Shown here: piece by piece, positions 1 to 64,000 of the stretch
Numbering within the stretch: position 1 is the stretch's first letter
Layout of the letters: each line of letters starts with the position of its first letter
Origin: Acidimicrobiaceae bacterium
Lineage (GTDB): Bacteria; Actinomycetota; Acidimicrobiia; Acidimicrobiales; RAAP-2
Length of the DNA: 64,000 nt
Assembly (NCBI GenBank): GCA_003138895.1
Contig: PLHJ01000006.1
Span: 62,001 to 126,000 of the forward strand
Direction of reading: 5' to 3'
Made by a program: the position numbers and the translations under genes
The notes under the pieces: generated by a model
The model's input: the letters and a program-made list of their open reading frames with translations, nothing else
Told to the model about the DNA's origin: nothing
Database searches by the model: none

Positions 1-2
1 AT

Positions 3-731
3 TACTTGGTGTTCCACATCATTGTTAACAATGGTGTGCCGCAGTTTGTCATCTTTCTTTCGGCCGGACTGCTTGTTTGGAACTTTGTCATTAACTCGGT
101 GTCAACCTCAACGGGGATTGTGGTCGACCGAGCGGGAATTGTAAAAAAGGTTGCGTTTCCGAGAGAAATTTTGGCTTTCTCGACGATTGGGACATCACTG
201 GTGTACTTCGGGATCCAATTGGGCGTCACCGCGCTGTACATGGTCATCGTGCACCAAGCGCCCATTTGGAGCATGTTATGGATTCTTCCCATTTCGCTCC
301 TGGCGCTCTGTCTTATTTGTGGAGCGATTGGCCTCTTCTTATCCGCGGTAAACGTGTACATGCGTGACACTCGTCACTTCGTGGACGTCTTTCTAATGCT
401 GTGGTTTTGGCTGACGCCGATTGTTTACAGTTATCAACACACAGTGGCGACCAAACTGCACAGTCACGTCTTACTGGGTATTCATTTGAACGACATATTT
501 TTCATCAATCCAGTGACGCCCATCGTGATGACGTTTCAAAAGGTCCTGTACGCGCACGCGTATGTTCGCGCCACCACACCCGACCACTCAATACTGAACA
601 TGCTCCCTAATTGGTCAGAAGGTTCGTACGTCACGATGAATCTGATTCTCGTGGGGGTTGGTGCGGCTGCTCTTCTTGTGGCACTAAAGATCTTTGGTCG
701 CCTTGAGGGCAACTTTGCGGAGGAGCTCTAA
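3..731 (+). CDS. ABC-2 type polysaccharide/teichoic acid export permease (Wzm/TagG-like), 5' partial
   Basis: Integral membrane subunit of an ABC exporter that probably moves a lipid-linked polysaccharide or teichoic-acid-like polymer across the cytoplasmic membrane. The frame is open to the window edge, so the N-terminus lies outside; 242 residues are present. Several hydrophobic membrane segments are visible, and the stretch NVYMRDTRHFVDVFLMLWF followed by PIVY is typical of the ABC-2 permease of Wzm/TagG/RfbA type. The stop codon shares one base with the ATG of the ATPase gene (TAATG), so the two are translated as a pair. The exported polymer cannot be told from this sequence. Confidence 0.9.
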   Translation, partial: YLVFHIIVNNGVPQFVIFLSAGLLVWNFVINSVSTSTGIVVDRAGIVKKVAFPREILAFSTIGTSLVYFGIQLGVTALYMVIVHQAPIWSMLWILPISLLALCLICGAIGLFLSAVNVYMRDTRHFVDVFLMLWFWLTPIVYSYQHTVATKLHSHVLLGIHLNDIFFINPVTPIVMTFQKVLYAHAYVRATTPDHSILNMLPNWSEGSYVTMNLILVGVGAAALLVALKIFGRLEGNFAEEL

Positions 732-1885
732 TGACCGCGGTAATTGAAGTTTCCGAAGTCAATAAACGTTTCCGTATTCATCACGAACGATCAAAGTCGC
801 TGAAAGAACGAATTATTCATCCAGGACAGGGTTCTTATTCCGACGTGCAGGCCTTGCGCGACGTGAATTTCTCAGTTGGTACGCAAGAGACCGTGGGCAT
901 CATTGGTCGCAATGGTTCGGGAAAATCAACACTTTTGAAGTGCATCTGTGGCGTTTTGAAGCCAACGAGCGGTCAGATTCTCATTCGAGGAACACTCGCT
1001 GGGCTTTTGGAATTGGGCGCGGGTTTTCAACATGAACTTTCGGGTCGCGACAACGTGTATTTGTCGGGTTCGATGCTTGGTCTGTCGACAAAAACAATCG
1101 ACCGATTGTTTGATTCGATCGTCGAATTCAGTGAATTGGAAAAATTCATTGATACGGAAGTGAAGTTTTATTCGTCCGGAATGTATTTGCGCTTGGCATT
1201 CTCGGTAGCGGTCAACGTCGATCCCGACATTTTGGTGATTGATGAGATCCTGGCTGTTGGCGACGAACGATTTGCGACCAAGTGCATTGACCGAATTGGG
1301 CAGTTCCAAAAAGAGGGCCGAACAATTTTGCTGGTTTCGCACAGCGCTGACATGATTCGCGGATTGTGTCACCGTGCGGTCGTGCTTGATCAAGGCCAAG
1401 TCATTGCGGACGGTCCTACCGGCGATTCGATCCGAGTATTTCGTGAACGCATGCTGGCCGACGCACCCAAACCCATTGAAGAAGCCGCGTCAGCTGGTTC
1501 GGCGACGATCGAAGCAGTGACCACACCGTCGGGTCGTTTCAATATTCTTTCCGGGCAACGTTTGCAGTTAAACGTTGATCTCGTCGCGCACCATGGGTTC
1601 GATGGTCACTTCATGATGGAGATGTTTTCAACGGAGGGAAAGCTAGTTACGCGAACAGACCCCATGATGAATTCGGTCTCCTTCTCGCCAGGTCCTCACC
1701 GTATTACCGTCGATCTGCCCGAAGTGCCACTGACCGACGGCGATTACGACATCAATCTTGGATTAGTGGGGCCTGATGGCTACGAAGTTCTGGCCTGGCG
1801 TGAACAAGTTGCGAAACTGCAAGTTACCTATAACGGCCGAGGGGCTGGTTGGATGGCGATGCCGATTGAGGTTTCGGTTAACTGA
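731..1885 (+). CDS. ABC transporter ATP-binding protein with Wzt-like C-terminal domain
   Basis: ATPase partner of the upstream permease, 384 residues. The N-terminal nucleotide-binding domain shows Walker A GRNGSGKST (about residues 59-67), the signature YSSGMYLRLAFS, Walker B ILVIDEILAVGD and a switch histidine in VSHSAD. After about residue 245 comes a beta-rich extension of some 140 residues resembling the substrate-recognising C-terminal domain of Wzt, which in O-antigen exporters binds the capped polymer end. That extension favours a Wzt-type exporter over a plain TagH. Its 3' end overlaps the convergent HAD phosphatase gene by 8 bp. Confidence 0.92.
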   Translation: MTAVIEVSEVNKRFRIHHERSKSLKERIIHPGQGSYSDVQALRDVNFSVGTQETVGIIGRNGSGKSTLLKCICGVLKPTSGQILIRGTLAGLLELGAGFQHELSGRDNVYLSGSMLGLSTKTIDRLFDSIVEFSELEKFIDTEVKFYSSGMYLRLAFSVAVNVDPDILVIDEILAVGDERFATKCIDRIGQFQKEGRTILLVSHSADMIRGLCHRAVVLDQGQVIADGPTGDSIRVFRERMLADAPKPIEEAASAGSATIEAVTTPSGRFNILSGQRLQLNVDLVAHHGFDGHFMMEMFSTEGKLVTRTDPMMNSVSFSPGPHRITVDLPEVPLTDGDYDINLGLVGPDGYEVLAWREQVAKLQVTYNGRGAGWMAMPIEVSVN

Positions 1886-2540
1886 TTCGTTCGAAGGAAC
1901 GAAGCGCTCCCCAGCGACCTAATTTTCCTGCGTTGTGTCCGTGATCGGCCCCGCGCAGCATTCGGTGGTCACCTCGAGAATTGCCGTACGCAAAAATTTC
2001 GGGTACTTGGTCGTAGTGCTGCTCATCAATCCATTCGTGCAGGCGTCGAAGTTTCTCTTCACCTCGACAATTTTGTCCGAGGTAACCGCCCGTGAGATTA
2101 CCGAGTGGATCCACCGCGAGTCGTGTCGCGACAGAACCGTGCGCGTGCAGGATGTTCGCTACCTCGTCGACGTACAGCGTCGGTGACGCCGACACAATGA
2201 CGACGTGGTGGCCTTGACGCAAGTGATCTTCTAGTTTGCTAATTGTTGAGCTTCGTCCATGCAACGCCAAGTGCTGTGTGGCAAACGAAGCAGAAGTCGC
2301 GGCGACGTCTTTCATGGGACGTCCTCGCAGTAACGAAGTGAACAGCGACTCCTTCACGCGGTCGGCGGCGTCGCCGCTCGCGAGTGCGCCGTAGGCGAGG
2401 GGAGCACTTCGACGAAGGGCGGCGCGGTAGACGGCGGGCGTTCCCGCAACGCGACAGAGCCAAGGAAAGACACTGCCACCATCGGTCAACGTGCCGTCGA
2501 GATCGAACGCCGCAACAACCGGTCGTGACGAAGATTGCAT
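1878..2540 (-). CDS. HAD-superfamily phosphatase, subfamily IB (SerB-like)
   Basis: Predicted cytoplasmic phosphomonoesterase of 220 residues. The four HAD motifs are visible: the nucleophile motif DLDGT (D13 and D15), motif II in VIVSASP, a motif III lysine in GEEKLRRL, and the acidic motif IV in AYGNSRGDHRML. The helical cap between motifs I and II fits the IB group, which includes phosphoserine phosphatase and similar small-molecule phosphatases. No serine-pathway gene is nearby, so the substrate is open. The gene converges on the exporter ATPase and diverges from the peroxiredoxin gene. Confidence 0.88.
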   Translation of the reverse strand: MQSSSRPVVAAFDLDGTLTDGGSVFPWLCRVAGTPAVYRAALRRSAPLAYGALASGDAADRVKESLFTSLLRGRPMKDVAATSASFATQHLALHGRSSTISKLEDHLRQGHHVVIVSASPTLYVDEVANILHAHGSVATRLAVDPLGNLTGGYLGQNCRGEEKLRRLHEWIDEQHYDQVPEIFAYGNSRGDHRMLRGADHGHNAGKLGRWGALRSFERIS

Positions 2541-2602
2541 TCGTGCAGTCTCCCAGCCCTCGTTGCAACGGAAATCTAATTATCTACAACTCCAGTAGAA
2601 AT

Positions 2603-2632
2603 TTGTGACATTGTGCGCGACGCTGCTAAGGT
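2603..2632 (+). promoter_or_regulatory. possible promoter of the peroxiredoxin gene
   Basis: TTGTGA (2603-2608) and TAAGGT (2627-2632) lie 18 bp apart, about 57 bp before the peroxiredoxin start. This is a fair match to a housekeeping -35/-10 pair in the divergent intergenic region, but it is assigned by eye only. Confidence 0.3.
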
Positions 2633-2688
2633 AACCACTGCGTTGAACCACGATGGTTCAGTGCATTTGTTCTACGAAGGAGCACATA

Positions 2689-3324
2689 ATGGCGATTCGT
2701 CTTGGAGACATGGCCCCCGATTTTGATGCAGAAACCACCGATGGATCTATCAATTTCTATGACTACCTCGGTGACAGTTGGGGCGTTCTCTTTTCGCACC
2801 CGAAGGACTTCACGCCGGTGTGCACGACGGAGTTGGGCGGCTTCGCCGCACGTAAGGCTGACTTTGACAAGCGCAACGCCAAGATCATTGGTCTAAGCGT
2901 TGACTCGGTCGCCTCGCACAAGGACTGGCAGAACGACATCAAGGAAACGCAGGGCACCGCTCTTAACTTTCCGTTGATTGCCGACGAGGACCACCACGTG
3001 GCCGACCTTTACGACATGATTCACCCAAACGCGAATGACACGCTGACTGTTCGAAGTGTCTTCATCATTGGCCCTGACAAGAAGGTCAAGTTGACGCTGA
3101 CGTACCCGGCCTCAACGGGACGAAACATTGAGGAGATTCTTCGTGTCCTTGATTCATTGCAGCTCACGGCGAATTACCAAGTAGCGACGCCCGTTAATTG
3201 GAAGGACGGCGACGACGTCATCATCACGACCGCCGTTTCTGACGAAGACGCAAAGACGAAGTTCCCTAAGGGCTTTAAGAAGCTGAAGGATTACTTGCGC
3301 ATTACGCCGCAACCCAACAAGTAA
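2689..3324 (+). CDS. 1-Cys peroxiredoxin (Prx6 type)
   Basis: Thiol peroxidase that reduces H2O2 and organic peroxides in the cytoplasm. The start is the ATG at 2689, with GAAGGAG 9 bp upstream; this gives 211 residues and the usual N-terminus, whereas the in-frame ATG at 2653 has no good ribosome site. The active-site motif PKDFTPVCTTE holds the peroxidatic cysteine C45 and the conserved threonine T42. No other cysteine occurs in the protein, so it cannot form an intramolecular disulfide and belongs with 1-Cys enzymes. The long C-terminal region with PVNWKDGDDVI is characteristic of the Prx6 group. A strong terminator follows. Confidence 0.95.
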   Translation: MAIRLGDMAPDFDAETTDGSINFYDYLGDSWGVLFSHPKDFTPVCTTELGGFAARKADFDKRNAKIIGLSVDSVASHKDWQNDIKETQGTALNFPLIADEDHHVADLYDMIHPNANDTLTVRSVFIIGPDKKVKLTLTYPASTGRNIEEILRVLDSLQLTANYQVATPVNWKDGDDVIITTAVSDEDAKTKFPKGFKKLKDYLRITPQPNK

Positions 3325-3341
3325 TCAACCAAGTCATAACG

Positions 3342-3380
3342 CAACGAGGTCGGTCCTTTGGGTCCGACCTCGTTGTTGTT
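3342..3380 (+). terminator. rho-independent terminator after the peroxiredoxin gene
   Basis: A perfect 12-bp stem (3342-3353 with 3364-3375) carries a short loop that can close further through CC/GG pairs. It is followed by a T-rich GTTGTT tract. It sits 17 bp after the peroxiredoxin stop codon and before the Shine-Dalgarno site of the next gene. Confidence 0.85.
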
Positions 3381-3422
3381 GGCCACCATTAGGTTGGCTC
3401 TTCAATACCTAAGGAGCATTTT

Positions 3423-4262
3423 GTGAGTACACCGACAACCACTTTCACGTACGCGGGCCAAACCGTTCGGCGTCTAGGTTTCGGCGCGATGCGAATCACT
3501 GGCAAGGGCGTCTGGGGCTACCCGAGCGACCAAGAAAATGCTCGGGCCGTACTTCGTCGTGCAGTGGACTTGGGAATTGACTTCATCGACACGGCTGATT
3601 CCTACGGACCGTACGTTTCTGAAGAGCTGATCTTCGAAGCGCTTCACCCCTACAACGATGTGCGCGTAGCGACGAAAGCCGGACTACTGCGGATGGGACC
3701 TGACGTCTGGTCGCCGTGCGGTCTGCCGGCGTACTTGCGCCAGGAATGCGAAATGTCTCTTCGTCGCCTCGGTGTTGACTCGCTTGATTTATTCCAGTTG
3801 CACCGCATTGATCCCGCCGTTAATCCGGACGATCAGTTCGGGCTACTAAAGGAACTGCTGGACGAAGGAAAAGTAAAAGCCGTTGGCCTCTCCGAAGTCG
3901 CCGTGAGCGACATCAAAGCTGCACAAAAAGTGCTGCCAATTAGCACGGTGCAAAACATGTTCAACTTGACTCAGCGAAAGAGCGAAGACGTGCTCGACTA
4001 CTGCGAGGAACAATCTATTGGCTTTATTCCTTGGTATCCGGTGGCTTCGGGAGAACTCACTCGACCCGGAGGAAAACTCAGCCACTTAGTAACCGCGACG
4101 GGTTGCACCGCCGCCCAACTTTCGCTGGCATGGTTGCTTCGACGTTCACCTGTGGTGATGCCAATTCCGGGCACGTCAAGCCTCGAACACCTAGAAGAGA
4201 ACTGCGCCAGTTCCGGTATTGACTTGAGCGACGAAACCTACGAGGCGCTGACGTCGCTCTAG
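3423..4262 (+). CDS. aldo/keto reductase
   Basis: NAD(P)H-dependent oxidoreductase with a TIM-barrel fold, 279 residues. The start is GTG at 3423 behind AAGGAG. The catalytic tetrad is visible as D56 and Y61 in [10 protein letters not shown]85 in ATKAGL, and a histidine in FQLHRID. The late stretch MPIPGTSS is the cofactor-phosphate region of this family. It stands alone after a terminator and ends 2 nt from the convergent acyl-CoA synthetase gene. The substrate cannot be assigned. Confidence 0.93.
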
Positions 4263-4264
4263 GG

Positions 4265-6016
4265 CTAGTTACTCTGGGCGAGAAGTTCTTCTCGTAACTG
4301 TCGTTTTAGAACCTTGCCCTGAGGATTGCGGGGCAATGGTGTCGAGCGGAAGAATATTTTCGTTGGCACTGAAAACTTGGCGAGTCGGATGGCCACGTGG
4401 CGCATCAGTTCTTCCGCTTCGACAACCCGGCCTGGTCGAAGTACGACGACGGCGGTCACTTCTTCTCCCAATGTGGGGTGGGGGATACCAACGACTGCGC
4501 AGTCAGCGACGTCCGGGTGTTCAAAAATGACGCCCTCTACTTCAACGGAGTAGACGTTTTCACCTCCGCGAATGATCATGTCCTTCGCGCGGTCGACAAT
4601 GTGGATGAAGCCATCTTCGTCAATGCGACCGACGTCACCCGAGCGCAACCATCCTCGAGTGAAGGCCTTTCGGGTCTCTTCAGGTTTGTTCCAGTAACCA
4701 GCTACGACGTTGGGTCCCTTGATCCACAATTCGCCAATGACGTCGGGACCCGTCGGTAAATCGGAAGCGGGTTCATCCCCCTCGTAGTCCTCAGGAACAA
4801 TGACCACGTCACAAACGGGTATCGCTGGTCCGCAGCTCGTGGGCTTGGCGTCGTAGTCGGGACCAGAAATGAGGGCAACGGCCGCGGACGTTTCAGTGAG
4901 ACCGTAGCCATTGCCGGGCGAACCGACTGGAAACGCATTACGGATTCTCTTGACCAGTTCGGGTGGTGATGGAGCTCCACCGTAGGAAACGCTTCGAACG
5001 CTCGAGGTGTCGTACTTGTCAAAATCGGGGTGATCAATAATCTGCATCGCGATCGTGGGGACGCCACCGAAGTTCGTGATTTTTTCGTCCTGAATAAGTT
5101 GCAGGGCTTGGCCCGGATCAAAGTGGTGCGTCATAACGAGCTTGCCACCGGCCGCCGTGTTCACGGACATCACCGCGAGACAACCAGTCGCGTGAAAGAG
5201 GGGAATGTTGAGAAGAAAACCATTTTGCACGGGCGCTTCGTCACTCGTGTCGGGTCCAAAACGGATGTTCGCACGTTGTCCCACAAAGAAGAGATTCATT
5301 AAATTCGTCACTGCGTTTCGGTGTGTTCCGACGGCACCCTTAGGCTTTCCAGTTGTTCCGGACGTGTAAAACATCGTCGCAGGATCTTCGGGGCTTATCT
5401 CAATGGCGGGGGGAACGGCGTCGGAGGCCACTGGTCCAATGAAGTCGTAGAAGTGTTCGACGCGAACCTTGGACGACGTGTCGAGTGATGGAGCGTGCCC
5501 TTTTTTCTCGGTGAGGACGAGCAGTAAACGAAGATCGGGCAGTTCATCCAATTGATTCTTAATTCGCTCGTAACGCTCTTCATCGACAATGGCAACGGAG
5601 GACCCCGAATCACTGAGTCCGTAAATCAACTCGTCAGTTGTCCACCAGGCGTTTAGCGGTACACAAATGGCACCCGCGACGATGGCTCCCCAAAAGGAGA
5701 CCACCCACTCGGGCAGATTTCGCGACGCGACCGTTACTCGATCACCTTTTTCGACGCCAAACTCACGCAAGCGAAGTGCGAGCGTGGACGCTAAGCGGTA
5801 GTGCTCGTCGAAGGTCAAACGAGTGTCTTCGTAGACGAGAAAGTCTTTTGGCGCATGATTGAGCGAGAGGTCAAAGACCGTGCGCAAGGATCCCGGGGCC
5901 AATTTCCAAACTCGATATGAAATATCGTTGATGACCGTATTTTCAATTTCGAACATTTGACCGGGTGCGGTCATCTGGGCGTCGGCCTCTTCCATGGAGA
6001 GTGTGGCTTGCTTCAT
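4265..6016 (-). CDS. acyl-CoA synthetase (AMP-forming)
   Basis: Activates a carboxylic acid, probably a medium- or long-chain fatty acid, to its CoA thioester through an acyl-adenylate; 583 residues. Visible motifs are the P-loop YTSGTTGKPKG, the adenine-site motif YGLTETSA, the hinge and ribose motif GWLRSGDVGRIDEDGF followed by DRAKDMIIRGGENVYS, and the catalytic lysine in NPQGKVLKR near the C-terminus. It lies 10 bp downstream of orn on the same strand, so the two are probably co-transcribed. Chain-length preference is not readable from sequence. Confidence 0.93.
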   Translation of the reverse strand: MKQATLSMEEADAQMTAPGQMFEIENTVINDISYRVWKLAPGSLRTVFDLSLNHAPKDFLVYEDTRLTFDEHYRLASTLALRLREFGVEKGDRVTVASRNLPEWVVSFWGAIVAGAICVPLNAWWTTDELIYGLSDSGSSVAIVDEERYERIKNQLDELPDLRLLLVLTEKKGHAPSLDTSSKVRVEHFYDFIGPVASDAVPPAIEISPEDPATMFYTSGTTGKPKGAVGTHRNAVTNLMNLFFVGQRANIRFGPDTSDEAPVQNGFLLNIPLFHATGCLAVMSVNTAAGGKLVMTHHFDPGQALQLIQDEKITNFGGVPTIAMQIIDHPDFDKYDTSSVRSVSYGGAPSPPELVKRIRNAFPVGSPGNGYGLTETSAAVALISGPDYDAKPTSCGPAIPVCDVVIVPEDYEGDEPASDLPTGPDVIGELWIKGPNVVAGYWNKPEETRKAFTRGWLRSGDVGRIDEDGFIHIVDRAKDMIIRGGENVYSVEVEGVIFEHPDVADCAVVGIPHPTLGEEVTAVVVLRPGRVVEAEELMRHVAIRLAKFSVPTKIFFRSTPLPRNPQGKVLKRQLREELLAQSN

Positions 6017-6026
6017 TATCGCGAGG

Positions 6027-6593
6027 CTACTTCGCTACACCATCGTTTTGGTCGGACGCGGGATTAACGAAAAATTCGGAACGGTAGAAGGACAATTCTT
6101 CAATGGATTCGCGAATATCGTCGAGGGCACGGTGATTCGTTGCTTTTTCGGGGCGTTGGCCGAGAAGACTTGGACGCCAACGTTTGACGAGTTCCTTGAT
6201 GGTTGAAACATCAACGTTTCGGTAGTGCAAAAAGGCCTCAAGTTCGGGCATGTATTCCTGCAAGAAGCGCCGGTCGGTACCAATGGAATTGCCACAGAGA
6301 GGAACAGTCCCAGGCTCAACGCCGCTATCAATAAGAAACTTCAACGTGGCGAGTTCGGCTTCGCGACGCGACACCGTGGACTCGGAAATAAGGGGAAGGA
6401 GGCCCGACTTTTCATGCATCGCCGTCACGAATTCGCCCATGCGGCCTAGTTCCTCGGTCGTTGCGCGAACAACGAGGTCAGGTCCTTCGGCCAAGGTGAC
6501 CAGATTGTCATCCGTAAGAAGAGTGGCGATTTCGACAATCACGTGCTGGAGAGGATCAAGACCCGTCATTTCCAAATCCATCCAAATCAGCAC
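6027..6593 (-). CDS. orn: oligoribonuclease
   Basis: A 3'-5' exoribonuclease of the DEDDh family that hydrolyses 2- to 5-nt RNA, finishing mRNA decay and pGpG breakdown. The protein has 188 residues, normal for Orn. The metal-binding residues are seen in WMDLEMTG (D6, E8) and in the late HRALDDIRES motif (catalytic H and D). It diverges from dut across 61 bp and is followed 10 bp later by the acyl-CoA synthetase gene. Confidence 0.96.
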   Translation of the reverse strand: MLIWMDLEMTGLDPLQHVIVEIATLLTDDNLVTLAEGPDLVVRATTEELGRMGEFVTAMHEKSGLLPLISESTVSRREAELATLKFLIDSGVEPGTVPLCGNSIGTDRRFLQEYMPELEAFLHYRNVDVSTIKELVKRWRPSLLGQRPEKATNHRALDDIRESIEELSFYRSEFFVNPASDQNDGVAK

Positions 6594-6654
6594 GGGGTGA
6601 GGTTACCCGCATCCGCCCTTTGCCAAAATTCCACAGGGCGGTATCCTTCGCCCA

Positions 6655-7089
6655 ATGGAGATTCTCGTGCAACAACTGGATGCGGGGGCGGTAGCGCCCC
6701 GCTACGCCCACGAGGGAGACGCGGGCTGCGACCTCATTGCGAATGAAAAAATCACGATTAAAGCGCGCGGGGGCCGAGCTCTCGTGGGAACAGGAATTGC
6801 CGTAGCGATACCTGAGGGGCACGGGGGTTTTGTCCTTCCCCGCAGTGGTCTTGCCTCCAAGCACGGCGTGACGTGCGTCAACGCACCCGGCCTCATCGAC
6901 GCCGGCTACCGCGGTGAAGTGCGCGTGGCTCTGGTGAATTTGGACCCTGATGACGACTACACCGTTGAGCGTGGTGACCGGATTGCTCAATTAGTCGTGA
7001 TGCCGGTTACGGCACTGCAGTTTCAGTTCGCTGATGAACTTCCGGGCGCGAAACGTGACGCTGCGGGTTTTGGGAGTACGGGCCGATGA
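6655..7089 (+). CDS. dut: deoxyuridine 5'-triphosphate nucleotidohydrolase (dUTPase)
   Basis: Hydrolyses dUTP to dUMP and pyrophosphate, keeping uracil out of DNA and feeding dTMP synthesis. At 144 residues it is the trimeric type, with all five motifs in order: DAGCDL, PRSGLASKHG, NAPGLIDAGYRGE, RGDRIAQLVV and RDAAGFGSTGR. The last motif is the flexible C-terminal arm that closes over the active site. The stop overlaps the start of the next gene by 4 nt (ATGA). Confidence 0.98.
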   Translation: MEILVQQLDAGAVAPRYAHEGDAGCDLIANEKITIKARGGRALVGTGIAVAIPEGHGGFVLPRSGLASKHGVTCVNAPGLIDAGYRGEVRVALVNLDPDDDYTVERGDRIAQLVVMPVTALQFQFADELPGAKRDAAGFGSTGR

Positions 7090-8519
7090 GTTTTCAACCG
7101 CTCGATCCGCTCGACAGTGCCTTTGTTACCTTGGAGTTGCCGGGCGCGCCGCTACATATTGGTGCGGTATTGGAATTTGAAGCCGACGATGGTTTGACAC
7201 CCGGTGAGCGGTTCGCCGAGATGAAAAAGAACGTCGTTGCGCGCCTCCATGAAATCCCCGTGCTCACCAGACGAGTTGTTCGCGCTCCGCTCGACCTTGT
7301 GTGGCCTGTTTCTGCTGATGATCCAACGTTTGACATTGATCACCATTTCGTACGCATGGCGGTGGCGTCGCCGGGTGGTCCAGAAGAATTTGATCAACTG
7401 GTTAGTCGCATCATGTCGCGGGAACTAGTCAGAGATCGACCGCTTTGGGAAATTAACGTCATTGAGGGTTTGGCGAATGGTCGCGGCGCCATTGTCTTTA
7501 AAGTTCATCACGCTCTCGCTGATGGCGTATCGGGAGCTTCCACCTTTGCTGGTCTCTTTGACATCTCACCCGATGTTCGCGTGCCCACCCCGCCGGAGGA
7601 ATCGATTGCAAAATCCATTCGTCTTCCGTCGCCCATCGACCTTTTCACTGACACGCTGCGCCGGGTCCGAGAAAAGCCCAAGAAAGTTCTCGGTTCCGTG
7701 ACGTCCAACGTGGAGTTTGCCGCCGACGCCGTTCAGCGGGTGGCTCGAGCCCTTAAGGCCCACGAACAAGGAATTGACGAGACGGAACAGCCGACGTTTT
7801 TGGAGGCTGCTCGCACGTCCATCAATGGCGCTCCGAGCCACGTGAAGAAATATTCGAGGCTGAGTATTCCTCTGAGTGAAGCAAAAAAAGCTGCGAAAAG
7901 CCGTGACGCCACGGTCACCGATTTGGTGCTGAGTGTCGTATCGGGGGGACTGCGCCGACTTTTTGAAGACCGTGGCGAAGTCCTCTCTCGTGACCTCATT
8001 GCCTTCATGCCCATCAATGTTCGCCGTCCCGGAGCTGAGGGCGATTTAGGCAATCAATTCTCTGCGATGCTCGTGCGCTTACGAACCGACATTGCTGATC
8101 CTGAAGCTCGCTTGCGAGCAATTGCGCAGAATTCGTCTAAGGCGGTTAATGAACATCGTCAGAGCGGCTCGCAATTGCTCATGAATCTTGCCGCTCGCTC
8201 CGGTCCAGCGCTTGCCTCAGTGGCGGGAAAGACCATATCGTCGTTGCAGCTTTTTGACCGCCTGCCACCAATCGCGAACGTGGTGGTGTCCTCGGTTCCG
8301 GGGCCGCCGATACCCCTTTGGATCAGCGGACACCGTATTTTGAGCGCGTCACCACTCGGCCCGCTGATGGCCGGATTGTCACTCAATGTCACCGTGCTTG
8401 GTTATGGCGACCAACTAGATTTTGGCCTCTTGGCGTGCGCTCGAAGGGTCCCTGAACTCGAACAGTTCCGCGAATATCTCGATCTTGAAGCGCAGTATTT
8501 GTTAGAGAGCGATGATTAG
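7086..8519 (+). CDS. wax ester synthase/diacylglycerol acyltransferase (WS/DGAT family)
   Basis: Membrane-associated acyltransferase that joins acyl-CoA to diacylglycerol or a fatty alcohol, producing storage triacylglycerol or wax ester; 477 residues. The catalytic motif HHALADG lies near residues 141-147, and the C-terminal region has the family signature around PPIPLWISGHRI and LNVTVLGYGDQLDFG. Such genes are common and often multicopy in lipid-accumulating actinobacteria. Translationally coupled to dut by a 4-nt overlap, although no shared function is evident. Confidence 0.93.
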   Translation: MSFQPLDPLDSAFVTLELPGAPLHIGAVLEFEADDGLTPGERFAEMKKNVVARLHEIPVLTRRVVRAPLDLVWPVSADDPTFDIDHHFVRMAVASPGGPEEFDQLVSRIMSRELVRDRPLWEINVIEGLANGRGAIVFKVHHALADGVSGASTFAGLFDISPDVRVPTPPEESIAKSIRLPSPIDLFTDTLRRVREKPKKVLGSVTSNVEFAADAVQRVARALKAHEQGIDETEQPTFLEAARTSINGAPSHVKKYSRLSIPLSEAKKAAKSRDATVTDLVLSVVSGGLRRLFEDRGEVLSRDLIAFMPINVRRPGAEGDLGNQFSAMLVRLRTDIADPEARLRAIAQNSSKAVNEHRQSGSQLLMNLAARSGPALASVAGKTISSLQLFDRLPPIANVVVSSVPGPPIPLWISGHRILSASPLGPLMAGLSLNVTVLGYGDQLDFGLLACARRVPELEQFREYLDLEAQYLLESDD

Positions 8520-8570
8520 CGAGTCCCAGCAAGGAAGTCAAGAGGTGCCGTCGGCTAATCTGTCTACGAC

Positions 8571-8646
8571 GCGGATGTGGCTCAGTTGGTAGAGCACAAC
8601 CTTGCCAAGGTTGGGGTCGCGGGTTCGAGTCCCGTCATCCGCTCCA
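8571..8646 (+). tRNA. tRNA-Gly (GCC)
   Basis: A full cloverleaf can be drawn. The acceptor stem GCGGATG (8571-8577) pairs with CATCCGC (8636-8642), followed by discriminator T and an encoded CCA (8644-8646). The anticodon stem CAACC/GGTTG encloses the loop TTGCCAA, with anticodon GCC at 8604-8606. The T-arm has GGGTTCGAGTCCC. The D-arm has the expected GGTAGAGC region. No integrase or duplicated 3' end is present nearby, so it shows no sign of use as an attachment site. Confidence 0.98.
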
Positions 8647-8658
8647 GAGAGATTGTTG

Positions 8659-8698
8659 GTGATTCCCGGTCCCAAAGTGGGCCGGGAATCACGCTTTT
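8659..8698. terminator. bidirectional terminator between tRNA-Gly and the TetR gene
   Basis: A perfect 11-bp stem (8659-8669 with 8682-8692) is extended by an inner CCC/GGG pair and followed by CTTTT on the plus strand. It ends the tRNA transcript and overlaps the last codons of the convergent TetR-family gene, so it may serve both directions. Confidence 0.85.
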
Positions 8699-9285
8699 GG
8701 TGCCGGTGTGGCCCGTCGAAAGCCGAAATCGCTGACGTCTTCGAGCTGGGAAAATCCGTCCCGTATGGCGTCGGTCAGGTCACCCTTGTGACGTGGATCG
8801 AGCCACGCGTCAAACCCCACCCGAAATACCACCACGCCCGCTTCGCTCGCTAGGGTCGCTGCGGGTTCGCTGACGCCTCGCTCTCGAAGAGCACCGGCCA
8901 ACACGGCTGCGAGTGTGGCCATCTTGATTAACTCGCGCTCTCGCAATTCCGGGTTTGCTTTGATGACGGCTTGACGCAACTGGGCTCCTTCACGGCGCTG
9001 CTCGAAGAAGGGATTAATGGACTCAAACGCCTGCGCGACGACACTCAAAGGTTGCGACGAAGGCGGTGCGTCATGCACGACGTCGACAAGGATCTTCTGC
9101 AATTCTTCTGCGCCCGCGAAAAGTACTTCGCGTTTATCGGCGAAGTAGCGAAAAAAAGTCCGCTCGGTAAGCCCCGCTCGCTCAGCGATTTCGGCAACGG
9201 TTGTGTTCTCAAATCCCTGATCAGCGAAGAGTTCTAAGGCCGCCCGTTGAAGTCGACCCTCCGCGTTTGGTTCCCAGCGACTCAT
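8689..9285 (-). CDS. TetR/AcrR family transcriptional regulator
   Basis: Dimeric repressor of 198 residues. The N-terminal helix-turn-helix is clear from ALELFADQGFENTTVAEIA through GLTERTFFRYFADKREVLF (about residues 15-55). The remaining helical part is the variable ligand-binding domain and gives no clue to the inducer. The gene diverges from an epimerase/reductase gene, and two operator-like palindromes occupy the shared 122-bp spacer. That is the classic layout for a TetR repressor controlling itself and its neighbour. Confidence 0.93.
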   Translation of the reverse strand: MSRWEPNAEGRLQRAALELFADQGFENTTVAEIAERAGLTERTFFRYFADKREVLFAGAEELQKILVDVVHDAPPSSQPLSVVAQAFESINPFFEQRREGAQLRQAVIKANPELRERELIKMATLAAVLAGALRERGVSEPAATLASEAGVVVFRVGFDAWLDPRHKGDLTDAIRDGFSQLEDVSDFGFRRATPAPKA

Positions 9286-9300
9286 GCAGGACAGTCTAGA

Positions 9301-9327
9301 TGATGATGTCAGGAAATGACATCATCA
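9301..9327. promoter_or_regulatory. perfect palindromic operator 1 (TetR-family type)
   Basis: Arms TGATGATGTCA (9301-9311) and TGACATCATCA (9317-9327) are exact inverted repeats around a 5-bp spacer. The site begins 16 bp upstream of the TetR-family start codon. Its size and symmetry match a TetR-dimer operator, and autorepression is inferred from position. Confidence 0.75.
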
Positions 9328-9333
9328 CGATAA

Positions 9334-9358
9334 GGTGATGACAGTTAAAGACATCACC
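9334..9358. promoter_or_regulatory. second, related operator-like palindrome
   Basis: GGTGATGAC (9334-9342) and GACATCACC (9350-9358) form an inverted repeat with one mismatched position per arm. They share the core GATGtC/GaCATC of operator 1. The two palindrome centres are 32 bp apart, about three helical turns, so two dimers could sit on the same DNA face. Confidence 0.6.
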
Positions 9359-9407
9359 CGTTACCTTCGCGACATGGGTCGTGGGGAGCGCGATTGGAGG
9401 AATTCTC

Positions 9408-10316
9408 ATGCGAATATTCGTCACCGGCGCATCCGGTTTTATTGGCACCGAAGTATCGCGTGAACTACGCGACGCAGGTCATCAAGTAGTGGGCCTTGCT
9501 CGCTCTGATGCTTCCGCACAGACGTTGCGTAACGCCGGCTACGAAGTGCTGCGCGGTTCACTCGACGATCTCGACAGTCTTCGTCGTGGCGCTCTCGAAG
9601 CCGACGGCGTTATCAACCTCGCGTTCGACAATTTTGGTATGCGAACCGACTTCATGAGGTCGGTGCAGCAGGATCAAATTGCCGTTGAGGCGATGCTCGA
9701 AGTGCTTGAAGGAACCAACAAGCCCTTCGTCAACACTTCGGGAACGATGGTGCTTTCGTTCCTTGGGCGACTCGGCACCGAAGGCGACGTTCTTGATTCG
9801 AGCTTTCCGCGAGTGGGAACCGAAAACGTTGTCATTGACAGTGCCTCGCGTTCGATTCGTTCGTCAACAGTTCGCCTCGCACCGACGGTGCACGGTGAAG
9901 GCGATCTCCACGGCTTCGTGCCGGGACTCATCAACATTGCTCGTGAAAAAGGGTTTTCGGGCTACGTCGGTGATGGAATGAACCGCTGGCCGAGTGTGCA
10001 CGTACTTGACGCGGCTCACCTCTACCGTCTTGCGTTGGAATCCGCCCCCGCCGGGTCGCGTCTCCACGGCGTGGGTGAGGGGGGAATAGCGTTTAAGGAA
10101 ATTGCCGAGGCCATTGGTCGCCATCTCAACGTTCAGGTCCAGAGTGTCGCCGCCGACGACGTGGCCGACCATTTCAGTTACCTTTCAATGTTCGTTTCTT
10201 GGGATAACCCGTCGTCGAACACGATCACGCGGGAGCTTGTGAAGTGGGAACCAACGCACGCCGGACTTATCGAGGATGTTGACAAAGGCTTTTATTTCAA
10301 TACGCCGCTCTCATAG
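9408..10316 (+). CDS. NAD(P)-dependent epimerase/reductase (extended or atypical SDR)
   Basis: Rossmann-fold oxidoreductase of 302 residues. The start is the ATG at 9408 with TTGGAGG 7 bp upstream; an in-frame GTG at 9381 is less likely. The cofactor motif is TGASGFIG right at the N-terminus. The family's usual YxxxK catalytic pair is not obvious, and the serine region reads VNTSGTMVLS, so this resembles atypical SDR proteins annotated as NAD-dependent epimerases. Likely regulated by the divergent TetR-family protein through the two palindromes in its promoter region. The substrate is unknown. Confidence 0.85.
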   Translation: MRIFVTGASGFIGTEVSRELRDAGHQVVGLARSDASAQTLRNAGYEVLRGSLDDLDSLRRGALEADGVINLAFDNFGMRTDFMRSVQQDQIAVEAMLEVLEGTNKPFVNTSGTMVLSFLGRLGTEGDVLDSSFPRVGTENVVIDSASRSIRSSTVRLAPTVHGEGDLHGFVPGLINIAREKGFSGYVGDGMNRWPSVHVLDAAHLYRLALESAPAGSRLHGVGEGGIAFKEIAEAIGRHLNVQVQSVAADDVADHFSYLSMFVSWDNPSSNTITRELVKWEPTHAGLIEDVDKGFYFNTPLS

Positions 10317-10354
10317 ACGCCATCGACGTGTCGCTTCGTCGAAATGTGGACTCG

Positions 10355-10846
10355 CTAAGGAAATAGCAACTTTGAATCGGATCGCAAGGTTTTGATTTCC
10401 GCGATCGTGAGTGTCTGCTGGCAACTGCTGTAAATGATCGGGTAGATCGTGCCACCGGTAAAGGGGTGGCTCTCTACGATGCATTCGGCCACGACGTATT
10501 TCTTCCAAGCGGTAATTGAAATCGAGAGGTCGTTTCGCTCCACGCGATCGGGAATTTTCCTCTCGAGAGTCGAAACAATTGAACTAAGAAGAACGTTTCC
10601 CGCGCTGACTGCTTGACCCAGGCACGTGTCAATTTGAAGATCGGTGTTTCCCTTGGAGCAATTCGCGTTGTACGCCGCTGGTCCTTTCGCGAAGGCAGTT
10701 TCGTACCACGCCAATTGAGTTATCAGCGTCGCACCGAGGAGAACAACCATTGCCACGATGACGGTTCGCTGCCTTGGCGCTCGGCCAATTCCTGTTTGGC
10801 GTGACGGTCCGACGGTTCGCCTCGCAAAAGAATATGAAGCAATCAT
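10355..10846 (-). CDS. membrane-anchored protein with LprI/DUF1311-like domain
   Basis: Single-pass membrane or secreted protein. A hydrophobic segment (about VIVAMVVLLGATLITQLAW) is followed by an exported domain with the spaced pattern of the LprI N-terminal/DUF1311 family: a cysteine, TDLQIDTCLGQAV, AWKKYVVAEC, GGTIYPIIYSSC. Its even cysteines suggest disulfides outside the cell. Some family members inhibit lysozyme; that role is not established here. The start is uncertain: the ATG at 10846 gives 163 residues, while the frame stays open to an ATG at 10942. It stands alone and diverges from the acetate permease gene. Confidence 0.65.
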   Translation of the reverse strand: MIASYSFARRTVGPSRQTGIGRAPRQRTVIVAMVVLLGATLITQLAWYETAFAKGPAAYNANCSKGNTDLQIDTCLGQAVSAGNVLLSSIVSTLERKIPDRVERNDLSISITAWKKYVVAECIVESHPFTGGTIYPIIYSSCQQTLTIAEIKTLRSDSKLLFP

Positions 10847-11016
10847 GGCTCGCACTGTAGGGCCCTTTGGGCGTAAATACCATGCGGACGTCGCGGAGCT
10901 GATGATGGTGCCGGACGCGAGCTCGGCCGTGAGCGGCACCATAACCGGACCTTCGATGAGCTATTTAGGCGTCGAAATCATCACCATTCACGACGTTTCG
11001 CCCAAAATCGAGGATT

Positions 11017-11047
11017 TTTTGTTGTTAATACTTGATTAACAACAAAA
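11017..11047. promoter_or_regulatory. 31-bp perfect palindrome upstream of the acetate permease gene
   Basis: Arms TTTTGTTGTTAAT (11017-11029) and ATTAACAACAAAA (11035-11047) are exact inverted repeats around ACTTG. The site lies 71 bp before the SatP-family start codon, in a divergent intergenic region. It is AT-rich and not followed by a T tract, and it precedes rather than follows a gene, so an operator is more likely than a terminator. No regulator gene adjoins it. Confidence 0.6.
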
Positions 11048-11118
11048 GCCACGTTAAAAAGGAACCTGTATCACTTACCTCGCGGGCATGTCGCTTTCGA
11101 GTCAAGGGGGGAATACAA

Positions 11119-11706
11119 ATGAGCATTAACCATGGATCAAGCGCGCCAGCTTTTGGCGCCGGCATAGCCGACCCGGGGCCGTTGGGCCTTGCGGGCTTCG
11201 CTATGACGACGTTCCTGCTGAGCTTGGCGAATGCCAACATCCTTCACGCCAGTGGTGAAGTATTTGGACTCGCCATCTTCTACGGAGGCATCGCTCAACT
11301 ACTGGCGGGCTTGTGGGAATTTGCTAAGGGCAATACCTTTGGCGCCACAGCATTCGTTTCGTACGGAGCGTTCTGGCTGTCCTTCTACTGGCTGGTGAAC
11401 CAGACATCATCGGGAGTAACGGCGCACGCAGTCGCTGCGTATCTCATTGGATGGGCCATTTTCACGGCGTATATGACAATTGCGTCGCTGAAGACGACAG
11501 TGGTCATTGCGACGGTCTTTGTCTTGCTAACGATTACGTTCATCCTCTTAGCAATATCGGACCTTGGAAATGGTCACGTGACAATTGGACACTGGGGTGG
11601 TTACCTCGGTCTCGCAACTGCCGCTGCTGCTTGGTACGGATCGTTCGCGGTCGTTACCAACAAGACCTGGGGCCGCACCGTTTTGCCGGTGGGACCGCTT
11701 AACTAG
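11119..11706 (+). CDS. satP: acetate uptake transporter, GPR1/FUN34/YaaH (SatP) family
   Basis: Inner-membrane channel or symporter for acetate and possibly succinate; 195 residues and six hydrophobic segments, the normal size. The start is ATG at 11119 with a purine-rich AAGGGGGG upstream; the frame runs on to 11032 but lacks a good start. Family hallmarks are GPLGLAGFAMTTF near the N-terminus (the NPAPLGL-like signature) and YGGIAQLLAGLWEF with GNTFGATAF. The gene stands alone between a long palindrome and a strong terminator, so it is probably separately regulated. Confidence 0.93.
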   Translation: MSINHGSSAPAFGAGIADPGPLGLAGFAMTTFLLSLANANILHASGEVFGLAIFYGGIAQLLAGLWEFAKGNTFGATAFVSYGAFWLSFYWLVNQTSSGVTAHAVAAYLIGWAIFTAYMTIASLKTTVVIATVFVLLTITFILLAISDLGNGHVTIGHWGGYLGLATAAAAWYGSFAVVTNKTWGRTVLPVGPLN

Positions 11707-11740
11707 AAGTACGAATCGCCCTCGGGCGAGTGTTTCAGCG

Positions 11741-11778
11741 CGATGCCGCGGGGTGATCCCCGCGGCATCGTTGTTTTT
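11741..11778 (+). terminator. rho-independent terminator after satP
   Basis: A perfect 13-bp GC-rich stem (11741-11753 with 11758-11770) has a TGAT tetraloop and is followed by TTGTTTTT. It starts 35 bp after the permease stop. Confidence 0.95.
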
Positions 11779-11846
11779 AGAGCTCACGTACTCACTTTTC
11801 AAAGGAATCGTCATGGTGTTTATGATGGCCCTTGGAAGGAGTGATC

Positions 11847-12785
11847 TTGGTACATCCTGCGATTGAACCTTTCGTGCGAGCGGTTCGTGAACGCCCGCCC
11901 GCACACCCCGCCACGCAGACAATGGCGCAGCGACGCTCGGAAACCAAGATTCTGGCCGAGGCATTGCGAGGTAACGAAATTGCCGTCGCCGAGATTGTCG
12001 ATTTTGTTCTTCCCCTCGAACACGCCGAGATTGTGGCGAGGCTGTACGTACCAGAGACTGACGAGCGTTGCGCGCTGCTCGTGTACTTCCACGGCGGTGG
12101 ATTTGTCGTAGGCGACCTGGACACACACGACGGCGTTTGTCGTCGACTCGCGAACGATACCGGTATGCGCCTCGTCGCTATTGACTACCGACTGGCCCCG
12201 GAATTTCCATTTCCTTCCGCAATCGATGATGCCGTTGGAGTTGTCCGTTATCTGGCAAGTCACCTCGGAAACTTTGCCGATGCGAAAGCGAAACTCGTTC
12301 TCATTGGTGACTCGGCCGGTGCGACGTTGGCCGCCGTCGCGGCGAACGTGACGCGCAAAGACGAGTTACCGATTGCGGCTCAGGCGTTGTTATACCCGAC
12401 TATTGGTCCTGAGTTGGTGACGCAGTCAGCACACGATTTTGGAAATGGTTTTCTTTTGGAGACCGATCATTTGCGCTTCGATTATGAGCAGTATCTCGGT
12501 GCGTGGAGCGATCACAGCGATCCGCGGGTCAATTTACTGATGAATACCGACTTGGTCGGCGTGCCACCCGCAATCGTGGTTGTTGCGCAGTTTGATCCGC
12601 TTCGTGACGAAGGTGTCTCCTACGCAGGGCTTCTCGAACATTTTGGTGTGCCGGTTGAAGTGCTGGAAGCCGAGGGCATGGTGCACGGGTTCGTGCGACT
12701 TGGCGGTGTGGTCCCTGAAGCGCTCGCCATACTTGACGACGTGGCACAACACCTTCACGATTTTGTCGCGCGAAGCAACGCATGA
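11847..12785 (+). CDS. alpha/beta hydrolase, HSL-type esterase
   Basis: Carboxylesterase of the hormone-sensitive-lipase group, 312 residues. The chosen start is TTG at 11847 because AAGGAG lies 5 nt upstream; an in-frame TTG at 11832 is the alternative. The oxyanion-hole motif FHGGGFVVGD, the nucleophile elbow GDSAG, and the late acid and histidine (FDPLRDEG, GMVHGF) complete the catalytic set. The stop overlaps the sulfatase start by 4 nt, which suggests that the two hydrolases work on the same compound, perhaps an esterified and sulfated substrate (inference). Confidence 0.92.
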   Translation: MVHPAIEPFVRAVRERPPAHPATQTMAQRRSETKILAEALRGNEIAVAEIVDFVLPLEHAEIVARLYVPETDERCALLVYFHGGGFVVGDLDTHDGVCRRLANDTGMRLVAIDYRLAPEFPFPSAIDDAVGVVRYLASHLGNFADAKAKLVLIGDSAGATLAAVAANVTRKDELPIAAQALLYPTIGPELVTQSAHDFGNGFLLETDHLRFDYEQYLGAWSDHSDPRVNLLMNTDLVGVPPAIVVVAQFDPLRDEGVSYAGLLEHFGVPVEVLEAEGMVHGFVRLGGVVPEALAILDDVAQHLHDFVARSNA

Positions 12786-14221
12786 ACGTACTGTTCATTA
12801 CGCTCGATCAATTTCGCGGTGACGCGTATGGCGCGGCGGGACACCCGTTGGTAAAAACTCCCACCCTCGACCGAATTGCGCGCGAAGGAGTGCGGCTTGG
12901 TCGCCATTATTCGCAGGCTGCACCTTGCTCTCCTGGCCGGGCAGCTCTGTACACGGGCACGTACCAGATGAATAATCGCGTCGTCGCGAATGGCTCACCG
13001 TTAGCGGACGGGTTCGAGAATGTGGCGACGGTGGCACGGCTCGCCGGGTATGACCCAACGCTCTTTGGTTACACCGATCAAGGTATTGATCCGCGTGTGG
13101 CGCAAGGGGCCGATGATCCACGACTCGATAACTACGACGGTATCTTGCCGGGATTTTCTGTGGGTTGTTACATGCAAGAGAGCCAAGGCCCGTGGGTGCA
13201 GTGGCTCCGAGAAAAAGGTTACGACGTGGAAAGTGGTTGGCACCCGGCGGCGCTGGGTGAGCCCGATCGTCCCAGTGAAGTTTCGTTGACGGCGTTTTTG
13301 ACTGGCCGATTCACGACCTGGCTTTCGCGCCAAGACACCGGATGGTTCGCGCACCTTAGTTACTTGCGCCCTCATCCGCCATACGCGGCGGCGGGCACTT
13401 TCTCCTCAATGTATGACCCGGCCGACGTTGGCCTCCCTATACGTCCGGTTGATCGGGAATTTCGACACCCGCTGCACGACTTGTCGATGTCTTTTGAGGC
13501 TTCGGCCGCGCCGACCGATGAAGCCTCGATGCGTTACATGCGTGCGCAGTATTTCGGAATGATCAGTGAAGTCGACAGCCAATTGGCGAACGTTGTGTCG
13601 GCTATTGAAGAGCGAGGGGAGTGGAACGACACCATCGTCATCGTTACCTCCGATCACGGCGAACAGTTGGGCGATCACGGGCTCAAAGAGAAGCTCGCGT
13701 TTTTCCCGCAGAGTTACAACATTTTGGGATTATGGCGCGATCCTCGCAATGAGCGACGAGGGGTCGCGATAGACAAGTTTACGGAGAACGTTGATGTACT
13801 GGCGACCCTCTGCGACGCGCTGGGCGTCGACATCCCAGCACAAACTGATGGACGATCACTCGGTCCATTGCTACGTGGCGAAGAGACCTCGTGGCGTACC
13901 TGTGCTCATTACGAATGGGACTGGCGATTTTTCTTCATTGGCTCTCGAGCCGAGAACTGGCCCAATGACCGTTTCTTGTCGTTGCAGAATCTTGCCGTAT
14001 CGGTGGGCGACGACACCGCCTACGTCCAGTTTGGCGATGGGTCATTCAAGTGTTTTGATCTCGCCACCGATCCCACGTGGCGTACCGAGTCAAAGGACCC
14101 GTCCCAAATACTTCGTGGTGCTCAAGAACTTCTAGTGTGGCGACAAGAGCATCTTCGTCGAGACCAAACGGACCTCTTGCTCAGTCCCAAGCGCAAAGGC
14201 CGCTGGCCGATCAGTGTCTGA
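12782..14221 (+). CDS. sulfatase (formylglycine-dependent, Cys type)
   Basis: Sulfate-ester hydrolase of the alkaline-phosphatase fold, 479 residues. It starts with the metal-binding region LFITLDQFRGD and carries the active-site signature CSPGRAALYTG. In CxPxR motifs the cysteine must be converted to formylglycine by a separate enzyme (FGE or anSME), not seen in this window. Further metal ligands are in VTSDHGEQLGDHG. No signal peptide is present, so it should act in the cytoplasm. Coupled to the upstream esterase by a 4-nt overlap. Confidence 0.93.
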   Translation: MNVLFITLDQFRGDAYGAAGHPLVKTPTLDRIAREGVRLGRHYSQAAPCSPGRAALYTGTYQMNNRVVANGSPLADGFENVATVARLAGYDPTLFGYTDQGIDPRVAQGADDPRLDNYDGILPGFSVGCYMQESQGPWVQWLREKGYDVESGWHPAALGEPDRPSEVSLTAFLTGRFTTWLSRQDTGWFAHLSYLRPHPPYAAAGTFSSMYDPADVGLPIRPVDREFRHPLHDLSMSFEASAAPTDEASMRYMRAQYFGMISEVDSQLANVVSAIEERGEWNDTIVIVTSDHGEQLGDHGLKEKLAFFPQSYNILGLWRDPRNERRGVAIDKFTENVDVLATLCDALGVDIPAQTDGRSLGPLLRGEETSWRTCAHYEWDWRFFFIGSRAENWPNDRFLSLQNLAVSVGDDTAYVQFGDGSFKCFDLATDPTWRTESKDPSQILRGAQELLVWRQEHLRRDQTDLLLSPKRKGRWPISV

Positions 14222-14225
14222 CGGT

Positions 14226-14909
14226 CTAGTGCGTTAACGGCTGACCATCAAAGTTATCGATGGTCGTGAATTCCTCCACGGATCGTCGACGAAGTTTGCT
14301 CAAACGCGTTGACGAGTAGCCCAGAGCCACGACGCTTGCGAGAGCGAATGTCTTTGGAATTTTGAAGACCTCTCGAACAGCGTCTTCGTTGCGCGTAGCC
14401 ATGGTCGTCATAACCCCGCCAAGTCCGCGTTCGTTCGCCGCAAGAAGAATGCTCCACACGAACGGGTAGATGGATGCACCGCCGGCAATTTGGTAACGAC
14501 CAAGGTCACGGTCCACTGCGGCGAGAACACTGAGATCAGCGCACACCAGAAGCAGGACGGGAACTTGGTCGATCGTCTCGGCGAAACCATCGGGTTTTGA
14601 GCGCGCTTCGGCCGCGGCGCGCTGCGCACTTGCTCGAACACGATCTTCTTCAGTTGCGAGGGGTGAAAAGGGAATAAGGCCCGCGAGAGCGTGCGCTATG
14701 TAATCGTGCCAACCGTCGAGATAAAGATCACGAAGGGCTCGACGTTGTTCGAAATTCGTGCTGACGATTACTCGCCAAGCTTGACGGTTGCCCCCACTCG
14801 GGGCGAAGCGGGCGTCGTCAAGAATTTCGTACACCGTCTCAAGGGATACAGACTGATCGCTAAATGTTCGTATCGATCCGGTCGTGCGCAGGGCATCAGT
14901 GAGGTCCAT
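14226..14909 (-). CDS. nitroreductase-family flavoprotein
   Basis: FMN-dependent oxidoreductase of 227 residues. The start is ATG at 14909, giving MDLTDALRTTGSIRTFSDQ, the usual first helix and RxF region of the family; an upstream in-frame ATG would overlap the permease gene. The FMN-binding segment ARFAPSGGNRQAWRV and the late GLGGVMTTMATRNEDAV are characteristic. The physiological electron acceptor is unknown. It lies 29 bp downstream of the ABC permease gene on the same strand and may share its transcript. Confidence 0.9.
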   Translation of the reverse strand: MDLTDALRTTGSIRTFSDQSVSLETVYEILDDARFAPSGGNRQAWRVIVSTNFEQRRALRDLYLDGWHDYIAHALAGLIPFSPLATEEDRVRASAQRAAAEARSKPDGFAETIDQVPVLLLVCADLSVLAAVDRDLGRYQIAGGASIYPFVWSILLAANERGLGGVMTTMATRNEDAVREVFKIPKTFALASVVALGYSSTRLSKLRRRSVEEFTTIDNFDGQPLTH

Positions 14910-14938
14910 GCACCAACGGTACTGCTCGCGTTGTTTTC

Positions 14939-15724
14939 CTAGACGTCTCGTGAAACGAGCAACATGAGGCCAGCAGTCAAAAGTCCCGCGACGTACACCA
15001 CCAGAATGATCATGGCGGTCCATGGCGCAAACGAATGAGCCGCCACTGTCGTCGATGTCATGGACTGACCAAGATTGGCGGGCAGATACTTAGAAACATC
15101 GTTTTGCCAGTTGGAGGGTAAGAGGAAAACGAGTAACGGAAGAATCAAAAGAAGTGAGACAAAGACACTGATGGCCCAAGACGTATGGCGAAGAATGAGG
15201 CCAAGAGCAAGACCCAAAAGACTGAGCAGCGTGAGATAGACACCCGCGCTGAGCACCGCTCGAAGATCACTGGCGTTACCCAGCGAACCTGTCGGCGTAA
15301 CACCGGACAGCACTGACTGCCCGGCGAGGAACGCAATGATGCACACGGCCTCGGTAATAAGAAACAAACTCACCACGAGTACCGTTATTTTTCCAAAGGC
15401 AAACGTCATTCGCCGCGGCATTGCAGATAACGACGTTCGAATTGTCTTGTTCGCGTACTCGTTCGACACGAAAAGTGCTCCAATTACTCCAACGGCAAAC
15501 TGTGCGAACAGTGTTCCCGAAAGACTCGTATTTACCGGATCAAACGTGATGCGGTCGCGAAACGATGCGTGCGACCAGTGGCCCCGAACGGCGAACGACA
15601 CGAGCACCCCAATGCCAATCGTGAGAATCACGAGGGTTATTAGCCCCCACAAAGTGGACCGAACGGATCGAAATTTGATCCACTCTGAACGAACACTGCT
15701 GCCTAGTGAAATGGTGGTGCTCAT
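14939..15724 (-). CDS. ABC-2 type transporter permease
   Basis: Membrane subunit of 261 residues with about six hydrophobic segments, beginning with a short cytoplasmic stretch containing SEWIKFRSVRSTLW, typical of ABC-2 permeases of the drug/antibiotic or bacteriocin-immunity exporter type. Its start overlaps the end of the ATPase gene by 4 nt, so the two form one exporter. The substrate is not deducible. Confidence 0.9.
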   Translation of the reverse strand: MSTTISLGSSVRSEWIKFRSVRSTLWGLITLVILTIGIGVLVSFAVRGHWSHASFRDRITFDPVNTSLSGTLFAQFAVGVIGALFVSNEYANKTIRTSLSAMPRRMTFAFGKITVLVVSLFLITEAVCIIAFLAGQSVLSGVTPTGSLGNASDLRAVLSAGVYLTLLSLLGLALGLILRHTSWAISVFVSLLLILPLLVFLLPSNWQNDVSKYLPANLGQSMTSTTVAAHSFAPWTAMIILVVYVAGLLTAGLMLLVSRDV

Positions 15725-16647
15725 GCGGTTACTGCTTTCTTCGTCGATGGCGACCCGCTGTACTCAACTTCGTCGGCCGTCAATTCCATAAATGCTTCTT
15801 CCAACGATGCACGCTCTGGCGTCAACTCCAATATCGTTATGCCGAGTTCGTGCGCGAGCTCGCCTACTTCATCAGAAGTTGCGCCGATAACAGACAATGA
15901 CTGCTCGTTGTTGGCACTGACTTCGAACTTCTTTGATCGAAGAGCATCGGCCAAACCGTTGGGGTTAGAGGATCGAACGTAGACCGTTGACTTCGCGTTG
16001 GCCGTGAGTTCGGCCACTGAACCTTGCGTAATCAGATGGCCACGTCCGATAACTACCAAATGGTCAGCGGTGAGTGCCATTTCACTCATCAAGTGCGAAC
16101 TCACAAAAACTGTTCGTCCTTCATTGGCGAGCGAACGAAAGAGATCGCGCACCCAACGAATACCTTCGGGGTCAAGTCCGTTCACCGGTTCGTCAAAGAG
16201 CAAAATTTGAGGATCGCCAAGAATGGCGGCGGCAATACCGAGTCGTTGTCCCATACCCAAGGAAAAGTCGCCCGCGCGTTTCTTCGCAACGCCACTAAGC
16301 CCAACGATTTCCAATACCTCGTCAACTCGTGATGCCTTAATTTTGTTGGACGCGGCCAATGACAAAAGGTGATTGCGTGCGCTTCGTCCTGGGTGAACGG
16401 CCTTGGCGTCAAGGAGTGCTCCGACTTCGCGCAGCGGACTCTTGAGATCCGCATACGCCTTACCATTGATGGTTGCCGTACCTTTGCTCGGCGCGTCAAG
16501 TCCGAGAATGACGCGCATGGTCGTTGACTTTCCCGATCCATTTGGTCCTAGGAATCCGGTGACGACGCCAGCTCTGACGTCGAAACTGAGATCATTAATT
16601 GCGGTGACGTCGCCGTAACGCTTCGTCAGATGTTCGATATGTATCAC
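15721..16647 (-). CDS. ABC transporter ATP-binding protein
   Basis: ATPase of the exporter encoded with the following permease gene; 308 residues. Walker A is GPNGSGKSTTMR, the signature is FSLGMGQRLGIA, Walker B is ILLFDEPVNGLD, and the switch histidine lies in VSSHLMSE. The last 90 or so residues form the accessory C-terminal domain common in CcmA/drug-export ATPases. It heads a three-gene minus-strand run (ATPase, permease, nitroreductase) preceded by a long non-coding region. Confidence 0.93.
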   Translation of the reverse strand: MIHIEHLTKRYGDVTAINDLSFDVRAGVVTGFLGPNGSGKSTTMRVILGLDAPSKGTATINGKAYADLKSPLREVGALLDAKAVHPGRSARNHLLSLAASNKIKASRVDEVLEIVGLSGVAKKRAGDFSLGMGQRLGIAAAILGDPQILLFDEPVNGLDPEGIRWVRDLFRSLANEGRTVFVSSHLMSEMALTADHLVVIGRGHLITQGSVAELTANAKSTVYVRSSNPNGLADALRSKKFEVSANNEQSLSVIGATSDEVGELAHELGITILELTPERASLEEAFMELTADEVEYSGSPSTKKAVTA

Positions 16648-17149
16648 GCGACTCCTTTACCTACGTTTTACCAGTCAGCAATGAGAGTCCACTCTGGTTG
16701 AATTAAGAAGTGCGTAAGAGGCTCGGTAGTGTCGTCGTTGCTGGGTTCTCGCGAACTCGTGCCTGCGCAGCGTGGGTTCTTAATTGCGAAAAACTGTGTC
16801 TTGCGCAACTTTCCTATCGCTGCCAATTGATAGTGAAGTGTTATGTCGCGTAATTGATTTAGGCACGTTCGACTGACCGCGTTGCATCAGGAAACTGGAA
16901 AGATCGGTCGATGAAAAATTAATGGGCCACTTTCAGACCAGTCGGAGTTTGGCCTTCTTCTTAATTCCTACTTCTTAACTAGAAAACGAAGCACTCTTTT
17001 TCATCACGCAATGCACACTTGACTACGCTTGAGTGTGACGTTTTGCAAATGTGAGGGAAGTTGCCGTGCGTAAGCGGGATACTGAATCTGATCGCCAACG
17101 CTCTCCGCAACCAATTCTAAAACACCGCTTGCCTTCGGGTCGTGGGGCA
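16648..17149. other. 502-bp non-coding region with repeated TTCTTAATT motif
   Basis: No convincing gene lies between the divergent ABC ATPase and ClC genes. The 9-mer AATTAAGAA occurs at 16701-16709, its complement TTCTTAATT at 16777-16785 and 16958-16966, and the variant TTCTTAACT at 16972-16980. Reading frames here are short or lack ribosome sites. The region presumably holds the two divergent promoters; no clear -35/-10 pair could be fixed by eye. Confidence 0.5.
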
Positions 17150-18466
17150 ATGGAACAACCCAACGCCACGAGCGACGGCGAAACATCCCTAACGCCAAAG
17201 TTCTGGTTGGCTGTTGTTTTGACTGGGGTAGCCACCGGACTTTTTGGTGCGGCGCTGATGGCGTTCTTGTTTGAAATTCAACATCTCACGTTCGGCTATC
17301 ACGTTGGCGATTTTCAATCGGCTGTCGCGCGCGACTCGGATATGCGCCGCCTCGCAGCACTCATGGTCGCCGGTGTTGTTGGCGGCGTTGGTTGGTATTT
17401 GCTTGGACGTTTCTCAAAACGCTCGAGCCAAGATCTGGATGACGCCGTGTGGAATGGTTCGGGCGAATTACCCGTTGCCCGTAGCGCCATCAACGCAGTG
17501 CTCTCCGAAGTCGTGATCGGCATGGGTGCCTCAATTGGGCGCGAAGCCGCACCGCGACTTATGGGAGGTGTGTCGGGCAGTTTCTTGTCGGGTTGGCTTA
17601 ATCTCACACCGGCCCAACGTCGCTTACTCGTCGCGTGCGGCGGTGGCGCCGGGCTTGCCGCCGTCTATAACGTTCCTCTCGGCGGAGCATTGTTTACTGC
17701 CGAAGTTCTTTACGGGAGTCTGGCGTTACCGTCGGTCTTGCCGGCGTTGGTCTGTTCATTCGTCGCGACGAGTGTGGCGTGGATTTATTTGCCTAACTCC
17801 GCCACGTATATAAAAATTCCGACCTACCATTTTTCTACGTCGTTGATGATTTGGTCACTCATCATCGGACCAATCATTGGGTTGTTGGCAATTTTCTATG
17901 TTCGCCTCATTGGCTGGGTGTCACATAACCGAGCAAAGGGTAAGTGGTTACTCATCATGCCGTTCGCCGCGTTCGTTGTGCTGGGGCTTTTGAGTTTTAA
18001 ATATCCAGAACTTTTGGGTAACGGAAAAGACGCGGCCCACTTTGCGTTTTTGGGCGAAGGTGGATTGATGATGCTTTTTGCTCTATTCGCGCTGAAGCCA
18101 CTCGTCACAGCAATGTGTTTGGGAAGTGGCGCGAGCGGCGGACTTTTCACACCATTTCTCAGCACGGGTGCACTCGTCGGTGGATTTTTTGGTCTCGCCT
18201 GGACGCACGCGTGGCCCGGCACACCGGTCGGAGCGTTCGCGATGGTGGGAGCCGCCGCCATGATTGGAGCCTCCATGCAAGCACCGCTCGTTGGGCTCGC
18301 CCTAGTGCTCGAGCTCACGCACAGTGGCTTTGCTCTTATGGTGCCGATGATGGCAGCGACCGCCATAGCTACGGTGTTGGTCCGACTTGTTGACGGCTAT
18401 TCGATCTATTCCGCGCGACTTCCACGCCGTGAGATTCTGGCCGCGGATGGTTTGGCGAGTTCGTAG
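17150..18466 (+). CDS. ClC-family chloride channel/antiporter
   Basis: Integral membrane anion channel or Cl-/H+ exchanger, 438 residues from the ATG at 17150; a GTG at 17051 would add 33 polar residues unlike the family and is less likely. Conserved parts are GREAAPRLMGG (the GREGP-like selectivity loop), AVYNVPLGGALFTAE, and GSGASGGLFTPFLS, which contains the GxFxP signature. There are about ten or more membrane segments. No C-terminal CBS domains are present. It converges on the Fur-family gene 18 bp away. Confidence 0.92.
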   Translation: MEQPNATSDGETSLTPKFWLAVVLTGVATGLFGAALMAFLFEIQHLTFGYHVGDFQSAVARDSDMRRLAALMVAGVVGGVGWYLLGRFSKRSSQDLDDAVWNGSGELPVARSAINAVLSEVVIGMGASIGREAAPRLMGGVSGSFLSGWLNLTPAQRRLLVACGGGAGLAAVYNVPLGGALFTAEVLYGSLALPSVLPALVCSFVATSVAWIYLPNSATYIKIPTYHFSTSLMIWSLIIGPIIGLLAIFYVRLIGWVSHNRAKGKWLLIMPFAAFVVLGLLSFKYPELLGNGKDAAHFAFLGEGGLMMLFALFALKPLVTAMCLGSGASGGLFTPFLSTGALVGGFFGLAWTHAWPGTPVGAFAMVGAAAMIGASMQAPLVGLALVLELTHSGFALMVPMMAATAIATVLVRLVDGYSIYSARLPRREILAADGLASS

Positions 18467-18491
18467 GCGCTAAGGCCCGAGAATTTAGCGC
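18467..18491. terminator. weak hairpin between convergent ClC and Fur-family genes
   Basis: GCGCTAA (18467-18473) pairs with TTAGCGC (18485-18491) in the 18-bp gap and the first bases of the opposing gene. The stem is only 7 bp and lacks a proper T tract, so it is at best a weak bidirectional terminator. Confidence 0.3.
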
Positions 18492-18919
18492 TCGAAGCAG
18501 GCGGCGCAAAGACCGGATATGGCCAAGTGGTGTCGGTCGACCATGAAATGGAAATCGTTCCATACCGCCGTCGTAAATGATTCAAAGTAGGGTGACGGCA
18601 CTTCAATCGTCGTGCCGCAATTTGAGCAGATGAGGTGTCCGTGCACGGGACCAGCCAGGTGATAGACCGCGGCGGCGCGTCCTAAGTGCGCGTGAACAAC
18701 GATGCCTAATTGCTCGAGTTCTTCCAAGTTTCGATAGATAGTAGATGGACTTGTCTCGGGAGACGTTGATTGCACGTGGGCGGTGATGTCTTCGGCAGTC
18801 AAATGTTGATCACTCGAAAAAAGTACATCGATGAGCGTGCGTTTTGCTGGCGTTACTCTTCCGCCCGACGCACGAATTCGGTCGACGATGGATTCGACGG
18901 TGAGATCCCTTTGGGGCAT
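18485..18919 (-). CDS. Fur-family metal or peroxide-responsive regulator
   Basis: Ferric-uptake-type repressor of 144 residues. The N-terminal winged helix includes RVTPAKRTLIDVLF and SPSTIYRNLEELEQLGIV, the family's DNA-reading helix. The dimerisation domain has HGHLICSNCG, with a CxxC pair, and a second CxxC (CAAC) at the C-terminus; these four cysteines form the structural zinc site of many Fur/PerR/Zur proteins. Whether it senses Fe, Zn, Mn or peroxide cannot be decided. The peroxide repair gene msrA lies divergently upstream. Confidence 0.92.
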   Translation of the reverse strand: MPQRDLTVESIVDRIRASGGRVTPAKRTLIDVLFSSDQHLTAEDITAHVQSTSPETSPSTIYRNLEELEQLGIVVHAHLGRAAAVYHLAGPVHGHLICSNCGTTIEVPSPYFESFTTAVWNDFHFMVDRHHLAISGLCAACFER

Positions 18920-19053
18920 GTTGAAATCCTACGTGGCAGGTCGGGTTTCAACGTGCGCTCCACTATGACGAAACGCGATTTCAGCCTCGAATGGTGAACG
19001 AACAAGACGCTCTGCCCAGTCGATAGGAGCCAATTGCGGTCTGGCGTAAGCAC

Positions 19054-19610
19054 ATGACTCTCGGTACGTCGCTTAATCCTCCGAATCCCGAGTCGTCGCA
19101 AACTGCCTATTTTGCGCTGGGCTGCTTCTGGGGAGCCGAACGAACGTTCTTTCAATTACCCGGTGTTGTGGTTACGGCCGTTGGTTATCAGGGTGGTTAT
19201 ACGTCCAATCCGACGTACCACGAGGTGTGCACCGGTCAGACGGGCCACACCGAAACGGTCAGGGTTGTTTTTGACCCGAACGAAATTTCATACCTGGATC
19301 TTTTGGTCTGTTTTATCAGTCCCATGATCCAACGCAGGGCAATCGACAAGGTGGCGAAGTTGGCACGCAATATCGCAGTGCCATTTTTTTCGTGTATGAC
19401 GATCAAGCGAGCGAAGTCAAAGCCGTTATGGATATGTACGCCGCAAAACTTCGCACCGTTGGTTTTGACGACACCACCACGGATATTTCTCCGGCGGGAC
19501 CTTTCTATATGGCCGAGGATTACCACCAGCAATATTTGTTTGCGAACTCGAACGGTTACTGCGGTATTGGTGGCACGGGAGTGAGTTGTCCTGTAGGGCT
19601 TGCGAGTTAG
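19054..19610 (+). pseudogene. msrA: peptide-methionine (S)-S-oxide reductase MsrA, split by a -1 frameshift
   Basis: Repairs methionine-S-sulfoxide in proteins. The first frame (from ATG 19054) encodes [13 protein letters not shown] with catalytic C24, then [24 protein letters not shown]. After a TTTT run at 19311-19314 the homology moves to the -1 frame, which reads [20 protein letters not shown] and continues to 19610 with [15 protein letters not shown], the recycling-cysteine tail. Both halves keep all conserved residues, so only one T seems to be missing. Possible readings are a sequencing or assembly error, a very recent mutation, or slippage on U4. In the first frame the protein would end at 19584 with an unrelated tail. 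Confidence 0.85.
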
Positions 19611-20578
19611 TCGTTCGCTAATGCGGCGACGCGAGCAATATCTTCCATAGCTTCACGCATCATGCTGTTCACGATGTCGCCTGCAGGTACAAGAGACGTA
19701 ATCGCTCCGACTGCTTGACCGGCCGGGTAACCCTCACGCTCCGGGTCAACGCCCGCCACATGCTCGTCAGCTCCCAAGTGAAATGTTCCATCGCGAAATG
19801 ATTGAAGCAACTGACTCGGAAATGGTTGAAGCAGACTGGGTTCTTTTTCGTAACGTTCGGTCGTTTGGTTTTTCAGAACACGCATTGTCTTACCGGAAAA
19901 GGCCTTCGATATAACGGTTCCGTCTTCTTTGGTGGCGATGATGCCGTCTTTGAATCCGGGGATGCCTCGTGCTTCTGGCGTCGCGATAAAACGAGTGCCC
20001 ACCCAAATTCCGTCAGCGCCAAGAGCGAGCGCCGCCGCGAGTCCTCGTCCATCAAAGATTCCGCCCGCCGCTACAACGGGGATAGATGCACCCACCGCAT
20101 CGACGATCATTGGTACCAAGGGAAAGGTGGCAACTGTTCCGGTGTGACCGCCCGCTTCCGTGCCCTGCGCGACAACGAGATCGCAACCCGCATCGAGGGC
20201 ACGTTTCGCGTGTTCCACTTTTCCGCACATGGAGACCACGATGACGTTGTGGCTGTGGCAAAGATCGATGACGTTGCGTGGAACACCGAGTCCGGCTACG
20301 TAAGCACTCGCGCCACCTTCAATCAGAATCTCAACGTTTCGAACGAGGTCGTCTGGAAATGCTGTGAGGAGGTCGACTCCAAAGGGACGTGAAGTTAATT
20401 CCTTCGTCGATGATATTTCGTGAGAGAGCGTCTCCGAGGACATGGTTGACGCCCCTAGGCAGCCGTACCCTCCAGCATTCGAGACCGCCGCCACTAGCTG
20501 CGAATAGGAAACGCCGCCCATGCCCGCCAACATGATGGGATATTCAATCTTCAATAATTCCGTTAGACGCGTTTTCAT
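19607..20578 (-). CDS. nitronate monooxygenase (NMO/2-nitropropane dioxygenase family)
   Basis: FMN-dependent enzyme that oxidises alkyl nitronates; 323 residues in a TIM barrel. Conserved segments are the N-terminal [31 protein letters not shown] with the catalytic histidine, and the FMN phosphate site [12 protein letters not shown] with [11 protein letters not shown]. The family also includes enoyl-ACP reductase FabK-like enzymes, so the substrate should be held open. The 3' end overlaps the msrA frame by 4 nt. Confidence 0.9.
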
Positions 20579-20822
20579 TGAAATCCTCCCCGGCGATTAA
20601 CTTAGTCAGAACCGTGGTGTCATCATGAACGATGTCTCGCACCCACAATGTTTCGTCTGATGAACCTGTTTTTCGAGCAGTTGCGCATCGACGCAAACTG
20701 GACTTCGGGCACTAAGATTATTTCTCGTTTGAAGTGATTGACTCGGTCCTTCAATCGTGCGCTCGCAGGTGGAGTGCCTTTTTCGCCCTTTATATGGCGC
20801 GCTGGATAGGAAGGTTTCGAGG

Positions 20823-22379
20823 GTGGACGAATTAACGAACCCGGCATTACCAAAACGAGAGCTTTACGCCATTTTGGGCGCATTGATGCTCGGCATGTTT
20901 CTGGCCGCCCTTGATTCAACAATTGTTTCGACGGCGCTGCCAACGATCGTTGCTGAATTGCATGGTGCCAACCATCTGAGTTGGGTCGTTGTTTCCTATC
21001 TCTTGGCGTCGACAGTAACGACACCCATGTGGGGAAAATTGGGTGATTTGCACGGCCGGAAAATCTACTTTCAGGCCGCGATCGTAATTTTTCTGGTGGG
21101 CAGCGTCTTGTGCGGTCTTTCGACTTCAATGTTGGAGCTCATACTTTTTCGTGCGCTGCAAGGAATTGGTGGTGGCGGCCTCTTGGTGGGGGCGCAGTCA
21201 ATCATCGCGGACATCATTCCGCCTAGGGAGCGTGGTCGTTACGCCGGTTTTTTTGGCGCTACGTTCGGCGCCGCCACGGTGCTTGGGCCCTTAGCCGGGG
21301 GACTCATTGTTGAGTACTTCTCTTGGCGTTGGGTTTTTTACGTCAACATCCCCTTCGGTATTTTGGCCCTCGCCGTAACGACCGCAGCGTTGCCGGGCAC
21401 TGTTCGTCGAATGAAGCACACCATCGATTACGTCGGTTTCTTGACACTGACGGTCGCGGCCTCGGCGCTCATACTCTTTACAACCCTTGGTGGCAACAGT
21501 TTTGCTTGGGCGAGCAGTCCGAGCATTCTCCTGGTTGCTGGCGGCGTCGCTTTGACCGTCATCTTCGTGTTCATTGAGCGCAAGGCCAAAGAACCAATCA
21601 TTGCGCCGCACTTGTTTGCGAATCGAGTGTTTTCGTCAGCTTCCACGATTGGCTTTGTCGTAGGTTTTGCCATGTATGGCGCGATGACCTTTTTGCCATT
21701 GTTTTTGCAAGAAGTTCGTGGTGTCACACCAACAATGTCGGGCGTTCGTTTGCTGCCGATGATGGTCGGTCTTTTTGGCGCGTCGATTCTTACGGGGTAT
21801 CTGGTTTCTCGTGGCTCGAAGTACCGCATCTTTCCCATTTTGGGCACTGCCGTAATGACGGGAGGACTGTTGTTACTAGGAACAGTGGGTGTAACGACGT
21901 CCAGTTGGTACATGAGCTTTGACATGCTGGTTTTTGGTATTGGGCTCGGCCTCGTAATGCAGATTTTGGTGACGGCCGTGCAGAACGCGGTGGAGATGCA
22001 AGACATCGGTGCGGCTACCGCAGGAGCGAACTTCTTTCGATCCATCGGTGGTTCGTTTGGTACCGCCGTCTTTGGCGCCATCTACGTCCACGAATTTCCG
22101 TTGGCGTGGACGGCAGATCTTCACGCCGCTCACTTGAAGTACGTCGCACCACTCACGACCTCGTTGACGCCGGCGGAGTTGAAGAAGATTCCGCCCGCGT
22201 ACCTCAGCGTCATTTCGCATTCGATAGCGACGTCCGTGCAGACGTTGTTTCACTACGCCGTTCCCGTTGGTGCCCTGGCGCTGTTGTTGTCGCTGACTCT
22301 TCCGGAAATCAAACTTCGAACGAGCGTTGGACATAACGCTCGTGAAGATCTTGTATTAGGTGAAGACAGCCTTCTTTAA
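20823..22379 (+). CDS. MFS multidrug exporter, DHA2 (EmrB/QacA) family
   Basis: Proton-driven drug efflux protein with 14 predicted membrane helices, 518 residues. The start is placed at GTG 20823 behind AGGAAGG; an in-frame GTG at 20757 lacks a ribosome site. The first helix carries LDSTIVSTALPTIV, the hallmark of DHA2, and the loop between helices 2 and 3 has GKLGDLHGRK (motif A). The last 71 bp overlap the convergent phosphatase gene. Substrate range is unknown. Confidence 0.92.
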   Translation: MDELTNPALPKRELYAILGALMLGMFLAALDSTIVSTALPTIVAELHGANHLSWVVVSYLLASTVTTPMWGKLGDLHGRKIYFQAAIVIFLVGSVLCGLSTSMLELILFRALQGIGGGGLLVGAQSIIADIIPPRERGRYAGFFGATFGAATVLGPLAGGLIVEYFSWRWVFYVNIPFGILALAVTTAALPGTVRRMKHTIDYVGFLTLTVAASALILFTTLGGNSFAWASSPSILLVAGGVALTVIFVFIERKAKEPIIAPHLFANRVFSSASTIGFVVGFAMYGAMTFLPLFLQEVRGVTPTMSGVRLLPMMVGLFGASILTGYLVSRGSKYRIFPILGTAVMTGGLLLLGTVGVTTSSWYMSFDMLVFGIGLGLVMQILVTAVQNAVEMQDIGAATAGANFFRSIGGSFGTAVFGAIYVHEFPLAWTADLHAAHLKYVAPLTTSLTPAELKKIPPAYLSVISHSIATSVQTLFHYAVPVGALALLLSLTLPEIKLRTSVGHNAREDLVLGEDSLL

Positions 22380-22812
22380 TTTGGGCCAGGCATTGGTCGA
22401 ATTCTCGGTCGTCGCCGTAGTACGGGTCTGGTACGTCGAGTTCACGCTCTTCGCCGGTGAGGTTTCGAAGCAACTGCACTGATGTCGATGGGTTGGTGAG
22501 TCGCTTCAACACGTCGTGACGGTGTTCTTTTGTCATTACGACAACAATGTCTTGCTTGTCCAGATAGGCCCGATTGGCAAAAGCCGCCGTGCTGCCTGGT
22601 GTTGTATAGCCCGCACGGTCTAGCGCCGACCGAGCGCGCGAGTCCATTGGGCTTCCTACATGCCAGTTCGCGGTACCGGCACTGCTCGTGCGCACGTAAT
22701 TGGCCAAAATATCGTCGTTTTCTACAAGAGTTTTCGCAATGACCTCGCCCATTGGTGAACGACATATGTTCCCCGTACAGATGAACGAAAGAGCGGTAGC
22801 TGGCCGTGCCAT
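22309..22812 (-). CDS. low-molecular-weight protein-tyrosine phosphatase
   Basis: Cytoplasmic phosphatase of 167 residues for phosphotyrosine in proteins, or a related role such as exopolysaccharide control. The P-loop C-x5-R is seen in FICTGNICRSPMG, and the general acid aspartate in VPDPYYGDD. It is typical of the Wzb/PtpA group. Its last 23 codons are read across the 3' end of the DHA2 exporter gene on the other strand. Confidence 0.93.
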   Translation of the reverse strand: MARPATALSFICTGNICRSPMGEVIAKTLVENDDILANYVRTSSAGTANWHVGSPMDSRARSALDRAGYTTPGSTAAFANRAYLDKQDIVVVMTKEHRHDVLKRLTNPSTSVQLLRNLTGEERELDVPDPYYGDDREFDQCLAQIKEGCLHLIQDLHERYVQRSFEV

Positions 22813-22843
22813 GATGGGAATTCTTGCACGAAAGGATTACGCG

Positions 22844-23053
22844 ATGGCTCCCAAACTGACCCCACAACAACGCTGGACGGCAGCTTCGGTCGTCGCCTTT
22901 CTCGTGCTGTTGTGGTTTGCCTTGGCCAACTCGGCTTCAGTAACGATCCACTTTTGGTTCGCGAGCGAACGGGCACCGCTCATCATCGTTATTGTGGTTT
23001 CGGCTCTTTTGGGGATGCTGGGTCTCGAACTGGCGCGACGTTCTCGCAAGTAA
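22844..23053 (+). CDS. small LapA-domain membrane protein
   Basis: A 69-residue protein with two hydrophobic helices (about ASVVAFLVLLWFALANS and PLIIVIVVSALLGMLGLEL) separated by ASVTIHFWF, the pattern of LapA/DUF1049 domain proteins. The start is ATG at 22844 with GAAAGG upstream; the longer frame to 22700 runs antisense through the phosphatase gene. Function is not established. Confidence 0.75.
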   Translation: MAPKLTPQQRWTAASVVAFLVLLWFALANSASVTIHFWFASERAPLIIVIVVSALLGMLGLELARRSRK

Positions 23054-23054
23054 G

Positions 23055-23080
23055 GGTCCGTTCAGGACCGCTAATTTTTT
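23055..23080 (+). terminator. short hairpin with T tract after the LapA-domain gene
   Basis: GGTCC (23055-23059) pairs with GGACC (23065-23069) over a 5-nt loop and is followed by CGCTAATTTTTT. The stem is short but the T run is good, so this is a plausible weak terminator. Confidence 0.45.
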
Positions 23081-23163
23081 AAGAGTCCACGTGATTGAAT
23101 GTCGGTACGATTAGCAGAGATTGACTGTACGATGGAAAAAGCAGTTCAAGGAAAGGAGTACGC

Positions 23164-23553
23164 ATGCCCTTGTCTGATCACGAACAGCGAATTCTGGCGC
23201 AACTGGAAGAATCCTTGACCAAGCAAGACCCTCGTTTTGTCAAAAACGTTCGTGAAACCACCGTCTACACCCATAGTGGACGCCGGGTTCGTTGGGGCAT
23301 CGCCGGCTTCTTGGCTGGACTACTCGTACTTCTCTTCTGCTTCTCGACTTCCATCGTGCTGGGTCTGCTTGGTGTCGTCATGATGTTTATCTCGGCCGTC
23401 GTAATTGAGCGAAACGCTCGTCGTCTAGGACGAGCTTCGTGGCAGGACCTCACTCGCTCGCTGCACAGTGATGATGACCCACATCAGGGCATCGACAATC
23501 GGGCCAACGCCGTTCGCGCGTGGCTCCAGCGTTTGCGCCACAAGCCGGAATGA
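23164..23553 (+). CDS. DUF3040 family membrane protein
   Basis: A 129-residue protein restricted, as far as known, to actinobacteria. It begins with the family signature MPLSDHEQRILAQLEESL, followed by two closely spaced membrane helices (about residues 40-80) and a polar tail. GGAAAGGAG precedes the ATG. Its stop overlaps the ROK kinase start by 4 nt. The function of DUF3040 is unknown. Confidence 0.85.
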   Translation: MPLSDHEQRILAQLEESLTKQDPRFVKNVRETTVYTHSGRRVRWGIAGFLAGLLVLLFCFSTSIVLGLLGVVMMFISAVVIERNARRLGRASWQDLTRSLHSDDDPHQGIDNRANAVRAWLQRLRHKPE

Positions 23554-24422
23554 ACCGGCTCGGGGTAAAACCCGATGCGCCATGCCTTGCTGTTGATATT
23601 GGTGGGACCAAAATTGATGCGGCGATTGTTTCGACGACAGGCGACATCTCTTATCGCGAAAGAATAGAAACGAAGGCAGGCGATCGACCGCTCGTTGACC
23701 GCGTCATTGCATTGGTTCTAAGGGTTGCCGAGCACAAACCGTTTGCCACCGTTGGTATTGGCTGTGGTGGACCGATATTTGAAGACGGCCGTAGAATTTC
23801 ACCGCTCAATATATCTCAATGGCGGAATTTTGATCTGATTGGACCCATTTCGTCGGTGATCAAAAAGCCCGTGATGTTGGATGTCGATACAAAGGCGTTG
23901 GCCCTGGCCGAGGGCGTATTTGGGGGCGCCCGACATCTCAACAACTTCGTCTCGATGGTGGTCTCAACAGGAATTGGTGGGGGAGTAGTAGTTGATGGAC
24001 GACTCCTTAATGGCGAGCACGGCAATGCGGGCCACATTGGTCACGTCAATGTGGAACCAAACGGACGTCTTTGTGGTTGCGGGGCGCATGGCTGTCTCGA
24101 AGCCGAGGCTTCGGGTACGGCAATTGCCAGTATGACGGGCCAAGCGCCTGCACTCGCCGACAACGAAATCCGCCGAAGAACAGGTCAGATGGTGGGCCGT
24201 GCCGCGGGTTCCGTCGCTTCGCTGCTCGATGTCGAACATTTTTTCGTGGCGGGTTCCGTCGCTCTGGGTTTTGGGGACCTCTTTTTTACCGCTGCAAATG
24301 AAGAGGCGGGGTGTGTTGCTCAAATATCATTTGCTCGTGGCGTACGCATTCAACCTTCATCGCTCGTTGATCGGGGTCCCTTAGTGGGCGCCGCCTGCGT
24401 AGGGTGGCGTTCGCAGACGTGA
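23550..24422 (+). CDS. ROK-family sugar kinase (glucokinase-like)
   Basis: ATP-dependent kinase of glucose or a related sugar, 290 residues from the ATG at 23550 (ATGA overlap with the preceding gene). The phosphate-binding motif is AVDIGGTKIDAAIV. The ROK signature follows as STGIGGGVVVDGRLLNG, GHIGHVNV and the zinc-binding CGCGAHGCLE. There is no N-terminal DNA-binding domain, so it is an enzyme and not a NagC/XylR-type repressor. Sugar specificity is open. Confidence 0.92.
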   Translation: MNRLGVKPDAPCLAVDIGGTKIDAAIVSTTGDISYRERIETKAGDRPLVDRVIALVLRVAEHKPFATVGIGCGGPIFEDGRRISPLNISQWRNFDLIGPISSVIKKPVMLDVDTKALALAEGVFGGARHLNNFVSMVVSTGIGGGVVVDGRLLNGEHGNAGHIGHVNVEPNGRLCGCGAHGCLEAEASGTAIASMTGQAPALADNEIRRRTGQMVGRAAGSVASLLDVEHFFVAGSVALGFGDLFFTAANEEAGCVAQISFARGVRIQPSSLVDRGPLVGAACVGWRSQT

Positions 24423-24676
24423 TTAGAAAGCGTCGCGTTCATGGTCTTGGTGCCTACGTCCTTCGCCATCCGGCGGCTGCGGTGCCCCTCATCCGCGCCG
24501 GCTTCAAGCTTCGAAGACGACGTTGGTGGCATCACGTTCCGTTTCTTCCACTTCCAGACGACGACTACTGGGCGTTTCGTCAATCAACCGCGCTCGGTGC
24601 GCAAGGTGGCACCCTTACTCCTGAAGAAGCGGTGGCCGCCGCCGTATGGTCGGTCCGCCAGGGCGTGGGGCGGTAA
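24419..24676 (+). CDS. small basic protein, unrecognised, upstream of the HNH gene
   Basis: An 85-residue protein beginning at a GTG that overlaps the ROK stop by 4 nt (GTGA); a GTG at 24404 is an alternative. It is rich in arginine in its first half and has a tryptophan- and proline-rich centre, with HHVPFLPLPDDDYWAFR followed by STALG and a short acidic helix. No known domain can be named. The spacing of 10 bp to the HNH gene and coding on the same strand suggest one operon. I have the impression that similar small proteins occur beside HNH genes in other actinobacteria, but I cannot verify that here. Confidence 0.6.
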   Translation: MIRKRRVHGLGAYVLRHPAAAVPLIRAGFKLRRRRWWHHVPFLPLPDDDYWAFRQSTALGAQGGTLTPEEAVAAAVWSVRQGVGR

Positions 24677-24686
24677 GTTTTCTAGC

Positions 24687-25193
24687 GTGGGGCGGGTTCT
24701 CCTCCTCAATGCGACGTACGAGCCGCTGCAGTTAGTGAGCGAGCGCCGAGCAGTCGTCTTGGTACTGGCCGGTCGAGCCGAGCCAGTGGTTACCCCTGAG
24801 CATCCGAGCGTTTGTCGCTCCGCCACCATTGTGGTGCCGATTCCTTCGATCGTCCGGCTGCATTCCATGGTTCGTTTGCCAACGAAAATGCGAACACCAC
24901 CGTTGACGCGACGCTCAATTCTTCTGCGTGATGACTATCGGTGCGCATATTGTGAAGAACACGCCGACACAATTGATCACGTCGTTCCTCGAAGTCGCGG
25001 TGGCCGTCACGAATGGACCAATGTGGTGGCCTCGTGTCGGCGACACAATATGCTTAAGAGCGACCGCTTGCTCGACGAACTTGGTTGGCGTATTCGTATC
25101 CAACCGCGCGTGCCCGAAGGGCCGTGGTGGCGCTGGCGTCACGTGCTCGACCCCGACCCCCTTTGGGAGCCATATCTACCAAAGGCTTCGTGA
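24687..25193 (+). CDS. HNH endonuclease
   Basis: Metal-dependent nuclease-fold protein of 168 residues. The start is GTG at 24687, because the family normally begins close to RVLLLNATYEPLQLV; the longer open frame runs through the preceding gene. The HNH core is CAYCEEHADTIDHVVP, then GGRHEWTNVVASCRRHN, with two CxxC-type zinc ligands. This single-domain type is widespread in actinobacterial chromosomes, is not tied to restriction systems, and its cellular role is not clear. Its stop overlaps the next start by 4 nt. Confidence 0.88.
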   Translation: MGRVLLLNATYEPLQLVSERRAVVLVLAGRAEPVVTPEHPSVCRSATIVVPIPSIVRLHSMVRLPTKMRTPPLTRRSILLRDDYRCAYCEEHADTIDHVVPRSRGGRHEWTNVVASCRRHNMLKSDRLLDELGWRIRIQPRVPEGPWWRWRHVLDPDPLWEPYLPKAS

Positions 25194-25852
25194 TTAGTCG
25201 TTTTGGGGAGCTTTACGACTACGAAGAACTTCGTTCGTTAAAAGAACCCACCGCGATACTTGCGCACGTCGACAAACGCACCCTGGTGCTGGGTAGTTCT
25301 CAGCCGGACGAGATTTTTCGAGACGATGTTGAAGATAATTTTGTTGTCCGTCGTCGTCGCGGTGGTGGCGGGGTAGTGCTACTTCAGCCCGACGACGTCT
25401 GGATTGACTTTTGGATTCCCCGCGGTGATCCACGTTGGCAAAACGACGTGAACGCAATGGCCATCGCCGTGGGTTCGTGGTGGCGTGATGTTTTGAGCGC
25501 GACAATTGGTCGACGGTGCGCGATTATGACCTCTCTTGATCGAAGCAACGAAGATCTCCTCGTGGCGTGCTTCGCGGTTTTGGGGCCTGGAGAATTGACA
25601 CTCGATCAGCGAAAAGTCGTGGGGATCACGCAGTGGCGAGTTCGAGAGGGAGCGTTTGTTTCCACACTTTTGCCAGCGCGATCCACTGAGGTATTGGTTC
25701 TTGCCCTGCGAGCCGCCCCTGCTCACCTTGTTGATGCACTGGCACACCACAATATTTTTTCACTCGGTATTACTGATTCGTCAGTACTCCTCAGGGATTT
25801 GCTCGCGCTTTCTGGACCGTGGTCCGAGCGCTCCGTCATAATTTCTCGCTGA
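25190..25852 (+). CDS. lipoate-protein ligase A-like (BPL/LPL family) protein
   Basis: Protein of 220 residues from the GTG at 25190. It shows the hallmarks of the biotin/lipoate ligase fold: RRRGGGGVVLL, matching the lipoate-binding RRxSGGG loop, and a lysine motif RKVVGITQ, matching KxxGxxQ of LplA. Both are needed for attachment or transfer of lipoyl groups. The sequence between them, such as DVNAMAIAVGSWW, is divergent, so the substrate might be lipoate, octanoate or something else. It closes the small-protein, HNH and ligase-like operon and directly precedes the mraZ operator. Confidence 0.75.
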   Translation: MISRFGELYDYEELRSLKEPTAILAHVDKRTLVLGSSQPDEIFRDDVEDNFVVRRRRGGGGVVLLQPDDVWIDFWIPRGDPRWQNDVNAMAIAVGSWWRDVLSATIGRRCAIMTSLDRSNEDLLVACFAVLGPGELTLDQRKVVGITQWRVREGAFVSTLLPARSTEVLVLALRAAPAHLVDALAHHNIFSLGITDSSVLLRDLLALSGPWSERSVIISR

Positions 25853-25948
25853 GCACCCTTTCTAGAAACTCCGACGCTCTCATCTCTAGGGGCTCAGTAT
25901 CGCCCTCCCACGTCCAAAATCCCAATTTGTGACCTCTGCTGAGCCAAA

Positions 25949-26004
25949 AATGGCAAAAAGTGGAGAGAAGTGGTATAAAGTGGCTCGAAGTGGTTTGAAG
26001 TGGT
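25949..26004 (+). promoter_or_regulatory. MraZ operator: six phased TGG repeats
   Basis: The hexamer AAGTGG occurs five times at an exact 10-bp period (starting 25959, 25969, 25979, 25989 and 25999), preceded by a degenerate AAATGG at 25949. Arrays of such direct repeats in front of mraZ are the known binding sites of the ring-shaped MraZ repressor; the Mycoplasma form AAAGTGG is closest. Autoregulation of the division cluster is inferred from sequence and position. Confidence 0.9.
25971..25979 (+). promoter_or_regulatory. candidate extended -10 element of the mraZ promoter
   Basis: TGGTATAAA fits the extended -10 form TGnTATAAT and lies inside the MraZ repeat array, 53 bp before the GTG start. 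Bound MraZ would cover it. No good -35 is visible 17 bp upstream. Confidence 0.4.
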
Positions 26005-26031
26005 GGATTAGGGCTACTGGGAGGAGGACAA

Positions 26032-26454
26032 GTGCTGGCTTTTTTTGGACGTTACGAACACACGCTCGACGCCAAGGGCCGACTAATCCTCCCCGCACGC
26101 TTTCGCCCGGAGTTTGAACGAGGAGGACATCTCTCCCAACACTTCGAGGGCTGTGTTGCTCTATGGACGCCCGGTGAATTTTCTCGTCAACTGAGTGAAA
26201 TTCTTGAGGCCGGCCGAGGCGGTGACGCCGAAGCTCGCAACCGCGCTCGAGTGTGGGCGTCGGGTTCGTCCGATGTCGAGGTCGACAAACAAGGCCGCTT
26301 CGCAATTCCACCTTCCGCACGCGCCTTCGCGGATCTGAGTAGCGACGTCCTCGTCATTGGCGCGATTGACCGCATTGAGCTCTGGAACCCTCAGCGCTTT
26401 GAAAGTCGGGTCGCTCCGGCGGAGGGTTTTTTCAATGGGAGTGACCTTGGCTAA
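26032..26454 (+). CDS. mraZ: transcriptional regulator MraZ
   Basis: DNA-binding repressor at the head of the division and cell-wall cluster, 140 residues. The start is GTG at 26032 behind GGGAGGAGG. Two MraZ/AbrB-type repeats are visible: DAKGRLILPARFR near residues 12-25 and DKQGRFAIPPSAR in the second half. It presumably binds the repeats just upstream and represses the operon. Its stop shares one base with an ATG at 26454 in the frame of rsmH. Confidence 0.96.
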   Translation: MLAFFGRYEHTLDAKGRLILPARFRPEFERGGHLSQHFEGCVALWTPGEFSRQLSEILEAGRGGDAEARNRARVWASGSSDVEVDKQGRFAIPPSARAFADLSSDVLVIGAIDRIELWNPQRFESRVAPAEGFFNGSDLG

Positions 26455-26600
26455 TGAAGGAGAAACCACTACGTAACTTTCCCCACGAAACCTGGACCAT
26501 GCGCAGCCTTCCGACCGGCACGAGGAAGAAAACCTCCTCCGCCCTCTTCACCGTGTATTCGACGAGTTACCGCTCGACGGAGTCGGTCGTAGGGCTGCGA

Positions 26601-27542
26601 ATGGCCCAAGATTTCAACCACACTCCGGTGCTCGAGCGCAGCATTATCGAGCTTTTCAGCGGCTTGCCCGTTGGCGTGGTGGTTGACGCCACGTTGGGCG
26701 GCGGCGGACACGCCAAAGGGATTCTGGAACACTCGCACAATGTTCGACTCTTGGGAATTGATCGTGATGGGGTTGCCCGTGACGCGGCGGCGACGAAGCT
26801 GGCCGATTTTGGAGAACGCGTACGAATCGTGGCGGGAACGTTCGCCGATATATCGACGATTCTCGAAAAAGAAAGGGACTTCGTAAAGGGCGAACCGGTC
26901 GTAGGCATCTTGATGGATCTGGGCGTCTCGTCGCCACAACTTGATGATCCATCGCGAGGGTTCTCCTTTCGTTCCGACGCACCACTCGACATGCGCATGG
27001 ACCAAACGTCTGACGTAACGGCCGCGATGGTAATTGCGAACATTGATCAGCACGAACTCGCGCGACTCCTACGCGACCACGGTGAATCTCGCTTCGCGCC
27101 CGGTATTGCTCGCTCGATAAAGGAACGCCAGCCAACGACGACGGGAGAACTCGTCGAAGCAGTGGAACGAGCGGTGCCTATGGCGGCTCGTCGACGCGGG
27201 CACGTAGCGACGCGCGTCTTTCAAGCCTTGCGAGTACGGGTCAATGACGAAGAAGCGCAGTTGGAGAGTGGACTTTCGGGCGCTCTGGACGTACTTTCGC
27301 CTCACGGCGTCCTCGCCGTCATCTCGTACCACTCGGGAGAAGACCGGGTAGTAAAGCGACTTCTCCATGAGGCCTCCACCGGTGGATGTACGTGCCCGCC
27401 GGAGTTGGGATGTGTCTGCGGAGCAGTTCCGACCGTCACGTTGAAAAAGGCCAGTGCCTTGCTGGCTCAACCCGACGAAATTGGCGCAAATCCCAGAGCG
27501 CGGTCAGCGCGGCTTCGAGTCGCTTGGAGGCTCGCTACATGA
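26601..27542 (+). CDS. rsmH: 16S rRNA (cytosine(1402)-N(4))-methyltransferase RsmH
   Basis: SAM-dependent methyltransferase acting on C1402 of 16S rRNA, 313 residues from the ATG at 26601, giving the usual start MAQDFNHTPVL. The SAM motif is DATLGGGGHAKGIL, and the family segment LMDLGVSSPQLDDPSRGFS is present, as is the late ISYHSGEDRVVKR. The frame is open 49 codons further up to an ATG at 26454 that overlaps the mraZ stop; that extension is rich in Thr, Ser and Arg. The short form fits the common family length, but the extended form cannot be excluded. The stop overlaps ftsL by 4 nt. Confidence 0.93.
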   Translation: MAQDFNHTPVLERSIIELFSGLPVGVVVDATLGGGGHAKGILEHSHNVRLLGIDRDGVARDAAATKLADFGERVRIVAGTFADISTILEKERDFVKGEPVVGILMDLGVSSPQLDDPSRGFSFRSDAPLDMRMDQTSDVTAAMVIANIDQHELARLLRDHGESRFAPGIARSIKERQPTTTGELVEAVERAVPMAARRRGHVATRVFQALRVRVNDEEAQLESGLSGALDVLSPHGVLAVISYHSGEDRVVKRLLHEASTGGCTCPPELGCVCGAVPTVTLKKASALLAQPDEIGANPRARSARLRVAWRLAT

Positions 27543-27994
27543 GCGTCATTACGTTTCCACGAAGTACTTCGCGTCCGATACGACGCGAAACGCCGCCTAG
27601 CAAAGTCACCACGACTGCACCGGGTCGAACAAAGTCGCGACATCGACGACCGATTTCTCGGCGTTGGACGGCGCTCGCTCCGTCGGGCCGAGCAGCAATT
27701 ATTGGCGCCGTCGCAATGTTTGTGGTGCTGGTAGGCAACACATACACGGCGCAGCGACAAATCGAATTGCACAACTTGCAAGCTCAATTACTTCAGGCAC
27801 AGTCGAGCTACGCGCAGCAAGTAAGCGACTATACGAACATTGCAGCTCCCGGACGTGTTGCTACGGATGCTGGCAATTTGCACCTCGTTGAACCGACGTC
27901 GGTAACTCAAATTGCCTCCGTACCACTTACGACACCACTCGCTCTACCGACCTTCACATCAAAGGTAAAACCTATTTCGAGGATTATCCCGTGA
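27539..27994 (+). CDS. ftsL: FtsL-like cell division protein
   Basis: Small bitopic membrane protein of the divisome, 151 residues from the ATG at 27539. A basic cytoplasmic tail of about 55 residues is followed by one membrane helix (AAIIGAVAMFVVLVGNTY), a short heptad region with LHNLQAQLLQAQSSYAQQV, and the motif APGRVATDAGNLHLVEP, similar to the conserved end of FtsL/DivIC. Recognised by position between rsmH and ftsI as well as by this layout. It overlaps both neighbours by 4 nt. Confidence 0.85.
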   Translation: MSVITFPRSTSRPIRRETPPSKVTTTAPGRTKSRHRRPISRRWTALAPSGRAAIIGAVAMFVVLVGNTYTAQRQIELHNLQAQLLQAQSSYAQQVSDYTNIAAPGRVATDAGNLHLVEPTSVTQIASVPLTTPLALPTFTSKVKPISRIIP

Positions 27995-29835
27995 GCATTC
28001 CAATAGCGGGTACGCCTCGATATCGAACGCCGCACCATCGAGATTCGATTGAATCCAACGCCCACTACTTCTCAAAGCGCCTTCGTTATTTTCAAGTTGG
28101 TATTGGCCTCGTTATGTTGCTGCTAGTCGCCAGATTGGTACAGATTCAAGTTCTTGATGGAACGAAGTACTCAAAGATATCCGTTGAACAAGTACGCACG
28201 AACGTTGCGACACCTGCGTTGCGCGGCAGCATTTACGATCGATACGGCCAGATACTGGCAGTATCACAGCCAACCTCGCTGGTCATCGCTGACGATTTTC
28301 AGATCAAGCACCCTGTCGCCGAAGCGGCAGCTCTTGCGCCATTGGTGGGTGAGAGCGCCAAACAACTTCTTCCAAAACTGCAAAAGAACTCTGGCTACGT
28401 CATTTTGACGAATTCTCTCAACATCACCGACGGACACAAACTCGCCTCTCGATACTTGCCGGGAATTGTGGTCCTTAATAGTTCGGAGAGAAAGCAACCC
28501 AACGGAGCGGTGGCGACAGCGCTGCTTGGCGGCGTGAATGCCTCGGGTGCCGGTTCAGCTGGACTCGAATATCAATACCAAAATCTTCTCGCTGGTAAAT
28601 CCGGCCTCGAACGCGTCTTCGCCTCACCGTCGGGCATTTCGCTTCCCGGCTCGCGGACCGTCGTCGTGCGTCCAGCAAAAGCGGGACAAGGCCTCGAATT
28701 GACAATTGACACGCCGCTGCAATTTGTCACGGAGCAAGCGCTCGCACAAGAATTGGTTTCTACAAAAGCCCTCACTGGCGACGCCATCATTATGGATGTA
28801 AAGACTGGTCAAATTCTGGCGAACGCGTCACTCGTGAACACGAATGTGCAAGCTGGCCAACTGGGACCAATTCCATCGTGGGGAACGTCGGTTGGCGTGA
28901 AGGGTGTGCAGCAAACGATTAATGATCTCTCCTTTACAAATACGTACGAGCCAGGATCGGTCTTTAAGGTCGTCACGTTCTCGGCAGCCTTGCAAGCGGG
29001 GGCAATCTCTCCGACGACACCGTTCACCGTTCCGTATTCGCTGCACGTTTCGAATCGAGTTTTCCACGACGCCGAATATCATCCCCTGGAGACATTGAGC
29101 GCGACACAGATCCTCGCGCAATCGTCCAACATCGGCACATACGAAATTGCCAGTCGCGTTGGAGAAGACAATTTGTTGGCGCAGGTGCAGCGTCTTGGAT
29201 TTGGACAGTCAACGGGATTGAACTTTCCAGGCGAAACGCCCGGCCTCTTAGTGAATGCCGCCACGTGGTATCCGAGCGACTTGGCTGCTCTTCCGATTGG
29301 TCAAGTTGACGCGGTCACCCCAATTCAAGTCATCGACGCCTACAACTCGATTGCTAACGACGGTGAGTACGTCGCCCCCAAACTGATCCTTGGGACAGTT
29401 GGCGCGAACGGGTCAATAACGAAAACTGCGGCTAGTCCCAAACACGAAGCTTTCACGCCCACGGTCGCGAATGAACTGAAGAGCATGCTTCAACAAGTGG
29501 TGCTCGTCGGAACAGGCACCAACGCAATTATTCCTGGCTACGAAGTAGCGGGGAAGACGGGAACGGCCCAGATTCCAACGCCGGGACACAGTTCCTATAT
29601 AAAAGGTGCGTACAACGCGAGCTTCGTTGGTTTTGCCCCTGCCCAAAAACCCGTTCTTACGATGCTCGTGGTGATTGAGCGACCCCAAACGACGATTTAC
29701 GGTGGTGCGGTTGCCGCTCCCGTCTTTCAGCGGGTTATGAGCTACGCGTTGCATCACTACGGAATCCCTTCGACCAGTGTCGTGCAAAAACCACTTAAGG
29801 GCACGAGTGCGAGTATCTCATCGGACGTGACGTGA
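27991..29835 (+). CDS. ftsI: peptidoglycan transpeptidase FtsI (class B penicillin-binding protein)
   Basis: Septal DD-transpeptidase, 614 residues from a GTG. An N-terminal membrane helix (about residues 32-50) precedes the dimerisation domain. The catalytic motifs are SVFK with nucleophile S323 and K326, SSN at 378-380, and KTG at 522-524. No PASTA repeats follow. It is the target of beta-lactams and the partner of FtsW, encoded four genes downstream. Junctions with ftsL (GTGA) and murE overlap. Confidence 0.97.
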   Translation: MSIPIAGTPRYRTPHHRDSIESNAHYFSKRLRYFQVGIGLVMLLLVARLVQIQVLDGTKYSKISVEQVRTNVATPALRGSIYDRYGQILAVSQPTSLVIADDFQIKHPVAEAAALAPLVGESAKQLLPKLQKNSGYVILTNSLNITDGHKLASRYLPGIVVLNSSERKQPNGAVATALLGGVNASGAGSAGLEYQYQNLLAGKSGLERVFASPSGISLPGSRTVVVRPAKAGQGLELTIDTPLQFVTEQALAQELVSTKALTGDAIIMDVKTGQILANASLVNTNVQAGQLGPIPSWGTSVGVKGVQQTINDLSFTNTYEPGSVFKVVTFSAALQAGAISPTTPFTVPYSLHVSNRVFHDAEYHPLETLSATQILAQSSNIGTYEIASRVGEDNLLAQVQRLGFGQSTGLNFPGETPGLLVNAATWYPSDLAALPIGQVDAVTPIQVIDAYNSIANDGEYVAPKLILGTVGANGSITKTAASPKHEAFTPTVANELKSMLQQVVLVGTGTNAIIPGYEVAGKTGTAQIPTPGHSSYIKGAYNASFVGFAPAQKPVLTMLVVIERPQTTIYGGAVAAPVFQRVMSYALHHYGIPSTSVVQKPLKGTSASISSDVT

Positions 29836-31232
29836 TGAAACTTGTTGATCTTCTCGGTGATGAATTGCCCGTTAACGCGCACGGAAATATAGAGGTGCGG
29901 CGTGTCGAGGTTGATTCGCGGGCCTGCAAGCCCGACACGCTCTTTTTTGCCATGCCGGGAAGAAACGCCGACGGGGTTCATTTTATTGACGATGCCGTGC
30001 GAAACGGAGCGGTCGCCGTTATCGCAACGTCCACGGTTTCGAGCACCGTACCTTCATTCGTGGTATCGCCTGCTCAGCAACAAGCACTTTTGCAATTGGC
30101 GAGTGCTCGGGTCGCGGGTAATCCCGAAGTCGGCATTCAATTCGTCGGGGTAACAGGTACTAACGGTAAGACGAGTGTGGCGACGTTAATGGGCGAATTG
30201 TGGCAGTCACTGGGAATGAGTGCGGCGACGATTGGCACTCTTACAAGCGCTCGGACCACACCCGCACCACCCGAACTATTTCGCACGTTGGCTTCAATCC
30301 GCAACCAGTGGGGACCCCAGACAACGCGACCGCTGGTGTCCATGGAAGTGTCGAGCCACGCAATTGACCAACATCGCGTTGACGCTTTACGATTTTCGGT
30401 GGCGATTTTCACCAATCTTTCTCAAGATCACCTTGATTATCACGGATCCATGGATTCGTACTACGAAGCCAAACGTGAATTATTCGAATCAAGTCATAGC
30501 GACACAGCTGTCGTATGGGTGGGCGATCACTACGGCGCTCGCTTAGCCGACGAATTGTCAATTCCGGTTACTCGAGTGAACCGCGATGAAGCTGTCAACG
30601 CTCGGCTACATCGTGACGGCACATCATTTGAGTGGAGGGGTCACAATATTGAGTCACCACTCATCGGTGATTTCAATATCGATAACGCGCTGTTGGTGTT
30701 AAGCGCTGGCTCAATTTTGGGTGTGAGCGCTGCTGATATGGCCCTCGCGTTTCGTACGGTGGCTCGTGTGTCCGGTCGCTTTGAGATCGTGAGCGACAAA
30801 GGACCGACGGTCGTGGTCGACTACGCTCATACCCCCGACGCCCTTCGTCGACTCATTACCTCGGCCAGGGAACTCGCTGGAAAAGGTCGAGTCATTGTGG
30901 TGTTTGGCTGCGGGGGAGAGCGTGATCACGCGAAACGTCCGGCGATGGGATCGATTGCCACAAGCCTGGCCGACGTGGTTGTGTTGACGTCGGACAATCC
31001 GAGAAGTGAATCAACGGAGATGATTTTGGATGAAATTGAAGGTGGTTGTGAACCGGAAAGTACGTACTTTCGTGAAAGTGATCGGCGTGAAGCGATCGCC
31101 GTTGCTCTTAACGTGGCGTTACCCCACGACGTTGTACTCGTTGCGGGGAAAGGTCACGAGCGAACTCAAATTATTGGGGACAGCGTGATTGATTTTGATG
31201 ACCGCGTTGTCATACGAGAGTTACTGGCGTGA
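29835..31232 (+). CDS. murE: UDP-MurNAc-tripeptide synthetase MurE (meso-DAP adding)
   Basis: Mur ligase adding the third amino acid of the peptidoglycan stem peptide, 465 residues. ATG 29835 overlaps the ftsI stop by one base (TGATG); a GTG one codon earlier is equivalent. The ATP loop is VTGTNGKTSVATL, the central domain has NLSQDHLDYHGSM, and HTPDALRRL lies in the C-terminal domain. The substrate motif D387-N-P-R390 is the one known to select meso-diaminopimelate over lysine. In most bacteria murF would follow; here mraY follows directly. Confidence 0.97.
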   Translation: MKLVDLLGDELPVNAHGNIEVRRVEVDSRACKPDTLFFAMPGRNADGVHFIDDAVRNGAVAVIATSTVSSTVPSFVVSPAQQQALLQLASARVAGNPEVGIQFVGVTGTNGKTSVATLMGELWQSLGMSAATIGTLTSARTTPAPPELFRTLASIRNQWGPQTTRPLVSMEVSSHAIDQHRVDALRFSVAIFTNLSQDHLDYHGSMDSYYEAKRELFESSHSDTAVVWVGDHYGARLADELSIPVTRVNRDEAVNARLHRDGTSFEWRGHNIESPLIGDFNIDNALLVLSAGSILGVSAADMALAFRTVARVSGRFEIVSDKGPTVVVDYAHTPDALRRLITSARELAGKGRVIVVFGCGGERDHAKRPAMGSIATSLADVVVLTSDNPRSESTEMILDEIEGGCEPESTYFRESDRREAIAVALNVALPHDVVLVAGKGHERTQIIGDSVIDFDDRVVIRELLA

Positions 31233-31241
31233 GGAATTGAC

Positions 31242-32276
31242 ATGTTGAGCTTGATGGAAGCTGGAGGCTGCGGATTCTTAATATCGCTGTTCTTTACGCC
31301 CTTCTACATTCGTTTTCTACGTTCACGATCACTCGGTCAACGAATTCGAGAAGACGGTCCCCAAAGTCACCAATCCAAGGCCGGCACCCCAACCATGGGT
31401 GGTGTCGTAATTTTGGCCTCGGGCGTTATTGGCTATCTCATGGGGCACGTTGGTACGGCGATTACGTTCACTCGAGCCGGCGCTCTGGTGGTGTTAACGA
31501 CATTGGCCGCAGGTTTGTTGGGCTTTGCTGATGACTACGTGGCAATTCGTCACGCTCGAAACCTCGGTCTCAATAAACGCGGCAAGTTTGCCGGTCAACT
31601 CATCATCGCGCTCAGCTTCTCGCTACTCGCGGTGTACTGGGTGCACACGTCGACGCGGTTATCGTTCACTCGACTGACGTTGCCCGGTTGGCAACTGGGA
31701 GTTGTTGGTTGGATACTGCTTTCCGTTTTTGTCCTCGTGGCCACCTCGAACGGTGTAAATCTCACGGACGGACTTGATGGGCTCGCCGCCGGATCGGCCA
31801 CGTTCTGCTTTGCCATTTTGTCCATCATCGGCTACTGGCAGTTTCGTCACTTCACGATTTATCACCTGGGCCCCGCGCTCGATCTCGGATTATTTGCGGT
31901 TGCGCTCGTGGGTGGTTGTCTTGGATTCCTATGGTGGAACGCCGTACCGGCTCAAATAATCATGGGCGATACAGGCGCACTAAGCATTGGTACCGCCCTG
32001 GGCGGACTCTGTCTTCTCATGAACCTTGATTTGTTGCTGGTGGTAATCGGTGGATTGTTCGTATTTGAAACCGCTTCGGTGATTTTGCAAATTATTAGCT
32101 TTCGACTGTTTCACCGGCGAATTTTCCGCATGGCGCCAATCCATCATCATTTTGAACTCAAGGGTTGGCCGGAAGCAACGTTAATCATTCGCTTTTGGAT
32201 CTTGGCTGGACTTCTCGCTGCACTAGGACTGGGAATGTTCTACGGCGACTTCTTAAAGATTTCGGGAGTCGCGTGA
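31242..32276 (+). CDS. mraY: phospho-N-acetylmuramoyl-pentapeptide transferase MraY
   Basis: Membrane enzyme that transfers phospho-MurNAc-pentapeptide to undecaprenyl phosphate, making lipid I; 344 residues and about ten helices. Recognisable motifs are GTPTMGG, LGFADDY with the catalytic aspartates, LTDGLDGLA, MGDTGALSIG and APIHHHFELKGWPE. GAGGAA precedes the ATG. The stop overlaps ftsW by one base. murD, which normally sits between mraY and ftsW, is absent. Confidence 0.98.
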   Translation: MLSLMEAGGCGFLISLFFTPFYIRFLRSRSLGQRIREDGPQSHQSKAGTPTMGGVVILASGVIGYLMGHVGTAITFTRAGALVVLTTLAAGLLGFADDYVAIRHARNLGLNKRGKFAGQLIIALSFSLLAVYWVHTSTRLSFTRLTLPGWQLGVVGWILLSVFVLVATSNGVNLTDGLDGLAAGSATFCFAILSIIGYWQFRHFTIYHLGPALDLGLFAVALVGGCLGFLWWNAVPAQIIMGDTGALSIGTALGGLCLLMNLDLLLVVIGGLFVFETASVILQIISFRLFHRRIFRMAPIHHHFELKGWPEATLIIRFWILAGLLAALGLGMFYGDFLKISGVA

Positions 32277-33514
32277 TGTTGCGACAAAAAGGTGCACGTC
32301 TCGGAACAACGAACTCACTCGAGCGTTCCCTTCTCGTGCTGCTGTTTTTCTTTCTCGTCGCCGGCGTTCTCGCGGTAGGAAGCGCCAGCGCACCTCAGGC
32401 AGCCGCGAGTGGAGGATCGAGCTGGTCGTATCTCGAGCGCGACCTTCTATTCGTGTTGGTTGGTGTTGTGGCCTTCATTTTCATGACGCGAATCACGTCG
32501 GCGTTCCTCGCTAACTTCGCTACTGCTTTCATGGCCCTGTCGCTTGGTCTACTCGTGGTGGTCGAGGCGCTGGGTTCGTCTGCCTCGGGTGGACAACGCT
32601 GGTTGGGTTTTTCGGGTCTTCAGTTTCAACCCTCGGAATTGTTCAAGTTGGCGACGTGCATCTATTTGGCGTACGCGGTGGCTCGAATCGAAAGAAGTGG
32701 TCGCAACTGGCAAGCGATTTTAAAGGCAGCGGTGCCGCCCCTATTGGGGGCGATCATCATTTTTGCCGAGCCCGATATGGGCACGGCGTCGATCATTGTG
32801 CTCGTCACCTTTGCGGTACTGATCGTCGCTGGCCTTCCCGGGCGCACGATACGACTCTTCGCCTTTATGGGAGTTGTTCTCGCGGGAATATTCGCGTTTG
32901 CCGCTCCGTACCGACGTGAGCGCCTGTTGTCGTTTCTGCATCCGACGAGTGATCCAACGGGCGCGGGCTATCAGGTACTTCAGGCCAAGATTGGCTTAGG
33001 CGCGGGTCGCGTCGCGGGACTGGGTTACGGACAAAGTCGCGAAAAGTGGGGCCTCTTGCCCAATCCGCACACGGACTTCATTTTCGCCATCATCGGCGAA
33101 GAACTGGGTTTCATTGGTGCGGTCTTCGTCATTGCTCTTTTTGCGTGGTTGCTAATTCTGGCGTGCAAAATTGCACTTCGTGCACCCGATCGAGAGTCGC
33201 AGCTTCTGGCCGCGGGCATCACGTTCTGGCTCGGTTTTGAGGCAGTCATCAACATTGCGTCCGTGGTGGGTCTGTGGCCGGTCACGGGCATTCCCTTACC
33301 GTTTTTTTCCTACGGCGGTACATCACTCATCATTGACTTGATGGCGCTTGGTCTGCTCGTCAACGTGGCTCGCCGCATCAAACCCCCGCGACCCTTTGAG
33401 GCGCAAGTACCTTCTGTTCGTGCCCATCAACGTCGTCCGACGCGCCGGCGCGAACACGTCAGTCCTCGTCGCGAGATGAGACAACCGGTACGTGAGACCG
33501 TTTCGAGGCATTAG
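32276..33514 (+). CDS. ftsW: peptidoglycan glycosyltransferase FtsW (SEDS family)
   Basis: Polytopic membrane polymerase of lipid II in septal wall synthesis, working with FtsI; 412 residues from ATG 32276. SEDS signatures include GGQRWLGFSGLQFQPSELFK, the loop EPDMGTASI, and NPHTDFIFAIIGEELG with the catalytic acidic residue region, then PFFSYGGTSL near the end. A basic tail of about 50 residues follows the last helix. The longer open frame to 32165 reads antisense to nothing useful and lies within mraY in another frame. Confidence 0.96.
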   Translation: MLRQKGARLGTTNSLERSLLVLLFFFLVAGVLAVGSASAPQAAASGGSSWSYLERDLLFVLVGVVAFIFMTRITSAFLANFATAFMALSLGLLVVVEALGSSASGGQRWLGFSGLQFQPSELFKLATCIYLAYAVARIERSGRNWQAILKAAVPPLLGAIIIFAEPDMGTASIIVLVTFAVLIVAGLPGRTIRLFAFMGVVLAGIFAFAAPYRRERLLSFLHPTSDPTGAGYQVLQAKIGLGAGRVAGLGYGQSREKWGLLPNPHTDFIFAIIGEELGFIGAVFVIALFAWLLILACKIALRAPDRESQLLAAGITFWLGFEAVINIASVVGLWPVTGIPLPFFSYGGTSLIIDLMALGLLVNVARRIKPPRPFEAQVPSVRAHQRRPTRRREHVSPRREMRQPVRETVSRH

Positions 33515-34629
33515 TGGCTCGGCCCATTGTTATCACCGGCGGTGGCACCGGGGGCCATATTTTCCCGATGGAAGCAATTGCTGAAGCACTCGTCGCCCTC
33601 GACTGGCCGAGTGAGGCTATCCGTTACGTCGGTAGTCGACGAGGTCAAGAGCGCCGACTACTTGGTGGCGACGCAGTCGCGTTGACGCTGCTTCCCGGCC
33701 GAGGCATTCGTCGTTCGTTGAAGCCTTCGGCAGTTGTTCAAAACATTGGCGCCGTCGCCGGACTCGCAGTGGCCATCGTGCAATCCCTGTATTTGGTCGC
33801 ACGATGGCGACCACGTGCTGTTGTCTCGGTGGGCGGATACGCAGCATTTCCGTTTGCACTCGTCAGTGCGTTAACGAATCGACGTCTCGTACTGGTGGAA
33901 TTCGACGCTGTAGCGACCGGTGTCCATCGCGTTCTCGCTCGATTCGCGACGCGGACGTGCGTGGCGTTTTCGAGTACCGAGCATCGAGCAGTGTTAACGG
34001 GAGCTCCCGTTCGTGCGTCCATTGCACAACTTGACCGTGACCCAACTGCTCGTTCTCGTGCGAAAAGCGCGCAACATCCGCCGATTGATCAAGAGCGTTT
34101 CGTCGTTGTGGTGATGACTGGTTCGCTCGGAGCGGGATCGGTCAACGCCGCAGTTTCAGAACTTGCCAATCTCTGGTCACAACGCACCGACCTGTGTGTC
34201 ATCCACGTAAGTGGCGTACGTGACTACGAAATCACCCTGGCTAGGTCGCCACGAACCAATGGTTTGGATTACCGAATTGTTGAGTTTGCCGACATGAAGG
34301 AACTTTGGTCGCTCGCTGACGTTGCGCTGTGTCGAGCGGGGGCGACTACGATTGCCGAACTGACATTGCTCGGCATTGCGAGTGTGCTCGTGCCCCTGCC
34401 GGGAGCTCCGGGTGATCACCAACGCTTAAACGCTGAGCGCCTCGTCGATCGTGACGCCGCGGTGATGTTGCTGGACCGCGAGTGCAACGCCGAATCTGTG
34501 GCGAAAGCCCTCGACGAATTACTAAAGGATGATCGTTGCACTGCGGTCGGCGCGAACGCGCGCGCGCTCGGTCATCCCCACGCTGCGCAGGCAATTGCCC
34601 AAGTGGTGCTTTCTGAGGTACGAGGGTGA
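33514..34629 (+). CDS. murG: lipid II synthase MurG (GT28 glycosyltransferase)
   Basis: Peripheral membrane enzyme adding GlcNAc to lipid I, 371 residues from a GTG overlapping the ftsW stop by one base. The N-terminal glycine loop GGGTGGHIFP, the second loop TGSLGAGSVN, CRAGATTIAELTLLG and PLPGAPGDHQRLNAERL identify it. The motif usually written HEQNxxxGxxN reads VEFDAVATGVHR here, so conserved glutamine and asparagine positions are changed. The rest is complete, so activity is likely. Confidence 0.93.
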   Translation: MARPIVITGGGTGGHIFPMEAIAEALVALDWPSEAIRYVGSRRGQERRLLGGDAVALTLLPGRGIRRSLKPSAVVQNIGAVAGLAVAIVQSLYLVARWRPRAVVSVGGYAAFPFALVSALTNRRLVLVEFDAVATGVHRVLARFATRTCVAFSSTEHRAVLTGAPVRASIAQLDRDPTARSRAKSAQHPPIDQERFVVVVMTGSLGAGSVNAAVSELANLWSQRTDLCVIHVSGVRDYEITLARSPRTNGLDYRIVEFADMKELWSLADVALCRAGATTIAELTLLGIASVLVPLPGAPGDHQRLNAERLVDRDAAVMLLDRECNAESVAKALDELLKDDRCTAVGANARALGHPHAAQAIAQVVLSEVRG

Positions 34630-35999
34630 GCACACTTTTTCTTCCCGGCTCACGCGTTCACGTTATTGGTTGTGGTGGCGCCGGCATGAGTGGGCTGGCG
34701 AGGTTTTTTCTCGAACGGGGTTGTGTGGTGAGCGGATCAGACGCCGCGGCGAGTGCGGTGACGAGGGCCCTCGAAGATGCCGGTGTGCGTGTCGTCATTG
34801 GTCACGACGCGCGACACGTCGTGGGCGCCGACGTGGTCATTGCGTCACCTGCCGTTGGAATTGACAATGTCGAACGTGTCGCCGCGGTGGCCCTGGGCAT
34901 ACCGTTCGTTGATCGCGCGCACGTTTTGGCCCAACTCGCGAGTGAAATGAACTGCGTGGGCCTTACAGGAACGCACGGTAAAACCACGGCGACGTCAATG
35001 ATGGCGTGCGTGCTTTCGAGCGCCCAACGCCAACCGTCGTGGTTGCTCGGAGCGCCAATCGCCGGACTCGGCGAGAACGGACACCGGGGTGACGGGGACA
35101 CGCTCGTATTGGAAGTGGACGAAAGCTTTGGGTCGTTTTCGTTGCTCACGCCCTCGTCGCTCGGCGTTCTCAATATCGAACCTGATCACCTTGACTTTTA
35201 TGGAACGGTCGATCGTTTGGAGTCAGGCTTTGCTGAACTCATGGAGCGAACACTCGGCGACGTCGTGGTGTGGTTCGACGACGTGGGTGTGGTCCGAACC
35301 CTCGAGTCAGTCTCTCGCGCTGTTCACACCGTTGGTCGAAGCGGGGCGGCAGATTTCGTCGTCAGTGATGAAGCGTTCACGCGTTCGAGTACCCATTTCA
35401 CGCTCACCTGGGATGGAGGAAGCGTCAATGTGGAACTGAACGTTCCGGGTGCTCTCAACGTCGCCAACGGTGCCCTCGTCGCCGCGCTCGCGCTGCGAAT
35501 TGGCGTTGATCCTTCGGTCGTCGTTCATGGTCTCTCCGCCTTTCGGGGCGCGCCTCGACGTTTTGAGCGCATGGGGCAATGGCGCAACATTGACGTGATT
35601 GATGACTACGCACACTTACCGACGGAAGTTTCAGCGACCATTGGCGCGGCACGAACTCTCGGATACGAACACATCACTGCCGTATTCGAACCCCACCGCG
35701 TCACTCGAACAACGCATCTTGGTCAACAATTCGAACACGCCTTTGATGGTGTGGACTCGCTGATTGTGACGGACATCTACACGGCGGGCGAAGAAAACCC
35801 CGACGCCATCACGGGCAACGTCATTGTCAACACCGTACGCGGTGCGTCGACTCGCGTTCAGTGCTACTACGAACCCACGTTGGGCAACGTTGTTCAGCGT
35901 CTTAACAATCTCGTGCACACCACGGACCTCATACTCGTCATGGGCGCCGGCGGTGTCTTTCAGTTGGCGCAAAAGCTGGTCGAGGGGTATTCGCCATGA
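34626..35999 (+). CDS. murC: UDP-MurNAc-L-alanine ligase MurC
   Basis: Adds L-alanine to UDP-MurNAc; 457 residues, GTG start overlapping murG by 4 nt. The UDP-binding Rossmann motif is VIGCGGAGMSGLA, the ATP loop is LTGTHGKTTATSMM, EVDESFGSF and LNIEPDHLDFYG lie in the central domain, and FEPHRVTRT in the C-terminal domain. The common DDYAHHPTE reads DDYAHLPTE and the usual GAGD reads GAGG. The N-terminal and ATP motifs are MurC-like and not MurD-like. Confidence 0.95.
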   Translation: MSTLFLPGSRVHVIGCGGAGMSGLARFFLERGCVVSGSDAAASAVTRALEDAGVRVVIGHDARHVVGADVVIASPAVGIDNVERVAAVALGIPFVDRAHVLAQLASEMNCVGLTGTHGKTTATSMMACVLSSAQRQPSWLLGAPIAGLGENGHRGDGDTLVLEVDESFGSFSLLTPSSLGVLNIEPDHLDFYGTVDRLESGFAELMERTLGDVVVWFDDVGVVRTLESVSRAVHTVGRSGAADFVVSDEAFTRSSTHFTLTWDGGSVNVELNVPGALNVANGALVAALALRIGVDPSVVVHGLSAFRGAPRRFERMGQWRNIDVIDDYAHLPTEVSATIGAARTLGYEHITAVFEPHRVTRTTHLGQQFEHAFDGVDSLIVTDIYTAGEENPDAITGNVIVNTVRGASTRVQCYYEPTLGNVVQRLNNLVHTTDLILVMGAGGVFQLAQKLVEGYSP

Positions 36000-36913
36000 G
36001 TGGGGAAGAACTCTTACGTCTGGCGGGTTCCCGCGCTACGCGCCACGCACCATTTGGTTCGCGAACAACGTACCGCGTGGGTGGAACGTCGTTCATGTTT
36101 TTGGATATTGCGTCACTGGACGACTTGCTTGAACTCGGTGTCGCACTTTCACAGTGCGGTCTGCCCGTGTGCTCCTTGGGCAACGGTTCAAATCTGTTGG
36201 TCGCCGACGGAGAGTTTCCTGGTGTCGTCGTGAAGTTGGGCGAAGCATTTCGTTCGCTCGTATTCACGGGCGACGAAAGCGTCACCGTGCACGCCGGCGC
36301 CGCCCTTGATCTGCCGGTGGCCGCTCGTCGACTCAGCGATCAGGGCATTGTCGGTTTCGAATGGGCCGTTGGAGTACCGGGAACGTTCGGGGGAGCAGTG
36401 GTGATGAACGCCGGCGGTCACGGTGGCGACATGGCGGCCTCGGTGACGGGTGTTCGACTGTGGTCAGTGCCTGCAGCACGCGTGATCGAACGAACGGCGA
36501 AGGAATTGCAGTTTGGCTACCGGCACAGCAGCGTGAGTCACGAAGAGATTGTTCTTGATGTCACCATGCAACTTCGTCGCGGTGACGCTTTGGCGTCGAA
36601 GGGACAACTAAAGGAGATTGTGCGCTGGCGACGAGAACATCAACCAGGCGGGGCCAACGCCGGCAGCGTCTTTAGAAATCCAGTGGCAAACTCCGCGGGT
36701 CAACTTATTGACGCCGCCGGACTAAAGGGTTACCGCGTGGGTGGCGCTCACGTCAGCGAAAAGCACGCCAATTTCATTCAGGTCGATGAGGGTGCTCGAG
36801 CGAGCGATGTTCGTGAACTCATGGCGTACGTGGCGACAACGGTCGAAGCCGTTACCGGCGTTCGTCTCGAAAGTGAAGTCCGTACGGTGGGATTTTCCTC
36901 GGAGGATGCGTGA
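35996..36913 (+). CDS. murB: UDP-N-acetylenolpyruvoylglucosamine reductase MurB
   Basis: FAD enzyme that reduces enolpyruvyl-UDP-GlcNAc to UDP-MurNAc, 305 residues. Its start overlaps murC by 4 nt (ATGA). The FAD-binding part includes LGNGSNLLVADGEFPG and GVPGTFGGAVVMNAGGHGGD; FGYRHSSV, GSVFRNP and HANFI are further conserved segments, and the catalytic glutamate is probably in LESEVRTVG. It overlaps ftsQ by 4 nt. Confidence 0.96.
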   Translation: MSGEELLRLAGSRATRHAPFGSRTTYRVGGTSFMFLDIASLDDLLELGVALSQCGLPVCSLGNGSNLLVADGEFPGVVVKLGEAFRSLVFTGDESVTVHAGAALDLPVAARRLSDQGIVGFEWAVGVPGTFGGAVVMNAGGHGGDMAASVTGVRLWSVPAARVIERTAKELQFGYRHSSVSHEEIVLDVTMQLRRGDALASKGQLKEIVRWRREHQPGGANAGSVFRNPVANSAGQLIDAAGLKGYRVGGAHVSEKHANFIQVDEGARASDVRELMAYVATTVEAVTGVRLESEVRTVGFSSEDA

Positions 36914-37674
36914 GTCGTCGACGACCGACGAGCTCGACGGCGCCTGAGCAAGAAGCGAAACGACCTCGCCGCTCGCCGGTGGTTCGTCGCTTGTTCATCG
37001 CGGCGTTGCTCGTCGCGACACTCGTGGCCGTTGGTGATTGGGTCTTGCACACGTCGACCTTTCGCGTCCACCACGTGGAAGTTGTCGGGGCAACGCATGA
37101 AAGCGATGGCGCAATCATTTTGGCGAGTGGACTGGAAAATCAACCCGCGCTTATCGACGTGTCCGACGGCCTAATCGCACAGCGGCTGAATGGTTTCAAG
37201 TGGATCAAGACAATCAACGTGGTGAAACACTGGCCCAGCACGGTGCGCATTGTTGTTACCGAACGAACGCCCGTGGGAGTCGCGTTCAACACGACAAAGG
37301 TATTGCAGTTGGTTGACGATACGGGACGTGATTTGGGAGTCGCGCCCGCGAACACGAACCTGCCTATGCTCGACGTTACGTCGCCAACAGCACTCACGAC
37401 GTGGCCCTATCGAGGCGTGGGTAAAAACGCTGCGCTCATCGCCGGAGCACTTCCACCCGCGTTTTCGGCACAAGTGGACCAAGTGATTGAGGGCGCGAAT
37501 GGGAACGTGTCACTGAAAATGACGACGCCGGTGACGTTTGCGCTGGGCCCTCCAACGAATCTCACGGCAAAATTTGTGGCCGTAGCGTCGGTGATAACGC
37601 ACGAAACATTGCGCGCCGGCGACGTGGTCGACGTGAGTGTGCCCGATTCGCCGACGATAACGCAGGCGAAGTGA
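36910..37674 (+). CDS. ftsQ: cell division protein FtsQ/DivIB
   Basis: Bitopic divisome protein of 254 residues, GTG start. A basic cytoplasmic tail of about 30 residues precedes one membrane helix (LFIAALLVATLVAVGDWVL). The POTRA domain starts with STFRVHHVEVVGATHES and includes WIKTINVVKHWPSTVRIVV and ERTPVGVA, typical of FtsQ. It interacts in other bacteria with FtsL and FtsB homologues. It ends the uninterrupted chain of overlapping genes; ftsZ follows after 126 bp. Confidence 0.93.
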   Translation: MSRRRPTSSTAPEQEAKRPRRSPVVRRLFIAALLVATLVAVGDWVLHTSTFRVHHVEVVGATHESDGAIILASGLENQPALIDVSDGLIAQRLNGFKWIKTINVVKHWPSTVRIVVTERTPVGVAFNTTKVLQLVDDTGRDLGVAPANTNLPMLDVTSPTALTTWPYRGVGKNAALIAGALPPAFSAQVDQVIEGANGNVSLKMTTPVTFALGPPTNLTAKFVAVASVITHETLRAGDVVDVSVPDSPTITQAK

Positions 37675-37800
37675 GCATCATTTGACCGAGCCTTAGCCGG
37701 TGGCTAGCCTTCGATGAGGCTTAAGGCCACTTTTCAGTGAAATTCCCCCGACGTTCCGGCGAAGTGGGAAAGAATCGCGTTGGACATTCGAGGGGAATTC

Positions 37801-38898
37801 ATGAGTTTGAGCCAGAACAACTACCACGCCGTTATCAAGGTTTTCGGTGTGGGTGGCGGTGGCGTGAACGCCGTGAATCGCATGATTGAGTCTGGTCTTC
37901 GCAACATTGAGTTCATCGCCGCGAACACTGACGCGCAGGCTCTTTTGCAAAGCGACGCCGACTTGAAGTTAGACATTGGTCGCGAGCTGACGAGGGGCCT
38001 TGGCGCGGGCAGCGACCCTGAAGTCGGACGTCTCGCAGCGGAGGAACACCGTGGCGAAATCGAAGAATCATTGCGCGACGCCGACATGGTCTTTATTACG
38101 GCCGGCGAAGGTGGCGGCACGGGAACCGGGGGAGCTCCGGTGGTTGCGGACATTGCTCGTTCCCTCGGCGCTTTGACCATAGGTGTCGTGACGCGTCCCT
38201 TTAGTTTTGAAGGTAAGCGTCGAGCGGCGCAGGCCGAAAAGGGCATTCTCGCCTTGAAGGACAAGGTCGACACACTGATTGTCATTCCAAACGATCGATT
38301 GTTGTCGGTCGCGAACGCGCAGACCTCGATGATTGATGCCTTTCGCATCGCCGACGATGTGCTCCAACAGGGTGTGCGTGGCATAACTGATCTCATTACG
38401 GTGCCCGGACTTATCAACACGGACTTCGCAGACGTAAAGATGATTATGCAAAACGCCGGCACCGCCATCATGGGTATTGGACAGTCCACGGGCGAAGGGC
38501 GCGCCGTTAACGCCGCGCGAGCCGCAATCACCTCGCCGTTGCTCGAAGCGTCGATTGATGGTGCGCGAGGAATCCTCATGAACATTGTCGGTGGTTCGAG
38601 TCTGACGCTGTTCGAGGTCAACGAGGCCGCCGAGATCGTGCATTCGGTGGCTCACCCGGATGCCAACATCATCTTCGGTAGCGTTATTGACGAACACATT
38701 GGTGAGTCGGTGCGAGTCACGGTAATCGCCGCTGGATTTGAACGTTGGGATAACGCCAACCCGCGTCCTAGCGCGCAAACCACGCGAACCCCCGACGTCG
38801 TTGCGAGCCCTACGGTCAACATCTTTGGTGGTGCCGAGGCGAGCGACGATCTCTTTGACGTGGGTGGCGATGATGACCTCCCCAGCTTCCTTCGCTGA
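37801..38898 (+). CDS. ftsZ: cell division GTPase FtsZ
   Basis: Tubulin-like GTPase forming the Z ring, 365 residues from the ATG at 37801 behind GAGGGGAA. The GTP signature GGGTGTG lies near residues 104-110, and the T7 loop [12 protein letters not shown] near residue 210. A variable linker leads to the C-terminal peptide DDDLPSFLR, the docking site for partners such as SepF. ftsA is missing, as usual in actinobacteria, with SepF expected to anchor the ring. The 126-bp spacer upstream may hold its own promoter. Confidence 0.98.
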
Positions 38899-39547
38899 GA
38901 GCGCTCTTGACGCGCTAGTGCGCGAGAACGTTGAGCGCGTACACGAGAAAATCAGCGCGTGTGGACGCGACGTGTCCTCCGTGCGCGTGGTCGGCGTCAC
39001 GAAAACCTTTGAAGCGCGAGCTGTCGTGGCGGCGGCGAAAGCGGGACTTCACGACGTGGGAGAGAATTACCTCGACGAGTTAGCAAAGAAACGAAGCGAA
39101 TGCGAAAGCGTGGCCGTGCGATGGCAGTACCTGGGTGCACTGCAGTCGAGAAGAATTGCTCGCATTGCCGAAGTGTCTGACCACATTGCGAGTGTCTCGA
39201 GGCTCAAAGAAGTGCACGTCTTAGGTGAACTGGCACAGGCGCCGTCGATCTACCTACAGGTTGACTACACGGGCATGACGCAACGAAATGGCGTGTCGCC
39301 AGAGGATCTTGGCGAGCTGCTGCGTGAAGCAAAGGACGCGGGACTCGACGTGAGAGGACTCATGACGGTCGCGGCGCCCGACGCGGCGCAAGCAATGGCG
39401 TCGTTCGTCGCACTTCGAAAGGCTGTCGACGAATTTGGTCTGGCGGAATGTTCTATGGGAATGAGTGACGATTTCGAGTTAGCGCTGCGGGCGGGCAGTA
39501 CGGAGATCCGACTGGGACGTTCAATCTTTGGTCCACGCCTGCTCTAA
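38870..39547 (+). CDS. yggS: YggS-family PLP homeostasis protein
   Basis: Pyridoxal-phosphate-binding TIM-barrel protein (PLPBP) that buffers free PLP, 225 residues. The start is taken at the ATG pair 38870/38873, inside the 3' end of ftsZ (29-nt overlap); a longer frame runs back through ftsZ. The PLP lysine is in VGVTKTF, with [22 protein letters not shown] and [20 protein letters not shown] following the family pattern. It sits between ftsZ and sepF, as in many Gram-positive genomes. Confidence 0.93.
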
Positions 39548-39611
39548 CAGGGCGTGTCTGGGGTGGCCTAACATGGTGGACGGGGCGGCCAACTACCGCG
39601 AGGAGAGTGCA

Positions 39612-40199
39612 GTGGTCAAAGACAGATTCCGAGGCTTTATGGTTTTTCTGGGTCTCGCCGAGGATGACTATGACGATTTCGGACGATCAACTGGCGTTGA
39701 GCGACCCTTCGTTGACGCTCCCGCGTTTGAACAATCGGAACAGCAGTGGGCGAGTGCGCCTGCTCCGGTCTCGTCATCAATGCCTCCGCGACCGCTCGGC
39801 GCACAACGCACCGAGGCCGTACCTCGCGTTGGTTCGCTTAACAACGCTCCGGCGCAACGTCCCATGGTCCGTCCACTCCAGGCGCAGTCAGTTCGACCGA
39901 TCACCACGCTCGCTCAAGCGGACGATGTCATTATTTTTCAACCGACTTCGTATGACGAGTCCAAGAAAATCGCTGATCAACTAAAGGCGAGGCGGCCAAT
40001 TGTCATCAATTTGATGGGCATCGACGCCGATCTAAAACGACGACTACTCGACTTCACGAGTGGTGTTGTCTATACGCTCTCAGGCTCCATAAAGGTCATT
40101 ACCCCGCAGGTCTACATCGCCATTCCGCAGAATTTTCACGTCAATCCCGAGACGTACGACCGACTGCGGCGTCAATTTTCTCCCGCCCGTGACCTCTAA
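39612..40199 (+). CDS. sepF: cell division protein SepF
   Basis: Membrane anchor of FtsZ in bacteria without FtsA, 195 residues from the GTG at 39612 with AGGAGAG upstream. The N-terminal amphipathic segment (VVKDRFRGFMVFLG) should bind the membrane. A low-complexity linker of about 85 residues leads to the globular DUF552 domain with DDVIIFQPTSYDES, IVINLMGID and SGSIKVITPQVYIAIP. It is followed by yggT with a one-base overlap. Confidence 0.95.
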   Translation: MVKDRFRGFMVFLGLAEDDYDDFGRSTGVERPFVDAPAFEQSEQQWASAPAPVSSSMPPRPLGAQRTEAVPRVGSLNNAPAQRPMVRPLQAQSVRPITTLAQADDVIIFQPTSYDESKKIADQLKARRPIVINLMGIDADLKRRLLDFTSGVVYTLSGSIKVITPQVYIAIPQNFHVNPETYDRLRRQFSPARDL

Positions 40200-40441
40200 T
40201 GGGCCTCGTACGAACGCTCATTACCCTTTATATATTTTTAATCATCGCGTCAGCGCTGATGAGTTGGCTTCCGCCCAACGTCGGGGGCACCTTACGCACG
40301 ATTCGCAACCTTCTCACCTCGGCAACGGAACCTCTGCTGGCGCCCATTCGTCGAATTTTGCCACGTTCGAGAAATCTTCCAATTGATTTTTCGCCCTGGG
40401 TCGCGATCATCTTGTTAGAAATCATTGCTCGCATTATCTGA
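40199..40441 (+). CDS. YggT family membrane protein
   Basis: An 80-residue protein with two hydrophobic helices, one at each end, and the family core ATEPLLAPIRRILP between them. Its ATG overlaps the sepF stop by one base (TAATG). Members of this family lie beside division genes in many bacteria and plastids, with suggested roles in division or osmotic tolerance, but no biochemical function is agreed. Confidence 0.93.
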   Translation: MGLVRTLITLYIFLIIASALMSWLPPNVGGTLRTIRNLLTSATEPLLAPIRRILPRSRNLPIDFSPWVAIILLEIIARII

Positions 40442-40487
40442 GTGGCGAGAGCCGTGTTGGGCGCCAAAGCGGGGGTAAGGTAATCCC

Positions 40488-41348
40488 ATGGATAGTCCCA
40501 ACACGCCCCAACAAGCGCTGGAAGTGCTGCGTACGGTTGAATTCAAGTTGGGCCTAAAGGGCTACAACGTCGATGAAGTCGACGAGTTTCTCGAGCGAGC
40601 CGCTGTTGAAGCCGAACATCTGAAGGAACAGCTTCGCCAGCAACAACAGCAGTTGCGTCAAGCAGCCGAACGAATCAACCAACTCGACGGTGATCGTCGT
40701 GGCGCACCAAGTGAAGCGGCGTCGGTGGCGCGTGCGGTTGCTCCACCACTGCCCAGTGACGTTAGTGAGCGCGTTGCGTCGATGATTGCCATGGCGCAGG
40801 ACTTTGTCGAACAGACACAAGGTGCCGCACAGTCCCAGGCGAAAGAAGTGACGACCGCGGCGCAAGAACGCGCTCGTGAGATCTTGGCTGACGCTCAAAG
40901 CCGAGCACAAGATGAACTGACGCGACTACAGGGCCTGAAGCAGCGTCTCAGTGAAGACGTGGAACGTCTGGCTCGCCAAATTGAATCCGAGCGCCAGCGA
41001 CTTCGCACGCAACTTCAAGAGTTCCTCGTGTGGGTGGATGAAAACGTGCAGCCGATGGTCGATGGTTCGCCTCGTCCAACGCAGACGGCTGTCGCACCCC
41101 CACCAGCACCGACACCTGTGCCCGCGCCCACACCTGCTCCCGAGCCCGCTGCCGCGCCAACGCCACCTGTGACGCCCGCGCCAGCCTCACCCAACGCCAC
41201 GGCACCCATTCCCGCGCAGCGCCCCATTATTGATGCGACGCCCGCTCGTCCAACGGCGCCACCTCCCGCGCCCGCCGCCTCCGGTACACCACCGACTATT
41301 GGACAAGTGCTTAATTTTGATCAAGGTCGAAACGACGAACGTCCCTAA
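40488..41348 (+). CDS. divIVA: DivIVA-domain protein (Wag31-like)
   Basis: Coiled-coil scaffold that marks curved membrane at poles and septa, 286 residues. The N-terminal DivIVA domain (about residues 5-60) includes VEFKLGLKGYNVDEVDEFLE. It continues into glutamine-rich coiled coils to about residue 180, then a proline- and alanine-rich tail of about 85 residues made of PxPAP-like repeats. In actinobacteria DivIVA directs polar growth. It lies 46 bp after yggT. Confidence 0.93.
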   Translation: MDSPNTPQQALEVLRTVEFKLGLKGYNVDEVDEFLERAAVEAEHLKEQLRQQQQQLRQAAERINQLDGDRRGAPSEAASVARAVAPPLPSDVSERVASMIAMAQDFVEQTQGAAQSQAKEVTTAAQERAREILADAQSRAQDELTRLQGLKQRLSEDVERLARQIESERQRLRTQLQEFLVWVDENVQPMVDGSPRPTQTAVAPPPAPTPVPAPTPAPEPAAAPTPPVTPAPASPNATAPIPAQRPIIDATPARPTAPPPAPAASGTPPTIGQVLNFDQGRNDERP

Positions 41349-41414
41349 TTCGAGCCACGACTGCTAGAGTCATCGCCCGAGCCCACACTGCTTGCAGTGT
41401 CTAAGGAGTGCTAG

Positions 41415-42455
41415 ATGGCGAAAAGTGCCGTTATTACCAAAAAATCAACCGCAAAGAAGGCCGTAGTGAACAAGTCAGCCGCGAAGAAGCCGGCGCCGAA
41501 AAAAGCGGTGACCAAAAAAGCTGCAAAGAAAGCGACCTCAAAGAAGGCGTCACCAGCGAAAAAGAAGGCGGTCGCGAAGAAGCCGCTCACCGCCTCGCAA
41601 CGAAAGGAACTGGCCCGCAAGGCAGCGCTCGCGAAACAAAAGGCTCTCGCAGCACAAAAGGCTCAAAAGGAACGTCTAGCCAAGGCCGCTGCCGCTGAGA
41701 AGGTTCGTGTCGCCAAGGCCAAGGCGAAAGCAATAGCGACTGCAAAAGCCGAACGCGACCGAGCTACCAAAGCCAAATTGCAAGAAAAACAGCGTTTGGC
41801 CAAGGAAAAGCAAAAAGCAATCGCCCACGCTAAGGCGCTAAAAGAGCGGGCCGCCAAAGAGAAAACGGCGGCCCGAGAGCGAGAAATCAAGCGAAAAGCT
41901 CGTGAAAAAGCTGCGGCGGAATCGAAAAAACAGCGTGAAATCGATGCTCGACGCCGGGCTATCGAAAACGAGCGGCTCCGTAAGCAGCAAGAAATCGAAC
42001 GACGCGCAGCCGAGGAACGAAAGCGCCAAGAGCGTCGAGAGTCCGAAGAGCGCAAGCGCGTTGAAGCTCTCGAGCGCAAGATGCATTCGAAGCCCTACGC
42101 GGATGACCCTGCGTTCCTCGCAGAGATTCGTGAGCTCCTTATTGCCGAACGTAAAGTTGCCGAAGTTCAAATCAGCGTGAATGAAGCGCAAGCCGACGAG
42201 ATGTTGGTGGACCGAGAGCGACTCGAGTACGACGACGAAGACGGTACCAGTGTTGGTTCCGACGTTCAACGTGATCAACTGAAAGAACTCGCACAGCGCA
42301 TGGAGTTGAAGGTCATCGAAATCGATGTTGCCCTTACGCGAATTGACGAGGGTTCCTACGGTCGTTGTGACGAATGTTACGAACGAATCCCTAAGGACCG
42401 TTTGCGCTACCAGTTGCCCGTATTTACGTGCGCGGCCTGTCGGTCGATCGTCTGA
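41415..42455 (+). CDS. DksA/TraR zinc-finger protein with long lysine/alanine-rich N-terminal extension
   Basis: 346 residues in two parts. Residues 1-228 are highly basic: a histone-H1-like tail of AKK and KKA repeats (to about residue 60), then a charged helical region with many AKEK and RERE runs. Residues from about 230 form a DksA/TraR-type domain ending in a four-cysteine zinc finger, C318-x2-C321-x17-C339-x2-C342. The usual family member is 110-160 residues and binds RNA polymerase. The tail suggests DNA or RNA binding, or crowding near the nucleoid (inference). Between divIVA and lspA. GGAG precedes the ATG. Confidence 0.88.
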   Translation: MAKSAVITKKSTAKKAVVNKSAAKKPAPKKAVTKKAAKKATSKKASPAKKKAVAKKPLTASQRKELARKAALAKQKALAAQKAQKERLAKAAAAEKVRVAKAKAKAIATAKAERDRATKAKLQEKQRLAKEKQKAIAHAKALKERAAKEKTAAREREIKRKAREKAAAESKKQREIDARRRAIENERLRKQQEIERRAAEERKRQERRESEERKRVEALERKMHSKPYADDPAFLAEIRELLIAERKVAEVQISVNEAQADEMLVDRERLEYDDEDGTSVGSDVQRDQLKELAQRMELKVIEIDVALTRIDEGSYGRCDECYERIPKDRLRYQLPVFTCAACRSIV

Positions 42456-42910
42456 GCCGTTATCACGTTCCCTTCACGGTGGTATTCGTGGCCCTCGGGG
42501 TCGCGGTTGCGGACAGCCTCAGCAAAATCTGGGCTCGACACTCGCTCGTTGCCGGAGCTAAGCACATACTTGGTCCGCTCTGGTTCCAGTTGCAGTACAA
42601 CGCGGGCTTGGCGTTTTCGTTTCGGGGTGCCGGCACCATCGTGACTTCAGTCATCGTCATCGTCGTGAGCGTGGCGGTTCTCTTGAGCGGCCTTCGTGCT
42701 CGACCCGGTGCATCGTCGTGGGGCTTTGGGTTGTTGATTGGGGGTGGGGTGGCAAACGCTATCGACCGCTTCGCTGCTTCACCTCACGAAGTAACGGATT
42801 TCATTGCCGTTGGTTCGTTTCCAATTTTCAACCTCGCTGACGCGGCCATCACCATTGGCTTTCTCGTTCTTCTCGTGAAACTGCTCCAGGGCGAAAAGCT
42901 GCTGACGTGA
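42428..42910 (+). CDS. lspA: lipoprotein signal peptidase LspA
   Basis: Membrane aspartic protease that cleaves prolipoproteins before the lipidated cysteine, 160 residues, four helices. Conserved segments are NAGLAFSF, GGGVANAIDRF and FPIFNLADAAI; the two catalytic aspartates are in the last two. The start is taken as GTG at 42428, overlapping the previous gene by 28 nt; nearby later starts are possible. A substrate, the lipobox protein at 63300, is in this window. Overlaps rluD by 4 nt. Confidence 0.94.
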   Translation: MRGLSVDRLSRYHVPFTVVFVALGVAVADSLSKIWARHSLVAGAKHILGPLWFQLQYNAGLAFSFRGAGTIVTSVIVIVVSVAVLLSGLRARPGASSWGFGLLIGGGVANAIDRFAASPHEVTDFIAVGSFPIFNLADAAITIGFLVLLVKLLQGEKLLT

Positions 42911-43881
42911 GTGACGACAACGTTCTCGACGCCTTTGACGGCGAGATACTCGATCTCGTTATTCCAGATTCGTTGGCGGGCTACCGCGTGGACCGTGCAC
43001 TGGCACTCCTAACTGGATTCTCGAGGTCGGAAGCGCACCACGCGATCGATGAGGGTCTTGTCAAAATTAATGACCACGTCGTGCGCAAGTCGTCGCAGTC
43101 ACTCGACGTTGGTGATCACCTCTCGGCCGTACTTCCTCTCAGTGACGAAGGTGAAGTCGCACCCGATGCCACCGTCGTTTTTGATGTCGTGCTTGACGAT
43201 CCGGACTTCGTCGTGATCAATAAACCCGCGGGCCTTGTCGTGCATCCCGGCGCCGGTCAACGCGAGGGAACGCTCGTCGCCGGCCTGGTTGCCGCGTATC
43301 CCGAAATGGCGCAGTTGGCCGTTGATGGCTACTGTGACGCACTGCGTCCTGGCATTGTCCACCGTTTGGACAAAGGAACGTCAGGTCTTCTCGTGGCGGC
43401 CAAGACGCCGCGGGCCTTTCTAAGTCTCAGCGATCAACTGGCGGAGCGGACGATGCAACGAACGTATCTCGGCCTCGTTGAGGGCTACGTCGAAGAAGAA
43501 CGTGGGGTAGTGGACGCACCCATTGGACGCTCCACGCGCACACCGACGTTGATGGCGGTGCGTGCTGACGGTCGACCCGCGCGGACGAGTTATGAGGTAC
43601 TTCGTCGCATCGAAAAGCCCCACAACGTGTCGTTGTTGCGCCTGCGTTTGGACACTGGTCGAACGCACCAAATTCGCGTTCATCTTGGAACAATCGGTCA
43701 CCCCGTGGTCAATGACAATCGCTACGGCCATCGTCGTGATCGGCGCTTGCTCGAAGGAAGGTTTTTCTTGCACTCGACGACGTTGCGGTTCGTACATCCC
43801 GTCACGGGTGATATCGTTGACGCGAATGCTCCGCTGCCCCAGGACCTACAAGCGTTGGTACCGGACTTTAAAGACGACTAG
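42907..43881 (+). CDS. rluD: RluA/RluD-family 23S rRNA pseudouridine synthase
   Basis: Converts uridines to pseudouridine in rRNA, 324 residues from a GTG (GTGA overlap with lspA). An N-terminal S4 RNA-binding domain (about residues 18-75) contains SEAHHAIDEGLVKIN. The catalytic aspartate lies in HRLDKGTSGLLV, and RTHQIRVHL is the late conserved motif. The exact target uridine is not deducible, so the symbol is a family-level call. Its end overlaps the convergent sigma factor gene by 4 nt and closes the long plus-strand cluster. Confidence 0.92.
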   Translation: MSDDNVLDAFDGEILDLVIPDSLAGYRVDRALALLTGFSRSEAHHAIDEGLVKINDHVVRKSSQSLDVGDHLSAVLPLSDEGEVAPDATVVFDVVLDDPDFVVINKPAGLVVHPGAGQREGTLVAGLVAAYPEMAQLAVDGYCDALRPGIVHRLDKGTSGLLVAAKTPRAFLSLSDQLAERTMQRTYLGLVEGYVEEERGVVDAPIGRSTRTPTLMAVRADGRPARTSYEVLRRIEKPHNVSLLRLRLDTGRTHQIRVHLGTIGHPVVNDNRYGHRRDRRLLEGRFFLHSTTLRFVHPVTGDIVDANAPLPQDLQALVPDFKDD

Positions 43882-44729
43882 GCGACTTCGTGGGCCGCGA
43901 CAACTTGCGCGTCGCCTCGAAGAATAAGCAGCGCTTCTTCTTCAGCCCTTCGAACTCGACGAACGCCAATATCTAATTTGTTGGCCGTGGCCTGCAAGGA
44001 GATGGGGGCGGCGCCGTTCAAGCCAAAGCGCAGCGACAAGACTTCGCGCTGTAGTTCGGTCAATTTGTCGAGTGCACCGCGGAGTTGCTCGTCGAGCATG
44101 TTTTGCTCAATCGTGCCAACCCAGTCGTCGTGGCTTGGAGCGACGAGGTCACCTAGCGTGGTCGCGGAGTCCGACGATGCCGGCTGGTCGAGTGACGCTG
44201 TCACACCGGCCAATCCTTCAAGGTTTCGTCGTTCGGCCTTGGTCATGCCCGTGGCTTCGGTCAGTTCATCGTCAGTGGGCTTACGCCCAAATATCGATGT
44301 GAGTTCTGCCGTCGTAGCTTCGAGACGCTGAAGCTGCTCTCCCACTTCGAGGGGGATACGAATTGTTCGTCCGTGTTGTTGCACGGCGCGCTGTAGCGCT
44401 TGGCGAATCCACCAGGTGGCGTACGTAGAAAATTTGAAACCGCGCTCCCAGTCGAACTTCTCGACGGCACGAAGCAGTCCGAACGTTCCCTCTTGGACGA
44501 GGTCGACCATTTCGACGCCACGGTCTTGGTAGCGACGCGCCCAGTGCAGCACCAGTCGTAGGTTGGCGGCGACCATTTGTTTCTTGGCTTCTTCGTCACC
44601 CTTGGTGACTCGTTTTGCCAGCTCAATTTGTTCGTCGTAGTTAGGCATTGGGTAGCGATCAAGATCGCGTAACAACAATCCCAACATGTCGTTCGTGTTC
44701 GCGGCGGGTCGTTGGTTGGAGGAATTCAT
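43878..44729 (-). CDS. RNA polymerase sigma factor, sigma-70 group 2
   Basis: Alternative sigma factor resembling the primary one but lacking region 1.1, 283 residues. The start is ATG 44729 with AAGGAG 5 nt upstream; an ATG at 44744 is less likely. Region 1.2 and 2 include NLRLVLHWARRYQDRG, VDLVQEGTFGLLRAVEKFDW and FSTYATWWIRQAL, the -10 recognition part. Regions 3 and 4 follow, with LTELQREVLSLRFGL and a recognition helix near GVRRVRRAEEEAL. Not ECF-type. A direct repeat lies in its leader. Confidence 0.93.
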   Translation of the reverse strand: MNSSNQRPAANTNDMLGLLLRDLDRYPMPNYDEQIELAKRVTKGDEEAKKQMVAANLRLVLHWARRYQDRGVEMVDLVQEGTFGLLRAVEKFDWERGFKFSTYATWWIRQALQRAVQQHGRTIRIPLEVGEQLQRLEATTAELTSIFGRKPTDDELTEATGMTKAERRNLEGLAGVTASLDQPASSDSATTLGDLVAPSHDDWVGTIEQNMLDEQLRGALDKLTELQREVLSLRFGLNGAAPISLQATANKLDIGVRRVRRAEEEALLILRGDAQVVAAHEVA

Positions 44730-44759
44730 AGCAACTCCTTGCACTACTGGGGGGTTAAA

Positions 44760-44783
44760 TACCGATAGTTTTTCCTACCGATA
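44760..44783 (-). promoter_or_regulatory. direct repeat TATCGGTA upstream of the sigma factor gene
   Basis: TACCGATA occurs at 44760-44767 and again at 44776-44783, 16 bp apart start to start. On the coding strand it reads TATCGGTA-n8-TATCGGTA, 31 bp before the start codon. The position suits an operator or an activator site; no factor is assigned. Confidence 0.4.
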
Positions 44784-44849
44784 CCTAACAAATTTACCAC
44801 ACGGTAAGTCCAGGTGGTGGAAATCTTATTTCCTTCTTAAATCTGGCGT

Positions 44850-45311
44850 TTAGGCAGAGGCTTCGGTGATGTGGGTCTTTTGGACCGGTCGGCCACCTCG
44901 GGCTTCGATGACCATATCTTCAAGGGTGTAACTCGATAGATGGCTGCGCATGTGGTTTCCCACGTCGGCCCAAACGGCGAGCAAGACACACTTGCCTTCG
45001 TGGTCACAGGCACCATTTTTGTGAGGTTCACCAAAATCACCGGCGACGATAGGCCCATCGACGGAAGCAACGATTTCGGCCAGGGTGATGTCACTGGCGG
45101 GACGAGAAAGTACGTAACCACCTCCGACACCGCGCTTGGAAAGTACGAGGCCCGCGCCTTTGAGTGACAAGAGAATCTGTTCCAGGTAGGGCTGGGGAAG
45201 TCCGGTGCGATCGGCAATGTCTCTCACGGAAGTGGGACCGGTCGTTTCTTCGTGCAAGGCCAGACTCAACAGAGCACGGCTGGCGTAGTCACCACGAGTA
45301 GAAACCTTCAC
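44850..45311 (-). CDS. Rrf2-family transcriptional regulator
   Basis: Winged-helix regulator of the IscR/CymR/NsrR group, 153 residues from GTG 45311, chosen because the family begins MKVSTRGDYA; the frame stays open to ATG 45383. The DNA-binding part reads TSVRDIADRTGLPQPYLEQI and GGGYVLSRP. A cysteine pair C-x5-C lies in GACDHEGKCVL, where IscR and NsrR have three iron-sulfur ligands; a third cysteine is not seen. It could hold a cluster with another ligand or none. It diverges from bpa. Confidence 0.88.
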   Translation of the reverse strand: MKVSTRGDYASRALLSLALHEETTGPTSVRDIADRTGLPQPYLEQILLSLKGAGLVLSKRGVGGGYVLSRPASDITLAEIVASVDGPIVAGDFGEPHKNGACDHEGKCVLLAVWADVGNHMRSHLSSYTLEDMVIEARGGRPVQKTHITEASA

Positions 45312-45389
45312 TCCTGCAGTGTACCCCTCGCTAACCAGAAAATCCCGGGAGGTCATGTTTGGCGAAGGTCGATTATCTGGCACACTGCC

Positions 45390-45890
45390 ATGGTGGAAAA
45401 CATTGATCCTTCTAGCGTTACCGTCGAACCCGACCAGGTGCTGCCTCCTGGTTCGGGCGAAAATAGCCAGTCCGAAGAAGAGGCGAGTGATTTCATTTCT
45501 CAGCCGGCCAAAGTCATGCGCATTGGTTCGATGGTGAAGTCGCTTCTCGACGAAGCTCGAAATGCGCCTCTCGATGAAGCGGGCAGGACTCGACTTCGCG
45601 AGATTTACGAGACCTCAATAAGTGAACTGACGGGCGCCTTGTCGAGCGACCTCGGCCTTGAACTTTCACGAATGGCGTTGCCATTTTCGTCCGAGGTTCC
45701 CACCGAATCGGAACTTCGCATCGCGCAGGCGCAACTCGTGGGTTGGTTGGAGGGCCTCTTTCATGGCATCCAGGCTTCAATATTTGCTCAACAAGCCGCT
45801 GCCGCCGCCCAGTTGCAACAAATGCGCGATCGTTCGCTGGGGGCGGGCCCGACCGACGGCCTACCCGCACGGCCCGGCACGTACCTGTAG
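45390..45890 (+). CDS. bpa: bacterial proteasome activator Bpa (DUF2587)
   Basis: ATP-independent ring activator of the 20S proteasome, 166 residues from ATG 45390. The helical core has DEARNAPLDEAGRTRLREI, SSDLGLELSRMALPF, LRIAQAQLVGWLEGLFHGIQ and AQLQQMR, closely following the Rv3780-type family. It ends in GTYL, equivalent to the GQYL tail that opens the proteasome gate. Its presence implies that the cell carries prcA/prcB, not in this window. Divergent from the Rrf2 gene across 78 bp. Confidence 0.95.
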   Translation: MVENIDPSSVTVEPDQVLPPGSGENSQSEEEASDFISQPAKVMRIGSMVKSLLDEARNAPLDEAGRTRLREIYETSISELTGALSSDLGLELSRMALPFSSEVPTESELRIAQAQLVGWLEGLFHGIQASIFAQQAAAAAQLQQMRDRSLGAGPTDGLPARPGTYL

Positions 45891-45991
45891 AGCCGGTCAA
45901 GCCACCAGGGCGTCACGGGTGTCCGGTAGGCTCGAACTCCCTCATTGTAATTACAGTGGGGTGAGTCAACGTGTGAGAGGTTTGAGGTCTG

Positions 45992-48900
45992 ATGGCCACT
46001 GACGGTTTTGTCCATCTACACAACCACACCGAATATTCGATGTTGGACGGGGCCGCACGAATTGAAGAACTTGTCATTGCGGCAAAAGCCGATGGACAAA
46101 AAGCTCTCGGTATCACCGACCACGGCAATCTTTACGGCGTAATTGAATTTTACGAAGTGTGTCGAAAGCACGACATCACACCCATCATCGGACTTGAGGC
46201 CTACATGGCCGCCGAGTCGCGCTTTGACCGACCGGTCCGACGAGGAAAGGTTGATGACACCGGCGGTGACGTTGAGGGTGGTCAAAAGTTGTATCACCAC
46301 ATCACGTTGTTAGCTACTTCAACACAGGGCTATCAGAACTTGATTCAGTTGTCGTCTCGTGCTTTTCTCGAGGGTTATTACTACAAACCTCGCCTCGACT
46401 GGGAGTTGCTCCAGGAACACAGTTCGGGTCTCATCGCAACCTCGGGATGCCTCGGTGGTGTCGTCCTACAGGCGTTACTGCAAGGCAACTACCAAAAGGC
46501 CGTGGAACTCGCGGGGCGTTTACAAAGCATTTTCGGTAAAGAAAACTTCTTCGTGGAGTTGCAAGATCACGGCATCCCCGATCAAGCACGGACCAATCCA
46601 CAATTGGTGCAACTCGCGCGCCAAATTAACGCGCCGCTCCTAGCCACGAACGACTTGCATTATGTGCACGCCCATGACGCCGAAATGCACGACGCGTTGC
46701 TCTGCATCGGTACCGGCTCGCTTGTTTCGGATCCCAACCGTTTTCACTTTGAAGGCAAGGAACATTATCTGAAGTCAGCCGCCGAGATGCGCTACCTCTT
46801 TCGAGAGTTACCCGAAGCGTGCGATAACACTTTGGTAATTGCCGAGCGAACTGACATCAAAATCGACTTCGACAATGACGCGTTGCCGGAATTTCCGACC
46901 CCCGAAGAATTCCCTGGGGAGAATCACACCCAACGGGCAAACCGTTATTTGCGCCATCTCACGTACCAGGGCGCGCGTGAGCGATATGGCGACGACCTGA
47001 GTGACACAGTGCGCGACCGTGTGGATTACGAACTACAGGTCATTGAGAATATGGAATTCGCCGACTACTTCTTGGTGGTGTGGGACCTTATTCGTTACGC
47101 GCACAGTGAGGACATTCGTGTGGGACCTGGTCGAGGATCCGCGGCCGGTTGCTGCGTGGCGTACTGCCTCAAGATCGTCGATATTGATCCGATCAGCAAC
47201 GGACTGATTTTTGAGCGGTTTTTGAATCCGGGAAGAAAGTCCATGCCCGACATTGACATGGACTTTGACGATCGTTATCGCGGCGAAATGATTCGTTACG
47301 CGAGTGAGACCTACGGGTCCGAACACGTGGCTCAAATCGTGACGTTCTCCACCATTAAGGCGCGCGCCGCGGTTCGTGACGCGGCTCGTGTGCTCGGGTT
47401 TACTGCCATGGTCGGTGACAAAATTGCCAAGGCAATGCCGCCACTGTTAATGGGCAAAGACGTACCGCTGGCTGCCTGTCTCACTAAAACCAAAGGGTTT
47501 GAGGACCGCTTCAACGAAGCTGCGGATCTTCGAAAGATGTACGAGACCGAACCGGACGCCAAGCGAACGATTGACGTGGCACTCGGTTTTGTTGACAAAC
47601 GACGACAAGACGGCATCCACGCAGCCGCCGTGGTCATTACGAAAGAACCGGTGACGAACTACGCGCCAGTGCAACGAAAGCCTGGACCTAACGGCAACAT
47701 CGACGACGCTCCCATCGTCACTCAATTTGAGATGAACACCATTGAGAAACTCGGTCTTTTGAAGATGGACTTCTTGGGACTTCGAAACCTCTCAATTATC
47801 GAACGCACCCTGGACAACATTGAACGCCGAACGGGCGAACGCGTGGACATCGATCACGTTCCTTTGGACGACGAGGAAGTATTCGCGATGTTGCGACTGG
47901 GCAATTCGATTGGCATCTTCCAACTCGAAAGTACGCCAATGCGAGCATTGATGCGGCGGTTGGCACCGACGAGTTTTCATGACGTGGCGGCGCTCGTCGC
48001 GCTCTATCGCCCCGGACCAATGGGTGAAAACGTTCACAACCACTACGCCGATAGAAAGAACGGTCGCCAGCGCGTTCTCTACGACCACGAAGATCTTGAA
48101 GAGATTTTGGGTGAAACCTACGGGTTGATGATTTATCAAGAGCACATCATGCGTGTCGCCACCAAGATCGCCGGCTATTCCATGACCGAAGCCGACAATC
48201 TTCGAAAGGCGTGCGGCAAGAAAATTCGCGAAATGATTGTCGCCGAACGAAGCAAGTTCATCGATGGCGCGGACCAAAACGGATATGGCCGAGCGCTGGG
48301 TGAAGTTCTCTTTGACAAAATCGAACCCTTCGCCGACTACGCCTTTGGCAAGAGCCACGCCTACGGATACGCACTGATTGCGTACCAGAACGCGTGGCTT
48401 AAGGCACACTATCCCGTGGAGTACCTCGCGGCGTTGCTCACCTCATTTAAAGACGACAAGGATAAAACGGCGCTGTACCTCGCGGAGGCCCGTGTGATGG
48501 GTATCACGGTGCGCGTACCCGATGTCAACGAGTCGTACGCGGATTTTGCGCCGAGTGTGAACTTCGATAACACGATCAACTTTGGAATGGCCGCCGTGCG
48601 TAACGTGGGCACGTCGCTCGTGGAACGTATCGTCAACGAACGAGAGGCGAACGGTCTTTTTTCATCGGTCTACGATTTCGTACGTCGCGTTGATCCCGCG
48701 GTGCTCAACAAGCGGTCGATGGAATCACTTATCAAGGCGGGAGCTTTTGACAGTTTCGGACTTCCTCGTCAAGGGCTCGCGCTCGTGATTGATGAACTCG
48801 TGGCGAAGACCCTTGATCGTCGAAAGGATCTCGCGGTGGGCATTTCGACACTTTTTGCGGCGATGAACGAAGCGAGCGAGGGCGGCGACTGGGAAGGGAC

Positions 48901-49558
48901 CGATGTCTCGATTCCCGCAACAGAGTTTGATCGACTTTCGCGACTGAATTTTGAACGAGAGATGCTTGGTCTTTACATTTCTGATCATCCGTTGCTGAGC
49001 GTCGAGCGCTCGCTTCGTCGTTCGACCGACGGCACCATTACGGAAATAAAAGAAGTGGCCGAACAATTAGGTGAACAAGGTGGAGTCCGCACCATTGGAG
49101 GCGTGCTGTCCGAAGTCCGATTACGCACATCGAAGAATGGCGACACCTGGGCGCAAGTTGTTGTGGAGGACCTGGGCGGGTCAATCGAAGTAAATGTCTT
49201 TGCCAAAGTGTTTGGCTCGTGTAGTGGGTTCTTGCAAAAGGACACTGTGGTGGTTATTCGTGGTCGAGTGGAGTGGCGTGATGAATCCGTGCGCTTCACC
49301 GCGCTCGAGGTGACAGTGCCCAAACTGGGCGAAGACGTTGAAGAATTACACCTTCGACTCGAACAAAAGGACCTCAACCAGGACGGTATGCGAGAACTTC
49401 GAGCGATTCTTGGTCGACACCCTGGGGCGACCGCCGTGATTTTGGAAGCGGGCCAGACCGGAAAGGCCTTTCGCTTAGGCGATGATGTGCGCGTTGATCT
49501 AAGCGGCGTGGCGGGCGAACTTCGCTCGCATTTTGGCCAAAACGTCATAGCGGGTTAG
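45992..49558 (+). CDS. dnaE: DNA polymerase III subunit alpha DnaE
   Basis: Replicative polymerase of the C family, 1188 residues. The N-terminal PHP domain is complete in its histidine motifs (FVHLHNHTEYSMLDGA, ITDHGNLYG, HHITLLA), so it may have exonuclease activity as in mycobacterial DnaE1. The palm domain carries the catalytic aspartates in GPGRGSAAG and PDIDMDFDD. Later parts are KMDFLGLRNLSII, the beta-clamp region and a C-terminal OB fold (GVRTIGGVLSEVRLR). The length fits DnaE1 and not DnaE2. Confidence 0.98.
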   Translation: MATDGFVHLHNHTEYSMLDGAARIEELVIAAKADGQKALGITDHGNLYGVIEFYEVCRKHDITPIIGLEAYMAAESRFDRPVRRGKVDDTGGDVEGGQKLYHHITLLATSTQGYQNLIQLSSRAFLEGYYYKPRLDWELLQEHSSGLIATSGCLGGVVLQALLQGNYQKAVELAGRLQSIFGKENFFVELQDHGIPDQARTNPQLVQLARQINAPLLATNDLHYVHAHDAEMHDALLCIGTGSLVSDPNRFHFEGKEHYLKSAAEMRYLFRELPEACDNTLVIAERTDIKIDFDNDALPEFPTPEEFPGENHTQRANRYLRHLTYQGARERYGDDLSDTVRDRVDYELQVIENMEFADYFLVVWDLIRYAHSEDIRVGPGRGSAAGCCVAYCLKIVDIDPISNGLIFERFLNPGRKSMPDIDMDFDDRYRGEMIRYASETYGSEHVAQIVTFSTIKARAAVRDAARVLGFTAMVGDKIAKAMPPLLMGKDVPLAACLTKTKGFEDRFNEAADLRKMYETEPDAKRTIDVALGFVDKRRQDGIHAAAVVITKEPVTNYAPVQRKPGPNGNIDDAPIVTQFEMNTIEKLGLLKMDFLGLRNLSIIERTLDNIERRTGERVDIDHVPLDDEEVFAMLRLGNSIGIFQLESTPMRALMRRLAPTSFHDVAALVALYRPGPMGENVHNHYADRKNGRQRVLYDHEDLEEILGETYGLMIYQEHIMRVATKIAGYSMTEADNLRKACGKKIREMIVAERSKFIDGADQNGYGRALGEVLFDKIEPFADYAFGKSHAYGYALIAYQNAWLKAHYPVEYLAALLTSFKDDKDKTALYLAEARVMGITVRVPDVNESYADFAPSVNFDNTINFGMAAVRNVGTSLVERIVNEREANGLFSSVYDFVRRVDPAVLNKRSMESLIKAGAFDSFGLPRQGLALVIDELVAKTLDRRKDLAVGISTLFAAMNEASEGGDWEGTDVSIPATEFDRLSRLNFEREMLGLYISDHPLLSVERSLRRSTDGTITEIKEVAEQLGEQGGVRTIGGVLSEVRLRTSKNGDTWAQVVVEDLGGSIEVNVFAKVFGSCSGFLQKDTVVVIRGRVEWRDESVRFTALEVTVPKLGEDVEELHLRLEQKDLNQDGMRELRAILGRHPGATAVILEAGQTGKAFRLGDDVRVDLSGVAGELRSHFGQNVIAG

Positions 49559-49601
49559 GACTAAAAAAGCTGGGTCCAAATCTCTCGTAGAATGTCTGCC
49601 T

Positions 49602-50273
49602 ATGGCAATGACGGTAACTACGAAGGACACGACAGCCCTCAATGATGCCGAGTTAGCCGAAATGGCTGACCTGTGCGTTGACCGAGAGCCTGGTTTCGAT
49701 ATTGGCTTTCTCTCTAAGCAACGTGAGGACTGGGTTTTGATCACCCAAGTGCGCGAAGGCAACAAGCTTCGGGCATATTCCTTTTGCACGCTGGAGAGAA
49801 TCGGCGGGACGCCCTCGCTGTTGGTGGGCTTGGCGCTCGTTGATCGAAACGCGAAGTCCGACCAAGCACTAAAAACCCTGCTGCACGATCAATTTCGACG
49901 AGCCTTGTTGGCCTTTCCCGATGAGGACGTCTTGCTCGGCACTCGTCTCACCACACCAGACGGCTTTCGGGCGTTTTTGGGCCTCGAAGACGTGGTACCT
50001 CGAGAGGGCTACAAGCCCACCGGCGAAGACCGAGCCTGGGGCCGTCGTTTAGCCAAGCGCTTCGGTGACGAAAAGGCCATTGATGACAAGACCTTCGTGA
50101 TGTCGTCGCTCAGTGGCCCCGTCGGGGGACTCGACTTTGTGGCCTCGAAGGCGTTGCCCTTGGAAGGTGCCGTCAATCTCTTTAAGCCCGTCAAGGCCGC
50201 TAAAGGGGAGCGTTTGGTGGTCTTTGGTTGGGCCATGGCCGAATCCCTGGCTTCGGGCAAGTTGCCAAAGTAG
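49602..50273 (+). CDS. conserved-looking hypothetical protein, 223 aa
   Basis: Not recognised. Predicted soluble and cytoplasmic, without signal peptide or membrane helices. The N-terminal half alternates beta and alpha elements (GFLSKQREDWVLITQVREG, LRAYSFCTLERIGGTPSLLVGLA), which loosely recalls an acetyltransferase (GNAT) fold, but no acetyl-CoA loop Q/RxxGxG/A can be seen. The C-terminal part has KTFVMSSLSGPVGGLDFVA and GERLVVFGWAMAESLASG. Codon use resembles its neighbours and a plausible start exists, so it is likely a real gene. It ends 2 nt from the next convergent gene. Confidence 0.7.
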   Translation: MAMTVTTKDTTALNDAELAEMADLCVDREPGFDIGFLSKQREDWVLITQVREGNKLRAYSFCTLERIGGTPSLLVGLALVDRNAKSDQALKTLLHDQFRRALLAFPDEDVLLGTRLTTPDGFRAFLGLEDVVPREGYKPTGEDRAWGRRLAKRFGDEKAIDDKTFVMSSLSGPVGGLDFVASKALPLEGAVNLFKPVKAAKGERLVVFGWAMAESLASGKLPK

Positions 50274-50275
50274 AT

Positions 50276-50995
50276 CTAGCCGCGGGGCAACAGTCCCGTG
50301 CAGATCTTGTAGCAGTGCCCGTCAATGGGTTGGGACAATGTCGTGAGCACGTAGGCCGGTCGAAAGCCGAGTGCGGTCGCGAGATCCTTGCCCGCGAGCG
50401 CCTCTCGACGAGTGGCTTCAATGGCACGAATGGCTTGGGCGTCCTCGCACACGAGCCACACGTCATCACCACCCCAACCAAAACGGACCCAGGTCGATCC
50501 ATCGTCGAGACGGCGAAGCAACTGAGGACCACGCTGCGCGGCGACCAACGCAATGCTCGGGCGTTCACCGCGAAACTCCCAGTACGGCGCACTCGGTCCG
50601 CGAAAACCAAATATGGGTCCGTCCATGGGAGCTTGCAGATGTTCAAACCACCGTCGAACTCGCCGTGTTCGGTACGTGCCAATGCGTCGGGGTAGTCCCT
50701 CGACGCTTACTGCTTCTACTTGGGCGAGATCGTCGTGTTCGATGTCGACCGCGAGTTCTGCTTCCACGACATCAAAGACTTCGAGGTCACTTTGCACGCC
50801 CGCCGGCCATGGGATACGCCAACGAACGAGCGCCTTGGACTTCAGATCAATCAGCGTCGTTGTTTCATTCGTTGAGCCGAGTACGAGTCCGAACATCGTG
50901 GAACTTGGCGAATAATCGGGTGATTCTCTTTCGGGAAGTCGCTCGACGAATTTCTTTGTGACGCGAGTGGGATTGTTTCGGCGAAAAATCGGCAT
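50276..50995 (-). CDS. hypothetical protein, 239 aa, coupled to the YyaL-like gene
   Basis: Not recognised. A soluble protein with an arginine-rich start (MPIFRRNNPTRVTKKF) and a mixed alpha/beta body containing GPIFGFRGPSAPYWEFRGE, TWVRFGWGGDDVWLV and an ending with a cysteine pair (GHCYKICTG). The ATG shares one base with the stop of the upstream YyaL/DUF255 gene (TGATG), so both are translated from one message and probably act together. A possible role next to a thioredoxin-domain protein is inference only. Confidence 0.7.
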   Translation of the reverse strand: MPIFRRNNPTRVTKKFVERLPERESPDYSPSSTMFGLVLGSTNETTTLIDLKSKALVRWRIPWPAGVQSDLEVFDVVEAELAVDIEHDDLAQVEAVSVEGLPRRIGTYRTRRVRRWFEHLQAPMDGPIFGFRGPSAPYWEFRGERPSIALVAAQRGPQLLRRLDDGSTWVRFGWGGDDVWLVCEDAQAIRAIEATRREALAGKDLATALGFRPAYVLTTLSQPIDGHCYKICTGLLPRG

Positions 50996-53007
50996 CAGTG
51001 GATTTCCTGGACACTACGAAGTTCATCTCGGAGCGCTTCGGGCGACGAAACGGGAAGTCGACAGACGCCGGCACGACAGACGTACACCAGTCCCGCAAGA
51101 CGGTCCTTCAAGAGAGGGGATGAACCGTTACCGGTGATGAGCACACTGTTGGGCACGAAGAACGATCGTACGTGGTTCACGAGCTCACTCGCTGCGCCGG
51201 GAGCAACGATTTCGACACCGTTGTCAACGAAGCCCCAGGCGTGCACGAGATCGACAACCGCCGCGGGGTGTTGGTTGAGCAGGGAGCCAGCAAGCTCACA
51301 GAGCCGTCGAGCAACGGCGCCCGCAAGTTCGTCGCCGGAGATAAGGGCGTACCGAGCGAGCGCGTTCGTCGCGGCCGCGTGACTCGAGGGCGTGGCGCCG
51401 TCGAAGATTTCTTTTGAACGAATGCGAACGTCGGTTACGACGTCGGCCGAAGAATAGAAACCTTGACCCGCGTTGGGATTAGTGGGGCTTGGTAGATCGC
51501 CGTCCCAGAAGTGCTTGATGAGATAGTGCGAACTCGAACCCGCGAGGTCAAGCCACGTTTCGTCGCCGGTTGCCTCAAAGGCACCGAGTAGTGCTTGGAG
51601 GTACCACGCCACGTCCGCGCACGTTGCGTACGAGCGGTGATTGCTCGTTCGCCACCAGAAGCCGTTGGCAAAGTGCGTCACGGCGAGTTGGCGAAGAAGC
51701 GTTCCACCGAGGACCACAAAATGCTCGTCACCACTTTCGAAGCACGCGACCGCGAACATCGCGTTCCATTCGAGAATCACCTTTTCGTCACGCGTAGGCT
51801 GTGGACGTAGGTCACGACTCGCTCGAAGGGCCTTAAGTGCCGGTTGCAAGTCCGATGAAGCAAGGAAGGGTTCACCGCCGGCGAGTCGAGGAATACTTCG
51901 ACCCTCGAAGGCACCTTCATCCTCAATGCGGTAACGGGCACACACCGCGGCGCTGAAGTCGGACAGTCCGGCATCGTTTAAGACGTTTTTGACTTCAATG
52001 CTCGTCCAAGTGACGTGAGCGCCTTCTTTTCCATCGCTGTCCGCGTCGAGCGACGACGCGTAGCCGTCCTCAACGTGGAGGTCGTTTTCAACGAAGGACA
52101 ACGTGTCGAGCGCAACGGTTCGCCACTCGGGGTGTTGCGGCAGTGCACGAGCCGCACGAAAATAAACGCTGGCGAGCAGTGCTTGGTCGGACAACATTTT
52201 TTCAAAATGCGGGACGTGCCATTCGTTATCGACGCTATAACGGGCGAAGCCTCCTCGAAGGTGGTCATAAAGTCCCCGTCGCGACATGGCGTCGAGCGTT
52301 GCCGTGATCGTGTCGGCAACGGTTATATCGCTAGCGAAAGGTAGAAGTGCCTCAACGTAACTTGGTCTCGGAAACTTTGGTGCGCCACCGAAACCGCCAT
52401 CCACGTGGAAGCGTTCTAAAAGATCGTCGCGCAGGAGTTTTGCGACGTCGCGCCACGAGGTCGTGTTCGAGGTGGGTTCCAAACGATCAACGAAGAGTGC
52501 CTCGGCGTCAACGGCGCCCGCAATTTCGTCAGCTTGTTGTTCAACGAGCTCGCGCTGGGCACTCCACGCGTCGCTCATAGCTCTCAGCAGGCGGGGAAAA
52601 CCCGGTGCGCCACCTCGGTCGACGGGCGGATAATAAGTCCCGGCCATGTAGGGACGTCCGTCGGGGGTCATGAAGACACTCATGGGCCAGCCGCCGCTGC
52701 CACTCACGATCTGGGTGGCTGACATATAAAGGGCGTCCACGTCGGGTCGTTCTTCGCGGTCGACTTTGATGGCAATGAATCCATCGTTTAATTGCCGGGC
52801 GATTTCGACGTTTTCAAATGACTCGTGGGCCATGACGTGGCACCAGTGACACGCCGCGTAACCAATCGACAGAAATATCGGTAGGTCCAGACGTGCGGCT
52901 TCCAAAAAGGCGTCGTCGCCCCATTCCCACCAGTTCACGGGATTCGTGACGTGCTGGCGTAGATAGGGCGAACTCAGTTGGCTGCCCACGTCGCGCAGTC
53001 GCGGCAT
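50995..53007 (-). CDS. YyaL/DUF255 family protein: thioredoxin-like and glycosidase-like domains
   Basis: Protein of 670 residues. The first 170 form a thioredoxin-fold domain with a CxxC motif in ACHWCHVMAHESFEN and the family signature DREERPDVDALYM, then GGWPMSVFMTPDG. The rest is an (alpha/alpha)6 barrel like that of family 88/N-acylglucosamine epimerase enzymes, with LRGGFARYSVDNEWHVPHFE. The family (SSP411/YyaL, 'spermatogenesis-associated') is widespread, but its reaction is unknown. No signal peptide. Confidence 0.92.
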   Translation of the reverse strand: MPRLRDVGSQLSSPYLRQHVTNPVNWWEWGDDAFLEAARLDLPIFLSIGYAACHWCHVMAHESFENVEIARQLNDGFIAIKVDREERPDVDALYMSATQIVSGSGGWPMSVFMTPDGRPYMAGTYYPPVDRGGAPGFPRLLRAMSDAWSAQRELVEQQADEIAGAVDAEALFVDRLEPTSNTTSWRDVAKLLRDDLLERFHVDGGFGGAPKFPRPSYVEALLPFASDITVADTITATLDAMSRRGLYDHLRGGFARYSVDNEWHVPHFEKMLSDQALLASVYFRAARALPQHPEWRTVALDTLSFVENDLHVEDGYASSLDADSDGKEGAHVTWTSIEVKNVLNDAGLSDFSAAVCARYRIEDEGAFEGRSIPRLAGGEPFLASSDLQPALKALRASRDLRPQPTRDEKVILEWNAMFAVACFESGDEHFVVLGGTLLRQLAVTHFANGFWWRTSNHRSYATCADVAWYLQALLGAFEATGDETWLDLAGSSSHYLIKHFWDGDLPSPTNPNAGQGFYSSADVVTDVRIRSKEIFDGATPSSHAAATNALARYALISGDELAGAVARRLCELAGSLLNQHPAAVVDLVHAWGFVDNGVEIVAPGAASELVNHVRSFFVPNSVLITGNGSSPLLKDRLAGLVYVCRAGVCRLPVSSPEALRDELRSVQEIH

Positions 53008-53120
53008 CGATTACGACCGTTGGTTCGGGGCTGGAAGTTGCACGGACCAATGCTAGGAGGCGAATTAGCGGTGCTTCGAAAGATGTGCTGAGAGTACGTC
53101 GGACCGTAGGCTCTAGCCCC

Positions 53121-53888
53121 ATGGAATCCGGAGTCGAAGAAAAGACCGCAATTATCACAGGGGCAAGTCGAGGAATTGGTCTCGCCATTGCGCATCGCCT
53201 CGTTGACGAAGGAGCCAAGGTAGTGCTCTCGTCGCGTAGTGAAGAAAACCTCGCCGTCGCCGTCGACACGTTTGGCGCCAACCGCCACCGAGTAGCAGCG
53301 ATTGTGGCGCACGTTGGTCGAGCGGCCGACGCGGATCGATTAGTGCGAGAGACGATTGAAAAATTCGGCAGTGCCGATATTTTGGTTAACAACGCGGGAA
53401 CGAATCCGTACTTTGGACCCCTCGTGGACATTGACGACGTGCGAATGCAAAAAACGTACGAAATTAATCAGGCGTCGATTGTTACGCACACACGAGCCGT
53501 ATGGCACCAGTGGATGGCGGAGCACGGTGGCGTGATCCTCAACATTGCTTCCATTGGTGGACTCGGTCCTGAACCCGGAATTGGTTGGTACAACGTCACT
53601 AAAGCCGCGGTGATTCATTTGACGAAGCAGTTTGCTTGGGAGCTCGCACCTTCGGTTCGAGTAAACGCCATTGCTCCCGGCCTCGTAAAAACTGAACTTG
53701 CGCGGGGACTCTGGGAAGAGCACGGGGAAGCGATTGCAGCGAGCATCCCTCTTCGCCGACTCGGTGACACCGACGACATTGCGACGATTGCCTTGACGCT
53801 CGTGAGCGACTTGTCCTCTTGGATGACCGGACAAACGATTGTCGTCGATGGTGGCACCACGAATCAGCCAACGGGCGGCGTTGGTTAA
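53121..53888 (+). CDS. short-chain dehydrogenase/reductase (SDR)
   Basis: NAD(P)-dependent oxidoreductase of 255 residues, start ATG 53121. Classical motifs are complete: cofactor loop TGASRGIG, NNAGTNP, the catalytic serine in NIASIGG, and Y-x3-K in YNVTKAA; the C-terminal ending WMTGQTIVVDGG is typical of the FabG group. It lies next to menE but the substrate is unknown. It overlaps the convergent menE gene by 4 nt. Confidence 0.93.
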   Translation: MESGVEEKTAIITGASRGIGLAIAHRLVDEGAKVVLSSRSEENLAVAVDTFGANRHRVAAIVAHVGRAADADRLVRETIEKFGSADILVNNAGTNPYFGPLVDIDDVRMQKTYEINQASIVTHTRAVWHQWMAEHGGVILNIASIGGLGPEPGIGWYNVTKAAVIHLTKQFAWELAPSVRVNAIAPGLVKTELARGLWEEHGEAIAASIPLRRLGDTDDIATIALTLVSDLSSWMTGQTIVVDGGTTNQPTGGVG

Positions 53889-55003
53889 AACAGCGTCATT
53901 AATTGATCGCGGCGAATTTTGCCATTATCGGTTCGAGGAATTGAAGCAACATTTCTAACGGACTTTGGTTTCGCCCAAGGACCAATGCGTTCGTTCGCTA
54001 CGGCGCGAAAGTTGTCGAGTAGTTCGTCGGCATTCGTATCGGTGACGACGAGGACAACAACGCGTTCGCCCCATTCGTTGTCGTCTTCGCCAACGACCGC
54101 GACGTCGCGCACGCCAGGCACGCTGAGAAAAAGTGCCTCCAAATCGTCGGGCCAGATCTTTTCGCCACCAGAATTGATGACGGTGCTGAGACGACCCCGT
54201 ACCCGTAAGACGCCATTGCTCACTTCGCCCGCGTCGCCCGTTGGAAACCAACCGGGCGTCCCGTCGGGCCCAGTGACGAACGCCACCGGGCGCTCACGGT
54301 AGGTGCGAAGAAGCGTGGGAGACCGGACGAGAAGTTCGCCTTTGAGCGTTGAGAGCTCAACCCCCGCCAGAGCAACGCCGTCATAGACAACGCCCGAGCC
54401 AGTTTCCGTCATGCCCCACGTCGTCACAACATTGGTCGGCAATTGATCAGGCGGCCGAGCACCTCCGAGCAAGACACATTTGTAGCCCGATAGGTCGTGA
54501 CGGGCCAGCTGCGTGCGTACAACGGCGACGTGTGTTGCGCCTTTCGAGGGCCCATCTTCAATGGGCGAATCAAAAAGCAACGCAGAAGTTGTAAAGAGGG
54601 AACGCGCGAGTACGGCGAAGCCTCCAATGTGATTCGCGGGTAGACAAGCCAACCAGCAACTGTTTTTCTCACTCTCGAGTGCGGCCGAAGTGCGCTTCGA
54701 ACTTTCTTCTATCGCGCGCCAGGTAAGCACCGCGGCTTTGGGGACGCCACTTGATCCTGAGGTCAACATGACCAGACCGTCACCGTCGTCGACCCCTCGA
54801 CCACTCGGCCACGGTGTTCGATCGCCGTCGCCGCCAATGATATCGGTAGGCGAGAGAAGGTCAAGCACTTCACGACGTCGAGACGCACTCAGACGCTGGT
54901 CGAGCACGCAAACAGCCTCACCACGCTCATATGCGTCTTTCATGGCGTTTACCAATGACGCACCGAGGGGGAGATCGAGGGCAACGAGCGCACGCACGTT
55001 CAA
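53885..55003 (-). CDS. menE: 2-succinylbenzoate-CoA ligase MenE
   Basis: Adenylate-forming ligase that activates o-succinylbenzoate with CoA in menaquinone synthesis. At 372 residues it is short, like actinobacterial MenE. Motifs are LTSGSSGVPKAAVLTW, TWGMTETGSG, the hinge RVRGRLSTVINSGGEKIWPDD and the catalytic lysine in RTDNGKIRRDQL. The call rests on the size and the presence of menB, menA, menH and menD in the next 6 kb. Confidence 0.9.
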   Translation of the reverse strand: MNVRALVALDLPLGASLVNAMKDAYERGEAVCVLDQRLSASRRREVLDLLSPTDIIGGDGDRTPWPSGRGVDDGDGLVMLTSGSSGVPKAAVLTWRAIEESSKRTSAALESEKNSCWLACLPANHIGGFAVLARSLFTTSALLFDSPIEDGPSKGATHVAVVRTQLARHDLSGYKCVLLGGARPPDQLPTNVVTTWGMTETGSGVVYDGVALAGVELSTLKGELLVRSPTLLRTYRERPVAFVTGPDGTPGWFPTGDAGEVSNGVLRVRGRLSTVINSGGEKIWPDDLEALFLSVPGVRDVAVVGEDDNEWGERVVVLVVTDTNADELLDNFRAVANERIGPWAKPKSVRNVASIPRTDNGKIRRDQLMTLF

Positions 55004-55054
55004 ACACTAGAAGCCACGTAGTAGAACTAATCGGTGCCGAACAAAGGAACTTGA

Positions 55055-55459
55055 GTGGCGACCGTTCGTTACGAGCGAAGAATCAGCGCGGACCCCGATA
55101 CGGTGTGGTCAGTTTTTTGTGAACCCGACAGCATTCCTGAATGGTTCCCCGGCGTTGTTTCGTGCACGGTGGAGGGCAATATTCGCACCATCACCTTGGG
55201 TACGGGGCTCTCGATGCCCGAGGAGATTTTGACCGTCGACCCATTGTTGCGACGCTTCCAGTACAAGGTGACGTCGCCGCTATATCACTTTCACTTAGGC
55301 ACCATTGACGTCATTGCCCTTGGCCCACTTGACTCGTTGTGTGTGTATTCAACTACCGCGGTGCCTGACGCACTTGCTCTCATTACGGGCGGTGCCACGG
55401 ACGGTGCACTCGATGAAATTAAGCGCATGGCTGAAGACAAGATGAGGGAGCAGAGCTAA
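55055..55459 (+). CDS. SRPBCC-family (START-like) protein
   Basis: A 134-residue helix-grip-fold protein that likely binds a hydrophobic ligand. It starts at GTG 55055 with AAGGAA upstream. The beginning VRYERRISADPDTVWSVFC and the PEWFPGV segment are typical of polyketide-cyclase/dehydrase and lipid-binding SRPBCC proteins. The ATG of the sulfatase follows its stop directly. Ligand and role are unknown. Confidence 0.85.
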   Translation: MATVRYERRISADPDTVWSVFCEPDSIPEWFPGVVSCTVEGNIRTITLGTGLSMPEEILTVDPLLRRFQYKVTSPLYHFHLGTIDVIALGPLDSLCVYSTTAVPDALALITGGATDGALDEIKRMAEDKMREQS

Positions 55460-57034
55460 ATGGGTCGAAAGATTCTTTTTGTCACGACCGATCAACAGCG
55501 CTACGACACGCTCGCGTGTAATGGCGGCGTGTTATCAAGAACGCCGGTGGTCGATGCTTTAGCGGCTCAGGGTATTCGCTACGAGCGATGTCAACCAACG
55601 TCGGTCGTGTGCATGCCGTCTCGTGCGTCAATGTTGACGGGCCAGTTTCCAAGTACGCACGGTGCCTGGATGAACGGCGTCGCGCTCGCTATCGATGCTC
55701 CGTCGTTCGCCGAAGTACTGCACGACGCGGGGTACAAGACCGCGCTCATTGGTAAAGCACACTTCGAACCCTTTCTCGATCCCTTTGGTCGATTTAGTGA
55801 GAACGCACTCGCGAATCTAGGCATCCCTACGGTTGATGAACCCTGGTTCGACGGACGCCGAGGTCCTCACCGCGGGTTTGATCATCTCGAATTTTCTACC
55901 CACGGCGCTCAGGGATTTACGCACTACGCCAAATGGATGCAGCAGAATCATCCCGATCAAATTGGCAACTTCTATCAAGTACTCGACGCGGACTTACAAG
56001 TGAACGCCGCCGGTGGTGGCGACACTGACGCACCGCAAGTAAAGAGCAATCCGATTCCAAAAGACTGGTACCACACGGACTGGGTGGCAGATCGCACCAT
56101 TAATTGGTTGCGACAACAGCCAGCCGACGCCGACTGGTTCTGTTGGATGAGTTTTCCTGATCCTCATCATCCCTGGGATCCGCCCGCTGAAGAAGTGAGC
56201 CGCGTGCCCTGGCGCGACGTGGATCTTCCCGCCAATTATCCGACTAGTGCGAGTGAGCGTGAAGCTCTTCTTGATCAGAAGGCTCGTCACTGGCGAGCGT
56301 GGTACGACGGGCGAGTGGTGAGTAACTACGAAGCTCCCGCCAAGTGGGTTCCCGCGACATTGACGGAAAATCAAGTTCGCGAAGTGAACGCGCTGAACGC
56401 GGTGGAAGTCGAACTTATTGACGAGGCCCTCGGACGCGTGATCGATGCGTTGGAACAAATGGGTTGCGCCGACGACGTTGATATTTTCTTCACGACCGAC
56501 CACGGTGAATTACAAGGTGACTTCGGTTTGCTGTTCAAAGGTCCGTATCACGTGGACGGTCTTCTTCGACTGCCGCTTATTTGGCGACCAGCTCCGTCGA
56601 GTGCGGTGGCGCCGGCGGTCGTGAAAGCACCAGTGAGTCTCGTGTCACTCGCCGCAACGTTTCTTGACGTGGCGGGAGAGCCAAGGCCGTCGTGGGTTGA
56701 AGGTGGCGTGCTTCCCCAAAGTGACTCCGAAGCGAGCGAACGCAAATTTGATGCCACCGTGACCGAGTGGGACTCCGCGCTTTTTGGACTCGACGTCCAC
56801 GTCCGTTCAGTCCTGACGTCCAAGTATCTCCTCACGAAATACCAAAAAGGAGCTCTGCACGACGGGACCGAGGGGGAGCTCTACGTCTTGAGTGATGACC
56901 CACTGCAGCGGATCAATCGCTTCAACGATCCCGCACTTTCTGACGTCCAAAGCGAGTTAGCGGAGCGTTTACACGACCACGAAGTACGTCCGGGAGATAG
57001 GGCGACACCGGGCGTGTTGGTTGCCCCGGTCTAG
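55460..57034 (+). CDS. sulfatase (formylglycine-dependent, Cys type)
   Basis: Sulfate-ester hydrolase of 524 residues. It begins with the metal-site segment ILFVTTDQQRYDTLACNGG and carries the canonical CxPSR motif in CMPSRASMLTGQFPSTHG, where the cysteine is converted to formylglycine by a maturase. A second metal-site region is FFTTDHGELQGDFG. Lacks a signal peptide, so it is cytoplasmic. Related in type to the sulfatase at 12782, but the two are not close copies. It sits directly after the SRPBCC gene and 21 bp before menB. Confidence 0.93.
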   Translation: MGRKILFVTTDQQRYDTLACNGGVLSRTPVVDALAAQGIRYERCQPTSVVCMPSRASMLTGQFPSTHGAWMNGVALAIDAPSFAEVLHDAGYKTALIGKAHFEPFLDPFGRFSENALANLGIPTVDEPWFDGRRGPHRGFDHLEFSTHGAQGFTHYAKWMQQNHPDQIGNFYQVLDADLQVNAAGGGDTDAPQVKSNPIPKDWYHTDWVADRTINWLRQQPADADWFCWMSFPDPHHPWDPPAEEVSRVPWRDVDLPANYPTSASEREALLDQKARHWRAWYDGRVVSNYEAPAKWVPATLTENQVREVNALNAVEVELIDEALGRVIDALEQMGCADDVDIFFTTDHGELQGDFGLLFKGPYHVDGLLRLPLIWRPAPSSAVAPAVVKAPVSLVSLAATFLDVAGEPRPSWVEGGVLPQSDSEASERKFDATVTEWDSALFGLDVHVRSVLTSKYLLTKYQKGALHDGTEGELYVLSDDPLQRINRFNDPALSDVQSELAERLHDHEVRPGDRATPGVLVAPV

Positions 57035-57055
57035 ACCGGCGGTAGCCTCTTCGGC

Positions 57056-57949
57056 ATGGTTGACACAGTTATTCAAGGTTCCCCGCACGACCCGGTCGAA
57101 GAGTTTCGATCGTGGCCTCTACCAACGTGGGAGCGCCGCGGCGAATTTGACGACATCTTCTACGACGTTGCTGACGGCATCGCCAAAATTACGATTAATC
57201 GTCCCGAGCGACGAAACGCGTTTCGTCCCCAAACGCTCTTTGAACTCTCCGACGCCTTTGAGCAAGCGCGTGATGACGTCAGTGTCGGCGCGATCATCTT
57301 GACCGGTGAGGGCCCCGACGCTTTTTGTTCGGGTGGCGACCAAAAGATTCGTGGTGACGATGGCTACATTGGTGACGACGAAGTTGCTCGTCACGGTGTA
57401 GGTCGACTCAATGTTCTTGACTTGCAAATTCAGATTCGACGACTGCCCAAACCCGTTGTTGCGTCCATCGCGGGTTACGCCATTGGTGGCGGGCACATTT
57501 TGCATCTGGTCTGTGACCTCTCTATCGCCGCTGACAATGCTCGCTTTGGTCAAACGGGACCCAAGGTTGGTTCATTTGACGGTGGCTACGGATCATCGCT
57601 GCTGGCGCGCACCATTGGACTCAAGCGTGCCAAAGAGGTGTGGTTCCTTTGTCGCCAGTACGACGCCAACCAGGCGCTCGAGTGGGGCCTCGTGAACACG
57701 GTCGTCCCACTCGCGGACCTCGAAAAGGAAACGGTGGCTTGGTGTCGTCAGATGTTGACGCTTTCCCCGATTGCGCTTCGCATGTTGAAGGCTGGCTTCA
57801 ATGCCGCCGACGATGGCTTGGCGGGGATTCAACAACTGGCCGGTGACGCGACAATGTTGTTTTACATGTCCGAAGAGGGACAAGAAGGTCGAAACGCCTT
57901 TGTCGAACACCGAAAGCCGGATTTCTCCAAGTTTCCAAAGCGCCCGTGA
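57056..57949 (+). CDS. menB: 1,4-dihydroxy-2-naphthoyl-CoA synthase MenB
   Basis: Crotonase-fold enzyme that cyclises succinylbenzoyl-CoA in menaquinone synthesis, 297 residues. MenB features are [57 protein letters not shown] and the C-terminal [12 protein letters not shown]. The glycine-rich oxyanion hole and the acidic residue in the GSFDGG loop mark it as MenB and not a fatty-acid enoyl hydratase. The stop overlaps menA by 4 nt. Confidence 0.97.
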
Positions 57950-58839
57950 GCAGTCCCAGTGCGTCGGCGTCGAGTGCGCCACCTGGACCCGTACGTCGTT
58001 GGGTTCTTGCCGCACGTCCTCGAACGTTGCCGGCGGCCCTAGTACCGGTCGTCGTGGGTGCGGTTGCCGTTCGACCGCTGAGCATTTGTTGGGGACGAAG
58101 TTTGCTGTGCGCCTTTATTGCCTTTGCCTTGCAGATTGGTACGAATTACGCGAACGATTACAGCGACGGCATTCGTGGAACTGACGAAGTTCGCGTGGGC
58201 CCCTTTCGCATAACGGCTTCCAAGTTGGTGCCGGCGACGCACGTTCGAAACGCGTCGTTCGTATGGTTTGCTTTGGCGGCGGTGGCGGGACTCGGCCTCA
58301 GTGCTCTTACGTCGTGGTGGTTACTGCTTATTGGCGCCAGCGCCATCCTCGCGGGCTGGTTTTACACGGGTGGTCCCCATCCGTACGGTTACTACGGCCT
58401 CGGAGAAGTATTCGTTATGGCGTACTTCGGTTTCGCGGCGACGGTAGGTACGTATTACGTACAGCACCTTTCCATCGACTCACACGTATGGTGGTTGGCA
58501 CTCACCACGGGAAGCGCGGCGTGCGCTCTGTTGGAAGCTAACAATCTGCGCGACATTGACGGTGATCGACTCTCAAAGAAACACACCCTCGCATCGCTTC
58601 TCGGGCGACAACGCGCGGCGTGGCTCTATGGCGCCTTCGTGATTGCTATGGCCCTTGGGGCTGGACTTGGCGTGGCGATTGTGAGTGGGGTGCTGGTATT
58701 TGTGCTCTACGTGCCGGCGCTGCTCATTGCGTTTTCGTCGCGGACGGGGCGAGAGTTGCTCGTCTTGTTAAAGGTGTCGTCGCAGTCCCAACTCGTGCTC
58801 GGAGTTTTGCTCGTGGTGTCGCTACTTATTGTGCGTTAG
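57946..58839 (+). CDS. menA: 1,4-dihydroxy-2-naphthoate polyprenyltransferase MenA
   Basis: Membrane prenyltransferase that attaches the isoprenoid chain in menaquinone synthesis, 297 residues, about eight helices; GTG start in a GTGA overlap with menB. The two aspartate-rich motifs are [14 protein letters not shown] and NNLRDIDGD, with [17 protein letters not shown] near the N-terminus. Its last 14 bp overlap the convergent menH gene. Confidence 0.96.
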
Positions 58840-59590
58840 CCTCGTCGAGAAATTCAAGGATTGCGTTTGCGACGGCGTCGGGTTGTTCAAGGTGAGCAGC
58901 GTGTCCCGCGTTCGCAATGACGACGCAGCGCGCGCCCGGAATATCACTGGCCATCGCGACTGCTTCGCGAAGAAACTTCTCGTCTCGTTCGCCGGCCATC
59001 AGCAACACCGGCATTGTCAAACTTTCAATTTTCTCGCCGAGCCACTCCTGCGTGCCCGTGCCCGCGAGGCGAAGTGAAGAGGCGAGCCCCAATGGACTTT
59101 GACGACGTCGGGCATTTCGCTCGACTTCATCGTTCGCTAGCCCTTCGAACATCGGTTGCGCGAGCCATTCGTCGATAAAGGAATCGGTCCCTATCAGTTC
59201 AATTCGCTCGGCTAATCGTTCGTCACGCTCACGACGAGATCGACGTTCGTCAATATCTTCGATTCCTCGCGTGGCACTCAGCAAAATAAGTCGCCGTATC
59301 TTTTCTGGGTGGCGCAGCGCGACGTGCAACGCCACGCGTCCACCAAAGGAATAACCGCCGAGGTCGCAAGGGGTTCTCGGTAGAACATCGGCGACGAGGT
59401 CACTAATTTCCTCGAGATTTCCACGTAAGTCACGGGCTTGGCCGTGTCCCGGGAGGTCTGGCGTGGCGAGTGCGCAGTGCGCTGCAAGAATTGAGGTAAA
59501 GACGTGGGCGCTCGAATTCGTCTGCGTAAAACCGTGCAGCCACAGCAGTGGCGAGCCGGTACCGTGGAGTTCCACGTTCAAGGAAGGCAT
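58826..59590 (-). CDS. menH: alpha/beta hydrolase, probable MenH (SHCHC synthase)
   Basis: Alpha/beta-hydrolase of 254 residues. The nucleophile elbow is GGYSFGGRVALH, with LWLHGFTQT, DLPGHG, AGERDEKF (acid) and NAGHAAHLEQPDAV (histidine). The S-F-G-G-R elbow and placement among men genes support MenH, which eliminates pyruvate from the MenD product. The start codon lies only 5 bp from that of menD on the other strand, and no Shine-Dalgarno site is visible for it. A generic hydrolase remains possible. Confidence 0.82.
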   Translation of the reverse strand: MPSLNVELHGTGSPLLWLHGFTQTNSSAHVFTSILAAHCALATPDLPGHGQARDLRGNLEEISDLVADVLPRTPCDLGGYSFGGRVALHVALRHPEKIRRLILLSATRGIEDIDERRSRRERDERLAERIELIGTDSFIDEWLAQPMFEGLANDEVERNARRRQSPLGLASSLRLAGTGTQEWLGEKIESLTMPVLLMAGERDEKFLREAVAMASDIPGARCVVIANAGHAAHLEQPDAVANAILEFLDEANAQ

Positions 59591-59595
59591 GAGTA

Positions 59596-61257
59596 GTGAG
59601 CGTACCTAGCCCCAGCGATGTCCAGGCGGCGTACGCCGCGACCCTGGTGGACCAGTGGGTTATCGAAGGCCTAGAACATGCGGTGATCTGTCCGGGGTCG
59701 CGCTCGACGCCACTCGCCGTGGCGCTCGCGGCTCGCGAGGAACTTACGTTGCACGTGCGCGTCGACGAACGCAGTGCAGGATTTTTTGCTTTGGGTCTCG
59801 CTCTACGCACGAAGCTTCCCGCGTTGGTCCTCGTCACGAGTGGTACGGCTGCCGCGGAACTCCATGCGTCGGTCGTAGAAGCGTCGTACGCGAACGTAGC
59901 ATTGCTGGTCGTTACGGCTGATCGTCCTTCTGAACTGCACGGTGTTGGCGCACCACAAACGATTGACCAAAAAAATCTGTACGGATCGAGTCCGCGCCGC
60001 TTCGAAGAGCCCGGCGTGGCAATGAGTTCGGAATCGAAATCGTGGCGTTCGCTCGCTCGGCGACTGTGGCGCTCGGCAATCGGCGAGGAAAATCCACCGG
60101 GCCCGGTCCACCTGAACGCTGCGTTCATTGAGCCCTTGCTCGGCGAGACGGGGGAATTGCCCGCACTTCTGGACGACACCGCACCGTCAGCGACAAAACC
60201 GCGCGTACTTGATCCAACGACGTGGAACGTTCGTTCCCAGCGAGTCTTAGCCGTCATTGGGGCGGGCGCGCCCGCACCTCTCGTTGCATCGCTTCAAGAC
60301 CTCGACTGGGTCATCTTGAGTGACATCACGACATCGGGCACGGCGTACTTTGACGTACTGCTTCGAAGTGACGACTTTGCAAGCGCCGCCACACCTGACG
60401 TCGTGGTGCGCATTGGATCGCTGCCAGCCTCAAAAGTGCTATTGGAACGATTAAAGGAATGGTCGGCACCGACAATCGGGCTGACACTTGCGACTGCGCC
60501 CGCTGATCCGACGGGCGTCATCACGACGTCGTACGTGGGTGCACCGGACACCACCCTCGACGACTGGCGTGCGGATTCTTCGTACGCACAGTGGTGGGCA
60601 GATGCGTCCAAAGTCGCCGACGATGTTCTTGGTGTGTTGGATGCCCCGACACAGACGCTCGATGAACCAAGCGTGGCGCGCTCGGTAGTTCGCATGAGTT
60701 CGTCACTGGGCGCTTCGTTGGTGGTCGGCTCGTCGATGCCAGTGCGCGACGTTGAATGGTTTTGTCAACGGAAGAATTCGTCTGTTTTTGCCAACCGGGG
60801 CGTAAACGGCATTGATGGTGTGACGTCCACGATTTTTGGTGTGGCGTGCAACTCGCGCGCCGTGGGTTTCGTTGGTGATCTGACTGCCTTGCACGACGTG
60901 TCGGCATTGGTTGATGGTGTGGGAGAACATGGTTCGTGCGCGCTCGTGGTCGCTGATAACAACGGCGGTGGCATCTTTTCTTTCTTGCCTCAGGCTTCAC
61001 GTCTCGATGCTCAAACGTTTGAACGTTTGTTCGGCACGCCTCGCCACCACGACTTGGCGGCAATTGCGTCAAGTTTTGGTTACGAGACGCGTGCTGTTAC
61101 TACCGTGGCGCAACTAGATCACGCTATTGAACAGGCGCTCGACAAAAATGGTGTCACCGTGATTATTGCGACGGTGCCTTCACGCAACGAAAATGTGGCG
61201 AGGCACGCTGAGCTGAACGAAAGTGTCGCGGCAGCAATATCGAAGAGTCTCTCGTGA
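59596..61257 (+). CDS. menD: 2-succinyl-5-enolpyruvyl-6-hydroxy-3-cyclohexene-1-carboxylate synthase MenD
   Basis: Thiamine-diphosphate enzyme joining isochorismate and 2-oxoglutarate in menaquinone synthesis, 553 residues, GTG start with AGGAAGG 8 nt upstream, inside the start of menH. Conserved parts are ICPGSRSTPLAVAL, RVDERSAGFFALG, TSGTAAAELHASVVEAS and HGVGAPQTIDQKNLYG; the cofactor segment GDLTALHDVSAL with NNGGGIFSFLPQ lies near the C-terminus. It overlaps ccdA by 4 nt. menF and menC are not in this window. Confidence 0.96.
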   Translation: MSVPSPSDVQAAYAATLVDQWVIEGLEHAVICPGSRSTPLAVALAAREELTLHVRVDERSAGFFALGLALRTKLPALVLVTSGTAAAELHASVVEASYANVALLVVTADRPSELHGVGAPQTIDQKNLYGSSPRRFEEPGVAMSSESKSWRSLARRLWRSAIGEENPPGPVHLNAAFIEPLLGETGELPALLDDTAPSATKPRVLDPTTWNVRSQRVLAVIGAGAPAPLVASLQDLDWVILSDITTSGTAYFDVLLRSDDFASAATPDVVVRIGSLPASKVLLERLKEWSAPTIGLTLATAPADPTGVITTSYVGAPDTTLDDWRADSSYAQWWADASKVADDVLGVLDAPTQTLDEPSVARSVVRMSSSLGASLVVGSSMPVRDVEWFCQRKNSSVFANRGVNGIDGVTSTIFGVACNSRAVGFVGDLTALHDVSALVDGVGEHGSCALVVADNNGGGIFSFLPQASRLDAQTFERLFGTPRHHDLAAIASSFGYETRAVTTVAQLDHAIEQALDKNGVTVIIATVPSRNENVARHAELNESVAAAISKSLS

Positions 61258-61994
61258 TCGCCACGCTGCCGAGTTCCGTCATTCTCGCGCTACCGATAGC
61301 GTTCGCCGCGGGGCTCGTGTCATTTGTCTCGCCGTGTGTTCTACCTCTACTGCCTGGCTATCTTGCCTTTTTGGGTGGCGCCGTTGGTGCGGAAGAGGCT
61401 CAAAAAAAGAGAGGGCGCGCCGTTATGGGATCGCTCATCTTCATTTTGGGTTTCGCTCTGGTGTTCGTATCCGAAGGGGCCCTTTTTGGTTCATTGGGTG
61501 CCACGCTAAAAGCGCACGAACGAATTTTGGAGATTGTTTTTGGCGTCATAACAATTGGTCTAGGAATCTTCTTCGCCGGTCTGTGGCCTCGATCGTGGCT
61601 CCAGCGCGATCGACGAATCCACGTGGTGCCTCGCGCAACGTTGGTGGGTGCGGGGTTGCTCGGGTTCTTATTTGCCCTCGGCTGGACACCGTGCATCGGT
61701 CCGGCACTCGGATCAATTCTGGGTCTCGCGGCGTCGTCGTCAGGGGCCACTGCTCTTCGAGGTTCAGTTTTGGCTTTTGTTTACTGCCTTGGTCTCGGTT
61801 TACCTTTCGTTTTAGCGGCAATGGCGACCGAGTGGGCGACGGTCACTTCTCGATGGCTAAAGAAACATCAGCGAGTCATTGGCATGGTTGGTGGCGGCCT
61901 GCTGGTTTTGATTGGAATTGCCGAGGTCTCAGGGCTGTGGCATTCCTTTGTTCTGTGGTTGCAGACGAATTACCCCGGCACCACCATCATTTAG
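61254..61994 (+). CDS. ccdA: cytochrome c biogenesis protein CcdA
   Basis: Membrane thiol-disulfide carrier that passes electrons from thioredoxin to extracytoplasmic partners, for cytochrome c assembly or disulfide reduction; 246 residues, six helices. The two redox cysteines are in SFVSPCVLPLLPGYLAFLGG and GWTPCIGPALGSI. GTG start overlaps menD by 4 nt. Other cytochrome c maturation genes (ccsA, resB) are not in view. Confidence 0.94.
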   Translation: MIATLPSSVILALPIAFAAGLVSFVSPCVLPLLPGYLAFLGGAVGAEEAQKKRGRAVMGSLIFILGFALVFVSEGALFGSLGATLKAHERILEIVFGVITIGLGIFFAGLWPRSWLQRDRRIHVVPRATLVGAGLLGFLFALGWTPCIGPALGSILGLAASSSGATALRGSVLAFVYCLGLGLPFVLAAMATEWATVTSRWLKKHQRVIGMVGGGLLVLIGIAEVSGLWHSFVLWLQTNYPGTTII

Positions 61995-62022
61995 TTCAGA
62001 CGGCAACTTCTAGACTCGCCGC

Positions 62023-63303
62023 ATGAACGTTCGCGAAGATTGGGTCTTTCGTGGACTTTTCCATCAAAGTACGAGTGACGACCTTTTTGAGCGATTAAGT
62101 GCCGGGGGCATCACTACGTACGCGGGTTTTGACCCCACCGGCACGTCGCTGCATATTGGACATCTCATACCCGTATTGAACTTGCGACGTCTGCAATTAG
62201 CTGGTAATCGCCCCATTGCCTTGGCGGGCGGCGGCACTGGACTTATTGGCGACCCCAGTTTCAAAGCGACCGAGCGGCTGATCTTGAGTGACGCGGAAAT
62301 CGCGCACAATATTGAAGGAATCCGCTCACAACTCGGCCGGTTCTTAGATTTTGGGCCGTCGAAGAACGACACCACTGCGTTGTTGCTCGATAACGCCACG
62401 TGGCTTCGCCCACTCGTGTTAACGGATTTTCTCCGCGACGTTGGCAAGCACTTCACCGTCAATCAAATGATCGCCAAAGAATCGGTGAAGAGTCGCCTTG
62501 AGAGGGTCGACGTTGGTATTTCGTACACCGAGTTCTCCTATATGTTGTTACAGTCCTACGATTTTCACGAATTGTTTCGCCGTCACAACTGCACGTTGCA
62601 GATTGGTGGTTCGGATCAATGGGGAAATATCACAATGGGTGCCGAACTCGTTCGAAAACTCGACGGCGGTAGCGCGGACGGCCTCACGTCGCCACTGCTG
62701 TTGCGAGCCGACGGGACGAAATTTGGCAAGTCGGAATTGGGTGACAACGTTTGGCTCGACGCCGATATGACGTCGCCGTTCGTAATGCACCAATTCTTTC
62801 TCAATAGCGACGACTCCATCACGCCTCAGTTGCTTCGGTTCTTCACGTTCCTTGACCACGACGAGATCCTTTCGCTGGATGAACGTTTAAAAGCGGCGCC
62901 CCAAGAACGTCTCGCACAACGAGTGCTGGCTAACGAAGTCGTGGCGCTGGTGCACGGTGAAGAGGCGGCCAAGGCCGCGGAGCGAGCAGGCGAAGCGTTG
63001 TTTGGCGAGTCCATTGGCGATCTTGATGAGAAAATGTTGTTGGAAGTGGTGGCCGACGCGCCGTCTTCAACGTTTGCTCGAAGTGAGGTAGTGGAAGGGA
63101 TAGACGGTGCCGATCTTTTAGTGCGCTGCGAACTGGCGAAATCGCTCAGTGAGGCTCGTCGTTTCCTTGATCAGGGTGGTGTCTACGTCAACAATCGCCG
63201 TCTCGCGGCCGACGCGAAGGTCAACGCCACCTTCTTGTTGCACGACCGCTACCTCGTTGTTCGTCGTGGCCGACGCTCGCTTCATCTCGTGGTCGTCGGG
63301 TGA
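62023..63303 (+). CDS. tyrS: tyrosyl-tRNA synthetase
   Basis: Class I aminoacyl-tRNA synthetase, 426 residues. The HIGH-type motif is HIGH in TSLHIGHLIPVL and the KMSKS-type loop is KFGKSE. GFDPTGTSLH and GGSDQWGNI bind tyrosyl-adenylate. The C-terminal S4-like RNA-binding domain starts near residue 355 (SLSEARRFLDQGGVYVNN). Start ATG 62023. The stop overlaps the lipoprotein start by 4 nt. Confidence 0.97.
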   Translation: MNVREDWVFRGLFHQSTSDDLFERLSAGGITTYAGFDPTGTSLHIGHLIPVLNLRRLQLAGNRPIALAGGGTGLIGDPSFKATERLILSDAEIAHNIEGIRSQLGRFLDFGPSKNDTTALLLDNATWLRPLVLTDFLRDVGKHFTVNQMIAKESVKSRLERVDVGISYTEFSYMLLQSYDFHELFRRHNCTLQIGGSDQWGNITMGAELVRKLDGGSADGLTSPLLLRADGTKFGKSELGDNVWLDADMTSPFVMHQFFLNSDDSITPQLLRFFTFLDHDEILSLDERLKAAPQERLAQRVLANEVVALVHGEEAAKAAERAGEALFGESIGDLDEKMLLEVVADAPSSTFARSEVVEGIDGADLLVRCELAKSLSEARRFLDQGGVYVNNRRLAADAKVNATFLLHDRYLVVRRGRRSLHLVVVG

Positions 63304-63740
63304 CTCGACGCGTGGTAGTGGTCGCGCTCGCGGCGCTGCTACTGGCTGCGTGCGGTTCCATTTCCAACACGAAAAAAGTCACGACGTGGGTCGAGCAAAG
63401 TTCGTTCACGTCGAGCAAGACCACTTTGCTCAATGACGCGAAAAACGCCTCGAACGCACTTTCTAACTTGAGTTTGTCGGCAAATTCGTTGCACACAGTG
63501 TGTGGCGTATTACTGGTTGACGCCGAAGCCGCCAATTCGGCGCTGCCGACGCCCGACCAACAGGCCACTTCCTTGCTCTCAAAGGCGTACAACGCCATGG
63601 GGGACGGGGCCAACACGTGTTACAAGGCGGACTCGAACACAGCTGTTCGCTCTCGTGCCAAGGCGTATCTCCAGCAGGGGGCTACTGATTTGGCTCTAGG
63701 GGCCGTGCGATTACGGGTGGCCGAAGGAAAGAGCCCCTAA
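63300..63740 (+). CDS. putative lipoprotein, 146 aa
   Basis: Secreted and lipid-anchored by signal: basic start, hydrophobic helix, and a lipobox LLLAAC with the modified cysteine at residue 18, cleaved by LspA. The mature part is helical and Ala/Ser-rich with two further cysteines (VCGV and NTCYKA), which may form a disulfide. No domain recognised. GTG start in a GTGA overlap with tyrS. Confidence 0.75.
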   Translation: MTRRVVVVALAALLLAACGSISNTKKVTTWVEQSSFTSSKTTLLNDAKNASNALSNLSLSANSLHTVCGVLLVDAEAANSALPTPDQQATSLLSKAYNAMGDGANTCYKADSNTAVRSRAKAYLQQGATDLALGAVRLRVAEGKSP

Positions 63741-64000
63741 ATGGGTGTTGACGCACTTATTGCGGCTTCGGACGACGACGATCGCCGTCGCCGCGTGGTG
63801 TGGAGTATTCCCACGCCACTGGGCATCCTCGGTACGTCGAGCGCCGAGAATGCAGTGCATCTCATGACGATTTCATGGTTCGTCCCGGTTGCCAATGAAC
63901 CCAGCCAGATCCTGTTTTCGCTCGAGGCCACGTCGCGAAGTGCCGAGAACCTGCGGGCCAATCCCGCCGCCACGATCAGCCTTTTACATCGTGACGATCG
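63741..64000 (+). CDS. flavin reductase-like FMN-binding protein, 3' partial
   Basis: Reads directly from the base after the lipoprotein stop, ATG at 63741, and runs off the window edge with 86 residues visible. After an acidic and arginine-rich lead it shows WSIPTPLGILGTSSAE, HLMTISWFVPVANEPSQIL and FSLEATSRSAENLRANP, the pattern of the flavin reductase/FMN-binding split-barrel family. Its C-terminal part and any fused domain are not visible. Confidence 0.8.
   Translation, partial: MGVDALIAASDDDDRRRRVVWSIPTPLGILGTSSAENAVHLMTISWFVPVANEPSQILFSLEATSRSAENLRANPAATISLLHRDD

Follow-up and report, generated by a model that had tools for sequence, protein, structure and literature searches.

In Xanthomonas, the L-glutamate put in by MurD2 is turned into D-glutamate by MurL, an ATP-dependent epimerase (accessible part of PMC5808125). 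The closest known pair is MurD2/MurL of X. oryzae (XOO_1320/XOO_1319), and the accessible sections of PMC8788868 name the residues that matter. With MurD numbered as in E. coli without the start Met, the Arg that stands for K348 marks one of the two sites at which reversion made the Xanthomonas MurD2 a D-Glu enzyme, a mutation at K319 let E. coli MurD accept L-Glu, and reversal at A414 left the specificity of the Xanthomonas enzyme unchanged. For X. oryzae, complementation of the D-Glu auxotroph E. coli WM335 has been carried out.

A further point of reference is the domain structure of the Mur ligases. In MurC to MurF, the UDP moiety of the substrate is bound by the N-terminal domain, as stated in the available text of PMC6113224, and the four bacterial and four archaeal muramyl ligases are described in the available text of PMC11915815 as the sole superfamily members with three such domains. 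MurT of the lipid II amidase MurT/GatD is a Mur ligase without the UDP-binding domain; it works with GatD and acts on lipid II, where such a domain is argued to clash with the membrane, and the same part of PMC6113224 does not report a membrane domain for MurT.

The stretch of DNA analysed here, in the following called the window, comprises 64,000 nucleotides. It is part of one contig (C11) of an Acidimicrobiaceae genome of 1.74 Mb, which is available in 26 contigs and 86% complete. The window carries a dcw cluster; in the corresponding stretch of E. coli K-12 the gene order is murE-murF-mraY-murD-ftsW. The features concerned, followed by three gene groups located outside of the window, are:

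29835..31232, + strand: murE, ATG start with a GTG at 29832; NCBIfam TIGR01085, 438 bits, over the cut-off
31233..31241, + strand: junction of murE and mraY, 9 bases, the place of murF in E. coli
31242..32276, + strand: mraY, ATG start; NCBIfam TIGR00445, 315 bits, over the cut-off
32276..32276, + strand: one-base overlap of mraY and ftsW, the place of murD in E. coli
32276..33514, + strand: ftsW; NCBIfam TIGR02614, 343 bits, over the cut-off
34626..35999, + strand: murC, confirmed by NCBIfam
Contig C17, loci L008/L118: MurL-MurD2, with a MurD-like protein of 459 residues
Contig C21, locus L002: membrane-built MurF (TM-MurF) and ddl
Locus L006: MurT with adjoining GatD, the window genome's own copies

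The last base of the mraY stop codon TGA (32274-32276) is also the first base of an ATG of ftsW at 32276; alternatively, ftsW could start at the GTG at 32273. Names of dcw genes in the window other than murE, mraY, ftsW and murC are a reading of their translations.

A sequence-only reading of the window had pointed out the 9-bp gap, the one-base overlap and the absence of murF and murD without a remnant, and the coordinates bear this out, the junctions being too tight to hold one. It had also denied an assembly gap. This agrees with the 17 other genomes with a MurL homologue whose dcw stretch was fetched: in all of them mraY leads directly into ftsW, and the same junctions in relatives rule out an assembly artefact as the cause. 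In 14 of these 17, murE likewise leads directly into mraY; the exceptions are two genomes that keep murF in between (G068 and G166) and one whose stretch begins at mraY (G277).

A whole-genome search for Mur ligases, which the same reading had called for, revealed six Mur-ligase middle domains, belonging to murE, murC, a MurF-like protein, a MurD-like protein, FolC and MurT. Thus, a single MurD-like and a single MurF-like candidate exist in the genome, both outside the dcw cluster, and while it is right to call the two genes absent from the cluster, it would be wrong to call them absent from the genome. We are quite confident that MurD and MurF have been replaced from elsewhere, namely by a MurD2/MurL cassette on C17 and by TM-MurF on C21. 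Ligases encoded elsewhere and an altered pathway had been put forward as alternatives; both hold, since the genes sit elsewhere and do so in altered form. What can be read from the sequences are the genes with their locations, one mutual exclusion for each replacement, the exchanged residues and a domain swap; the activities we infer from homology and from the fact that no other candidate was found. The two replacements are separate traits: 22 of the MurL genomes have TM-MurF and nine have canonical MurF.

The match of the MurF-like protein to the MurF model does not begin until model position 63 and, at 194-195 bits, stays below the cut-off of 288.6. The protein lacks the N-terminal UDP-binding domain, and five predicted membrane helices are found in its stead. 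The resulting membrane domain of about 170 residues is conserved in the intact copies of relatives; in four of them, the stretch of about 180 to 220 residues ahead of the central domain contains no Pfam domain above noise. Two undetermined bases interrupt the TM-MurF gene of the window genome; the reading frame differs between the two sides, and profile matches occur on both. As all 13 sampled congeners have the membrane domain, we take the break as a probable assembly flaw.

In its remaining parts, the protein resembles canonical MurF (TIGR01143). It shares the central and C-terminal domains and the adjoining ddl, and the TM-MurFs form one clade inside MurF (SH-aLRT 99). In comparison to 19 canonical MurFs plus that of E. 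coli, whose numbering is used, the P-loop, E158, H188, K202, R316, D331, N334, N336 and P337 are kept. Apart from the exchanged N-terminal domain, TM-MurF differs from canonical MurF at H372, which is Asn, and in the KGSR motif, where K432, S434 and R435 are replaced by Glu, Asp and Leu. An AlphaFold2 model (pLDDT 93.9, pTM 0.90) has MurF 3zl8 as its best PDB match, with 361 aligned residues, starting at model residue 96 (Z 30.2, rmsd 5.2). The membrane domain modelled alone reaches a pLDDT of 95.9. Foldseek found no match to it under E 1.3 and the best VIA Z was 3.9, which indicates neither a new nor a known fold. The lack of the UDP-binding domain is shared with MurT; TM-MurF, however, matches MurF models and not MurT, and it is ddl that adjoins, not gatD.

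The alignments of TM-MurF (A2, A3) comprise 39 of 72 complete frames, taken from 80 loci kept of 384 found. Invariant in all 39 sequences are, among others, Q29 R30 E31 H32 Y33, F41 A42, R44 W45, G91, T99, R101, D142 and E152. In one representative (L153), loops 1, 3 and 5 of the membrane domain carry 6, 7 and 5 Lys/Arg residues, compared to 1 and 0 in loops 2 and 4. According to the positive-inside rule, Lys/Arg-rich loops face the cytoplasm. These counts therefore suggest that the conserved motifs, QREHY and RGRTSxLxWTxR, are probably cytoplasmic, as are the ligase domains.

Within the class Acidimicrobiia, a profile of the membrane domain (A1) detects TM-MurF in 131 of 296 genomes and 50 of 148 genera. 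Canonical MurF is found in 154 of the 296 (E 1e-72, all over the cut-off). The two never occur together; 285 genomes carry one of them and 11 have neither; eight of these 11 have a completeness of 77-93%, and for three no value is shown. Congeners of the window genome at 94-97% completeness likewise have TM-MurF and lack canonical MurF. Some genomes gave extra MurF matches. The weak ones in G244, G059, G034, G295 and G184 adjoin mraY and are murE, for those in G014 and G261 the best-matching models are MurE, and that in G258 is a MurF that lacks the membrane domain and stays below the cut-off. So resolved, none of them breaks the exclusion.

TM-MurF is typically located between an alpha/beta-hydrolase gene and ddl. 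Among 19 fetched loci of the class, the hydrolase gene is present in all and ddl in 18; among the 80 kept loci, 63 have both, eight only the hydrolase, five only ddl, and four neither. By their titles, 79 of these 80 loci come from Acidimicrobiia or other Actinomycetota, e.g., Microthrix, and one from Acidobacteriota. In a phylum sample outside the class, the membrane-domain profile matches 16 of 296 genomes, 15 of them weakly (family f56). Eight such loci were fetched, and all show hydrolase, TM-MurF and ddl in that order, with ddl up to about 1.7 kb off. Seven of them (f56) carry the variant motif FQLEGY, in which Q, E and Y persist.

The simplest reading of a MurF in which the UDP-binding domain has given way to a membrane domain with invariant polar loops is that it works at the membrane. 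Judging by the kept central and C-terminal domains and the neighbouring Ddl, we infer that TM-MurF would finish the pentapeptide there by adding D-Ala-D-Ala, perhaps on a lipid-linked tripeptide. In such a scheme, MraY would pass the UDP-MurNAc-tripeptide to undecaprenyl phosphate ahead of the TM-MurF step, and the QxExY and RGRTS loops of the membrane domain would hold the pyrophosphate-lipid in place of the UDP-binding domain. The stem peptide would then be completed after transfer to the lipid carrier, with lipid I (or lipid II) as the substrate of TM-MurF. We put this forward tentatively, as a proposal that may well turn out otherwise.

A rival reading has TM-MurF still use the soluble UDP-MurNAc-tripeptide, its membrane domain merely docking to MraY or Ddl for channelling. 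We give this reading only slightly less weight than the lipid-linked one. The adjoining ddl speaks for it, and so does MraY itself: a comparison of 19 rows from TM-MurF genomes with 23 from canonical ones gave no separating columns at the thresholds set, as expected for an unchanged substrate. On the other side, TM-MurF has lost the very domain with which other Mur ligases bind UDP, and MurT, described in the accessible part of PMC6113224 as acting on lipid II, is also without it. The lack of a MraY signature thus fits channelling somewhat better, and the lost N-terminal domain fits a lipid substrate better; it is the latter, with the parallel of MurT, that makes us lean slightly to the lipid-linked tripeptide.

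The second replacement concerns the D-glutamate step. On C17, the murL gene overlaps the start of the murD-like gene, and in one genus of the class MurL and MurD2 share one reading frame. The MurL homologue scores 272-277 bits over nearly the full length of model NF041275 and does not reach its cut-off of 700 bits, which was set for Xanthomonadales. Pfam yields one weak match, in one of 19 MurL sequences, a single sequence found no match in the PDB, and a profile found nothing under E 0.66.

MurL is present in 31 of the 296 class genomes and in none of 14 control genomes. MurI over the cut-off occurs in 166 of the 296, none of which also has MurL; the Fisher tests on this exclusion and on that of the two MurF kinds treat genomes without regard to kinship. 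Accordingly, MurI over the cut-off is found in 0 of the 31 MurL genomes, and the window genome gives no match at all. One MurL genome (G141) shows a weak MurI match (E 4.4e-7). When strong MurI matches are defined by eye as E about 1e-28 or lower, 173 genomes have one, and 92 of the 296 have neither MurL nor a strong MurI match; the D-Glu source of these lies outside the MurD2/MurL reading. Of the 19 genomes sampled from the family of the window genome, 18 carry MurL, and MurI over the cut-off occurs in none. The sole member without MurL (G267) shows the dcw gene order of the window, and thus has no murD there, and lacks a MurD match at E 1e-40; we read it as a probably incomplete genome. D-amino-acid transaminase (TIGR01121) over the cut-off was found in 0 of 54 genomes searched, 53 of which match below it, and in one of the 14 controls, 12 of which match. 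The sub-cut-off match of the window genome, one frame of 308 residues, is taken for a putative branched-chain transaminase.

The MurD-like proteins themselves were compared in an unbiased residue scan of 19 MurD2s, i.e., 19 of 20 loci fetched (L133 is cut off), against MurDs from 22 of 34 MurI genomes and E. coli MurD. Five columns separate the two sets, namely S116, L177, K319, K348 and C413. K319 is Leu and K348 is Arg in all 19 MurD2s, and the Lys is kept in 23/23 and 22/23 MurDs, respectively. A414 is Pro in 17 of the 19. At position 182, 17 of the 19 have Asp and one has Glu, and the second Xanthomonas switch, D182 to Glu (Xanthomonas E197), is not what this set displays, which counts against the MurD2 reading; we regard it as a trait of the Xanthomonas enzyme that need not be general.

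As far as the available sections of PMC8788868 describe it, the X. oryzae system is similar in the adjacent murL and murD-like genes, the lack of MurI and of a D-amino-acid transaminase over the cut-off, the Arg at K348 and the mostly occurring Pro at A414. It differs in its taxon, in MurL, which here scores far below the Xanthomonadales cut-off, in position 182, and in the fused MurL-MurD2 frame of one genus here. Going by these sequence features, the cassette is the known Xanthomonas route in a group for which we found no report. MurD2 probably builds in L-glutamate by joining it to UDP-MurNAc-L-Ala, and MurL, the product of the adjacent gene, would then epimerise the attached L-Glu to D-Glu with ATP. 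As the epimerisation would take place on the precursor, neither a D-Glu pool nor MurI would be needed.

It is improbable that the MurD is an ordinary D-Glu enzyme supplied by a racemase-like gene, with MurL in some other role. Such a gene of the aspartate-racemase family (L007) does exist in the window genome and could supply some D-Glu. Its product, however, scores 159 bits with the amino-acid (aspartate) racemase model and 18 with glutamate racemase, and L007 was therefore rejected as MurI; moreover, MurL excludes MurI and pairs with MurD2, which carries K348R and K319L.

The empty place of murD goes along with the MurD2/MurL switch. In all 34 MurI genomes checked, murD directly follows mraY, at most 328 bases away. 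By contrast, mraY leads directly into ftsW without murD in 18 of 18 MurL genomes with a dcw stretch read, window included, and murL has a MurD match next to it in all 31 MurL genomes, in 26 as judged by coordinates and in five (G099, G193, G289, G009 and G277) by locus reading. The MraY tree shows nine changes of the MurL state, and in all six independent pairs on supported branches the MurL state agrees with the dcw state of murD (sign test p 0.031). This dcw state was assigned by MurI or MurL membership once the loci had been inspected. The MurL tree splits the family of the window genome, as is expected if the cassette moves between lineages.

The empty place of murF is by itself ordinary. 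In the taxonomic order of the window genome, murE leads directly into mraY even in canonical-MurF genomes, in 14 of 14 judgeable loci (the 15th, G277, starts at mraY), and elsewhere in the class 7 of 7 fetched canonical-MurF loci keep murF in the dcw cluster. As a position, the empty place is thus common in the order.

The sequence-only reading had held that an ordinary lineage rearrangement would be at hand if relatives generally had murD and murF elsewhere. They do as far as position goes, and they do not as far as the identity of the proteins is concerned. For murF, the position alone is ordinary in the order, but the relocated protein is a different kind of MurF; for murD, the account fails, since the empty place tracks the change of the D-glutamate pathway, with MurI absent and murL-murD2 present. 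That canonical murD and murF merely moved out of the cluster is therefore very unlikely, although murF lies outside dcw across the order even where canonical and the MurD-like gene exceeds the MurD cut-off: the MurD is paired with MurL in a genome without MurI and has the MurD2 residues, and the MurF has membrane helices and no N-terminal domain. Equally little speaks for TM-MurF being another ligase, with the true MurF lost in an incomplete assembly or a wall without D-Ala-D-Ala, as the 86% completeness and the late start of the MurF match are outweighed by the perfect exclusion over 296 genomes, the adjoining ddl, the MurF clade and motifs and the same state in the more complete congeners.

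In the open papers searched, we found no description of MurL in Acidimicrobiia and none of a membrane MurF. The empty murD place is the mark of a changeover to the MurD2/MurL pathway, which is of a kind known from another group, and the murL-murD2 cassette adds a group to a pathway which, in the accessible part of a review, is listed for few genera and discussed as a narrow target for antibiotics. Early peptidoglycan synthesis is regarded as a fixed pathway in which MurC, MurD, MurE and MurF act in this order on a soluble UDP carrier, and a membrane-embedded MurF without UDP-binding domain raises the question of the carrier on which the pentapeptide is completed.

MurL and MurD2, the enzymes of the L-Glu route known from Xanthomonas, share a single open frame in two genomes of the same genus (G009 and G166, genus g68):

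L136 (G009), 1951-4536: MurL and MurD2 in one open frame, 861 residues
G166:C54:2059-4509: MurL and MurD2 in one open frame, 877 residues

Judged from these reading frames, the two proteins are apparently fused. The genus is mixed with respect to MurF, with the membrane-helix form (TM-MurF) in G009 and the canonical form in G166 and G080. Since a contamination of 6% is listed for G166, it is possible that this genome is a mixed bin. An alpha/beta-hydrolase gene lies immediately 5' of TM-MurF in all 27 loci (L078-L096, L249-L256), and this adjacency spans two classes.

One genome, G258, carries two MurF genes, both without the membrane domain, the second of which falls under the cut-off and adjoins a ddl:

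G258:C1:152460-153680: MurF
L259, 498-1820: MurF

Ligases of the MurE type were also found outside the dcw cluster:

L257 (G014), 441-2018: MurE-type ligase
L258 (G261), 772-2355: MurE-type ligase

As G261 already has a murE adjoining mraY, such a ligase is probably a second MurE.

Neither MurL nor a strong match to the glutamate racemase MurI was detected in 92 of the 296 genomes of the class sample, among them many of approximately 1 Mb from family f29. Some f12 and f29 genomes of this group hold D-amino-acid-transaminase-like matches of 145-197 bits, under the model cut-off of 277 bits.

Within MurL, a GGGxDS motif and three Cys, arranged as CxxCxKC, are invariant in an alignment of 19 sequences (A4). 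The best PDB matches of the MurL profile have E-values of 0.66-1.4 and by themselves are no evidence; six of the 11 best rows are PP-loop ATPases (TtuA, TilS and NAD synthetase). A kinship with these ATPases would suit the reported adenylation.
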